A stretch of 39,624 nucleotides of DNA from a virus: IMG/VR virus record IMGVR_UViG_3300049617_000033, positions 1 to 39,624 of that record, one strand, 5' to 3'. Position numbers and translations under genes: made by a program. The notes under the pieces are model-generated. The model did not search any database, was not told the origin of the DNA, and saw nothing but the letters and a program-made list of their open reading frames with translations. Each line of letters opens with the position of its first letter. Position 1 is the stretch's first letter. This document shows, piece by piece, positions 1-39,624 of this stretch.

Positions 1-127
1 GGCCAAGAAACACGCCTCGCCCAAGATCGCCGACTATAGACCAGCTCTTTGCGCGGTTGAACGATCTGGAATTTGCAATTAGGCCCCGCAACGTTCCGCG
101 ACCCAAATCGCCCGACATCACGCGCCT
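1..127. repeat. Terminal overlap, copy 1 (identical to 39498-39624)
   Basis: These 127 bases are identical to the last 127 bases of the window. Joining the two copies makes one uninterrupted reading frame for the tail fibre (39041 to 1343), so the contig is circular. A 127-base overlap is what an assembler using a 127-base k-mer leaves on a circular contig. A real direct terminal repeat is the alternative, but it would lie inside a gene. Confidence 0.9.
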
Positions 128-1343
128 GGCTATTCCCCCGCTCGATCAGCCGCCCGTGAAAGTGTCCACCGGATCTGGGCTGATCTCCAACCACCTTAAG
201 AGCTTGACGTTTGGGACTGGCACGACGGCTACATCGGACGTGGCGGGCAACGTCACTTTGTCTGTTTCAAGCGGATCGGCGCTTTCGGTCATCGCCAACG
301 GATCGACCCTTACGACCGCCGCAACGGCGCTCACCTTCACAGGCGCGGGCGTGATCGGCTCGATTAGCGGGACCGATGCGACCTTGACGATACCCGGCTC
401 CTCTGGCGCGCTCGCGGCGGTTTCGTGCTCGCTATCGGGCACGACGATCACCGTTGATCGGGCAACCAATGTCGCCAGCGTCACGCGCACGGCGGCAGGG
501 CGGTATCGGTTGACCTTTACGACCGCCCTGTCGATCTCAACCTATGGCGTGGCCGCTACAGGCCAGTACCCCACGGAGTCAGGCGTCTTGCCCATCGCCG
601 GCATTGACGCGACATCGGGCTACGGAGCCACCACGACGACGCTGGACGTCGCCTTTGAAACTGCGGCGGGCGTCTTTGCTGATTTGGCTTATTTTACGGT
701 CCTAATATTCGATCCGGCCAATTTCACGGGCGGAAGCGGAGGGGTAACGGGTCAAATTCCCGGCCTTTTCGGCCCACCAAGCGTTAGCACATTTCCCAAT
801 TTGGTAGGTCCATCCAGTCCAGCGCTTTCGGTCGGGTCGGTGACGGGCGGCCTGACGCTTACGGTGACGCCCGCAAACGGCACATTAAGCGCAAACTACG
901 CGTGGACCGCACCGCCGACCGCCCCCTGGACTGTTATCGCCAGGATATTGGGCGAGCCTATATTAAATTCAAATTCAAGCTATGGTTTGGTTCTTGGTGA
1001 TGGAAGCGGCAAATTTATAACATTTGATTTTGGCGGAGGTTCTACATTATACGAAATACAAGTTGTTACCTGGAATAACACCACATCGGTAAATTCCGTT
1101 GCTGCTCAATATTACTTTTTTAATTCATATCAATATTTTAAGATAACAAACAACGGCACGACTCTAACTTTTTACATATCTTTAGATGGAGACAATTGGA
1201 TAAACATATATTCGGCATCGGTAACCTTTTATCTTTCCGCGGTTAACGAAATTGGAATAGGAAACACAACCGAAAACAATAACGCCCCATCCGGCTTTCA
1301 ACAATACGTAAACTGTGTATATTGGAACTTAACGACGCCTTAA
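1..1343 (+). CDS. Tail fibre, C-terminal part (continues from 39041)
   Basis: This is the 3' part of a fibre gene cut by the window edge. The frame is open from base 3, and joined to 39041-39497 it gives a protein of about 599 residues. The first residues finish a three-copy Pro/Arg repeat (RPRNTPRPRSPTIDQL and variants). Ser/Thr/Gly-rich beta-type sequence follows. From about 955 the last 130 codons look like a concanavalin A/LamG-type or DUF1349-like lectin fold (FYISLDGDNW near the end). That last part is clearly richer in A+T than the rest, as in exchangeable receptor-binding tips. The role is probably host adsorption; the lectin call is inference from pattern. It directly follows the gp10-like gene across the junction, and the next gene starts 9 bases after its stop. 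Confidence 0.75.
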   Translation, partial: PRNTPRPRSPTIDQLFARLNDLEFAIRPRNVPRPKSPDITRLAIPPLDQPPVKVSTGSGLISNHLKSLTFGTGTTATSDVAGNVTLSVSSGSALSVIANGSTLTTAATALTFTGAGVIGSISGTDATLTIPGSSGALAAVSCSLSGTTITVDRATNVASVTRTAAGRYRLTFTTALSISTYGVAATGQYPTESGVLPIAGIDATSGYGATTTTLDVAFETAAGVFADLAYFTVLIFDPANFTGGSGGVTGQIPGLFGPPSVSTFPNLVGPSSPALSVGSVTGGLTLTVTPANGTLSANYAWTAPPTAPWTVIARILGEPILNSNSSYGLVLGDGSGKFITFDFGGGSTLYEIQVVTWNNTTSVNSVAAQYYFFNSYQYFKITNNGTTLTFYISLDGDNWINIYSASVTFYLSAVNEIGIGNTTENNNAPSGFQQYVNCVYWNLTTP

Positions 1344-1352
1344 GGATTCGCC

Positions 1353-1682
1353 ATGGGCCAAAATCTTCTTTCATACGACGGCCAGCTCGCCACGACAGCG
1401 GGAACCGTCATCACCACGGGCTCGGCCGACCAAGCGCTTATTCTCAAGGCCAGCGCCTACAACGCCGACACCGTTTCGCACACGGTAACGCTCTATCGTG
1501 TGCCGAGCGGCGGAACGGCAGGCGCGACCAATATACTGCTGGGCGCTTACCCGCTGGGCGCGGGCGAAACGGTCGTGTTGCCGATCTCCGGGCAGGCAAT
1601 TATTGGCGGAGCATCCCTTCAGGCCTTGGCGTCCGCCGCGTCCGAAGTGAACCTTAGCCTTTCCTGGACGCAATCGCCTTGA
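1353..1682 (+). CDS. Small virion-associated protein, unknown function
   Basis: A 109-residue protein with no recognised domain. It is rich in Gly, Ala, Ser and Thr with alternating beta-prone segments (TVTLYRVPSGG in the middle) and has no signal peptide or membrane segment. AAGGA lies 6 bases before the ATG. It sits between two fibre genes, and its stop codon overlaps the TTG proposed for the next gene. Its position suggests a fibre-associated or head-fibre-like protein. A similar small Gly/Thr-rich gene lies at 37239. The function is inference from context. Confidence 0.6.
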   Translation: MGQNLLSYDGQLATTAGTVITTGSADQALILKASAYNADTVSHTVTLYRVPSGGTAGATNILLGAYPLGAGETVVLPISGQAIIGGASLQALASAASEVNLSLSWTQSP

Positions 1683-2326
1683 CCGTAAACTCGTTCGCCC
1701 AGAATTACGTTTGGGCGTCGCCGTCCGCCGCCGCTGGCGCGCCGTCTATGCGGGCGCTTGTGGCCGCTGACATTCCCACAATTTCTTACACGCAAGTATC
1801 TGGCCTAGGCTCCATGGCCAATCAATCTGCATCAGCGGTTACAATAACTGGCGGTACAGTTGATGTCCAAGAAGTTTCTGCAAATGGTTCAAGCCAAAAT
1901 GTTGAGTGTCACTACTCAACCGAGGCGTTGTTAGGTGGAGCTTATTTTTATCAAGGACCCGGTGGCAATCTTAATTTTGCTAAAAACCAAAAATTATCAT
2001 CTGGTACTGGGGTGGCAACACAAACGAGCGGTGGCATTTTAAATTTATCATCTAATCAATTAGCCCTATCCACATTTTCAGGAGCAACCATAGGGACACC
2101 GCCAACAAATGCGCAATATTGCGTTATTGCTCAGTACGCTGGAATAGCGTGCGGACCATATTTAGTAAGTCAATTACCTGCAGCATCATCTTATGCAGGT
2201 TATTCATCAGCCGTTAGTGATAGCACATTGAATTATACATCAGCAAATATCGGAAATACAGTTGTGGGTGGAGGATCAAATTATTGCAAAGTATTTTCTA
2301 ATGGAACAAATTGGGTTATAGGATAA
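1679..2326 (+). CDS. Tail fibre protein, short
   Basis: A 215-residue fibre-type protein. Its N-terminus has the motif seen at the start of many fibre modules (VWASPSAAAGAPSMRALVAA, then DIP). Its C-terminus ends in a typical fibre finish (KVFSNGTNWVIG). The start is uncertain: the TTG at 1679 overlaps the preceding stop (TTGA) and has no clear ribosome site, while the first in-frame ATG at 1748 falls inside the motif. TTG with coupling, or a frameshift joining it to the gene before, are both possible. From about 1830 the composition turns A+T-rich, like the tip of the larger fibre. It probably acts in host recognition. Confidence 0.65.
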   Translation: MTVNSFAQNYVWASPSAAAGAPSMRALVAADIPTISYTQVSGLGSMANQSASAVTITGGTVDVQEVSANGSSQNVECHYSTEALLGGAYFYQGPGGNLNFAKNQKLSSGTGVATQTSGGILNLSSNQLALSTFSGATIGTPPTNAQYCVIAQYAGIACGPYLVSQLPAASSYAGYSSAVSDSTLNYTSANIGNTVVGGGSNYCKVFSNGTNWVIG

Positions 2327-2330
2327 CACC

Positions 2331-3101
2331 ATGCCCCGTACCATGGACGCCGAAGCGATAAACGCCATCGCCAACGATCCTCACGTTTCGCCATGGCTTA
2401 AAATGCCGCCAGAGTTGGATCGGGCGGACCTTTCACCCTTGGTCCTTAACCCCGAAAACGTGACGCTGATCAGCGATTGTGGTCGCGGCGCATATATCCT
2501 ACACAAAATATCGCCCTGCCTGTATGTGGCGCACAGCCTGGCGCTCAAATGGGCGAGGGGTGCAATGATGCAAAAGCTCATGCAAGAGGGCTTTGCGTAC
2601 ATGTACACAAAAACCGACGCGATTGAGATTCAAACGATTTGCCCGGATGAAAATTTGCCGGCGCTAAGATGGGCGTACATCGCCGGGTTTCGGAAAATGT
2701 TTCACAGTCACGGCGCGTCCTATATGACCCAAAACTACATGGATTGGGTTGTGCGAGACGGCGAAAACCGAAGGGAAGGCGAGGCGTTTCACGAGTCGCT
2801 GGGGGATCACGTAGATCATGCGCCCGATCCGGTTCATGACAGTTGGGTGGGGGCTACAGTTAGATGCGCCCAGGCTGCCAATCTACACAAGGGGGTTGAG
2901 CTTTATAATCGTTGGGCGGCTCTTGTCGGATACGAGCGGGTTCGCATCATTAGCCATGCGCCGCCTCTTGTGGACATTGGGGGCGACATAGTAAGCTTGT
3001 CGGAACGGGGCGTTGAACTTTTGCACGTTCAAACGCGCAAATCGCCACCGAACTCACCGCCCGAGGGGCTGTCCAATGATGAAACTGAATTGGGTAGCTA
3101 A
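2331..3101 (+). CDS. GNAT-like N-acyltransferase family protein, putative
   Basis: A 256-residue soluble protein. Residues about 95-145 read like the acetyl-CoA-binding half of a GNAT fold: IQTICPDENLPALRWAYIAG, followed by F-R-K. Acyltransferase-like proteins of this size sit beside tail genes in several podophages. The last 90 residues have no recognised motif. AGGA lies 7 bases before the ATG. The gene stands between the fibre genes and the ejection proteins. The substrate is unknown and catalysis is not shown; it may be a structural relative. Confidence 0.45.
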   Translation: MPRTMDAEAINAIANDPHVSPWLKMPPELDRADLSPLVLNPENVTLISDCGRGAYILHKISPCLYVAHSLALKWARGAMMQKLMQEGFAYMYTKTDAIEIQTICPDENLPALRWAYIAGFRKMFHSHGASYMTQNYMDWVVRDGENRREGEAFHESLGDHVDHAPDPVHDSWVGATVRCAQAANLHKGVELYNRWAALVGYERVRIISHAPPLVDIGGDIVSLSERGVELLHVQTRKSPPNSPPEGLSNDETELGS

Positions 3102-3103
3102 TC

Positions 3104-3820
3104 ATGCCGGCCGGCCTCGGAATCGCTGCAATAGGTGGGTCGGTCGCAGGAGCCGCGAACGCCAGCGCCAACACGGCCGCAGGCGCGCAGATTGCCCAGC
3201 AGGCCGCCGGCGCAAGCAACCAAGTCGCCTCAACGAACTATGGCCAGGCGACCACAAACTTAAACCCTTACGTCGCTGCAGGCGGTAACGCTGCGGCCGA
3301 ATTGTCTGGACTTACGACCGCAGGCGCAGGATCACAGGCCGCCACGTCGGCGCTGAACAACTATCTGAACAGCGAACAGTACGGCTTTCAGTACAACCAG
3401 GGCCAGCAAGCCGTGCAGACCTCGAACGCCACGGCGCTGAACAGCGGCGCGACAGACAAAGCGCTGATTAATTATGGTCAGGGCGAAGCCGGATCGGCGC
3501 TTGCCGGCTATGAAGGCGTGTTGGAAAACCAGACCGGCACGGGCGAAAGCGCCGCCTCGAATTTGGGAAGCCTGGGCCAATCCGAAGCTCAATTGATCAG
3601 CTCGAACAACCTGACGTCCGCGGGCGACCAGATTAGCGCCCTAAACAATGAATCGAACATCGACGCCAATCTGATCAAGGGCATAACCACGGCCGGAAAT
3701 TCGGCCGTGACCGGGTCCAGTTTTGGCAGCAGCGCTTTATCGAGCGCGGCGCAAGGCGTGGGCTCTCTTGTTGGTTCGGCCGCAGGCGCGCTCGGCACAA
3801 GCTTCTTGCCGGAGTTTTAG
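3104..3820 (+). CDS. DNA ejection (pilot) protein, P22 gp7-like
   Basis: A 238-residue Ala/Gly/Ser/Asn-rich protein. Residues about 85-135 match the signature of phage DNA-transfer proteins: a YGFQYNQGQQAVQ helix, then NSGATDKALINYGQG. Both ends are Ala/Gly-rich and could insert in a membrane (GSLVGSAAGALGTSF near the C-terminus). In the P22 system such proteins travel in the virion and help DNA cross the envelope. It is the first of three adjacent genes with the size order expected of an ejection-protein set. The ATG is 2 bases after the preceding stop. Confidence 0.65.
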   Translation: MPAGLGIAAIGGSVAGAANASANTAAGAQIAQQAAGASNQVASTNYGQATTNLNPYVAAGGNAAAELSGLTTAGAGSQAATSALNNYLNSEQYGFQYNQGQQAVQTSNATALNSGATDKALINYGQGEAGSALAGYEGVLENQTGTGESAASNLGSLGQSEAQLISSNNLTSAGDQISALNNESNIDANLIKGITTAGNSAVTGSSFGSSALSSAAQGVGSLVGSAAGALGTSFLPEF

Positions 3821-3823
3821 GTT

Positions 3824-5749
3824 ATGACCAGCGTCGATTGGGGCGCGCTGCACGATGCGGCCTCCACCATAGGAGACATTCCGCAAGCTGGTCAGCAAGG
3901 CGCTTTGGCGGGTTACCAGTTAGGCCAAATGGGGGCGGTTCGTGGGGCGCTTCAGGGCGTCAATTACGCCGACCCGAACTCTGTAAAACAGGCCATCGGC
4001 TCGCTTGTGCAGGCCGGCGCATTTGATCAAGCCAACACTCTTTCGGGACTTAAGGCGTCGGTCGAAAAAAACACCTATGCAGGCCAGCGCTGGGCCGATC
4101 TTACCCGGCAAACGCAAGGCGGTGGAGCGCCTAGCGCCGCGCCCGCTACCGCGCCCGCTATTGCGCCAGCCACCGCTCAGACGGCTTCTGGCGAAAACTT
4201 CGCGGCAAACGCACAGGCGGTTTTAGACGCTGCCAAAGGGTCTATAGCCCGCATAGGCGAAGCTCCGCCCGAGCAAAAAGCGTCCGTAGCGGCTGCGGAA
4301 CGTCAATCGATGCTCAACATGGGCCTCCCTCAAGACAGGGTCGATGCTCTGTATCAGCACATGGCTGGCGATGGGTTTTCGTCAGGTTCCGTTAGCGAGG
4401 CGTCGGACTACATCGACGCCATGAAGGCTCATCCGGCCGTTTCTGGTTCGGGCGATGCGTCTACGCCCTACCCTTTGCACCCGGCGGAGGTTGACGCTTC
4501 TGGCGGCTCTGTTGCGCCCGTGACGGTCACGGCGAGCCGCCCAGCGACGCCCAAAAATTGGGCTTACGATTTGGCCATGGACCCTAACCGGGTTTTGGGA
4601 AACGAAATGGATCGAGTAGCCGGAGTGCCGGCCTATTCCGACCAAATGATCGACACGCTTGCCGGCCCTGAAGTGCGCGAACAAGCGGAAGTCGCGAACG
4701 CGCGCGCCAAGGCCTTCAACGCCAAAACCGGTTCTAACGAAGCCGAACTGGCCACGCCCACTGGGACTGAGACCTATTACACCAAAGCGCCGGGCGGAAA
4801 GCTAGAGCGCCAAGACATGACGCCTCAGGAGGCGCTAGATTTTCAAGCCGACCCGAACAACTACATCACCAAACAGCTTCCGGCCGATGTGCAGGCCTAT
4901 CAGGAGCGCATGGGCGGCTTGACGGCTGAAGCGAAACTCGGGGGCGCGGTGGAGGCCGCCCGCAAAGCCGGGGAGAACACCGGGACGCTTGAAGACATCC
5001 CCGTAACCAACCCCGATGGATCGCAATCGACCACAAAGATGACCGTGGCCGATTACATTCATGGCGCACGCACGGGCACGCTCCCGGCAGGCGTGGGCGT
5101 GACGCAAAGCAATACCCAAAAAGCTTTTACGGACGCCGATTCCGCCAACCTAGCGAAGGTGCAAGCGCTCGCCGCCGACGAAAGCCGCACGGGCAAAATC
5201 CAGTCCGAAATCGACAACGCCAACCGGGCGCTCGCGACGCTAAAGGGCATCAACACCAATGCCGGGACCGGAGCCTACAAAGCCTTGGTCGATGGACTAA
5301 ACGCCGCTGGCATTCCGTTTGCGGCAAAAGACGCCAACAATCTGACGCTCTATCAGTCCTCCCTCAACCAAATGGTCGCCGACAATGGGCGGGCCTTTCC
5401 CGGTCGCTTTACCGACAAGGACCTAGGCTTAACCAAGGGCGTTATGGCGCAGCTCACATCTCCGCGTGACGCGGCGGCGGTTCTAATCGCCACCAAAGCC
5501 GCAACGACGAACCGCGAGAAGTCCTATTTAGACGGCATCCGCAGCTATAACGGCTACAGCCAGCGAGATTACGACAATGGTTTTGCGCAATCGACGCCCG
5601 GCTCTCTCTTTGCCGACCCCGCCTTTCAAAACGTTACCGTCAACGGCAGGCCATTTGTGCAAATCGGCACTCAGCCGCACACAGACGGTCACGTCTATGG
5701 CGTGATTATGCCTGGTACAAAACAAGCCCAAACGTTCCTGGTGAAATAA
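3824..5749 (+). CDS. Internal virion / DNA ejection protein
   Basis: A 641-residue, mostly helical, Ala- and Gln-rich protein without a recognised enzymatic domain. The N-terminal 110 residues are Gly/Gln-rich helices (GALAGYQLGQMGAVRGALQG), followed by an Ala/Pro linker near residue 105-120 (APATAPAIAPATAQ) and a long coiled region. Its place between the gp7-like protein and the hydrolase-bearing protein, and its size, fit a P22 gp20 or T7 gp15-like ejection protein. Its stop overlaps the next start (TAATG), so the two are probably made in step. The ejection role is inference from order and composition. Confidence 0.6.
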   Translation: MTSVDWGALHDAASTIGDIPQAGQQGALAGYQLGQMGAVRGALQGVNYADPNSVKQAIGSLVQAGAFDQANTLSGLKASVEKNTYAGQRWADLTRQTQGGGAPSAAPATAPAIAPATAQTASGENFAANAQAVLDAAKGSIARIGEAPPEQKASVAAAERQSMLNMGLPQDRVDALYQHMAGDGFSSGSVSEASDYIDAMKAHPAVSGSGDASTPYPLHPAEVDASGGSVAPVTVTASRPATPKNWAYDLAMDPNRVLGNEMDRVAGVPAYSDQMIDTLAGPEVREQAEVANARAKAFNAKTGSNEAELATPTGTETYYTKAPGGKLERQDMTPQEALDFQADPNNYITKQLPADVQAYQERMGGLTAEAKLGGAVEAARKAGENTGTLEDIPVTNPDGSQSTTKMTVADYIHGARTGTLPAGVGVTQSNTQKAFTDADSANLAKVQALAADESRTGKIQSEIDNANRALATLKGINTNAGTGAYKALVDGLNAAGIPFAAKDANNLTLYQSSLNQMVADNGRAFPGRFTDKDLGLTKGVMAQLTSPRDAAAVLIATKAATTNREKSYLDGIRSYNGYSQRDYDNGFAQSTPGSLFADPAFQNVTVNGRPFVQIGTQPHTDGHVYGVIMPGTKQAQTFLVK

Positions 5750-8643
5750 TGGACTTGTCGCCGGGGGACATCGACGCCATCGTCAAGACCACCGCAGCGG
5801 AAGCCGGCGGAGAACCCACCGTGGGACAGCGGGCCGTCGCCGCTGTCATCCTCAACCGTGCCAACAATTTAGGCGTTCCGCCGTCTAAAATCGTATCAGC
5901 GCCCAATCAATTTGAAGGCTACGCCAAGGGCCAGGGCCTTTCGTCCAGTGATCCCGCGTACCAAAAAACCTTGGCGGCGATCCATCCAATTTTGAGCGGC
6001 GATTCCCCCGATCCAACCGGCGGCGCGACGCACTTTCTCAACCCTCAACTTCAAACGCAACTCGGTCGGGCTATTCCGGCTTGGGCGAGCGGCGGCAACG
6101 GCACGCGCATTGGCAACCATGTGTTTTTTGGCGGTCCCGTCGCCGCCGGTGTCGCCCAGTCCACAAAGGCCGCGCCTCCGGAGCTTCCCGACGTGTCCGA
6201 CGACCCAAGTTTGTCGGGCGATTTTGTGTCTGGATTATACGGCGGAAGCGCAAACGGCTCAACGATGCCATCGCCCGCGACCCTTGAGCGTGCGGGGTAT
6301 TTCAAGCCCCAAAGCGCAGCCTCAACACCCCCTCCTCCGTCTCGGATGCCTACGCCTGACGAACTGGTTAAAAGCGGCGCGCTCCCGCCGGCCGCCGCAG
6401 CACAACCGCCCAATGGAAAGCCAGAATCGCGGCTTCAGCAGGCCGCAGACCAAAATGCCACGGGTGAAGGCGTTTTTAAGCGCGGATTGCTGAACGCCGC
6501 CAACGGCCCCCTATTTGGCGCAGAGCCGTTCGTGCGGGGCATGATGGCCGGCAGCGCCACGGCTATCGACAATATCGTGCATGGCAAGCTTTTGCTTAGC
6601 CCCTCAGACATTGGCGGTCCAAATGATCCCGGAGCTGTCGCCCGAGCCACGACGCAAGCGGAACAGAAAGCGAATGACGCTTTTTATCAGCGGCACCCCG
6701 TAGCAGCTTACACAACCGGCATTGGAGGCGCGTTGGCCGGCGGTGCAGTGGGGGGCGGCTTGGCCGGCGCCGCAGCTCACGGCATTGAGTCCGCCGCCGC
6801 CAGGGCCGTCCCTAGCGCTCTTGGCGGCGGCCTTGGGCGGCTAGCTGTGGGCGCGGGAGCGACAGGCGCAATATATGGAGGCCAATCCGGTCTGGAAACC
6901 GCAGAAGGGGGCGGATCGCTTGGTCAGATCGCAGCCGCTACGGGCGAAGGCGCGATCACGGGCGCGGCGCTTCATGGAATCGCGGCCGGCGCTCGGCCCA
7001 TTGCCGCAAGAGTCCCAACGACCGTAGGAAAGGTTATTGTTGGCGGCGGCCTTGGGGCGGCGGCCGGCGGCGCATTGGGCGCAGTTACCGGGCAATCCCC
7101 CATAGGTATGGCCCTGGGCGCTCTTGGAGGTTCGCACCTTGTCGGGCGCATCGGCGAAAGCCCAAAAAGCGTGGTGTCGCCCAAGCTGGAAGAAAGCGTT
7201 TTGGCCAAGATTCCGGACGCCGATCTGTCTAAGCTTGACGCAGCGCCAGAAGGATCGCTAGCCGCCGAAGCCTTGGGGGATAAGGGCGAAAAGATTCTCG
7301 CTCAGCGCGCCAGCGAAGACCCCAACCTTGCGGACAAGGTGCAATCCGCCATTGACGCTCGAAACGAGCAAGCCCCTGACCGAGCGGCGGCGGCGATCAC
7401 TAAAGCCACCGGAATCGACCCGTCTACAGCATCGGCCGACATCCAAGACCAAATTGAGGCAAACAAGCGCGGGCCTCTCAAGGCCGCCTACGACGCCGCG
7501 TTGCCGGGCAATCCTGTGTGGTCCGACGACCTGGCGGAACAGTTTCAGCGGCCCGAGGTGCGCAAGGCGTACAACGCCGCCAAGATCGAAATGCAGAACC
7601 TGGGCGAAAAGCCGGAGCTGCCCAACCCCAATTACCAGCCGCCCGCGCCGGTCGCAAGGTCCAATACGGGCGCGGCGATCATCGACCCGCAGGTACACCA
7701 AGCTTGGATGGCCGAGGGGTCAAACGATCCCGCGCGCCTTATGCAAATGCAGGCCGACCACCAGCTCAACAATGCGCCCGCATCCAGCCGCCAGCCGCAG
7801 ATGATTCCAACCGATCGCACCCTTGACCTGACCAAGCGAAACCTGGACACAAACTACAACGTCACCAACCCCAGCGAGCGGCGAAGCGCGGCGATCATGG
7901 GGACCAGCTTTCGCAACGCCATCGACCCCTTGATTCCAGGCTACGCTGAAGCCCGTGCGCAGTGGGGCGACACGGCGTCCTATGGCGACGCTTACCAGTA
8001 CGGGCGCGACCTGTTCAAGTCGGGGGCGAAGCAGCAATCGGCGACGTCTGTGGCCGAACGTTTGAACAACGAGACCCCGGCCAACATTCAGGCGATCAAA
8101 CACGGGATTGCAGCCGTCTTGCACGAGGGCCTGACCAACGCTCAAGACCTAACGCCCAAGCTTGCGACGCCCCGAATGCAGTCCATCCTTAAGGCAACCT
8201 TTGGCGAAGAACCGGCGAGCGAAATCACGCACGCCATTAAGCAACAGGCTTACCTCAAAAAGTCCGGCGCTAAACTGGTCGCCAAGGCCACGCCCAAGGA
8301 TACATCCGAAGACCACAGCGTTTTAGAGGGCGCGGTGATTGGCGCAGCGGAAGCCGGGCTGCACCCTCTGCGCATGATTGAGCACATTACGGGCGGCGAG
8401 GGCGTGGCGCAGGCGGTCAAGTCGATAAGACCAAAGCTCGAGAAGGGATTTACCACCAAAGCCGAACGCGCCGTCATGGCCGATTTGGCGACGTCTGACG
8501 CCAAGGCGGCGGCGGCAAAAATAAGGGCGGCCAAGGCCAAAGCCCCGCCGCCCTCAAACTTACACGACCTGTCTCGATTGGGCGTGCTTAGCTTATCCGC
8601 GCCCGTGAGCAACCAGATATCCGGATCGCTCGCCGATTATTGA
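5749..8643 (+). CDS. Internal virion protein with SleB-type cell-wall hydrolase domain
   Basis: A 964-residue protein, the largest in the genome. Residues 1-130 match the Hydrolase_2/SleB family: AEAGGE with the likely catalytic Glu18, then AVAAVILNRA and a HVFF segment near 124. A Pro-rich linker follows. Residues about 320-460 hold long glycine-zipper stretches (GGALAGGAVGGGLAGAAAHG) able to enter a membrane. The rest is helical, and the C-terminus is Lys/Ala-rich. By analogy with T7 gp16 and other virion lysins, it would cut peptidoglycan and line a channel during DNA entry. It is the last gene of the + strand ejection cluster. Confidence 0.75.
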   Translation: MDLSPGDIDAIVKTTAAEAGGEPTVGQRAVAAVILNRANNLGVPPSKIVSAPNQFEGYAKGQGLSSSDPAYQKTLAAIHPILSGDSPDPTGGATHFLNPQLQTQLGRAIPAWASGGNGTRIGNHVFFGGPVAAGVAQSTKAAPPELPDVSDDPSLSGDFVSGLYGGSANGSTMPSPATLERAGYFKPQSAASTPPPPSRMPTPDELVKSGALPPAAAAQPPNGKPESRLQQAADQNATGEGVFKRGLLNAANGPLFGAEPFVRGMMAGSATAIDNIVHGKLLLSPSDIGGPNDPGAVARATTQAEQKANDAFYQRHPVAAYTTGIGGALAGGAVGGGLAGAAAHGIESAAARAVPSALGGGLGRLAVGAGATGAIYGGQSGLETAEGGGSLGQIAAATGEGAITGAALHGIAAGARPIAARVPTTVGKVIVGGGLGAAAGGALGAVTGQSPIGMALGALGGSHLVGRIGESPKSVVSPKLEESVLAKIPDADLSKLDAAPEGSLAAEALGDKGEKILAQRASEDPNLADKVQSAIDARNEQAPDRAAAAITKATGIDPSTASADIQDQIEANKRGPLKAAYDAALPGNPVWSDDLAEQFQRPEVRKAYNAAKIEMQNLGEKPELPNPNYQPPAPVARSNTGAAIIDPQVHQAWMAEGSNDPARLMQMQADHQLNNAPASSRQPQMIPTDRTLDLTKRNLDTNYNVTNPSERRSAAIMGTSFRNAIDPLIPGYAEARAQWGDTASYGDAYQYGRDLFKSGAKQQSATSVAERLNNETPANIQAIKHGIAAVLHEGLTNAQDLTPKLATPRMQSILKATFGEEPASEITHAIKQQAYLKKSGAKLVAKATPKDTSEDHSVLEGAVIGAAEAGLHPLRMIEHITGGEGVAQAVKSIRPKLEKGFTTKAERAVMADLATSDAKAAAAKIRAAKAKAPPPSNLHDLSRLGVLSLSAPVSNQISGSLADY

Positions 8644-8648
8644 TCGGC

Positions 8649-8849
8649 TTACGTGTTTCCAGAAAATACCTGCGTCATCATATATGCTGTGGCAATTCCT
8701 GCAAATATAACAACGCAGTAAATGGGAAACGCTTTTACAAAAAGCTCGGTTTTAGAAAAGTATAAATACGTATTTTTTTCATGTTTAATTTGAACATGAA
8801 TCGCGGCCGCTCCAGCCGCCACCACAGCTATGGCGATAAAAAATATCAT
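8649..8849 (-). CDS. Small membrane protein, two TM segments
   Basis: A 66-residue protein with two hydrophobic segments (about residues 2-17, IFFIAIAVVAAGAAA, and 40-58) separated by a charged loop (KHEKNTYLYFSK). Its ATG directly abuts the stop of the 36-residue gene upstream. It is A+T-richer than the flanking genes and the last of a three-gene minus-strand operon lying opposite to the virion genes. The function is unknown; size and position fit a lysogeny-like or superinfection-exclusion extra gene, but nothing proves it. Confidence 0.6.
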   Translation of the reverse strand: MIFFIAIAVVAAGAAAIHVQIKHEKNTYLYFSKTELFVKAFPIYCVVIFAGIATAYMMTQVFSGNT

Positions 8850-8960
8850 TTATTCATCTCCAAAAAGATCAGAAGTTATGGCCCTGATAAAAACGAAGGC
8901 TTGTAGTCCAAGCCAAAACCAAAAAATGTAGCAAATCGCCACGAGTGTTGTGTGTATCAT
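8850..8960 (-). CDS. Very small single-TM protein
   Basis: A 36-residue protein starting MIHTTLVAICY, with one hydrophobic helix (about residues 5-25) and an acidic end (DLFGDE). The start is set by an ATGA overlap with the stop of the upstream gene. A longer version beginning upstream would run antiparallel to its own operon logic and adds Arg-rich shadow sequence. It is sandwiched without gaps between two genes, which argues that it is translated. Function unknown. Confidence 0.5.
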   Translation of the reverse strand: MIHTTLVAICYIFWFWLGLQAFVFIRAITSDLFGDE

Positions 8961-9223
8961 TTCGCCATGATCCTTTCGTAATGATCGGAAAGCTTTTTGC
9001 GATCCGCCCATTGCTGATCGGTCCACAAGCGCATCTCGTCTTCGTGTTCGGATTCCCACTTGCGAGAAGCCTCATGGGCGTGAATGCGAAGCGCATCGAC
9101 CACGTCTGGATCGAGGCTTTGGCTTTCCAGCAAATTGGCCGCCATGCTGGCGTGCGCTGGGTGCATGGAGGCGATTTCGATCTCGCCCTTGGTCTTCGAT
9201 TTGTAGATTTTCGGTCGATCCAT
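8957..9223 (-). CDS. Small acidic helical protein, unknown
   Basis: An 88-residue soluble protein rich in Glu, Asp, His and Ala. I start it at the ATG at 9223 (MDRPKIYKSKTK) because GAGGAG lies 7 bases upstream; the TTG at 9238 would start before that ribosome site. It is the first gene of the minus-strand trio, downstream of a good promoter at 9254-9283. The pattern GEIEIASMHPAHA resembles small phage proteins of unknown role. No catalytic motif is seen. Confidence 0.6.
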   Translation of the reverse strand: MDRPKIYKSKTKGEIEIASMHPAHASMAANLLESQSLDPDVVDALRIHAHEASRKWESEHEDEMRLWTDQQWADRKKLSDHYERIMAK

Positions 9224-9253
9224 TAGGCTGCTCCTCAACTTGGACAGTGATCG

Positions 9254-9283
9254 CTATAAGCGCCCGTCTGTCTAAAATGTCAA
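9254..9283 (-). promoter_or_regulatory. Sigma70-type promoter for the minus-strand trio
   Basis: Read on the minus strand: TTGACA (9283-9278), an 18-base spacer, and TTATAG (9259-9254). The -35 box is perfect. It lies about 30 bases upstream of the 8957-9223 gene. The -35 box is also half of the 23-bp repeated element, so a protein bound there would block it. Confidence 0.55.
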
Positions 9284-9300
9284 TAGACAAATGGTGACAA
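9278..9300. promoter_or_regulatory. Operator-like element, copy A (TGTCA-N12-TGACA)
   Basis: An inverted pair TGTCA/TGACA with 12 bases between. It matches copy B at 14812-14834 at 19 of 23 positions with identical spacing. Both copies lie in gaps between divergent operons, both overlap a TTGACA box on the minus strand, and GGCGC follows at the same distance in both. A shared regulator site is inferred. Confidence 0.5.
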
Positions 9301-9301
9301 A

Positions 9302-10198
9302 ATGACCGCGACGCCAGGCCGTTTGATCATTCCCATCAGCGAGCCGATTTTTACGCAGGAAGGCTTGCTCGATCCCGGTGCGACTTTGACGGTTTACCTG
9401 ACCGGCACAACCACATTGGCGACGCTCTACAGCTCCAGCGCCCTGACCTCGACGATCACCAACCCACAGACAGCCAATTCGGCTGGGCGCTTCTATGCTC
9501 AATCCACCGCGATCTATGCAGACGCCACCCAGGCATACGATGTCGTCGTCACGCTGACAGATGGCGAGGTCCTGACGTTTGACGGGATCGTGCTGGTTGC
9601 CGCGATCATCGAAACAGGCTCCTACGCTCTTTTGTCGGGAGCGACCTTTACCGGGCCTGTCTATGGCGTCACGCCTAGCACGGCGGATAACTCAAACCTT
9701 TTCGCTACCACGGCCTATGTTCAGAACAACATCTCGCCGCTGGCGCCCCTGGCGTCACCTACGTTCAGCGGCACGCCCGAAGCCCCGACAGCATCGGCAG
9801 GCACGGACACCACCCAGATCGCCACCACGGCCTATGTGCAGGGCGAGCTTGAAACCTCAAACTTGAGCGCATCGACTGCAGTCGGCACGACGTTTTCGAG
9901 CTGGAATCCAGCGACGGGCCTTGTGGTGGTAAAGGGCGTTTACCTCGCCTCGATCACGACTGAGCAAACCATCACGATCACCTTGCCGATCAATGTCGGT
10001 CAGGTTGTGTGGTATGCCGCCAACGCGCTCAACGCCAACGCCACGAACAACGGCAACACCGTCGCCCAGGTCAAAAGCGCCACGACGACGACCTTGTCGG
10101 TCTACCTCAACGATTCGCAGACCGGCGGCCAGGCCAACGCCACGGGCTTCTGGTGGGAGGTCAATGGCTATTCCGCGACCGAGCCAACCGGGGTATAA
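9302..10198 (+). CDS. Tail fibre with N-terminal anchor and tandem fibre repeats
   Basis: A 298-residue fibre. The first 65 residues match the virion-anchor domain of many podophage fibres (LLDPGATLTVYLTGTTT, then NPQTANSAGRF). Two copies of a known fibre repeat follow: NSNLFATTAYVQNN near 130-145, then SPTFSGTPEAPTASAGT and TTQIATTAYVQ near 150-185. The C-terminal 110 residues are a Thr/Asn-rich beta domain. The ATG is preceded only by a weak GGTGA and lies 1 base after operator copy A. It is followed by the lysis cassette, so this second fibre sits apart from the main tail cluster. Confidence 0.75.
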   Translation: MTATPGRLIIPISEPIFTQEGLLDPGATLTVYLTGTTTLATLYSSSALTSTITNPQTANSAGRFYAQSTAIYADATQAYDVVVTLTDGEVLTFDGIVLVAAIIETGSYALLSGATFTGPVYGVTPSTADNSNLFATTAYVQNNISPLAPLASPTFSGTPEAPTASAGTDTTQIATTAYVQGELETSNLSASTAVGTTFSSWNPATGLVVVKGVYLASITTEQTITITLPINVGQVVWYAANALNANATNNGNTVAQVKSATTTTLSVYLNDSQTGGQANATGFWWEVNGYSATEPTGV

Positions 10199-10204
10199 CA
10201 TCTC

Positions 10205-10495
10205 ATGACCGATTTCGAACCCGCTCCGCCCATCCTGGTCAATGACAGTTCAACCCCCTCTCAATGGAGCGCGGCGGCGGGACAAATCGCGCCCGTCGTG
10301 GGCGGAGCGATCATCGCTTTTGGCTTACTATCACCCGCCAAGGAGACGGCGATAGTCGGGCTTGCGCCGATTGCGGTCAACCTCGTGGCGCGAATCTATT
10401 TCGCCTGGGTGGCGCACGAAAAGCTCAAGATCGCAGCTCACGCGGCGCCGGACTCAGTCGCCCAGGTGGTCAGCGGCAAGCAGGTCGCCCGATGA
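10205..10495 (+). CDS. Holin-like membrane protein
   Basis: A 96-residue protein with a Pro-rich N-terminus and two hydrophobic segments (about 22-43, APVVGGAIIAFGLL, and 49-68, AIVGLAPIAVNLVARIYFAW), ending with a short charged tail. Its stop overlaps the lysozyme start (ATGA). Two membrane helices, small size and a place directly before a lysozyme fit a holin, which would open the inner membrane for the lysozyme. Holins share little sequence, so the call rests on context. Confidence 0.6.
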   Translation: MTDFEPAPPILVNDSSTPSQWSAAAGQIAPVVGGAIIAFGLLSPAKETAIVGLAPIAVNLVARIYFAWVAHEKLKIAAHAAPDSVAQVVSGKQVAR

Positions 10496-11061
10496 TCGCC
10501 GTTCCGCAGATCTGCAATGCGTTCGTGGCGCGCGAGGAGGGTTGTCGGCTTACGGCGTACCTGGATTCCGGCGACGCTCGCACGATCGGCTACGGCCATA
10601 CAGGTGGTGTTCGGGCCGGAGAAACCTGCACCCAAGAACAAGCGGACGAATGGCTTGCCGACGATCTACAAAAGGCCGCCAACCGCCTGTCGCTAGTAAT
10701 ACAACCTCAGGCCTTAGGTGCGCTCAATGCTTACCAGCTCTCAGCTCTCCTTTCGTTCGTATTTAACGTTGGCGCTGTCTCGAATTGGCCAATTTGGAAA
10801 GCGGTTAGTGCGGGAGATCACGCCGCGACGTTGGCGCACCTGGCGCTTTACATTCGCGACGGCCAGGGAGATATCGTCCAAGGCCTTGTCAATCGCCGAA
10901 CCGCAGAGCGCGCCCTATACCTTGGAAGCGACCCCCTTTGCGCTCAATACCCCCTTGCCGGTACCGTTGCCGCTGACACAACCGTTGTCGCTGACGCAAC
11001 CGCTACCGCCCCCGCCGTCGCAAATTTCTTTGTCGACACCTCAACCCCAAGCCAAGGCTAA
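10492..11061 (+). CDS. Endolysin, T4-type lysozyme (GH24)
   Basis: A 189-residue muramidase that cuts peptidoglycan glycan strands. The catalytic triad of T4 lysozyme is present with exact spacing: Glu16 (REEG), Asp25 (AYLD) and Thr31 (RTIGYGHT). The later conserved block is also visible (LNAYQLSALLSFVFNVGA). The start ATG overlaps the holin stop. No signal peptide is seen, so release through the holin is expected. The last 40 residues are a low-complexity Ala/Thr/Val tail that ordinary members lack; its role is unknown. Confidence 0.9.
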   Translation: MIAVPQICNAFVAREEGCRLTAYLDSGDARTIGYGHTGGVRAGETCTQEQADEWLADDLQKAANRLSLVIQPQALGALNAYQLSALLSFVFNVGAVSNWPIWKAVSAGDHAATLAHLALYIRDGQGDIVQGLVNRRTAERALYLGSDPLCAQYPLAGTVAADTTVVADATATAPAVANFFVDTSTPSQG

Positions 11062-11065
11062 CCTC

Positions 11066-11338
11066 ATGTCGATTCTAAGCCAGAACGTTTTCGATCCCCT
11101 GAAGTCCGACCTTGATCCGTTGCTTGCGGATTTGTTCGCCGCCATCAATGCGGCGGCTCAATCCTATCTTGTGAAAAGCGCCGCCACCTCATCCCTCGGC
11201 CCTGTCGTCGGCATCGTGTCCGACGTGGGCCTTCAAGTCGCCACACAAGCGCTCAACAATGCCTTGGGCGTAACGCCTCCCACAGCCGCCGCTACGGTTG
11301 CGCCTACGGGCTCGGTCACGACGGTAACGACCGGCTAA
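11066..11338 (+). CDS. Small lysis-region protein, unknown
   Basis: A 90-residue protein whose ATG is 4 bases after the lysozyme stop. Residues 1-60 form amphipathic or hydrophobic helices (LLADLFAAINAAAQSYLV; LGPVVGIVSDVGLQ). The last 25 are Ala/Thr/Pro-rich, like the lysozyme tail. It has no cysteine lipobox, so it is not an outer-membrane spanin. It shares the operon with holin and lysozyme and ends just before a strong terminator hairpin. Function unknown. Confidence 0.55.
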   Translation: MSILSQNVFDPLKSDLDPLLADLFAAINAAAQSYLVKSAATSSLGPVVGIVSDVGLQVATQALNNALGVTPPTAAATVAPTGSVTTVTTG

Positions 11339-11374
11339 TCGTGCGGTTAATCGTATTGCTAAGCTGAAATGTCG

Positions 11375-11406
11375 CGCCCCCGAACCCAAGCGGATCGGGG
11401 GCGTTT
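11375..11406 (+). terminator. Intrinsic terminator after the lysis genes
   Basis: A perfect 9-bp stem, CGCCCCCGA (11375-11383) with TCGGGGGCG (11395-11403), with an 11-base loop, followed by TTT. It lies 37 bases after the stop of the preceding gene, where the operon would end. Confidence 0.7.
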
Positions 11407-11466
11407 GTGATCTAAGGGTCGGGAACCCTTGATGTGGTCGTATTGGTTTAAGGGGGAGCGTGATTC

Positions 11467-11811
11467 ATGGCGACGACTTCTGAGTACGTAATCCCCGGCG
11501 TCGCCGTTGTGATCAGCGCCCTCGCATTCGTGAGGGGGTGGTTTATCGATGGAAAGACCGACGCCAAAGGCGAGGGGGACCTAGTGCGCCGCATTTCCGA
11601 TTTGGAGGCGGACATGATCAAGGCAAAAGCAGACGCGCAGCAGACCGTGTTGGCGCTAGCTCAAATACCCGTGCTGTCCGGTAAGCTAGACGGGCTTGAT
11701 CGGCTCGTGACCTATCGCCTAGACGACATCGCTAGGCAATTGCACGCCATCGCCAATACGACCGGAGCGCCGATCACGCGCAATCGTGGTGGGCGTGAAG
11801 ACCCGAATTAA
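11467..11811 (+). CDS. Membrane-anchored coiled-coil protein, inner-spanin candidate
   Basis: A 114-residue protein with one N-terminal hydrophobic helix (about 8-24, VIPGVAVVISALAFVRGW). A long charged helix follows that could form a coiled coil (DLVRRISDLEADMIKAKADA). This is the layout of Rz-like inner spanins, which bridge to the outer membrane in the last lysis step. No nested outer-spanin lipoprotein was identified. A good ribosome site (GGGGGAG, 9 bases upstream) supports the ATG. It comes after a terminator, so it may need its own promoter or read-through. It meets the minus-strand HNH gene tail to tail with a 4-base overlap. Confidence 0.5.
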   Translation: MATTSEYVIPGVAVVISALAFVRGWFIDGKTDAKGEGDLVRRISDLEADMIKAKADAQQTVLALAQIPVLSGKLDGLDRLVTYRLDDIARQLHAIANTTGAPITRNRGGREDPN

Positions 11812-12185
11812 GGCGGCGCGCGTTTTACGACCGACCCATCAAAACGACGAGTGCGCGTTTTATCAAAGCCGCGGGATCGCAAACGCGGACCTTTCTTTTC
11901 AAACCCAGAAGCTTTTTTGTGCAACCGTTTGACCTTGGCGCGCACCTTGGCGTCGTTTGCGGTCTTGGGCGCATCACAGGCCCGATGCAAAACCTGGACG
12001 TTGGAATCATCTTCCGATCCACCCAGCCAAATAGGGACGATGTGATCCAACACCACGTTTGGACCCGACCAATCGACATCAAGGCCGCATTTGCAGCACT
12101 TTCCTCCGCGGGCGTTCCAAATACGAATGCGGCGAGCTGGCGACATGGCTTTTCGCGGGGTCGCCTCGACCGGCTCACGCTTCAT
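11808..12185 (-). CDS. HNH endonuclease
   Basis: A 125-residue nuclease. A CxxC pair (Cys30, Cys33) precedes the core with His48 in VVLDHIVPIWLGG, Asn62 (DDSNVQVLH), His67 and Cys70: the HNH layout with a zinc-binding site. The C-terminal 45 residues are very basic, fit for DNA binding. I use the ATG at 12185 (MKREPVEATP), which overlaps the upstream gene by 11 bases; a longer form would be a shadow of that gene. It is the last gene of the recombination operon. It could process DNA for recombination or packaging; the exact role is unknown. Confidence 0.75.
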   Translation of the reverse strand: MKREPVEATPRKAMSPARRIRIWNARGGKCCKCGLDVDWSGPNVVLDHIVPIWLGGSEDDSNVQVLHRACDAPKTANDAKVRAKVKRLHKKASGFEKKGPRLRSRGFDKTRTRRFDGSVVKRAPP

Positions 12186-12633
12186 CGGCGCGGCCTTTTC
12201 CGGACAAAGCGCGCTCCATCTCAGCGCGCGCCGCTTCCGCCAGTCCGGGGCCGAATTTGACGGACGCCACCTGCATAGCCTTGTCCATGAGCGTGTTAAA
12301 TTCGTCTTGGCCAAGCTTGTTGAATGAAATGGAAAGCGGCTGAAGGCGATAGGTTCCGTCAGCGAGAATAGTCACGGAATAGTGTCCAGATCCAACCTTG
12401 AGCGTATCTGACACAAATTGCGGCGTAACCTGTAAAAATTCGGTTTCGTAGTTTTCCGCTATAAGTTTGCAGACGCCCCACCAAAGATTGAGCTGGCTCA
12501 AAGATCGCCCACGGGGTTTTGTGAGGCTGGCTCTATATTGCTCACCTTCCGCGCCGGACAGCACTTCAGCGTCTCCAGCGGTAAGCCCGACCAGCCTACC
12601 GCCCTCAACCTTGACCATAACCTCAAGGGACAT
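12175..12633 (-). CDS. NinB/DUF1367-like recombination-associated protein
   Basis: A 152-residue protein. The block RGRSLSQLNLWWGVC, a following helix (NYETEFLQVTPQFVSDTLKV) and the ending SISFNKLGQDEFNTLMDKAM are the pattern of small phage recombination proteins of the NinB or DUF1367 type, which commonly sit next to single-strand annealing proteins. Its ATG follows the ERF stop directly (TAAATG), so the two are probably coupled. Family membership is by pattern only. Confidence 0.5.
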   Translation of the reverse strand: MSLEVMVKVEGGRLVGLTAGDAEVLSGAEGEQYRASLTKPRGRSLSQLNLWWGVCKLIAENYETEFLQVTPQFVSDTLKVGSGHYSVTILADGTYRLQPLSISFNKLGQDEFNTLMDKAMQVASVKFGPGLAEAARAEMERALSGKGRADEA

Positions 12634-13557
12634 TTAGCGCCCCTTAACCGCGGCGTAGCTGCCCTTAGGCGGATCTCCACCCTCGTTGAGGCACTCTTGT
12701 TCCTGCTTAATTTCCTCGCGGCGCTTTTCGAATTCCTCGCGCAGGGCGGCTTTCCATTTTGCCGGAAGGGTCTGAATGACATCGTAGCGCTGCTTGTTCC
12801 AACCTCCCAGATCGTCGGCGTTCTTACAAAGCGCCAGCGATTTCGTGAGCATGTCCCACGCGCCTTCGCTTTTGAGCTGAGCGCTCGATTTGCGGGTAAC
12901 GGTTGCGTTAGCGGTAACGCCATCTTTAGCGGCTACGTCAGGGCCAGGCCACCCAGCGTCCTGGGCCCCAGACGGTCGCTGATGGACCTTAGGCAATTCC
13001 TGAGGCGCAACCTCATGGTGATCAAAATCGGCGTCTGGCGAGCCCGTGACGGGGATACAGAACTGCTGAAAGGCCCATTGTTTATACGCCGCGCTTTGGG
13101 CCTTTGCAGTGGCCTTATCGCCAGAGTCCATACCCTCACCGTAGACGGAAGCGATCAGGCGCGAACCGTCGCGCGCGCTGGTCAGGGCGTATTCCATCTC
13201 GATCACCACGAACAACAAGGCGCCGCCGTTGCTGGTCTTGCGTTCGTAGGTGGTGCGCGACAGGGCGCGAGGCGCGACCACGAGCTCATTGGCGTAAAGC
13301 AAGCCTGATAAGGCCATATAGACGTCGTCGATGCCCCGAAAATTAAACTTCTGGACGACGTTCCTTTGACCCTTGGCGATACCTATGCGGGACAGCGCGC
13401 CTTGAACCTTATTGGCCGCGACAATGACGTGTGGAACGCCCACAGGCCAATCGCGATCCGGCGGCGCAGTTTCCAGTAGCTCGCCGGTTTCCTGGTCGAT
13501 TAGCTCCTGCTCATCCGACATCGGCAGATCATCCACTTGGTCCATCAGCTTGCTCAT
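12634..13557 (-). CDS. erf: ERF-family single-strand annealing recombinase
   Basis: A 307-residue protein. The ERF core lies at about residues 45-170: KFNFRGIDDVYMALSGLL, then VIEMEYALTSARDGSRL, YGEGMDSGDKATAKAQSAAY, and KQWAFQQFCIPV. ERF of P22 binds ssDNA and anneals complementary strands, which lets a phage circularise or repair its genome. The C-terminal 90 residues form a charged helical region. It overlaps the coiled-coil gene upstream by ATGA and abuts the NinB-like gene downstream. Such a protein fits a circularly permuted, terminally redundant genome. Confidence 0.85.
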   Translation of the reverse strand: MSKLMDQVDDLPMSDEQELIDQETGELLETAPPDRDWPVGVPHVIVAANKVQGALSRIGIAKGQRNVVQKFNFRGIDDVYMALSGLLYANELVVAPRALSRTTYERKTSNGGALLFVVIEMEYALTSARDGSRLIASVYGEGMDSGDKATAKAQSAAYKQWAFQQFCIPVTGSPDADFDHHEVAPQELPKVHQRPSGAQDAGWPGPDVAAKDGVTANATVTRKSSAQLKSEGAWDMLTKSLALCKNADDLGGWNKQRYDVIQTLPAKWKAALREEFEKRREEIKQEQECLNEGGDPPKGSYAAVKGR

Positions 13558-14279
13558 ATTGCGGTCTCCATTTTGACGGGCTCAACGCCAGGAATGGCGG
13601 CGGAACCTTTGCTGGCCTTCATGGCTTGGGCGGCTAGTTTCAGCGCCAAGGCCTGCATGTCTGGATGGTTGGCAAAGTGCATTACGGCGGAAGGTCCATC
13701 CGTCAAGCGAGCGCTCCAGGTCGTGCGTAGGCTGGATGCGCGGGTCGAGGTGACGCCAGAGATCGACGGCCGGGCGGCTGCGACGTTTTCCGCATAATGG
13801 GCGGCGATTTCCTGGCGCTCAACTTCAATTTGGGCGTCAGCCGCGTCCAAGCTGGCGAAAGCATCCTCTTGGGCGAGCTTTGCCAATCGATCAGCTTCAG
13901 CCTTGGCCGCTTCCAACGCCAAGCGCTCTTGTTCGGCGCGCAGCTCGTTTTGCCGACGCTCCTCGATCAACCAGGCCGTCGTGATCTTGCGGCAGGATTC
14001 CTTGATCTCTTCGGCCTTCGCCACCCAAGGCTTAAATTCCGCTCGGATCGCGTCGATGGTGTCCTGGTAAGGTTGTTGCAGCTCCTTGCGCTCGCGCTCC
14101 AGTTCCGCGGCTGTGTCGAGGGCGGCCTTGCCAAGGTCCTTGGCCTTGATGGCCTTTTCGGCGCTCAGCGGCCTGGCATCGATTGCGGCGAACGTGGTTT
14201 CAAGGCCACGCGCCAGGGTTTCGAACCGGGCGCGGGAATTGTCGCCGATCGCGGCGGGGCGGGGGGCGATGTCTGTCAT
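13554..14279 (-). CDS. Coiled-coil protein of the recombination operon
   Basis: A 241-residue protein with a short N-terminal region (APRPAAIGDNSRARFETLAR). A long Glu/Lys/Ala coiled coil runs from about residue 40 to 165 (ELERERKELQQPYQ; RQNELRAEQERLALEAAKAE). A small C-terminal domain follows (TTWSARLTD, then ALALKLAAQAMKASKG). Proteins with this layout commonly precede RecT or ERF genes in phages. A nuclease-inhibitor or SSB-like helper role is possible, but I cannot assign it. It overlaps both neighbours by 4 bases. Confidence 0.6.
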   Translation of the reverse strand: MTDIAPRPAAIGDNSRARFETLARGLETTFAAIDARPLSAEKAIKAKDLGKAALDTAAELERERKELQQPYQDTIDAIRAEFKPWVAKAEEIKESCRKITTAWLIEERRQNELRAEQERLALEAAKAEADRLAKLAQEDAFASLDAADAQIEVERQEIAAHYAENVAAARPSISGVTSTRASSLRTTWSARLTDGPSAVMHFANHPDMQALALKLAAQAMKASKGSAAIPGVEPVKMETAI

Positions 14280-14530
14280 TGAGATTTGGTCCTGTAATTA
14301 ATGGCCACGCAATAAGCCGCCGCGCGGATAGCGGACTCGCGGACGGCGACGGGATCGCCCTCCATGTTTTCATGCTCAAGCGCGAGCTTGGCGGATCGAT
14401 CAAGCGCATACTGATAGCGCCGGAAAGCTTCCTGAGGCGTCAACACTTCGGCGACACCCGCAAAGATCACCACAACCCCACCGTCTCCGGTCGGGTAGAT
14501 GCCTGTGCGCTCTGAAAGATTACGATCCAA
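14276..14530 (-). CDS. Small hypothetical protein, TTG start
   Basis: An 84-residue soluble protein. The TTG at 14530 is supported by GGGAG 7 bases upstream and an 11-base overlap with the gene before; no in-frame ATG occurs before codon 55. It contains TPQEAFRRYQYALDRSAKLA and ends AYCVAINYRTKSQ. No domain is recognised. It belongs to the recombination operon by tight spacing. Confidence 0.55.
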   Translation of the reverse strand: MDRNLSERTGIYPTGDGGVVVIFAGVAEVLTPQEAFRRYQYALDRSAKLALEHENMEGDPVAVRESAIRAAAYCVAINYRTKSQ

Positions 14531-14759
14531 AGGTCATCTCCCATTCGCCAGGGTCCATTTCCGCCACCGCGTCAAGAGCCAGCTCAATGGCCCCTTTAGG
14601 TGTCGAGGAGGAGCAATCATGCCAATAGCGGACATCGTCCTCTGACGTCGGCCATGACGGTTCCCAAGCCGCAACCCAGCGGCCATTGATGCAGCGGGCG
14701 GAAACTTCCCACTTGCCCTGATGGCGGCGCGGATCGATCCCTGCGTGGCGCTTGGTCAT
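14520..14759 (-). CDS. Small hypothetical protein, first gene of the recombination operon
   Basis: A 79-residue protein with several aromatic residues (RWVAAWEPSW; DDVRYWHDCSSS). I start at the ATG at 14759 because GGAG lies 9 bases upstream and would be inside a longer TTG-started form. It is the first gene leftward of the divergent control region at 14760-14846, so it would be expressed early with ERF. Function unknown. Confidence 0.55.
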   Translation of the reverse strand: MTKRHAGIDPRRHQGKWEVSARCINGRWVAAWEPSWPTSEDDVRYWHDCSSSTPKGAIELALDAVAEMDPGEWEMTFGS

Positions 14760-14811
14760 GACGTTTGTCTCCAAAATTCTTGAGACAACACTTGCGCCAT
14801 TCGTATTTGCC

Positions 14812-14834
14812 TGTCAACATAAAAATGATGACAA
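14812..14834. promoter_or_regulatory. Operator-like element, copy B, with minus-strand TTGACA
   Basis: TGTCA (14812-14816), 12 bases, TGACA (14829-14833). It agrees with copy A (9278-9300) at 19 of 23 bases. On the minus strand it contains a perfect TTGACA box that could serve the recombination operon, but no good -10 is visible 16-18 bases on. The absence suggests an activator or a phage-specific promoter. Confidence 0.5.
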
Positions 14835-14846
14835 GTGAGGATTTTT

Positions 14847-15035
14847 ATGCCCCCCCCAATAGATTGGCGATCCGCGTTGTGGCCCAACGAGCAACGCGAA
14901 TTAGAAGTAATTGAGGCTGAAAGGCGACGCCTGGACGATTTGCGCCTGGCCTGCGTCGCAAAAATAAGCCGGCTGCGGGCTCGAGCAATGAAGCGCGCTT
15001 TGAGGGCGGGAGGCAAAAATGCCCGGCGCCCCTAA
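14847..15035 (+). CDS. Small basic coiled-coil protein
   Basis: A 62-residue protein starting MPPPIDWRSALW, with a charged helix (NEQRELEVIEAERRRLDD) and a strongly basic C-terminus (ARAMKRALRAGGKNARRP). The ATG has GAGG 6 bases upstream; the GTG at 14835 would place that ribosome site inside the gene. It is the first gene rightward of the divergent control region and overlaps the HTH gene by 17 bases. A small DNA-binding regulator is possible but not shown. Confidence 0.55.
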   Translation: MPPPIDWRSALWPNEQRELEVIEAERRRLDDLRLACVAKISRLRARAMKRALRAGGKNARRP

Positions 15036-15402
15036 CTATGGCTCCGTCACCAAAGCGGAACTTCTTGAAATGATCGAAGCGGGCCTATCGGGAGCAGAAA
15101 TATCCAAAGTCGCGGGCTTGTCTAAAAATAAAATTCAACGCCTCGCCAAAAGCTTAGGTGTTTGCACCAAAGGTTCGCAAACCATGCGCGAACGCAAACT
15201 AATCAAAAGGGGCGCTTATTTTGTGCGCGAAAACCATCGCGCTTTTACGAGCTGGTCGCTTGCCAGCCGAAGCGGCCGGTTTGTGCTAGACCAAAAATAC
15301 ATGAACGCCATGCACAAATTCGGGCTTTTTGCGGAGGTCGAGCGCGCTTGGACTGGCCGTATCAATCAATCCGGGAGACTTGTTTGTGGCCCGCGCCCCT
15401 GA
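15019..15402 (+). CDS. Helix-turn-helix DNA-binding protein
   Basis: A 127-residue basic protein. Residues about 10-47 form a helix-turn-helix of the resolvase/transposase type: LLEMIEAGLSGAEISKVA, then GLSKNKIQRLAKSLGV. The C-terminal half is unknown (RSGRFVLDQKYMNAMHKFGL). GGGAGG precedes the ATG. As an early gene next to operator copy B, it is one candidate for the regulator that binds both copies; this is inference. Confidence 0.6.
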   Translation: MPGAPNYGSVTKAELLEMIEAGLSGAEISKVAGLSKNKIQRLAKSLGVCTKGSQTMRERKLIKRGAYFVRENHRAFTSWSLASRSGRFVLDQKYMNAMHKFGLFAEVERAWTGRINQSGRLVCGPRP

Positions 15403-15574
15403 AAAGCGAACGGGTCACGCCGTCAAGGTCTACCAAAACGCCGCAGGCGCATGGCACGCCATCGTCGCGATCCAAAAACCAAAAGCGCAGATCGACGTTT
15501 TATGCGACTTTGAGCCCCGCGTGGGGCAAACGCTTTGTGTGGTCAGGGTAGCGCACCTGTGGATAGCGAAATAG
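15386..15574 (+). CDS. Small hypothetical protein, GTG start
   Basis: A 62-residue protein starting at the GTG at 15386 (VARAPEKRTGHAVKVYQ). GGGAG lies 8 bases upstream and the gene overlaps the HTH gene by 17 bases, matching the local packing. It has beta-strand character (AWHAIVAIQKP; GQTLCVVRVAHLW). It overlaps the start of the broken methyltransferase gene by 16 bases. Function unknown. Confidence 0.5.
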   Translation: MARAPEKRTGHAVKVYQNAAGAWHAIVAIQKPKAQIDVLCDFEPRVGQTLCVVRVAHLWIAK

Positions 15575-15804
15575 CGCCCCTCCCGCCCGGCCCGTTTGGC
15601 GTGATCTACCTCGATCCCCCATGGCGATATTTGACTTACGACCGCAAGCGCGCAGTGCCCGGCCGGGCGGCAGTGGACCCCTACGCAACCATGACGCTCG
15701 ATCAGCTTAAAGCGCTTCCGGCCGTATTTAAAAAAGCCGAAGTTTATATGAAGCACGCGGTTTTCAGCGGCAGTCGAGGTAAAGTCTTTCCTCAAGCCCT
15801 TTAA
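15559..15804 (+). pseudogene. MT-A70 adenine methyltransferase, N-terminal remnant
   Basis: The frame from the GTG at 15559 gives the N-terminal part of an MT-A70-family N6-adenine methyltransferase: PFGVIYLDPPWRYLTYD holds the catalytic DPPW motif, followed by DPYATMTLDQLKALP. Family resemblance stops at about 15722. The remaining 27 codons are unrelated, and a stop follows at 15802. The missing C-terminal half is found at 16447-16749 in the same orientation, separated by an inverted Panacea gene. The fragment alone lacks the rest of the fold, so activity is unlikely. Confidence 0.75.
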
Positions 15805-16452
15805 GGTATCCCGATCTGGTTCGTCCGGTATATTACCGAGCGACGGAATTACCGGTGTCGTATCCATCAAGCTTCTTTTTGAACACGTCGGAAATTAACT
15901 CGTTTGGTATGGTAGGCTTATAATCTAAGCTACCAAATCGATCGCGGACAATAGTCCACGGCTCGCCGGGCGCATGAGTGGCGTTTGAAAGCTGTACTCC
16001 TGAATAACCTTTAAAGGCTGCCCAAATGGATTTCACAAACTTTTGCGTTTCCAAATCACCAACGCCAGGGGGAGTGATGAAATTGTACTCGTTGACGCCA
16101 ATTCCCGTGCGTCGAATTTCTTGCAAACGCTTGTTCACCGGCTCGCGCCCAAATTCGCGTGTTTGGAAGTATATATCACGCACAACCGGACCCCAAGGCC
16201 AAGCTTCAAAGTCCTGCTCGAACAGTGGGGCTCCGCGTAGGGCAAGATTATAGCCGTGGGCATAAAAAAGGAGCTTTTGAAGCTTCATTGGATCGACGCC
16301 CTTGCCTTCAGCGCCGGCCAGATTCAGAAACTCGTTGGCGGCGGCTGCGGCGGTCGTTGAGGGAGGGCAAATGTTAATCGTCATATCGTTCCTCCATTCT
16401 TCTGCTGCGGTCTCCATCGGATAAAAACCGTTTTTTCCGTGTTCGTTCGCAC
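15722..16452. other. Inserted cassette splitting the MT-A70 gene (approximate ends)
   Basis: This stretch lies between the two halves of the methyltransferase and replaces roughly 30-35 residues of it. It carries one intact minus-strand gene (Panacea), its promoter at the right edge, and the first roughly 49 codons of a second minus-strand frame at the left edge. I see no transposase, target duplication or long inverted ends. The junctions are set only by loss of family resemblance, so each may be off by some tens of bases. Confidence 0.6.
15833..16384 (-). CDS. Panacea/SocA-domain (DUF4065) antitoxin-like protein
   Basis: A 183-residue protein with the Panacea signature in its N-terminal half: DPMKLQKLLFYAHGYNLALR, then DFEAWPWGPVVRDIYFQTRE. 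The domain is shared by SocA of Caulobacter (adaptor that delivers toxin SocB to ClpXP), GepA, and antitoxins paired with many unrelated toxins. The ATG at 16384 has GGAGG 6 bases upstream. It is transcribed against all its neighbours from a promoter at 16453-16481 and sits inside the broken methyltransferase gene. No intact toxin gene lies beside it; a truncated frame starts inside its 3' end at 15870. Possible roles are a solitary antitoxin against a host toxin, or a leftover. Confidence 0.8.
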   Translation of the reverse strand: MTINICPPSTTAAAAANEFLNLAGAEGKGVDPMKLQKLLFYAHGYNLALRGAPLFEQDFEAWPWGPVVRDIYFQTREFGREPVNKRLQEIRRTGIGVNEYNFITPPGVGDLETQKFVKSIWAAFKGYSGVQLSNATHAPGEPWTIVRDRFGSLDYKPTIPNELISDVFKKKLDGYDTGNSVAR

Positions 16453-16749
16453 ATTATATTCGTTTGGGTCAAAGTGTCCAAGGCCGGAAATCCCGCCATT
16501 GGCATGGGGAAGTGGTCACGCAACGCCGCGGAATGTTGCCTGCTGTTTACCAGGGGCAACCCCAGCCCTGCGAGTCATAGCGTGCGCCAAGTGCGCTTAG
16601 CGCCGCGCCGCGAGCACAGTCGAAAACCGGACGAGTTCAGAGAAGACATCGAAGCCCTCTTCGGCGACGTTCCGCGTTTGGAGATGTTTTCGCGCTCCGA
16701 CCGACCCGGCTGGAGTCATTGGGGGATGGAAGTTGAAAAATTCGATTAG
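16447..16749 (+). pseudogene. MT-A70 adenine methyltransferase, C-terminal remnant
   Basis: The frame reads IIFVWVKVSKAGNPAIGMG, then KWSRNAAECCLLFTRGNP, LAPRREHSRKPDEF and RPGWSHWG, which is the C-terminal half of the same MT-A70 family. It continues where the 15559 fragment breaks off, minus about 30-35 residues. A GTG at 16474 could start a 91-residue piece, but it would lack DPPW. The promoter of the antisense Panacea gene overlaps its first codons. The HTH gene that follows starts 17 bases before its stop. Confidence 0.75.
16453..16481 (-). promoter_or_regulatory. Promoter of the Panacea gene
   Basis: On the minus strand: perfect TATAAT (16458-16453), with a weak TTGGAC -35 (16481-16476) 17 bases upstream. 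It points at the Panacea gene, whose ATG is 69 bases further on. A perfect -10 is unusual in this GC-rich genome. Confidence 0.45.
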
Positions 16750-17137
16750 GCGAGCCCGAACCCGAGCCGAAGACGACCAGATCGGCCGCGCGATCCGCGC
16801 CGTGCGCCTCGGTCGCCGCCTTACTCTGGCGACCGTTGCGCACGCCGCCGGTATTAGCGTTCCGCTTTTGTGCTTGATTGAGCAAGGCGAGCGTCGTTTA
16901 TACGCCGGAGACCTTATGAGGCTCGCCAGGGTGCTTCAATGCGATCCAAGCGTCTTGGTAGGCCGGGCCGCAAAAACGCCATCCACTGGCATCCTGGTCG
17001 ATTACGCGGGGGCTCTGGAAGGCCTTTATCTCATCCCCCACCTTGCGGACGTGGCGCTCCTGACGCCAGCCCAGCGCGACGTGCTGGCTGGCCTACTAAA
17101 ATCTTGGCTACCCGAACCGCCCAAGGACCAACCATGA
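16733..17137 (+). CDS. XRE-family transcriptional regulator
   Basis: A 134-residue protein with a Cro/CI-type helix-turn-helix at about residues 17-75: IGRAIRAVRLGRRLTLATVA, then GISVPLLCLIEQGERRL and LMRLARVLQCDPSVLVG. The C-terminal 55 residues are helical and unassigned. The start is a TTG preceded by GGGGGA 6 bases upstream; no ATG is available before the domain. It overlaps the methyltransferase remnant by 17 bases and the nuclease gene by ATGA. It may be the regulator of the two repeated operators, or of a lytic switch. Confidence 0.7.
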   Translation: MKNSIRRARTRAEDDQIGRAIRAVRLGRRLTLATVAHAAGISVPLLCLIEQGERRLYAGDLMRLARVLQCDPSVLVGRAAKTPSTGILVDYAGALEGLYLIPHLADVALLTPAQRDVLAGLLKSWLPEPPKDQP

Positions 17138-17484
17138 AACGCCCAGAGGAAATGTTGCAGCGGTCCATCGTTCAATACCTGGGCGTGATGCACCCTCATG
17201 CGGTGTGGTTCGCGACATCGAATCAGCGAGGCACCCGGTCCAAGTTCGAGATGGGTGTGCTCAAAGCCATGGGCGTTCGAGCTGGCGTCAGCGATCTGGC
17301 GTTCTGCCTGCCTGGGGGCCGATTCGCGGCGATGGAGCTCAAATCCGACAAGGGCAGACCTACCGAAGCCCAGATGGCGTTTCTTGCTCGTGTGGAGGCC
17401 GCTGGAGGCCGTCAAGCGATTGTGCGGACCCTGGACGAGGCCATCGCCTGCTTTGACGCCTGGGGCCTGCCTCTGGGGAAATAA
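17134..17484 (+). CDS. VRR-NUC domain nuclease
   Basis: A 116-residue stand-alone VRR-NUC protein. The PD-(D/E)xK-type site is visible: Asp54 in AGVSDLAFCLPGG, Glu68 and Lys70 in AAMELKSDKG, and Gln80 in RPTEAQMAFL. Phage members are thought to act on branched or flapped DNA in replication and recombination. The start ATG overlaps the regulator's stop by 4 bases. It is followed by a strong hairpin. Confidence 0.85.
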   Translation: MKRPEEMLQRSIVQYLGVMHPHAVWFATSNQRGTRSKFEMGVLKAMGVRAGVSDLAFCLPGGRFAAMELKSDKGRPTEAQMAFLARVEAAGGRQAIVRTLDEAIACFDAWGLPLGK

Positions 17485-17487
17485 GAA

Positions 17488-17519
17488 CCCCGCCCGGAGC
17501 CGAAACTCAACGGGCGGGG
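17488..17519 (+). terminator. Hairpin after the VRR-NUC gene
   Basis: A perfect 9-bp GC stem, CCCCGCCCG (17488-17496) with CGGGCGGGG (17511-17519), and a 14-base loop, starting 4 bases after the stop. There is only a short T stretch, so termination may be weak or Rho-assisted. A second hairpin (TCTGGAC/GTCCAGA, 17535-17558) follows. The remaining gap up to 17630 holds no gene that I can see. Confidence 0.5.
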
Positions 17520-17630
17520 CCTAATTCGCTTCGCTCTGGACAACGAGGGCAGTCCAGAACTAAGCTGAGCGGATCGGAGGCGCGCGGACGCCTATCGATC
17601 ACATCAACGCCTGACGAAGACAGGACTTAC

Positions 17631-17930
17631 ATGACGACACCAAGGTACCAAAGCTCAAGGGTCACGGCAAGCGGCACGAAGTTCGTCCACGCATCCGTCG
17701 ACGCCGCCGTCGATCAGCTCACATTCCAAGATCGAGATCAGTTTGATCGGCTTGTGCGGTGCATGTCGCCGTTGGCGGCGCTTATCAGGCTCAAGTTTCG
17801 ACTGCATGAGGAATTTTCCCGCGGCGTGGCTATCGCATCAAGCCTATCCAACTCATCAACCCCGTCGCTCACGCAACGTGCAGTAGTTACACAAAAATCT
17901 GGGCAGCCTTGCGCGAACTTGAGCGCTTAG
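17631..17930 (+). CDS. Winged-helix protein, N-terminal reading frame (frameshifted)
   Basis: The ATG at 17631 opens a 99-codon frame. The first 65 residues look coding (FDRLVRCMSPLAALIRLKF, then RLHEEFSRG). After about 17828 the sequence becomes Ser/Thr-rich and meaningless, while the frame one base back reads a convincing winged helix to 18028. I therefore read 17631-18028 as one gene of about 132 codons with a -1 shift. I see no classic slippery heptamer, so a mutation or sequencing error is more likely than programmed shifting. Function would be DNA binding, upstream of a second winged-helix gene. Confidence 0.5.
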   Translation: MTTPRYQSSRVTASGTKFVHASVDAAVDQLTFQDRDQFDRLVRCMSPLAALIRLKFRLHEEFSRGVAIASSLSNSSTPSLTQRAVVTQKSGQPCANLSA

Positions 17931-18028
17931 GCGTCCTGGAGATTAAATCAGACAATCTTGAATTGTTTGGTTCGACTCCATTCAATTTGAATGGTTACGA
18001 AGCCCTTTTGAACGAAGCGGAACTGTAA
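17810..18028 (+). pseudogene. Winged-helix protein, C-terminal reading frame (-1 relative to 17631)
   Basis: This frame is open from 17810 and has no good start codon. It reads YRIKPIQLINPVAHATCSSY, then TKIWAALRELERLGVLEIKS, a clear winged-helix pattern, and ends 1 base before the ATG of the next gene. That tight junction is what neighbouring true genes show, so this is the real end of the 17631 gene. Near 17940 the base composition becomes A+T-rich and stays so into the next gene. Confidence 0.55.
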
Positions 18029-18029
18029 A

Positions 18030-18890
18030 ATGAAAGTCAGAAACACCTCTATTCTTGACGGCTTCATCATGTGGCTTTGGCAAAACTCGAACGAAGACCA
18101 TAGAGCGGAATTTACAATCGCTAGAGTTGCTAAAGACCTTGAGATATCAACTATGAGTGTTTGCAGGTCCATTCGGGAGGGCCTCGATACGCAAAAGCTA
18201 TACGATTACGTTTCGGCCAGCAATTCTCATACGGGTAGCATATGTGTCTGTGAGCAGGCCTTTTTAGACATAAAAGGCACACTTCTTCCAGAACTTCAGC
18301 TTAAATTTACGCATAAAGGCCGATATTGGGACATAAATAAAAGGAACAGGGAAATTCTTCCCGAACAGACAAAAATTGTTCGGGATAATTATAAAGAAAA
18401 GGTACGCCGTTGGGCGACAAACGTTTTAAGGCTGCATGGAAAAGAGTTTACTCGAAGCGCCGCTATAATTTGGCATGTTATTACCGATCCCGACAACATG
18501 CGCGGAGACCTGCGCACCAGGGATTTGACGTTGCAATCTGTCGCCGCAAAAAGCGGATTTAGCCAAAGGACCGTTGGCCACGCCTTTGCGCTGTTTGAAC
18601 GCCTGGGGTTAATGGCGTCTGTCCAGCAGGGTAGGGGGAGGGCCGCCGTCCGTTTTTTAGCATACCACAGCATGAAGCAGGCGATGCAGCTTTGCCGACA
18701 GTATGTCGCGGAAAGGTTGAAGGCCGTAAGATGCCACCTTAGGTCGGTCGGTTTTCGCAAGCCGTACAAGCGTGGTTTTTTGCTAACCGAGGCTTCAATA
18801 TTAAGATGTAAGGACGGTGTGTTTAAGGACGCCCAGGGTGGTGATTTACCCCCTGTTTGGGATGATCCGGCCACCGGGGCGGCATATTGA
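18030..18890 (+). CDS. DNA-binding protein with two winged-helix regions, replication-associated
   Basis: A 286-residue basic protein. An N-terminal helix-turn-helix is seen near 25-55 (FTIARVAKDLEISTMSVCRS) and a second near 165-200 (LTLQSVAAKSGFSQRTVGHA, then FALFERLGLM). The layout recalls phage replication-initiator or transcription factors that precede helicase genes. Codons in the first half are A+T-richer than in the helicase. Its stop overlaps the helicase's TTG start. It is the best candidate for an origin-recognition protein here, but this is inference; I found no repeated iteron-like sites next to it. Confidence 0.55.
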   Translation: MKVRNTSILDGFIMWLWQNSNEDHRAEFTIARVAKDLEISTMSVCRSIREGLDTQKLYDYVSASNSHTGSICVCEQAFLDIKGTLLPELQLKFTHKGRYWDINKRNREILPEQTKIVRDNYKEKVRRWATNVLRLHGKEFTRSAAIIWHVITDPDNMRGDLRTRDLTLQSVAAKSGFSQRTVGHAFALFERLGLMASVQQGRGRAAVRFLAYHSMKQAMQLCRQYVAERLKAVRCHLRSVGFRKPYKRGFLLTEASILRCKDGVFKDAQGGDLPPVWDDPATGAAY

Positions 18891-20506
18891 GGCCGCTGAG
18901 AGACTACCAATCCAAGGCGATTGATGAGTTGAGGGCCTCGATACGGCGGGGATCGAGAAGACCTGTCCTGATGATGGCTACGGGCGCCGGTAAGACGTTG
19001 ACGGCGGCGCACATCCTGCACGGGTTTCTGGAGCGAGCTGATCGGGCTGCGGCCAAGGCGGTAAGCGGCTGTGCAGCGTTTGATGGCGGCAAGGACCACC
19101 CAGGGATTAAGTTCAGCCAAGCATCTAATTCACTCGCTGGGCGGACAACCTCAAACCTCAAGCGCTGCGCTTTCGTGGTTCCCGCGATTGCACTGGTTGA
19201 TCAGACGGTCGCGGCGTTTCAGGCGGAGGGTCTAACCGACATCGGCGTGATCCAGGCCAGCCACCCGCTGCACCGTCCGTTAGCCCGTGTGCAGGTGTGC
19301 TCTGTGCAGACCTTGGCGCGTCGTGGATTCCCGGCTGTGGACTTGATGGTCGTAGATGAGTGCCACATGCGCTCTGAGGCTCTTTGGCGGTTTTTGAAGG
19401 ATACACCCCAGACGCTTGCGATAGGCCTTTCAGCGACGCCCTGGGCTTCAGGAATGGGCGTTGTCTGGGACGATCTCATCGTGGGCGCCACAACCAAGCA
19501 GCTTATCGACGCTGGACACCTGTCTCCGTACGTCGCTTACGCGCCCAGCAAGCCGGACATGACAGGCGTCAAGGTCAAGACCGGTGAGTGGGATGAGGCG
19601 CAGTCTGCGGACGCCATGGCCCCTTTGACGGCGGACATCGTTAAGACTTGGTTAGCCAAGGGTGAGAACGAACCAACGTTGTGTTTCGCGACGACCAGGG
19701 CGCACGCCAATCACTTGCAGGACGCGTTCGAGGCTGAGGGCGTGTCCGCGGGGTATGTGGACGCTTACAGCACTTCAGCGGATCGGGCTAAGCTTAAGCG
19801 CAAGTTTGAGGCTGGCGACATCCGGGTGGTTTGCAACGTGGGCGTGCTCACGACCGGGGTGGATTGGGATGTGCGGTGCATTATCCTGGCGAGGCCCACG
19901 CGCTCGAAGATGCTGTTGGTTCAGATCGTGGGGCGTGGGCTTCGGACAGCGCCCGGCAAAGAGCGCATGATTCTGCTCGACCATAGCGACACGTTGCTGA
20001 CGCTGGGTTTGCCATGCGAGATTTTCCAGGATCATTTGAGCGTAGCCAAACCGGCCAAGTCGGAATCGAAATCCGATCCGCCGCTGCCTAAGGAGTGTCC
20101 GGCGTGCAAAGCGATCAAGCGCGTGGGCGTCCGCAAATGCGAAGCCTGCGGGTTTGAGCCTGAGCTACAACCTGAGCTCATCGAAGTTGAGCCAGGCGAG
20201 CTGACCCTGATTAAAGGCGTCCATAAGCCCTCGCCGTATCGCAAAACCGATCCGACCCTAGCGTCAGGCGTTGAGAAAGCGCAGTGGCTGGCGCAGTTCG
20301 TGACCTATGCGGACGAGCATGGTTACAAGCGCGGCTGGGCGTATAACAAATACATCGAGCGGTTCGGGGTTAAGCCGGTGACATCCGTAAACCATCATCC
20401 TGGTGGGTATGACATAACGCCGCATGTGGCCAGTTGGATTAAATCTAGACAGATTGCGTGGGCCAAATCAAAATCCAGGAATGACCGCGCATCAGCACAA
20501 TTATAA
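18887..20506 (+). CDS. SF2 DEAD/DEAH-box helicase with zinc-finger C-terminus
   Basis: A 539-residue superfamily 2 helicase. Motifs: LRDYQ near the N-terminus; Walker A ATGAGKT (31-37); DECH (157-160); SATP (182-185); and motif VI QIVGRGLR (346-353). A four-cysteine zinc site (Cys404, 407, 418, 421) follows. The TTG start overlaps the preceding stop and is needed to include the Q-like motif. Residues about 51-91 are an extra segment between motif I and the next strand (KRCAFVVPA) that relatives I know lack. It probably unwinds DNA with the primase encoded directly downstream. Confidence 0.85.
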   Translation: MRPLRDYQSKAIDELRASIRRGSRRPVLMMATGAGKTLTAAHILHGFLERADRAAAKAVSGCAAFDGGKDHPGIKFSQASNSLAGRTTSNLKRCAFVVPAIALVDQTVAAFQAEGLTDIGVIQASHPLHRPLARVQVCSVQTLARRGFPAVDLMVVDECHMRSEALWRFLKDTPQTLAIGLSATPWASGMGVVWDDLIVGATTKQLIDAGHLSPYVAYAPSKPDMTGVKVKTGEWDEAQSADAMAPLTADIVKTWLAKGENEPTLCFATTRAHANHLQDAFEAEGVSAGYVDAYSTSADRAKLKRKFEAGDIRVVCNVGVLTTGVDWDVRCIILARPTRSKMLLVQIVGRGLRTAPGKERMILLDHSDTLLTLGLPCEIFQDHLSVAKPAKSESKSDPPLPKECPACKAIKRVGVRKCEACGFEPELQPELIEVEPGELTLIKGVHKPSPYRKTDPTLASGVEKAQWLAQFVTYADEHGYKRGWAYNKYIERFGVKPVTSVNHHPGGYDITPHVASWIKSRQIAWAKSKSRNDRASAQL

Positions 20507-21470
20507 AACAGAAAAGAACATAAACGAATATATGGCTGGTAAGTGGCCATCTATACTTGAAGCTCTTGGCATATCTGGTTTCGCTTTATCAAAAAAGCAC
20601 GGTCCTTGTCCGATATGTGGTGGGAAGGATCGATATAGGTTTACCGATAAGGACCGGATGGGCGGCTGGTATTGTAACCAGTGCGGGGGAGGGTTGGGTA
20701 TTGATTTGGTGATGCGGGTGCTCGGCGTGACGTTTGGCCAAGCGGTTGAGCAGGTTAGGGGGTTGGGTGATCTGCCCGCGACTCCTGCGGCGACTGTGGA
20801 TATGGACAAGCATCGCCTGGCCATGAATCGCATCTGGGAGGGCGCCAGGCGCATGGATGCGCAATATGCGGGTGGGATGTGGCTGGAGCGTCGACTGGGT
20901 CCGCGGTGGATTGAGTTATCGCCTGACCTGGGTGAGCTAAGGTGTTCTGGTCGCGTGCGGTATCAGGATAGCATTCCGAGCTATCATCCAGCCATGCTAG
21001 CCAGGGTAAGGGACGTGGAGGGCAAGCCGGTCAATCTGCATCGGACGTATCTGACCGCGGATGGCGACAAGGCTGTGGTGGATTCGGTCCGTCGGATGAT
21101 GGCGGGGTCGCATCCGGCGGGATCGGCTGTGAGGCTGGGCAAGCCGACTGTGGAGGGCGATCGGGTGAGGCTTGGGATCGCTGAGGGCATTGAGACCGCG
21201 TTGGCCTGTAGGCTGCTTTTTGGCATATCCACCTGGGCGGCTCTTAACGCCGGTCGATTATCTCAGTGGCGACCACCTGCCAGCGTCACCCATGTGACGA
21301 TTTACGCCGATAACGACGAGAATTACGTCGGTCAGATGAGTGCTCATGAGCTGTCGCATCGACTGACAGCCAAGGGCATATCGTGTCAGATCAGGACGCC
21401 GGCGATAGCCCGTCAAGACTGGAACGACGTTTGGATTTCTGAGGCTGAAATTCGCATCGCGTCAAAATAA
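20481..21470 (+). CDS. DNA primase, zinc-ribbon plus TOPRIM
   Basis: A 329-residue primase. The N-terminal zinc ribbon has Cys43/46 (CPICGGKDRYRF) and Cys65/68 (WYCNQCGGG). The C-terminal TOPRIM has Glu235 (GIAEGIETALA) and the DxD-type pair Asp277/Asp279 (IYADND). The layout matches the primase half of T7 gp4 and P4-type primases without a fused helicase, so it presumably works with the SF2 helicase just before it. The ATG at 20481 overlaps the helicase by 26 bases and has a poor ribosome site; the ATG at 20532 is the alternative. Confidence 0.85.
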   Translation: MTAHQHNYKTEKNINEYMAGKWPSILEALGISGFALSKKHGPCPICGGKDRYRFTDKDRMGGWYCNQCGGGLGIDLVMRVLGVTFGQAVEQVRGLGDLPATPAATVDMDKHRLAMNRIWEGARRMDAQYAGGMWLERRLGPRWIELSPDLGELRCSGRVRYQDSIPSYHPAMLARVRDVEGKPVNLHRTYLTADGDKAVVDSVRRMMAGSHPAGSAVRLGKPTVEGDRVRLGIAEGIETALACRLLFGISTWAALNAGRLSQWRPPASVTHVTIYADNDENYVGQMSAHELSHRLTAKGISCQIRTPAIARQDWNDVWISEAEIRIASK

Positions 21471-21509
21471 TCCTTGCATACACGCTCAATCCTGACGCAA
21501 TTTGTGTTC

Positions 21510-21794
21510 ATGCAGGATGAGCGTCAAATACAGCTTTCCGAGGCCATGAACGTGTTGGGCGCTTTGTGGGGTCTCGACCGTCCGGTAACGCCGCGAGAGT
21601 TAGGCAAGGCCTTGGAGCTCAACCCAAAAAATCCAGCTAGGCCGATCCAGGATTGGTTGGAAGGGCGTCGCCGTCCAAATGAGGCTACGCTGGTAGCGAT
21701 TGAGATGATGCGTTTGGGCGCCCTTCCGCCCAGGGGTTTGAGAGAAGTATTGGAGCCTAGGAAACGCAAACGTAGGAGCGACGCCAAATGTTAA
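21510..21794 (+). CDS. Small HTH-like DNA-binding protein
   Basis: A 94-residue basic protein. Residues 30-75 resemble a Cro-type helix-turn-helix: VTPRELGKALELNPKNPARP, then IQDWLEGRRRPNEATLVAIE. The C-terminus is Arg/Lys-rich (PRKRKRRSDAKC). I use the ATG at 21510; a TTG at 21474 would add 12 residues, and neither has a clear ribosome site. It overlaps the next gene by 7 bases. It may regulate the replication or packaging genes. Confidence 0.55.
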   Translation: MQDERQIQLSEAMNVLGALWGLDRPVTPRELGKALELNPKNPARPIQDWLEGRRRPNEATLVAIEMMRLGALPPRGLREVLEPRKRKRRSDAKC

Positions 21795-22132
21795 GCGAGC
21801 CGGATTATGAGAGGTTATCCTTGAGCGATCGCATCGCCTGGCATAACAATCAAGCGCGGCTATATCGTGATGTGCGCCTTCGGTATAAAGGCAGGTACGT
21901 TTTAGCCAAACGGCATGAACAAACCGCTCGCCGTATGGTTTGGGGAGGGTGCTCGATTAGATCGAGCCAAGAAGTGTTGACAGCCATGTCGCTGCACGAA
22001 CGGTCCAGCGCCCCTGCCATGGCCGAAGAACTCGCCCACCTCCGCGCCCCAGATCCCCGCATCGCCGCTGGCTGGACCAAGCCGCCCGTAGCTCAACAGG
22101 TCGATGCCGACCAAAAACCGGAAGGCGAGTGA
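21788..22132 (+). CDS. Hypothetical protein
   Basis: A 114-residue protein, basic in the first half (SLSDRIAWHNNQARLYRDVR) and Ala/Pro-rich in the second. It has no membrane segment and no recognised motif. GGAG lies 9 bases before the ATG, and the gene overlaps both neighbours, so translation is likely. It precedes the small terminase. Confidence 0.55.
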   Translation: MLSEPDYERLSLSDRIAWHNNQARLYRDVRLRYKGRYVLAKRHEQTARRMVWGGCSIRSSQEVLTAMSLHERSSAPAMAEELAHLRAPDPRIAAGWTKPPVAQQVDADQKPEGE

Positions 22133-22650
22133 TGGCGTCCCGCCTCCCATCAAAGCGCATTTACAATCCGCGCAAGGAGGTCGAGCGCAAGAAGCACGCG
22201 CCCCCTCCGCCACCCACAAAGCCTTGGAATCCGACCTACGCCGAGGTGGCCAGGGTCATGGCTGCGGCAGGCAGGACCAATGAGCAGATCGCCGAGCGGA
22301 TCGGTGTGTCGGAAAGACACTTTTACGAATGGAAAAGGGAAAATCCGGCTCTGGGTCAGGCGCTGATTTCTGGACGTGATGGAACCTATGAAGAGGTAGA
22401 ATCCGCAACGCTTAAGTCAATATTGGGCGGTAAGCGTGTGGAGCGCGTGCTGGTTGCCGATAAGGAAACAGGAGAATTGGCAGTCAATCGCATAGTGGAG
22501 GTTGATCTGCCACCTAACGGTGAACTTGGTCTAAAGTGGCTGGAGCGTCGAAATCCGGAGCGTTGGGCTCCAAAGGCGCAGGATATAAATGTGAATCTTA
22601 CGTTTCGGCGAGCGTTAATGGAATTGGCGGAGCTTGATCCGGATGACTGA
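22132..22650 (+). CDS. Terminase small subunit
   Basis: A 172-residue protein. A basic Pro-rich N-terminus leads into a helix-turn-helix (TNEQIAERIGVSERHFYEWK), followed by helices typical of small terminases (SATLKSILGGKRVERVL; GLKWLERRNPERWAPK). It would recognise the packaging site and hand DNA to the large subunit at 23762. The ATG at 22132 overlaps the preceding TGA; a GTG at 22129 is possible. Three small genes separate it from the large subunit. Confidence 0.7.
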   Translation: MASRLPSKRIYNPRKEVERKKHAPPPPPTKPWNPTYAEVARVMAAAGRTNEQIAERIGVSERHFYEWKRENPALGQALISGRDGTYEEVESATLKSILGGKRVERVLVADKETGELAVNRIVEVDLPPNGELGLKWLERRNPERWAPKAQDINVNLTFRRALMELAELDPDD

Positions 22651-22957
22651 GGCGGCGGAGGCTTTGGCGAGGGTTAGGCGTCAACTGCGGTCGTCTGAGG
22701 GCGCGCTGGTGATCCTGGTGGATCGAACGGATTTGCAGCTCATCGTATCTGCGCTGGATGAGGCTGCATGCCCCTTGGGCGATGGATTGGCCACCCATAC
22801 AGCGGGAGGCTTACAAAAGCCGCCCAGCATGCCTCCAAACTCGATTACGGGTCATACGACAGATTTGGACGTAGGCTCGACGGGCGTTTCTGGGTCCTCC
22901 AAGGACACGCAACCTAAAGTGGTAAGAAAGCTTGGGTCTCGAAAAACACGGGGATAA
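22643..22957 (+). CDS. Hypothetical protein
   Basis: A 104-residue protein. The first 45 residues are helical (EAAEALARVRRQLRSSEGAL). The rest is low in structure, rich in Thr, Ser, Gly and Pro, with a basic end (KVVRKLGSRKTRG). The ATG overlaps the small terminase stop, with GGAG 10 bases upstream. It ends before an 85-base gap that leads to the packaging and structural operon. Function unknown. Confidence 0.5.
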   Translation: MTEAAEALARVRRQLRSSEGALVILVDRTDLQLIVSALDEAACPLGDGLATHTAGGLQKPPSMPPNSITGHTTDLDVGSTGVSGSSKDTQPKVVRKLGSRKTRG

Positions 22958-23042
22958 CAGCACTAATAAGTTGATTGCTGCGTAAAAGGGTTTGATTGTC
23001 TAAATAAAACGTGAGACGACGGGTCATCACAGGAGATCGAGC
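22958..23042 (+). promoter_or_regulatory. Gap before the late operon, possible promoter
   Basis: This A+T-rich 85-base gap is the only untranslated space upstream of the packaging and capsid genes. It holds TTGCTG and, 18 bases on, TCTAAA, a weak sigma70-like pair. AGGAG lies 7 bases before the next ATG. Neither copy of the 23-bp operator occurs here. The promoter call is tentative. Confidence 0.25.
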
Positions 23043-23396
23043 ATGAACTTAGACGACCTCACCATCGGCCAAGCGAAAGAGCTGGCGGCCAAAATGACCC
23101 GCAACACGTCGCACGACCCTGTCCCGGTTATTGTGTGCACGGATAAGCGCGCCGTCGTGTTTGGGTACACAACCGACATTGACGCGCGGCCTATCGTGCT
23201 CACCCAGGCTCGCATGTGTTTGTACTGGTCGGCTGAAGTTGGGGGCGTTTTCGGCTTGGGCGAGATCGGCCCCACGAAAAATTGCAAGATATCCGCCACG
23301 CTCGCCGAGCTGCGACTTGAGGGCGTGACTGCTGTCATGTCGGTTGAGGACAAAGCGGTTAAAGCCTGGGTCGCCGCTAAAGTGCAGGGGCGGTAA
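23043..23396 (+). CDS. DUF6948-like phage protein
   Basis: A 117-residue protein. The pattern PVIVCTDKRAVVFGYTTD, then IVLTQARMCLYWSAEVGG and GEIGPTKNCKIS, matches what I recall of the DUF6948 family of phage proteins, small beta-rich proteins of unknown role. The start is well supported (AGGAG, 7 bases). It is the first gene of the late operon, and its stop overlaps the next start (TAATG), so it is coupled to the Gly/Tyr/Ser repeat gene. Confidence 0.6.
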   Translation: MNLDDLTIGQAKELAAKMTRNTSHDPVPVIVCTDKRAVVFGYTTDIDARPIVLTQARMCLYWSAEVGGVFGLGEIGPTKNCKISATLAELRLEGVTAVMSVEDKAVKAWVAAKVQGR

Positions 23397-23746
23397 TGGC
23401 CACTTTCTTAAGGGGCGGATCCGCCACAGTTAAAGATTTTGGCTTTGGCTATGGCGATGGCTCTGGCTCTGGCACTGGCTTTGGCTATGGCGTTGGCACT
23501 GGCTATGGCTCTGGCTATGGTTATGGCTGCGGCTATGGCGATCGCTTTGGCTATGGCGTTGGCTATGGCTCTGGCTCTGGCGATGGCTATGGCGATGGCT
23601 ATGACTCTGGCTCTGGCTCTGGCGTTGGCGTTGGCTCTGGCTATGGCTATGGCTCTGGCGTTGGCTCTGGCTATGGCTCTGGCTATGACTCTGGCTCTGG
23701 CTCTGGCGTTGGCGTTGGCTCTGGCTTGATTTTGGAGGGCGCTTAA
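23396..23746 (+). CDS. Gly/Tyr/Ser tandem-repeat protein
   Basis: A 116-residue protein that is almost entirely GY, GS, GD and GV dipeptides from residue 15 to 110 (for example GYGSGSGDGYGDGYDSGSGS). It has no hydrophobic core or membrane helix; the short ends (MATFLRGGSATVKD and LILEGA) are ordinary. It is coupled by TAATG overlaps to the genes on both sides. Because every codon family avoids stops, other frames are also open here, but only this one fits the start, stop and spacing. Possible roles are a flexible virion appendage or a condensate-forming protein; neither is shown. Confidence 0.6.
   Translation: MATFLRGGSATVKDFGFGYGDGSGSGTGFGYGVGTGYGSGYGYGCGYGDRFGYGVGYGSGSGDGYGDGYDSGSGSGVGVGSGYGYGSGVGSGYGSGYDSGSGSGVGVGSGLILEGA
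23440..23726 (+). repeat. Hexanucleotide-type tandem repeat (GGCTCT/GGCTAT/GGCGTT units)
   Basis: About 290 bases built from 6-base units GGCTCT, GGCTAT, GGCGAT and GGCGTT. A longer block recurs: ATGACTCTGGCTCTGGCTCT begins near 23609 and a near-copy begins near 23691. The units keep the reading frame of the Gly-rich gene. Repeat number is liable to change by slippage and to be misassembled from short reads. Confidence 0.8.
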
Positions 23747-23761
23747 TGTTTGTTTTGTTTG

Positions 23762-25390
23762 ATGTTGTCGATTGACGCTCAACGTTCTCCCGCTCTGGCG
23801 GCCATCAAGGACGTTGAGGTCGATGCGCTTCAGCGGTTGCGGCGTGATTACCCGTTTTTCGCCAAATCAAGCCTTAAGATCACCACCAAAGCCGGTGGGC
23901 TGATTCCGTTCGAGCTTAACCGCGCTCAAAGGTTTTTCGATGAGGCTTGCGATGATCAGCGTCGGCGCACGGGCATGGTCCGCAAAATCGTGGTCAAGGG
24001 CCGACGGATGGGCATATCGACCAACGTCCAGGGCCGTTTTTATCACAAGCTGTGGAAGGCCAAGGACCCGCTCAGGGCTTACATTCTGACACACGAGCAA
24101 AAGGCTTCTGACGTTCTGTTTGGCATCACGAAGCGTTTTGCCGACAACCACGAGCAAGGTTTAGCAAGCGCGCCGATTGATCGCGATTCGGCCAAAGAGC
24201 TGGTCTTTGCCGACAGCGGGGCTTCTTATGGCGTCGCTACGGCGGGCTCCAAGGCTGTGGGGAGAGGCGACACAATTCAGCTCTTTCACGGCTCTGAAGT
24301 CGCCTATTGGCCCAACGCGGAGGTTCATGTTGACGGCGTTATTGGCGCCGTAGGGCGCACTCGCGGCACCGAGATCATCTTGGAGTCGACCGCCAACGGC
24401 GTGGGCAACCTGTTCCACAAAATGGCCATGGCGGCGCTTAGGGGGCAAAGCGAATATGAGCTGATATTTCTGCCATGGTATTGGGACGATACGTGCCGGC
24501 TTGAGTGTCCCGCCACGTTCGATCCCAGCCCTGAGTGGATTGAATATGCTCGCGAGAACAGTTTAGAGTGGGATCAGCTCTATTGGGCGTATATCGAGAA
24601 TCGCACCAAAGCCAATGCTACGGGGGGTACGGCGGACAAGCCTTGTCCGTCGTTTATGCAGGAGTACCCCGCCAATGTTGAAGAGGCGTTCCAAACCTCA
24701 GGCAACAGCTTTATCCCTGCCAACGCCGTCATGCGCGCGAGGCGGCCGGAGCGGGATGTCATTGGAACCGGACCTGTCATTCTTGGGATCGATCCCAGCC
24801 GATCTAGAGACAGGGTCGGCGTCATCGACCGGTGTGGGCGTCGTGCTGGACAGCGCGTGTGTGCGCGTCTTGATCCAGGGGGGTCGCTGGTCTACCTTGC
24901 CAACCAGCTTGCGGCGCTGATCGACAAGATGCAGCCCGACATGGTCAACATCGATGTGGGCGGCGTTGGGGCCGGTGTGTACGATGTGCTGGTCGACTAT
25001 GGCTATGGCGATATCTGCAATGCCGTAAACTTTGGCTCAAACCCTATTGGGCGAGGTCCTACAGGCGACACCATGTACTTCAATCGCCGGGCTGAGATGC
25101 ACGATGAGATGCGAGCTTGGTTTCAGGGGGATATGCCGGTCCAGATACCCGATGATGACGGGCTCCAGAACGATTTATGCGCGCCTGAGTGGGGACCTGG
25201 CGCGTGTCGATACAATTCCAATAACGAGCTGATCATTGAGGAAAAAGACCGGATTAAGGAGCGTTTGGGGGCTTCGCCTGACCTGTCCGATGGACTGGCC
25301 TTAACGTTCGCGGTGCCGTATGCTCGGGACATGCGCTCTCAAAACCGCCCTATGGTCAAGCGGAGAAAGTCGCGCACCACTGGGTATTGA
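23762..25390 (+). CDS. terL: Terminase large subunit
   Basis: A 542-residue packaging motor. The ATPase half has an arginine-type Walker A (VKGRRMGIST, about 79-87), a Walker B region (IQLFHGSEVAYW, about 172-183) and the coupling motif ILESTANG (about 206-213). The nuclease half has Asp344 (ILGIDPS), Asp398 (NIDVGGVGAG) and Asp507/510 (PDLSDGLALTF), an RNase H-like metal site. The ATG at 23762 lacks its own ribosome site; a strong GGAGGG serves a 9-codon frame at 23746 that overlaps this start. TTG at 23750 is an alternative. It precedes the portal gene, as is usual. Confidence 0.9.
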   Translation: MLSIDAQRSPALAAIKDVEVDALQRLRRDYPFFAKSSLKITTKAGGLIPFELNRAQRFFDEACDDQRRRTGMVRKIVVKGRRMGISTNVQGRFYHKLWKAKDPLRAYILTHEQKASDVLFGITKRFADNHEQGLASAPIDRDSAKELVFADSGASYGVATAGSKAVGRGDTIQLFHGSEVAYWPNAEVHVDGVIGAVGRTRGTEIILESTANGVGNLFHKMAMAALRGQSEYELIFLPWYWDDTCRLECPATFDPSPEWIEYARENSLEWDQLYWAYIENRTKANATGGTADKPCPSFMQEYPANVEEAFQTSGNSFIPANAVMRARRPERDVIGTGPVILGIDPSRSRDRVGVIDRCGRRAGQRVCARLDPGGSLVYLANQLAALIDKMQPDMVNIDVGGVGAGVYDVLVDYGYGDICNAVNFGSNPIGRGPTGDTMYFNRRAEMHDEMRAWFQGDMPVQIPDDDGLQNDLCAPEWGPGACRYNSNNELIIEEKDRIKERLGASPDLSDGLALTFAVPYARDMRSQNRPMVKRRKSRTTGY

Positions 25391-25401
25391 GGGGACGATA
25401 G

Positions 25402-27831
25402 ATGGCGCGTCGCGGCGGTGAAGCTGGTGGATCACGCAACCCTTTGATGGTGCAGCGCCGGCCTTTGCCTGAGCCGCTGGCCAATATCGACACCAAAAAC
25501 CAGAGCCGGCGTGCGCAGGTCGCCCAGTTCAGCGGTAACGGTCGCGACAGCGGTAACGGTCGCGACAGCGGTAACGGTCGCGACAGCGGAGGAAGCTTGT
25601 CGGAGCCCGCCAACGATGGCGGCGAAGCGGAAAGCAAATCCTCGCTTGGATCATCGGCCCTTGAGACCTTGTTGAGCTTTGTCCAGCGTAATGGCGATAT
25701 CAGCGACCTGCTGGACGACGGCGTGATCAACTCGATTGGTGTTAATGCGGTGCGAGAGTATCGCATGGACCTTGGCTCGATTGCGCAATGGCGTGAGGAT
25801 GCTGAGCGCGCCATCGCCATCGCCGCCCAGGAGACGGATGAGGACGGCGAGGCCAAGACCTATCCGTTTGAGGATGCGTCGGACATTCACTTTCCCTTAT
25901 TGACCACCGCAAGCCAGCAGTGGGCGGCCAGGGCGGGACCTGAGCTGGTCAAGGGCGATCAAGTCGTGGGCGTTAAGGCTTTCGACATTCCGGAACCCAA
26001 AACTAGTCCCATTCAGGCGTTACAGCTCGCGCCCAAGCCTCAAGCGCCGCCGCCTGGACAGCAGCAGCAGGCCGCTACCGTGCTGGCTGGCGCTCAGCAA
26101 GGCGCTGTGGATCCATCCAGCCCCGGCGTGGCCGTCGCCCAACAGCAGACCGACCAAGCCGCGAGTGCGAACGCCCAAGCTCAGGCGATGCAATCTCAAG
26201 CGCAGGCGCAGCAGCAGGCGCTAAATCAGCAAAAGTTGGAGCAACAGGCGCGGGAGTCGCGGGCGGACCGCGTCAAGACGTTCCTTAATTTTTGCATCTT
26301 TTATCGCATGGAAGCGTGGGAAGACGACACGGATCAGCTTCTGACTGACCTGCCGATCCTGGGCTGTGGTTTCAAGAAAACGTATGTGTCCGATACGGGT
26401 TTGCAGTCGGATTATGTGTCTCCGATGCACTTTACGGTGCATAGGGACACGAAGAGCTTAAACAAATGCCCGCGGATGACGCAGGACTATGAAATCTATC
26501 CCAACGAAATTGATGAGGGTCAGCGTACGGGTCGATTCCGTCCGGACGTTGTGCTTGCGCACGTCGGCTCTGACCCGGATCAGCCCCGCACATTCCTCGA
26601 GCAACACCGCCTTGAAGACTTGGATGGCGATGGGTTGCGCGAGCCCTACATCGTCACGGTAGATGAGCAAACAATGCAGGTGATGCGGATCGAACCCGCA
26701 TTTACAGCCGATGGCGTTAAGATCGATGAGCGGCGGGTGATCACGAGGATTGAGCGGTGGCAGGCTTACAGTGCGTTCAAGTTCATGCCTCACCCCCGCG
26801 GGTGGTTTTATGGTATCGGCTTCGGCAAGCTGTTGGCTCCGATCTCCGACAGCGTGGACAGCTCGATCAACCAGCTCATCGACGCGGGCAACGCGGCCAT
26901 AGCCGGGGGAGGGTTTATCGGGTCGCAGGTCAGGATACAGGGGTCTGCTGCTGGCGGTGCGCTATTTATGCAGCCTGGCGAGTATCAGGTGGTGGCCACA
27001 TCGGGGCCGGACCTTCGATCGGCCATTTATGAGCGCACGACGCCTAATGTGTCGCCGGTGACGTTTCAGATGCTGGAAATGCTGATCGGGGCCGGCAAGG
27101 ACATCGCCTCGATTAAGGACGTGGCGTCTGGCGACACGCCTACGACCGCCCCGGTAGGTACGACGTTGGCCGTGATGAATCAGGCGCTCCAAGGCTTCAC
27201 GGCGATCTGGGCGCGCGTGTACCGTGGTTTCACGCAAGAATTCGCCAACATGTACGACTGCGTTAAGCGGTTTGCCGACGACAACCTGCGTCAATTGTAC
27301 GCAGAAGTAACGGGCGGCGACCTTGATCAGGATTTCGCAGGCGACGGCACGGACATTCGCCCCGTGGCCGACCCGCGTACGGTCACGAAGATGCAAAAGG
27401 TGGCCAAGGCTCAAGGTCTCGCCCAGGTCGCTGAAAGCCCTGTAGGTCAAGCGGCAGGCATGACCCAACCGGGTCCGGCGCAAGAGATCGTCCGTGAAAT
27501 GCTGGATGTGCTGGACATTGACCGTCCTGAGCGGTTCTTCGCCAATGCGCCTCCGAACCCAATTGAGATGGCCAAAGCGCAATCCGATGCTGCGGCGGCG
27601 CAGCTTAAGCAGGCTCAGGCTCAATCAGCGCAAGCCAGCGCTCAGCTCAGCCAGGCCAAGACAGTTCGGGAAATGGGGCTGGCGGCTATCGACAGTCACG
27701 ACTTGGCCAAGGAGGGCGACCGAATCAATCGCACGGGATCGATTGCGGACACGCCGAAAGATCCTGACGCGGCGCAGATGCAAGGGGCTGGACCTGGCGC
27801 TGAAATGCCGCCGCCGTCGTCTGCGCCATGA
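25402..27831 (+). CDS. Portal protein (P22-type)
   Basis: An 809-residue portal through which DNA enters and leaves the head. Core patterns: ASDIHFPLLTTASQQWAARA, then FLNFCIFYRMEAWEDDTDQL, SPMHFTVHRDTKSLN, GWFYGIGFGKLLAPISDSVD and DAGNAAIAGGGFIGSQV. Two oddities: an N-terminal SGNGRD repeat (three exact 18-bp copies), and a roughly 90-residue Gln/Ala-rich segment (residues about 205-290) inserted before the conserved FLNF helix. The C-terminus is a Gln/Ala coiled coil, as in P22 portal barrels. GAGGGGA 6 bases upstream supports the start. It follows the large terminase by 11 bases. Confidence 0.85.
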   Translation: MARRGGEAGGSRNPLMVQRRPLPEPLANIDTKNQSRRAQVAQFSGNGRDSGNGRDSGNGRDSGGSLSEPANDGGEAESKSSLGSSALETLLSFVQRNGDISDLLDDGVINSIGVNAVREYRMDLGSIAQWREDAERAIAIAAQETDEDGEAKTYPFEDASDIHFPLLTTASQQWAARAGPELVKGDQVVGVKAFDIPEPKTSPIQALQLAPKPQAPPPGQQQQAATVLAGAQQGAVDPSSPGVAVAQQQTDQAASANAQAQAMQSQAQAQQQALNQQKLEQQARESRADRVKTFLNFCIFYRMEAWEDDTDQLLTDLPILGCGFKKTYVSDTGLQSDYVSPMHFTVHRDTKSLNKCPRMTQDYEIYPNEIDEGQRTGRFRPDVVLAHVGSDPDQPRTFLEQHRLEDLDGDGLREPYIVTVDEQTMQVMRIEPAFTADGVKIDERRVITRIERWQAYSAFKFMPHPRGWFYGIGFGKLLAPISDSVDSSINQLIDAGNAAIAGGGFIGSQVRIQGSAAGGALFMQPGEYQVVATSGPDLRSAIYERTTPNVSPVTFQMLEMLIGAGKDIASIKDVASGDTPTTAPVGTTLAVMNQALQGFTAIWARVYRGFTQEFANMYDCVKRFADDNLRQLYAEVTGGDLDQDFAGDGTDIRPVADPRTVTKMQKVAKAQGLAQVAESPVGQAAGMTQPGPAQEIVREMLDVLDIDRPERFFANAPPNPIEMAKAQSDAAAAQLKQAQAQSAQASAQLSQAKTVREMGLAAIDSHDLAKEGDRINRTGSIADTPKDPDAAQMQGAGPGAEMPPPSSAP
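25531..25584 (+). repeat. Three exact 18-bp tandem repeats in the portal gene
   Basis: The unit AGCGGTAACGGTCGCGAC occurs three times without mismatch and encodes SGNGRD each time. Perfect identity means the duplication is recent or is being homogenised. Confidence 0.9.
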
Positions 27832-28073
27832 TGATGCAGCTTAATCCGTCCATTCCGGTTTCAACGCCGGTCGGCAATGGTTATGCTTTTATGGTGATTG
27901 ACTACGGCGAAGATCACCACCTTCTGTGGACCGTGGCCATTGATCAAACCGGAGAAATCTGGACATATTCAAATCCACACGTCCGCGTTAGACCAAATGT
28001 GACGATGGACGCCCCGCGAGGCGAGGCAGGAAAGCATGACGAGACGAGATCAACCCCCGCCGTTCACCAATGA
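27828..28073 (+). CDS. Small hypothetical protein following the portal
   Basis: An 81-residue protein with the pattern LNPSIPVSTPVGNGYAFMVI, DYGEDHHLLWTVAID and NPHVRVRPNVTM, a kind of small beta-rich protein often seen right after podophage portal genes. Three ATG codons in a row (27828, 27831, 27834) could start it; the first overlaps the portal stop. Its 3' end overlaps the next gene by 38 bases. Function unknown. Confidence 0.6.
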   Translation: MMMQLNPSIPVSTPVGNGYAFMVIDYGEDHHLLWTVAIDQTGEIWTYSNPHVRVRPNVTMDAPRGEAGKHDETRSTPAVHQ

Positions 28074-28356
28074 CGGCAAGCCCGTCCGTGTCGTCCCTGC
28101 GCCCCACCTGATCGCACCCGACCCTGAGGATTTCGCCGCTTGGGCGGAGCACTCGGTTACCCGCTTCGTCGCCCTGGCCTATGAGCGCGCCGCCTTGGAG
28201 GCCAAGCGCGTGTGGATCGTAAAATCCTGGCAGGGTGGCGAGGCTAATCCCGACACATTGCGAGACCTTCGAACGACGGCGGACTGTTACCGTTCGTTTT
28301 TGGAGGCGTCGCTGAACGATTTCATCGCCATGGCCAGCAAGGAGCCAGCAAAGTGA
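28036..28356 (+). CDS. Hypothetical protein
   Basis: A 106-residue helical protein (DPEDFAAWAEHSVTRFVALA; LRDLRTTADCYRSFLEASL) with no recognised domain. AGGA lies 5 bases before the ATG, and its stop overlaps the GTG start of the GroES-like gene. It lies in the head-assembly cluster. Confidence 0.55.
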   Translation: MTRRDQPPPFTNDGKPVRVVPAPHLIAPDPEDFAAWAEHSVTRFVALAYERAALEAKRVWIVKSWQGGEANPDTLRDLRTTADCYRSFLEASLNDFIAMASKEPAK

Positions 28357-28874
28357 CCAAATCCGTTCCCCATATGGGAAAGATCGGCGACGCCAAGCTC
28401 GATCAATGCCCGGCTTTGGACAAATGCTTTCCGGGCTTGGAGCCGCTGGAATATAATCTCATCGTTGCGCCCGCGGTGATCGAAGAGAAAACCCAGGGCG
28501 GCTTGATCCTTCCCGAGATCGCCCGTGAGCGTATCGACCTTGCTATGCAGATCGGCCGGGTTGTGGCTGTGAGCCCCATCGCGTTTAATTACGACAAGTG
28601 GCCGGACGGCACGCATCCGCCGGAACCTGGCGATATCGTGTGGTTCGCCCGCTATGCTGGCGGCGAGTTCATCGGCATGGACGGCCGCACTTACCGGCTG
28701 ATTAAGGACAAGGACGTCGGCGCGCGCGTGCCTGTGGCGCCTCCGCACATGCAAGCCGAGCCGGCCATGCAAGCCGAGCCGGCCCCTCAAGCAGCGGAAT
28801 ATGAGCAAGCAGCGGAATATGAGGCTTATATTGAAAGCCTTAAGGTCCAAATCAGAAAAGAAGCCAATGCCTAG
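28353..28874 (+). CDS. GroES-like co-chaperonin
   Basis: A 173-residue protein whose residues about 30-120 follow the GroES/Cpn10 fold: YNLIVAPAVIEEKTQGGLIL, then GRVVAVSPIAFNYDKW, EPGDIVWFARYAGGEFIGMD and TYRLIKDKDV. GGLILPE is the mobile loop that would dock on host GroEL. Phage co-chaperonins (T4 gp31 is the best known) help fold the capsid protein. The last 45 residues carry two exact 18-bp tandem duplications (MQAEPA and QAAEYE units). The GTG start has GGAG 8 bases upstream. It lies just before the scaffold and capsid genes. Confidence 0.75.
   Translation: MTKSVPHMGKIGDAKLDQCPALDKCFPGLEPLEYNLIVAPAVIEEKTQGGLILPEIARERIDLAMQIGRVVAVSPIAFNYDKWPDGTHPPEPGDIVWFARYAGGEFIGMDGRTYRLIKDKDVGARVPVAPPHMQAEPAMQAEPAPQAAEYEQAAEYEAYIESLKVQIRKEANA
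28749..28823 (+). repeat. Two pairs of exact 18-bp tandem repeats in the GroES-like gene
   Basis: ATGCAAGCCGAGCCGGCC occurs at 28749-28766 and 28767-28784; CAAGCAGCGGAATATGAG occurs at 28788-28805 and 28806-28823. Both keep the frame and have the same unit length as the portal repeat. Confidence 0.9.
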
Positions 28875-29823
28875 TTCACGCCGCGAAGAGCGCGCTGCGC
28901 TAAACCGCCGCTTGGCCGGCGACATGACTGAGCCTGAGCCCGTGATCAAGGCGGGCGCAGTGGCCGCACTTGACGATCAGCCCAAATCCGGCGAAGGTTC
29001 CGATAGTTCCGCTCGGCGTGTTTCGACCTCGCCGAGCGGAGCTGAGAAAAAGGGCCGCGTCGTCGAGGACGATAGCGATCCTGTCGAGCGAGTCGCCCGC
29101 AAGACGGGTTGGCGACCTCAGTCCGAATGGACGCGCAACCCCGACAAATGGGTTGACGCCGAAACCTGGATCGAGCGCCAGCAGTCTGAAATCAAGCGCT
29201 TGCAAGACGAAAACAGACGCGCCGTCCAAGAGCTTGCCAAGCGGACCGAGGGTCAACGCGAGGCGGTTAGGGCGGAGGCCGAGCGCGAGGTTCGCGAGGC
29301 CGCCACGAACGCAGACCCAGAGAGAGCTTTGGAAGCGAGCAAGCGCTTAGCTTCTGTATCCGGGCCACCCCTGCAGGTTGCTGCGTTCGTAGCTGAAAAC
29401 CCCTGGTTTAACACCGTGCCTGAGGCTCGCGCCTTGGCTCAAGCGGTCAGCGCCAGGGTTAAGGCTAACGGCGGTTCTATAGACGAAGAGCTTCAATCGG
29501 CGAGGGACGAAGTCGCAAGGCGCTTCCCCGAACTCTTTCAAGACGTGAGCCGTCCGGTTGACGACCGAGACAGTCGAGACGCTCAATATGGGCGAGAAGG
29601 CCGGGTGGACAGTCGGGAAGAGCAATCGCTGGCTGATTTGGCGCGCAACTCGCGTCCGGAGGTGGCTGGCGGGTCTCGAAGCGGTGGGGGTCGGATACCG
29701 AACAAGGCCAAGGGCTTTGCGCAGCTCCCCGCCGACACGAAGACCGCATTTGAGAAGAATTTCCGCCATCGGGGTGTGGATCCCGAAAAATATGCCCAGC
29801 GGTATTGGGCTGATCAGGGGTAG
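28867..29823 (+). CDS. Scaffolding protein
   Basis: A 318-residue acidic and basic helical protein. The block VERVARKTGWRPQSEWTRNP, then KWVDAETWIERQQSEIKRL is the pattern of podophage head scaffolds, followed by a coiled coil to about residue 165. The C-terminus (GRIPNKAKGFAQLP; FEKNFRHRGVDPEKYA) would contact the capsid protein. The ATG at 28867 overlaps the GroES-like stop by 8 bases. Order portal, GroES-like, scaffold, capsid supports the call. Confidence 0.75.
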   Translation: MPSSRREERAALNRRLAGDMTEPEPVIKAGAVAALDDQPKSGEGSDSSARRVSTSPSGAEKKGRVVEDDSDPVERVARKTGWRPQSEWTRNPDKWVDAETWIERQQSEIKRLQDENRRAVQELAKRTEGQREAVRAEAEREVREAATNADPERALEASKRLASVSGPPLQVAAFVAENPWFNTVPEARALAQAVSARVKANGGSIDEELQSARDEVARRFPELFQDVSRPVDDRDSRDAQYGREGRVDSREEQSLADLARNSRPEVAGGSRSGGGRIPNKAKGFAQLPADTKTAFEKNFRHRGVDPEKYAQRYWADQG

Positions 29824-29870
29824 TTAGGCTCGACTATAGCCAATCTGCCCCATTACTTAGGGGTAGATGG

Positions 29871-30473
29871 ATGCCGATACCTGAAGTCAATGAGTCTCGC
29901 CAGCGCGAACATGTTGCGGTAGAGACGTCGCGTGGTCGCCGTCGTCGGCGTTCCGGATCGCTCAATCGGATGCACCAGCTCAACCTGGACTGCATTCCGC
30001 CGCAAGACCTGGACCTAGAGAATTACGTCTATCGCTGGGTGAAGGACGAAAACAGCCGCGTCTATGACGCCACCCATGCAGACGATTATGAGTTCGTCAC
30101 CAGCCAGGAGTTGGGTGGGCGTAACTTCGTTGATCAGCGCCGTGGCGGAGACGCCAGTTTCATCGCCCGCGCCGATTCGGAAAGCGAAAGCGACGACCGC
30201 GTTCGCAAGTTCGCCGAGACCGACAAGCATGGGCGGCCGGTGTTTAACTTCCTGGTCAAAAAGCGCCGTGATTACCATGAGGCCGACTACAACGAGATTG
30301 TGGCCGAGCGCGAGGCCATGATGGAAGGCCGCGTTTACCATGCGCAACTCGATCCCGACACCAAGGAAGGCGACCTTGGCGACATGGTTTATGTGCCCAA
30401 GGGCGTTCAGATCGGCCACGCCGCGCAACGCCGCAAGACCCCAATCACTCGGACCCTGCAAGGAAAAGTCTGA
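29871..30473 (+). CDS. Head-region protein, unknown
   Basis: A 200-residue charged protein. It has a basic N-terminus (SRGRRRRRSGSLNRMHQL), then DLENYVYRWVKDENSRVYD, an acidic middle (ADSESESDDRVRKFAETD) and a basic C-terminus. Proteins of this type occur between scaffold and capsid genes in podophages; the role is unknown. Its stop overlaps the next ATG (TGATG). The 47-base gap before it holds two small hairpins (GGCT/AGCC and CCCC/GGGG), the second next to the ribosome site. Confidence 0.6.
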   Translation: MPIPEVNESRQREHVAVETSRGRRRRRSGSLNRMHQLNLDCIPPQDLDLENYVYRWVKDENSRVYDATHADDYEFVTSQELGGRNFVDQRRGGDASFIARADSESESDDRVRKFAETDKHGRPVFNFLVKKRRDYHEADYNEIVAEREAMMEGRVYHAQLDPDTKEGDLGDMVYVPKGVQIGHAAQRRKTPITRTLQGKV

Positions 30474-31099
30474 TGCCGACCAGCAACCCTAACGCTCCGT
30501 TCGGCCTTCGGGCCATCCGCCGCATCGATTCCGCCTCGTGGGGCGACTCGATGCGGGAGTATTACGTTCCGGCCGCGAACACCAATGCGCTGTTCGATGG
30601 CGATCCGGTGTTGAAGGTGTCCGGCTTGGCTGACGCTAACGGCATCAACGCCATCGATATCGCTGTGGGATCTGGTGGAACCGCTTCGCTAATCACCGGC
30701 GTCGTGGGCGGGTTTAGGCCTAACTACGCGCTCAGCGGTACGCCTGGCCCGGCTTATCGGCCGGCGGCGACGTCTTTGGCCTATTACGCCATGGTTTCGG
30801 ACGATCCCGAAGTGCAGTTTATCGTGCGCGATAACGGCAACTATGGCGGGACGGCCGGGACGGCGACGCCCATGTCAGCGGTCGGCAAGAACGCCAACCT
30901 CGTAGCCGGCGCTGGTTCGCCCTATACCGGCTATTCCGGCTGGGCGCTGGACGCCAACACGATCGCCACCACCGCAACCTTGCAGGTCAACATCGTCGGC
31001 TTCCTTCAGGAACCCGATAACGTTCCGCTGGCGCCCTATGCGCAGTGGATCGTGCGGTTGAACAAGGTCACCGAAATCCAAGGGGCCGCTGGCATTTAA
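30473..31099 (+). CDS. Head structural/decoration protein
   Basis: A 208-residue protein beginning with the pattern SNPNAPFGLRAIRRIDSASW, then REYYVPAANTNALFDGDPV. It ends with TTATLQVNIVGFLQEPDNVP, followed by AQWIVRLNKV. This is a common small head protein found immediately upstream of the capsid gene in related phages; it is thought to decorate the capsid. AAGGA lies 8 bases before the ATG. There are no membrane segments. Confidence 0.6.
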   Translation: MPTSNPNAPFGLRAIRRIDSASWGDSMREYYVPAANTNALFDGDPVLKVSGLADANGINAIDIAVGSGGTASLITGVVGGFRPNYALSGTPGPAYRPAATSLAYYAMVSDDPEVQFIVRDNGNYGGTAGTATPMSAVGKNANLVAGAGSPYTGYSGWALDANTIATTATLQVNIVGFLQEPDNVPLAPYAQWIVRLNKVTEIQGAAGI

Positions 31100-31135
31100 G
31101 CCGGCTTGCCCGTAGCCTCTTGAGGAGAATTTACA

Positions 31136-32059
31136 ATGGCTGGCGTTATTACTCGTTCATCCCATCCGGACGCACTTTGGCCCGGCGTGCTAGAATGGTT
31201 CGGCATGACCTATGACGAGTTTCCGGAAGTTTGGCCGGAGATTTTCGACGAGGTCAAAGGTGAGTTGGCGACTGAGCGCCTAATCGAGGCGACCGGTTTT
31301 GGCTTGGCGCGCACCAAGTCGGAGTCGAGCCCGATCACCTACGACACGGACGGCGAGGGCTACGCCACCCTGGCGACGCCCAGCGTGTTGGGTCTGGGCT
31401 ACCAGGTCACCCGCGAAGAGATGGAGGACGACCTTTATACCGAGGTCTCCCTTCCTCGTTCGGAATCGCTGGCGTTCTCGATGCACACCACCATCGAGCT
31501 GATTCACGCCAACGTGCTGTTGAACGCCTTCAGCACCAACTACGTCTATGGCGACGGGCAACCCCTGCTGAGCGCCGCCCATCCGACCAAAAGCGGTACG
31601 CAGTCCAATCTGCCGACGATCAACGCCGACTTCAGCGAGGCGTCGCTCGAAGACATGATTAAGCGCGTGTTTCTGGCCCAGAACAGCCGTGGCCTTCAAA
31701 TCAACTTGCGTCCGCGCAAGCTGATCGTGTCGGCGGCGGACATGTTCAACGCCACGCGCGTCCTGGAAAGCCAGCTTCGCACCTCGACCGCGAACAACGA
31801 TATCAACGCTGTCAAGCAAATGGGCCTGATCCCCGAAGGCGCGCTGGTCAACCCGTACCTCGGCGTAGAGTCCACCCAGGCGTGGTTTATGCTGACGTCG
31901 GTTCCGAAGCGCAAGGGCCTGGTGTCGATCTGGCGGCGGTTTCCTGAATTGGAAAAGGACAACGATTTCGATACCGAGAACCTCAAAGCCAAGACCACCT
32001 CACGGTTCGTGCCGAGCGTGGGCGACTGGCGCGCGATCTTCGGAACGGCCGGGTTTTGA
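31136..32059 (+). CDS. Major capsid protein
   Basis: A 307-residue HK97-fold capsid protein of the Mu/podophage type. Patterns: GLGYQVTREEMEDDLY, then FGDGQPLLSA-like YGDGQPLLSAAHPTKSGTQS, NLRPRKLIVSAADMFNATRV and WFMLTSVPKRKGLV. It has the strongest ribosome site of the cluster (TGAGGAG, 8 bases), fitting high expression. It follows the scaffold block and is followed by a large hairpin. Confidence 0.85.
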   Translation: MAGVITRSSHPDALWPGVLEWFGMTYDEFPEVWPEIFDEVKGELATERLIEATGFGLARTKSESSPITYDTDGEGYATLATPSVLGLGYQVTREEMEDDLYTEVSLPRSESLAFSMHTTIELIHANVLLNAFSTNYVYGDGQPLLSAAHPTKSGTQSNLPTINADFSEASLEDMIKRVFLAQNSRGLQINLRPRKLIVSAADMFNATRVLESQLRTSTANNDINAVKQMGLIPEGALVNPYLGVESTQAWFMLTSVPKRKGLVSIWRRFPELEKDNDFDTENLKAKTTSRFVPSVGDWRAIFGTAGF

Positions 32060-32070
32060 CGTAAGTGGCT

Positions 32071-32106
32071 GATTTTGGCAAACCTCACGTGAGTTAGGCC
32101 AAAATC
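32071..32106 (+). terminator. Long hairpin after the capsid gene
   Basis: GATTTTGGC (32071-32079) pairs with GCCAAAATC (32098-32106); the loop contains the palindrome CTCACGTGAG, which can extend the stem. There is no T run after it, so it may be a partial terminator or an RNA-stability element setting capsid mRNA level. Confidence 0.45.
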
Positions 32107-32154
32107 CTTGAAACGAAACACGACTTTGATTTTGAAACGGGAGGCGGCCAATCC

Positions 32155-32679
32155 ATGACCCGCTCCACCCTTCGCGCCGACACATGGAGCCGAACCGGAA
32201 ATAGCTGGTTCATCTGCGATCGATGTTCGCAGCGCCGCCGCCGAAGCGTGATGTTGGTTGAATGGACCAACCTCCGCGTCTGCCCGCCTTGCCTTGACCC
32301 CCGGCCGCCGCAAATGGACCCGCCAAACGTCTACCCCGAGGGTATCCCTTTCACAGACGCCCGGCCGCCTCAGGACAACCCCGACATTTGGTGGGACAGC
32401 ACCACGCTTCAGGCTTTGCCCGGCGGCGTGATGGGCGTCACGGGTGGCAATTTTACCCTGCCGAACGGTCAAGTTCCTCCCGTGGGCGCTATCTCGCCTC
32501 AGATGATCTCCGAGACGCCGTTGCCGGAGGGTTACCAGGGGGAAGCGCCTGAGTCCTACCAGATCAGGACCGGGCCCGTTGCGCCCCTTGGCAACACCTT
32601 CGATTTAACGCAAGATCAGAGCTTGCAGGATGGCTCGCTTCCGAACCAGCCTCAGGTCGCCCAGGGGGACCCGGTATAG
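32155..32679 (+). CDS. Zinc-ribbon head/tail-region protein
   Basis: A 174-residue protein. The N-terminal 45 residues contain two CxxC pairs (FICDRCSQRRRR and RVCPPCLDPRPP), a zinc-ribbon layout. The rest is Pro/Gly/Gln-rich and probably unfolded. Such proteins often follow the capsid gene in podophages. GGGAGG lies 10 bases before the ATG. Its role is unknown; a packaging or head-completion factor is possible. Confidence 0.55.
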   Translation: MTRSTLRADTWSRTGNSWFICDRCSQRRRRSVMLVEWTNLRVCPPCLDPRPPQMDPPNVYPEGIPFTDARPPQDNPDIWWDSTTLQALPGGVMGVTGGNFTLPNGQVPPVGAISPQMISETPLPEGYQGEAPESYQIRTGPVAPLGNTFDLTQDQSLQDGSLPNQPQVAQGDPV

Positions 32680-32682
32680 GCC

Positions 32683-33177
32683 ATGCCCGGCTTCCTCGAC
32701 TATAGCGTCGCCACAACCCTTGAGCCTACTGACCTGTTTTTGATCTACAGGGCTGGTTCAGGAACCCTTGCGATCACGGGGCAGACGATCACCACTTATA
32801 TTCAAAACATAATCGAGGCGGCGCTTGGGGTTGCGTCCTATTCCGTCGCGATGAACTATAGTCAGAATCCGCCGCCATCAACCACATTTCTGACCTTTAT
32901 CGCCAACCAGGAATTTACGCTTCCGACCAACTTCACCGGAAGCCAAGCGGAATTTGTCATCGGCCCCACTTCGGCTTTGACACTTACAATCAACCGAAAC
33001 GGTTCTTCAATCGGCACGATCATCTTTCCCGCAGAGTCAAATTCCAGCGCCGTTGGTACGTTTTCGGGCTCGGGCGCGACGTTCAACGTTGGCGACCTTT
33101 TGGAGATCGTGGCGCCGTCCGCAGTCTTTGGCGCGACGAATTTGGCCCTGACCTTTACCGGGAACTTAGGCGCATGA
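32683..33177 (+). CDS. Virion structural protein, beta-rich
   Basis: A 164-residue Thr/Ser/Asn-rich protein with no charged helices. It starts FLDYSVATTLEPTDLFLIYR, similar to small adaptor domains in fibre proteins, and carries a beta domain (TLTINRNGSSIGTIIFP). Its stop overlaps the start of the lectin-like gene (ATGA). It is probably a head-fibre or tail-accessory protein, by context. Confidence 0.5.
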   Translation: MPGFLDYSVATTLEPTDLFLIYRAGSGTLAITGQTITTYIQNIIEAALGVASYSVAMNYSQNPPPSTTFLTFIANQEFTLPTNFTGSQAEFVIGPTSALTLTINRNGSSIGTIIFPAESNSSAVGTFSGSGATFNVGDLLEIVAPSAVFGATNLALTFTGNLGA

Positions 33178-34220
33178 GCATTCTTCTCATCGAGGGATTT
33201 GACGTTTACCCCAACATCAATTCGACGTCGTATGGCCTTCAGTCCCGTTGGCTATCGACCTCAGCCTACAATCGCATTTCGCTCGTCACGGGTAGGTATG
33301 GCGGCCAAGCGTTGCAAATCACCGGAGCAACAAACAATTTTGGAGCCAGCGCCGACTATCCCCTGACGGCTGCGGGCTCAGGAACTACGACTCTCACTTT
33401 GGGCGTCGCTTATAATAACGGCTTGTCAATTCCCGGCAACGTGGTGGTCCTGAATTTCCAGAATGGAGGCGCGGGTGGAACTCAAATTTGCGGGCTTGCC
33501 ATGAACTCTAGCCAGCAGCTGTTCTTTTGGCGCGGCACGACGGCCACCGTTTTGGCGACGTCCAGTGTTTCGATTCCTACAGGGTCTTGGCACTACCTGG
33601 AAGTCGTGCTGACAATTGCAACAAGCGGGTCGTTTAGTGTCTATCTCGATGGCGTGTCCATCATGTCCGCAACCGCAGTCAACACGGGATCGCTGTCGAT
33701 CGACACGTTGGAGCTTGGCACTAATACCGGGTATTTCGTGTCCGAGATTGGCTATTTTAGCCAGTTTGATGACCTTTACGTCACCAACACTGCGGTTCGT
33801 GTTGGAGAGCGCAGGGTGGCCACTCTTTATCCGGCAAGCAATGGCGCGGTGGCCTGGACGCCGCTTACGGGCACGAATTATAGCGAGGTCAATTCAACGC
33901 TATGTAACGGGGGCGCATCCTATGTTTCGACCTCCACCGCCAGTGCATCGGATCTTTACGGCATAACCTCGCTGCCTACGACGCCGGCCGTTATAGATGC
34001 AGTGCAAACCCGTGTTTGTGTATCCAAATCCGACGCCGGAACCCATACCGTCAAGGGCCAGATTAAGAGCGGCGCAACCCTGGCTCAAGGGGCTGTTTAT
34101 GGCGTGTCGTCAAGCTTTCTGTACGACATCGATATCTATCCGACCGACCCCAACACCGGCGGCGCCTGGGCAGGATCTGCCGTCAATGCGGCCCAGATCG
34201 GCCAAGAGCTGATCAGCTAG
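33174..34220 (+). CDS. LamG/concanavalin-like virion protein
   Basis: A 348-residue protein. Residues about 1-210 fit a LamG-type lectin fold: ILLIEGFDVYPNI at the start, IPTGSWHYLEVVLTIATSGS, and FSVYLDGVSIMSATAV. The C-terminal 130 residues form a second beta domain (VWVCVSKSDAG-like RVCVSKSDAGTHTVKG). Such proteins are seen as surface or tail decorations that bind carbohydrates; the ligand is unknown. It overlaps the gene before it by 4 bases. Confidence 0.55.
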   Translation: MSILLIEGFDVYPNINSTSYGLQSRWLSTSAYNRISLVTGRYGGQALQITGATNNFGASADYPLTAAGSGTTTLTLGVAYNNGLSIPGNVVVLNFQNGGAGGTQICGLAMNSSQQLFFWRGTTATVLATSSVSIPTGSWHYLEVVLTIATSGSFSVYLDGVSIMSATAVNTGSLSIDTLELGTNTGYFVSEIGYFSQFDDLYVTNTAVRVGERRVATLYPASNGAVAWTPLTGTNYSEVNSTLCNGGASYVSTSTASASDLYGITSLPTTPAVIDAVQTRVCVSKSDAGTHTVKGQIKSGATLAQGAVYGVSSSFLYDIDIYPTDPNTGGAWAGSAVNAAQIGQELIS

Positions 34221-34224
34221 ACCC

Positions 34225-34377
34225 ATGGCTGTTCAAGTCACCCAGGCCGTCCCGGAAGTGGTCTACGCAGGCGAGGGGCCTGTTCAAGTCACCCAAATCG
34301 TCTTGGAAGTGGTATGTTCGCTCGATGACCTAAGCGGTTATGTGTCGATCGTGACGATAACCTATCCGGAGGCCTGA
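34225..34377 (+). CDS. Short VQVTQ-repeat protein
   Basis: A 50-residue protein that contains the same motif twice: AVQVTQAVPEVV and PVQVTQIVLEVV, 18 residues apart. Similar RVTQxxVEV repeats occur in small phage virion proteins. It lies between two genes with 4- and 3-base gaps, and its 3' end holds the GGAGG for the next gene. No enzymatic motif is seen. Confidence 0.5.
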   Translation: MAVQVTQAVPEVVYAGEGPVQVTQIVLEVVCSLDDLSGYVSIVTITYPEA

Positions 34378-34380
34378 GCG

Positions 34381-35103
34381 GTGACCGTTACTCAAACCTT
34401 CGCCCTGACCGCCGGCCAGCTCATCACCGCCTCGCTTCGAAAGCTTGGTGTGATTGAGGATGGGGGTACGCCCAGCGCGTCGCAGTTTTTCGATGGTCTG
34501 ACAGCGCTCAATGCGATGATCGCGAGCTTTAGCCGCTCGGGGTCAAACGTTTGGAGGCAGACGCAAGAGTCGCTCACGCTCGATGCGGGCGCGACGTTTA
34601 TTGCGCTGCCATATGTCGTAACCGGCATCGAAAACGCTTTTTGGCTCACCAACTCCGGTCAAACAAATCAGAATTCAAGGCCGCTTGGTTTATTTGGCTA
34701 TGATGAATATCAGCAACTACCAAATAAATTGCAACAAACAGACTCCGGTCCATCCGTGTACATGTTAGACAAGCAGGTATCCACGTCTAATTTGTACGTT
34801 TGGCCCACGGCTACATATGGCGGAACAATTATTGCGAGCGTAATAAGGTCTTCATATTATGTGGGGGCGGTTGGCGACGCGGTAGATATTCCGGCGGAAT
34901 GGTTTGAAGCCGCGATTTACAACCTTGCTGACCGCCTAATGGATGACTATGGTGTGGCGGCAAGCGACCAAATAACCGCGCAGCGTATTACTGAACGCGC
35001 CGTTAAGCTTTACGAAGATTTGCTAGATTTTGACAGACCAACGCGCATTATACTTAAGCCGTGGGGGCGAAAGGGAGAGGGGCGCTTTTGGAGGCCGTCG
35101 TGA
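34381..35103 (+). CDS. Head-completion / tail accessory protein, P22 gp4-like
   Basis: A 240-residue protein. The N-terminal helices have the family pattern (LTAGQLITASLRKLGVIEDG, then FFDGLTALNAMIASFSRSGS). Later blocks also fit (PLGLFGYDEYQQL; NLYVWPTATYGG; AAIYNLADRLMDDYGV). P22 gp4 docks under the portal and starts the tail. The GTG start has GGAGG 8 bases upstream. The middle (about 34660-34880) is A+T-richer than the ends. An HNH gene overlaps its stop. Confidence 0.75.
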   Translation: MTVTQTFALTAGQLITASLRKLGVIEDGGTPSASQFFDGLTALNAMIASFSRSGSNVWRQTQESLTLDAGATFIALPYVVTGIENAFWLTNSGQTNQNSRPLGLFGYDEYQQLPNKLQQTDSGPSVYMLDKQVSTSNLYVWPTATYGGTIIASVIRSSYYVGAVGDAVDIPAEWFEAAIYNLADRLMDDYGVAASDQITAQRITERAVKLYEDLLDFDRPTRIILKPWGRKGEGRFWRPS

Positions 35104-35594
35104 ATATTGAAGATTTCCTTTCTTATGATTCTGAAACAGGAATCATACAGTGGAAGGTTAACAAGTCTCGCGCAAAAGCCGGAGACCGAGCGGGCTGTGT
35201 GGCTAAAAACGGCTATTTGGTCGTGCGGATCAGGCTTGGGCGCTGCAAAGCGGGCAAGCCGTATTTGGCCCACCGTCTTGCTTGGTATCTCCATTATGCA
35301 AAATGGCCCGTTCTTGGCATAGATCACGTCAATGGCGACAAGGCCGATAACCGGATCGCCAACTTGCGCGAGGCGACGCCATCGCAGAATGGCCATAATC
35401 GCGGCTTGAACAAAAACAACAGGAGCGGCCACAAGGGCGTGAGTTGGGTTAAGGCCACGCAGCGATGGACGGCGCGACTTAACATCAACCGAAGGGTTGT
35501 CGTGTTGGGCGAGTTCTGCGACAAAGATATTGCGATGCTCGTTTTGGAAGAGGCCCGCGAGCGCCTTGTTGGCCGCTTTCGCTGGGCCGCATAG
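35100..35594 (+). CDS. HNH homing endonuclease with AP2-like C-terminus
   Basis: A 164-residue protein from the GTG at 35100 (GGAGG, 5 bases upstream; GTGA overlap). The HNH site is seen as His58 (YLAHRLAWYLHY), His76 (GIDHVNGDKADNRIANLREA) and Asn97 (SQNGHNRG). The C-terminal GHKGVSWVKATQRWTARL is an AP2-type DNA-binding strand set. These are free-standing homing nucleases that spread by cutting sites in relatives lacking them. It lies between tail genes and adds nothing to the virion. Confidence 0.85.
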   Translation: MNIEDFLSYDSETGIIQWKVNKSRAKAGDRAGCVAKNGYLVVRIRLGRCKAGKPYLAHRLAWYLHYAKWPVLGIDHVNGDKADNRIANLREATPSQNGHNRGLNKNNRSGHKGVSWVKATQRWTARLNINRRVVVLGEFCDKDIAMLVLEEARERLVGRFRWAA

Positions 35595-35603
35595 GGGGCC
35601 TTC

Positions 35604-35759
35604 ATGATCGGCACAATCCTCATCGTTATCCTGGTCCTGGCGCTTTTGGGCTTATTGCCGTCCTGGGGGTACAGCAAATCCTGGGGCTATGGGCCTTCGG
35701 GGGTCGTAGCCTTGATCGTTGCTATCCTGATTGTGCTTTTGCTCATGGGACGTATTTGA
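35604..35759 (+). CDS. DUF3309-family small membrane protein
   Basis: A 51-residue protein with two hydrophobic helices (MIGTILIVILVLALLGLLP and VVALIVAILIVLLLMGRI) joined by SWGYSKSWGYGPSG. This is the DUF3309 pattern, common in proteobacterial chromosomes, function unknown. Its presence among tail genes next to a homing nuclease suggests a host-derived extra gene. Its stop overlaps the next ATG (TGATG). Confidence 0.75.
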   Translation: MIGTILIVILVLALLGLLPSWGYSKSWGYGPSGVVALIVAILIVLLLMGRI

Positions 35760-36202
35760 TGGCCACGCTCTATCAAAATCTGGCAGATCGCTACTACGCT
35801 GGCGTCAAGGTGTCCTGCACGGGTGGTAACTTTCGCCCAGGGCGAGACGAGACCGATGGGACCGAGACCGGGATGGCTTTGGCGGTCACTCAGGTGGATG
35901 CCAATGGCAATCCGATTGGCGGGGGCGTAACCACGGCCACCACGACCACGACCGCCATCACGACAGCATCGCAGCAGATCGCAGCGGCGGCCCCCACGGG
36001 CACGCAATCGACCACTGTCGGCAATACGGGCACAGGCACGCTGTACGTGCTCTTGGGGACGGGAACGGCGTCGGCCACGAACTATACCTACGCCATCGCC
36101 GCAGGAGCCACCCAAACCCTGGGCGTCAATTGGACCGGCGTCATTCAGGGCGTTGGCTCTGCGGCCAGTGGTAACGCGGTGGTAACGAGATATTCGCCAT
36201 GA
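35759..36202 (+). CDS. Virion structural protein, Thr-rich
   Basis: A 147-residue protein. The N-terminus (LYQNLADRYYAGVKVSCTGG) is globular. The middle is Thr/Ala-rich (VTTATTTTTAITTASQQIAA) and the end is a beta domain (AIAAGATQTLGVNWTG). It resembles small phage surface or fibre-adaptor proteins. The ATG at 35759 overlaps the DUF3309 stop. Confidence 0.5.
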   Translation: MATLYQNLADRYYAGVKVSCTGGNFRPGRDETDGTETGMALAVTQVDANGNPIGGGVTTATTTTTAITTASQQIAAAAPTGTQSTTVGNTGTGTLYVLLGTGTASATNYTYAIAAGATQTLGVNWTGVIQGVGSAASGNAVVTRYSP

Positions 36203-36339
36203 CCCAATGGGGCGATGACAAGAGCGGCGACCGCTCAGCACGCGAAAAGAGTGGGGTCGTCACAGCTTTTGGCGCATCCGGCGTCGCCTGGGCTCTTATG
36301 TTTGTCTTCACGGAGATCACGCGCCATGTCTTCAGGTAA
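36199..36339 (+). CDS. Very small membrane protein
   Basis: A 46-residue protein with a charged N-terminus (WGDDKSGDRSAREKS) and one hydrophobic helix (VVTAFGASGVAWALMFVFTE). It overlaps the gene before by ATGA and the gene after by 14 bases, so it fits the local packing. Function unknown. Confidence 0.45.
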   Translation: MTQWGDDKSGDRSAREKSGVVTAFGASGVAWALMFVFTEITRHVFR

Positions 36340-36535
36340 ACGTGCCGACCACTGGATTGCAAAGGCCACAGAGCAGAGGGGCGCTCTGCACAAAAAGCTC
36401 GGCATACCCGAAGGCAAGCGCATTCCGCTCAAAACCTTGTTTGCGGCAGGCCACAAGGCGAAGGCCAAGGGCGAAGGCAAGCTGGCTAAAGAAGTAGCGC
36501 TGGCCAAAACGCTCAGGTCGATGCATCATCGTTAG
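36326..36535 (+). CDS. Small basic virion-region protein
   Basis: A 69-residue Lys/Ala-rich protein (DHWIAKATEQRGALHKKLGI, then GKLAKEVALAKTLRSMHHR). Basic proteins with this AxxxxGALHKxLGxPEG pattern recur in podophage tail regions; their role is unknown. The ATG at 36326 lies in the last codons of the preceding small gene. The following 107-base gap (36536-36642) holds imperfect hairpins but no clear promoter. Confidence 0.55.
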   Translation: MSSGKRADHWIAKATEQRGALHKKLGIPEGKRIPLKTLFAAGHKAKAKGEGKLAKEVALAKTLRSMHHR

Positions 36536-36642
36536 GTTGGCGGGCTGTCGCTAGCATTGGCTTTTCGTTTCGGCGAAAGGCGCTCCGGCAAATTGGTTGA
36601 CCGGATGCACCAGGCTAAGGCCTGAGACAAAGGAGACCCGCC

Positions 36643-37047
36643 ATGGAGCGGAAGAAAGAAGAGCACAAGACCTACGCGGAGCACCGCAAGGGCATGATGC
36701 ACGAGATGCGCCCCAAGCATGAGGGCATGAAGGCTGAGAAGAAGCCTGAGATGCGCGCCCACAAGAAGGAGGGCGAGGCCATTAAGCGCGTTGAGAAAGC
36801 GCACAAAATGGAAGGCGAAAAGATGGGGTCCGGCCGCAAGGTTGTGGACAAGGATTCTCCTGCCGAAAAGCCCGTTGCTGGACGCGACGCCATGGCCAAG
36901 AAGGTCGAGCAACGCCACACCATGAACGGCCCGACCAAAACGTCTGAGGGTATGGCGCCCAGGATGGAAGGCTCCATGGCCGGCGAGAAGATGGGCCGAC
37001 GTACAGTTGTAATCCATCACCATCATCATTACGGCGCGAAAGGCTAA
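36643..37047 (+). CDS. Highly charged protein with His-rich C-terminus
   Basis: A 134-residue protein, over 40% Lys, Glu, Arg and His (HKTYAEHRKGMMHEMRPKHE), Met-rich, with no hydrophobic core and likely unfolded. It ends VVIHHHHHYGAKG. AGGAG lies 7 bases before the ATG. No family is recognised. A metal- or DNA-binding role is possible but unsupported. Confidence 0.5.
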   Translation: MERKKEEHKTYAEHRKGMMHEMRPKHEGMKAEKKPEMRAHKKEGEAIKRVEKAHKMEGEKMGSGRKVVDKDSPAEKPVAGRDAMAKKVEQRHTMNGPTKTSEGMAPRMEGSMAGEKMGRRTVVIHHHHHYGAKG

Positions 37048-37050
37048 TCC

Positions 37051-37230
37051 ATGGACGGCTTCAACACCCGTCTTCCGGCCCCAAGGCCTGGATCGACGAA
37101 GGCTATTACGCAGCGCAAGGCGATTGCCGATGGCTACGAGGCTGCGCCGGCCAAGCGCACCGTTATGGCCCAGATGAAGGACACCCAGACCGGTAAGGTC
37201 TATGTGCCCGGCTTCAGCGGCAAGCGATAG
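37051..37230 (+). CDS. Small hypothetical protein
   Basis: A 59-residue basic protein (PRPGSTKAITQRKAIADGYE, then TQTGKVYVPGFSGKR). Its ATG is 3 bases after the preceding stop. It has no recognised motif. It sits directly before two virion genes. Confidence 0.5.
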   Translation: MDGFNTRLPAPRPGSTKAITQRKAIADGYEAAPAKRTVMAQMKDTQTGKVYVPGFSGKR

Positions 37231-37238
37231 GAGTCATT

Positions 37239-37610
37239 ATGGGCCAATACCAGCAAAACCCGGTTTCGTTCTCGTCGTTCACGTCGATCGCGGAACCTTG
37301 CAATTCCACCCTGACGGCCGGAGCCGCCTCCTTTGCGGGCGCGAGTTCTTGCCAGCTCAGCGCGGGCCAGAACCGGCTTGCGACTGTGGGCGTGGTTGGG
37401 GGTGGCGCGTTGATGCCTCCGGCTCAAAACATCGGCCAGACCATTACGGTGTACAACGCCGCCGCCACGGCGGCGAAGCTGTACGGCGATAATGGCGACA
37501 CGATCAACGGAACGGCCGGAACGACGGGGGTGACTTTGGGGGCGGGCTGCACGGCCTACCTCACGTGCTGGGCGACGGGCGTATGGGCTGGGCCCGTCGC
37601 GGCGGTTTAA
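37239..37610 (+). CDS. Small virion protein, beta-rich
   Basis: A 123-residue Gly/Ala/Thr-rich protein (NSTLTAGAASFAGASSCQLS; GQTITVYNAAATAAKLYGDN) with five cysteines. AGGAG lies 5 bases before the ATG. Its style resembles the 1353-1682 protein, another small protein beside a fibre gene. It is probably a capsid- or tail-surface protein, by context. Confidence 0.5.
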   Translation: MGQYQQNPVSFSSFTSIAEPCNSTLTAGAASFAGASSCQLSAGQNRLATVGVVGGGALMPPAQNIGQTITVYNAAATAAKLYGDNGDTINGTAGTTGVTLGAGCTAYLTCWATGVWAGPVAAV

Positions 37611-37616
37611 GGCGTC

Positions 37617-39041
37617 ATGCCTGACCTGCCGCTTGCCAAGGGGTGCTCTGGGCGTCCTCGTTTGGGGACGCCCTTAGTGCGTGCGGTGAATGTTTATGCC
37701 GAGGCCACTCAGAACGGTCCCAGATCATATCAGCTCGTTCGCCGGCCGGGCCTAGTCAGCCTGTACTCGTTAGGCTCCAGCCCCATCACGCGGCAGTTTT
37801 ATGAGCCTGGCGTGTTCGGGTCGAGCTTGTTCAGCATTTGCGAGGGCGTGCTTTACAAAGGCCAGACGGCTCTGGGCTCAACCGGCGTGGGTGGGTTTCC
37901 CCGGATCGCCGCGGCCAACCAGCAACTTGGCGTCGTGTCGGGCAGTGGGTTGTACTGTTACACCACCAAGCTCGGCCTTCAGCAGATCATCGAGTTTACG
38001 AACGACGAAGGTCGCTTGCCGAGTTTTTCGGGCTTGGCTGTGCTGTACGATATCTGGATTCTACCTGTTACGGGATCAAATCAGTTTTTCTTTTCTAATA
38101 CCGGAGATTTGACGACCATTGACGCCGCAAACTTTGGAGCTGCGCAAACCAATGATAGTCCAATTGTGGAAGTCGCGGTATTGGCGGAGGAAATATATTT
38201 CTTCTGCACTGACAAAGTGGAAATTTGGGACTTTACGGGAAACCTTACAGCGCCGTTTGCACTTAGCCAGGGCCGAACCTACGCTCGCGGGTGCGCTGCT
38301 CAGGGCTCTGTCGTCAAGCAAGACAACTCGCTTTTTTGGATAGGCGACGACTTTACCGTTTATCGGTCTGGGTCTGCGCCTCAGGACGTGGGAATCCCAA
38401 TCGTCGTGGATCGCATTCGCGCGTGCGGGACGTCGGTCAGCTACATCACGGGCTTTGCCTTTAATATTGAAGGTCACGCGTTTTACGGCATCAACCTGCC
38501 TTCCGTGGGTGAGACCTACGTCTACGACTGCCAAACCAAAGAATGGGCGCAGTGGGGCACGCTGGACGGCGACTCGCCTGATCCTAGCGTGTGGCAGGCC
38601 CAGACGGTCGCGGGGCAAGGTGGCGCGCTCTATGCCGGTTCCTACAACAGCGGCGAGGTTTATGAGATCGAGGCTACATCGACAACAGATGGAAACTTGG
38701 CGATCCCAGCCATTTTCAGCGCTCAGCTTTGGGCCGTGGGTGGGGTGAGACGGTGCACGACGGTGGCGCTTCAGTGTGTACGTGGGATCGGGACGCCAGC
38801 AGTTACGCCTGATCCGATCGTGCGGATGCGCTACAGCGACGACGGAGGAAATAGCTGGACGGTGTGGCGGCAAGCCAGCCTTGGAGCGTCAGGCCAAAGC
38901 GGATACGTGGCGAGGTGGAACCAGCTCGGGCTCATGCGATCCCCTGGGCGGATGTTTGAGTTCGCTGTGTCCGATCCGGTTAATTTTGTCGCCCAGGGCG
39001 CAAGCTACAATGAGGCCCGCGTCGGCGGGTATGCGGCCTGA
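37617..39041 (+). CDS. Packaged-DNA stabilisation / tail hub protein, P22 gp10-like
   Basis: A 474-residue protein. The N-terminus (GCSGRPRLGTPLVRAVNVYA, then RRPGLVSLYSLG) and the repeated beta blocks (DKVEIWDFTGNLTAPFALSQ; DDFTVYRSGSAPQDVGIPIV) match the phage stabilisation family typified by P22 gp10, which plugs the portal end and carries the tail needle and fibres. The C-terminal domain reads MRYSDDGGNSWTVWRQASLG, as in tail hub proteins. The fibre gene starts within its stop (TGATG). A short A+T-rich patch lies near 38050-38230. Confidence 0.8.
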   Translation: MPDLPLAKGCSGRPRLGTPLVRAVNVYAEATQNGPRSYQLVRRPGLVSLYSLGSSPITRQFYEPGVFGSSLFSICEGVLYKGQTALGSTGVGGFPRIAAANQQLGVVSGSGLYCYTTKLGLQQIIEFTNDEGRLPSFSGLAVLYDIWILPVTGSNQFFFSNTGDLTTIDAANFGAAQTNDSPIVEVAVLAEEIYFFCTDKVEIWDFTGNLTAPFALSQGRTYARGCAAQGSVVKQDNSLFWIGDDFTVYRSGSAPQDVGIPIVVDRIRACGTSVSYITGFAFNIEGHAFYGINLPSVGETYVYDCQTKEWAQWGTLDGDSPDPSVWQAQTVAGQGGALYAGSYNSGEVYEIEATSTTDGNLAIPAIFSAQLWAVGGVRRCTTVALQCVRGIGTPAVTPDPIVRMRYSDDGGNSWTVWRQASLGASGQSGYVARWNQLGLMRSPGRMFEFAVSDPVNFVAQGASYNEARVGGYAA

Positions 39042-39624
39042 TGGCTAGCTCATCTTCATCTGCAACGACCACCACGGCTGTTCTGGCTCCCAGCATCCCC
39101 AAGGCCACGCTCAGCTTTCTAAATGCCGATGGCACGGTCAGTTTGGCTTGGTATCGCTTCCTGCAAAGCTTGACCGGCAATCAATCGACCATTGTGACGA
39201 ACGTCAGCGGTGTCGCCACCACCATAAACAACATCACCACCACAATATCGGGCACGACCAGCATCGCCACGGAAGCGCTCGATTTGGCGCAGAGCTTGGA
39301 GGCCTTGAATTTCCTGGGCGCTTCTAAAGGTGGGGCGATGACCGGCGCGCTCGATCTGGGGCCTAATGCCGGCCCGGTCGATCCTTTCGCATTCATTGGC
39401 CAAGTGGTGGACCCTAGGCCAAGAAACACGCCTCGCCCAAGATCGCCGACTATAGACCAGCTTGCCTCCCGCGTAGCCGAGCTGGAGAACAACCAGCGGC
39501 CAAGAAACACGCCTCGCCCAAGATCGCCGACTATAGACCAGCTCTTTGCGCGGTTGAACGATCTGGAATTTGCAATTAGGCCCCGCAACGTTCCGCGACC
39601 CAAATCGCCCGACATCACGCGCCT
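39041..39624 (+). CDS. Tail fibre, N-terminal part (continues at base 1)
   Basis: This is the 5' part of the fibre that ends at 1343. The ATG overlaps the gp10-like stop. Residues 1-30 are a Ser/Thr-rich tip leading into KATLSFLNADGTVSLAWYRF, then LQSLTGNQSTIV, a short virion-binding domain common to such fibres. A helical stretch (IATEALDLAQSLEALNFLG) and GALDLGPNAGPVDPFAFIGQ follow. At about residue 126 the Pro/Arg repeat begins, each unit about 27 residues and ending in a heptad-like DQLxxRxxxLE. The repeats may form a trimeric stalk between anchor and lectin tip. Confidence 0.8.
   Translation, partial: MASSSSSATTTTAVLAPSIPKATLSFLNADGTVSLAWYRFLQSLTGNQSTIVTNVSGVATTINNITTTISGTTSIATEALDLAQSLEALNFLGASKGGAMTGALDLGPNAGPVDPFAFIGQVVDPRPRNTPRPRSPTIDQLASRVAELENNQRPRNTPRPRSPTIDQLFARLNDLEFAIRPRNVPRPKSPDITR
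39417..39543 (+). repeat. 46-bp direct repeat in the tail fibre stalk
   Basis: A 46-base stretch at 39417-39462 recurs exactly at 39498-39543 (period 81 bases, 27 codons), coding RPRNTPRPRSPTIDQL each time. A third, diverged unit (RPRNVPRPKSPDITRL) follows at 39579 (also present near base 82). Confidence 0.9.
39498..39624. repeat. Terminal overlap, copy 2 (identical to 1-127)
   Basis: Identical to the first 127 bases. Counting it once gives a genome of 39,497 bp and restores the fibre gene. Confidence 0.9.

Follow-up and report, generated by a model that had tools for sequence, protein, structure and literature searches.

A widespread phage gene pair: DUF6948, with a predicted Sm-like fold, and a hypervariable Gly-X repeat protein

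A gene of a virus that encodes a glycine-repeat protein next to the large terminase belongs to a two-gene phage module, made up of a DUF6948 gene and the gene for a Gly-X protein, in which glycine alternates with a second residue (X). Proximity to the terminase is incidental to this module. Computational analysis of the module and its relatives establishes the pairing of the two genes, the adjoining start of the second, selection on the residues of the repeat, the predicted fold of DUF6948 and fast in-frame turnover of the repeat array. The pair is widespread among phages and looks like an apparently undescribed system rather than a terminase oddity.

The analysis began from a 39,624-bp linear IMG/VR virus record, here called the window. 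A sequence-only reading had described a Gly/Tyr/Ser gene built from a 6-base repeat and lying between a DUF6948-like gene and the large terminase in the same operon; we confirmed the gene, its repeat and its two neighbours, all on one strand (Table 1). Judged by its sequence, the upstream gene is a clear DUF6948 member: its product scores 71.5 bits against PF22253, above the Pfam gathering cut-off of 27 (E 6.7e-20, profile positions 3-85 of 85). The ribosome-binding-like site of the Gly-X gene falls within the final DUF6948 codons (..VQGR), and the last residues of the DUF6948 relatives inspected are likewise QGR, with CAGGG or CAAGG in the coding sequence. Upstream of the pair, the window carries helicase and primase genes.

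Table 1. Features of the window around the DUF6948 and Gly-X genes
Feature	Position	Strand	Details
Small terminase	22129-22650		
AGGAG, ribosome-binding-like site for DUF6948 gene	23031-23035	+	Sequence reading
DUF6948 gene	23043-23396	+	117 aa, Pfam PF22253
AGGGG, ribosome-binding-like site for Gly-X gene	23386-23390	+	Sequence reading
TAATG, DUF6948 stop and Gly-X ATG with one common base	23394-23398	+	
Gly-X repeat protein gene	23396-23746	+	116 aa, computed pI 4.05
Hexamer array (TGGCNN)n	23440-23726	+	Tandem Repeats Finder, 47.8 copies
Large terminase	23750-25390	+	phrog_2, E 2e-23
Portal	25402-27831		

The Gly-X product reads MATFLRGGSATVKDFG, followed by an FGYGDGSG... repeat and a C-terminal LILEGA. 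Its (Gly-X)n stretch spans about 98 of the 116 codons, with Ser, Tyr, Val, Asp, Phe or Thr as X. A Pfam search returned no match above cut-off (KRTAP at E 0.0049 and TrAA12 at E 0.14 both fell below it), and a PHROG search gave none. Tandem Repeats Finder scored the array 245 at a 6-bp period and 280 at a 12-bp period. Glycine is coded by GGC in 44 of 45 array codons, and X by TCT (16), TAT (14) and GTT (7), then GAT, TTT and ACT. Across the 19 window ORFs taken as genes, TAT accounts for 52% of Tyr codons, TCT for 13% of Ser, GAT for 40% of Asp and GGC for 51% of Gly; multiplying these shares over the array gives roughly 10^-37.8, and codon choice in the array is thus unlike the ordinary codon use of window genes. 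Three further frames are also open across the array, one on the plus strand (LALAMA...) and two on the minus strand (ARARAI... and SQSHSQ...), so an open frame by itself is no proof of coding. Elsewhere in the window, the portal-protein gene contains a perfect 18-bp repeat of 3.3 copies (25530-25589), and more 18-bp repeats lie at 28748 to 28823.

The pairing was examined from both of its members. Arrays were fetched by DNA pattern, and association was counted over those with at least 450 nt of upstream sequence (147 among the matches listed), using a profile search with arrays removed and low-complexity runs masked. An iterated DUF6948 profile found a family member within 1,200 nt upstream of 136 of the 147 arrays listed and detected none upstream of the other 11; the un-iterated profile found one for 90 of the 147. 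Only 8 of 8,633 control pieces matched the iterated profile and none the un-iterated one, and an array lay within 700 nt downstream of 3 of those 8 matches. Among the matches listed, 147 of 172 DUF6948 matches ended within 80 nt of the array. We submitted 109 proteins to Pfam (the window protein, 19 fetched by homology and 89 fetched by pattern, the 108 relatives being drawn from 161 proteins). Pfam assigned DUF6948 to 105 of them, which means that at least 85 of the 89 pattern-fetched proteins are DUF6948.

Starting from DUF6948, 9 of the first 10 relatives of the window protein in viral contigs were followed by a Gly-X ORF, with unrelated genes beyond. This subfamily was widened to 30 viral and 2 genome loci, and 31 were informative after exclusion of L019, which ends 22 nt past the gene. 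An array followed DUF6948 in 29 of the 31, some of these arrays being short, imperfect or truncated where the contig ends; L025 is among the loci with an array, and the two without a downstream Gly-X array are L010 and L024. A second subfamily (consensus RTYSAGVF) was fetched by homology from 14 seeds, all beside arrays. Among the matches listed, 78 of 80 loci of this type had an array downstream, and one of the misses had only 36 nt of downstream sequence. At least 585 related loci were confirmed in one scan.

The pair singled out in the window likewise proved to be conserved in other phages. Of 15 distinct phage records carrying a relative, 14 show an array downstream of DUF6948, in some cases a short or imperfect one. 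They are seven Pectobacterium phages, Dickeya phage Setonix, a Vibrio phage, phiPLPE, CV-1-33, ct8d5349 (imperfect) and two faecal scaffolds (short). DUF6948 is mostly viral: among 398 genomes of one bacterial phylum, the only one with a match was the seed genome.

Several loci depart from this layout or from its annotation. In Iodobacter phage phiPLPE (EU876853.1), a Gly-X ORF (L012:1173-1409, plus strand) overlaps the end of gene 84 and is unannotated, and in CV-1-33 the deposited gene at the array is read in another frame. The array of ctRVW222 (MW202478.1; L366 from about 1507, plus strand) precedes DUF6948 instead of following it and sits, in a different frame, under the first part of a deposited gene (1505-2077). 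L024 carries, after 4366, a different short repeat behind DUF6948 (LSGDVTGLYGNVTG..., not Gly-X), and pentapeptide-like repeats lie beyond the L028 array. At least two separate Gly-X ORFs, with DUF6948 not detected by the profile, occur in each of L057, L144, L179, L235 and L247.

The genes beyond the pair indicate its setting. The gene downstream of each array was taken as the longest ORF of at least 70 aa starting within 600 nt, and 137 of 168 candidates were aligned. The families listed are led by HNH nucleases, DNA methyltransferases, ParB-like proteins, RecE, Erf, NinB and RecT, the largest accounting for 4 of the 137 genes; recognisable neighbours are thus mostly genes of early DNA metabolism. 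A single small-terminase match appeared among the 137 genes (25 of 40 Pfam families listed), and the terminase coupling suggested by the window is rejected as the meaning of the pair. Ymer-group phages have it co-oriented with Erf and SSB genes and flanked by tail genes on the opposite strand. Restriction-alleviation and methyltransferase genes follow the pair in a few loci. In one of the 137 cases, a gene for a Ro60 protein (TROVE and vWA; L006:4664-6286, plus strand) immediately follows the Gly-X gene.

In some Gly-X proteins, the array is followed by a C-terminal domain. A domain of about 150 aa is fused to arrays at L220 (9409-9867, minus strand) and 16 other loci (alignment A5); its invariant D, HG and H...T.SC..GR give it a possibly enzyme-like look. 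An AlphaFold2 model of this domain reached pLDDT 94.3, yet its PDB matches were uninformative (Foldseek E at least 0.26, Z at most 4.9). A second fused domain, with an LHATLIPPKW.GERWWIVAL-like motif, occurs in the tails of L122, L175, L223, L227, L249 and L263; the two that were scanned, L249 and L263, received no Pfam name.

The Gly-X gene almost certainly encodes a real protein. Among the matches listed were 149 loci in which DUF6948 ends within 120 nt of the array, and all of them have a start codon in the array frame (only GTG or TTG in 16). Stops or frameshifts in relatives had been named as grounds for doubting that a protein is made, and none of these 149 loci lacks an array-frame start. 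In 129 of the 149 loci listed, the Gly-X frame has an ATG no more than 20 nt from the DUF6948 stop and is open to the array; for the remaining two frames this holds in 31 and 3 loci. In 48 loci this ATG lies at exactly -10 from the DUF6948 stop, always over an in-frame DUF6948 TGG codon. Because the Gly-X start lies inside or at the end of the DUF6948 gene, the two are probably translated together.

Composition also points to selection on the protein. We took composition from two homology-fetched sets only; pattern-chosen arrays fix bases. In these sets X is Tyr (shares of 0.41 and 0.28), Ser (0.23 and 0.39) or Asp (0.21 in both) in 86% and 88% of units. Alanine is avoided despite easy access: a single step separates GCY from GAY and from TCY, and 9 GCY codons were counted where independent bases predict 205 (2,387 units of the RTYSAG set), which we regard as the clearest sign of selection on the residues. 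Across 28 homology-fetched arrays, third bases are near-frozen within arrays (means of 0.24 and 0.26 bits), whereas X is variable at its first and second bases (0.89 and 0.96 bits), and different arrays use different frozen sets (GGC-NNT, GGC-NNC and GGT-NNC). Repeated hexamer expansion combined with selection for a residue mix would give this pattern of frozen third bases and variable X. The Gly-X gene behaves like a coding partner of DUF6948; the Tyr in Gly/Ser make-up first seen in the window, with Asp added, is kept while the sequence changes.

Frozen third bases would also fit a repeat that acted as RNA or DNA, for instance as a structured leader or as a recombination or packaging site, with the protein as a by-product. 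Arrays do change far faster than their flanks, and the RNA fold of the window array has a z of -4.6 against dinucleotide shuffles, none of 100 being as good; we judge this z a probable by-product of the shuffling, which also removes periodicity. However, the Gly frame and the choice of Tyr, Ser and Asp are kept across GGC-NNT, GGC-NNC and GGT-NNC arrays, the avoidance of Ala is most simply explained by the Gly-X frame, and start codons are enriched in that frame. A nucleic-acid role is accordingly very unlikely. The combination of variable first and second X bases with a frozen third also raised the idea of a diversity-generating retroelement. Such elements follow a rule, adenine mutagenesis of an AAY template, and the T/G bias of the first base does not fit it. 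RVT_1 (PF00078) was not found in the window's record, which is possibly a fragment.

The arrays are hypervariable, with very fast in-frame turnover, free order and constant composition. In the Pectobacterium phages Ymer and Amona, the sequence is the same for 2,774 nt before the array and for the first 1,500 nt after it, yet the arrays themselves differ over a middle of 133 and 115 nt. The 2.65% difference over 2,268 nt between these phages lies beyond those first 1,500 nt, and the identity of the latter ruled out the array as a mosaic breakpoint between the two. L204 and L240 match exactly over 807 nt upstream and differ once in 1,500 nt downstream, but their arrays differ by 162 nt, or 27 units, in keeping with the variable repeat number anticipated from the window. 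At the other extreme, the arrays of L218 and L258 show a single-base difference, Tyr to Ser. Among 15 close pairs listed, several of them repeat fetches of one contig, 14 have different arrays and 13 have different lengths. According to PMC11445585, sequencing of the Pectobacterium phages used a 300-cycle NextSeq kit, so that assembly errors may affect parts of arrays this long. The ends of several metagenome contigs fall within or next to an array.

A tandem repeat whose length differs between near-identical phages could act as an on/off switch through slippage, and the sequence-only reading had raised phase variation. The length differences are all multiples of 6 in 15 of the 15 close pairs listed, a measure taken in the Gly-X frame, where only 0 or 3 modulo 6 is possible. 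No lost frame was seen in the arrays of the relatives examined, and annotated Ymer-group Gly-X genes share one ATG and end at in-frame stops, in five different lengths. With a 6-bp unit, repeat number was not seen to switch the frame, and we rejected membership among contingency loci. The missing frame loss argues for turnover instead of on/off switching, which we consider extremely improbable.

DUF6948 very probably has an Sm-like fold, a helix followed by five bent antiparallel strands, as judged from structure prediction. The AlphaFold2 model of the window protein, built on 109 aligned sequences, reached pLDDT 94.0 and pTM 0.78. It places a helix at residues 8-18, strands at 27-33, 38-43 and 51-61, an extra helix at 68-74, strands at 87-92 and 95-100, and a C-terminal helix at 103-111. 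In a Foldseek search of the PDB, the best 50 of 771 matches (E up to 10) were all Sm/LSm or spliceosomal/snRNP complexes by title, with a best E of 1.3e-3 and probabilities of 0.99-1.00; the matched chains in the complexes were taken to be Sm proteins. By title, the best 50 of 704 VIA-align matches were Sm/LSm or spliceosomal, snRNP and related RNA-processing complexes. The top one, 3by7, had Z 7.3 (rmsd 2.6, 69 aligned residues), and by the tool's own warning a DALI-scale Z below 8 can reflect a common arrangement. We favour the Sm-like match because no other fold occurs among the best 50 matches listed.

Sequence comparison is less decisive. At E 1e-3, no Pfam family other than DUF6948 matched across the 109 members. 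An hhalign comparison of the broad DUF6948 alignment with Sm/LSm/Hfq gave E 0.072, aligned in the expected register, and 2 of 100 column-shuffled controls reached as high a score; the RTYSAG subfamily gave E 0.31, with 12 of 100 as high. Neither is significant. Against the same Sm set, an unrelated alignment scored 13.5 and DUF6948 14.3. We therefore speak of an Sm-like fold and not of an LSm family member.

These results suggest a division of labour between the two proteins, which we think quite probably act together. The first gene would supply a small protein with an Sm/LSm-like fold and the second a low-complexity, acidic and probably disordered protein of Gly with Tyr, Ser and Asp. From gene order, the two may bind each other, and they may act early in infection. 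DUF6948 would give binding specificity, with RNA as the obvious candidate target, and the Gly-X protein, which has little Arg or Lys, would give many weak Tyr-based contacts. Together they could form a multivalent assembly, scaffold or condensate, and gain, loss or exchange of hexamers would alter the length and order of the array in frame, tuning the assembly or escaping recognition. Free order with fixed composition is expected of a disordered scaffold part. For the full proposal, a disordered Gly-X protein co-translated with an Sm-fold partner and acting with it as a multivalent assembly or condensate, we consider the chances evenly balanced. That a condensate or scaffold is formed is a tentative assignment, somewhat below even, and composition alone is no proof of condensates.

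Strict alternation of Gly suits extended polyglycine packing, and the Gly-X protein could instead be an extracellular or virion adhesin or filament, such as a polyglycine-II bundle of the kind found in some glycine-rich tail-fibre tips; the pair does adjoin tail genes in Ymer-group phages. There, however, it is co-oriented with Erf and SSB and opposite to the tail genes. An adhesive virion filament is made less likely by neighbours that mainly serve DNA metabolism and by a partner predicted to be Sm-like, and we hold it distinctly unlikely. Somewhat less remote, though still unlikely, is an arms-race decoy or inhibitor, in which a variable protein on an Sm-fold carrier would block or bait host defence and its variation would be escape. 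Arrays that differ between phages with identical flanks, the mostly viral distribution and the few loci with restriction-alleviation or methyltransferase genes after the pair speak for such a role. Narrow composition with free order speaks more for a disordered scaffold than for a specific epitope, and no defence target is known. The multivalent assembly of DUF6948 and Gly-X proteins remains the reading we prefer.

Known systems offer partial likenesses. DUF6948 (PF22253) bears a family name that stands for unknown function; a Gly-X partner and a predicted Sm-like fold are added here. Its model shares an N-terminal helix and five strands with Sm/LSm/Hfq proteins but has an extra helix between strands 3 and 4. 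The title of 3by7, from an uncultured source, calls that protein 'structurally similar to Sm/LSm-like RNA-binding proteins'. FUS-like low-complexity domains have Tyr spaced by Gly and Ser, little Arg or Lys, and free order with fixed composition. The phage protein shares these traits and differs in its strict dipeptide period and high Asp content.

In Acinetobacter Hfq, glycine-rich GGFGGQ C-terminal repeats are reported to be needed for nutrient use and stress tolerance (PMC11617691). As in the phage pair, an Sm core is there combined with a glycine-rich low-complexity part, but that repeat is a tail of the same protein and has another pattern, whereas the phage repeat is a separate hypervariable gene with strict Gly-X alternation. 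Hfq condensates have also been reported (PMC12455900). Acinetobacter Hfq and these condensates come closest to working parallels. Within the literature searched, which takes in few subscription papers, no mention of DUF6948 or DUF7666 was found, nor any account of an Sm-like phage protein paired with a Gly-repeat protein.

A gene pair so common without a described function represents a gap in phage biology, and cultured phages carrying the pair exist. A broader reading, which we regard as rather doubtful, is that tailed phages widely encode a kit for ribonucleoprotein condensates, consisting of an Sm-fold ring and a hypervariable co-translated scaffold of Gly with Tyr, Ser or Asp. Early in the infection, the kit would form a membraneless compartment on RNA of the phage or the host, and in-frame hexamer changes would let the scaffold outpace the flanking genes. 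If DUF6948 does bind RNA through an Sm fold and the Gly-X protein is its disordered scaffold, the pair would be a minimal two-gene phage counterpart of the Sm-plus-low-complexity arrangement of RNA granules, and its scaffold, evolving by countable hexamer steps, would amount to a natural experiment on low-complexity composition and length.
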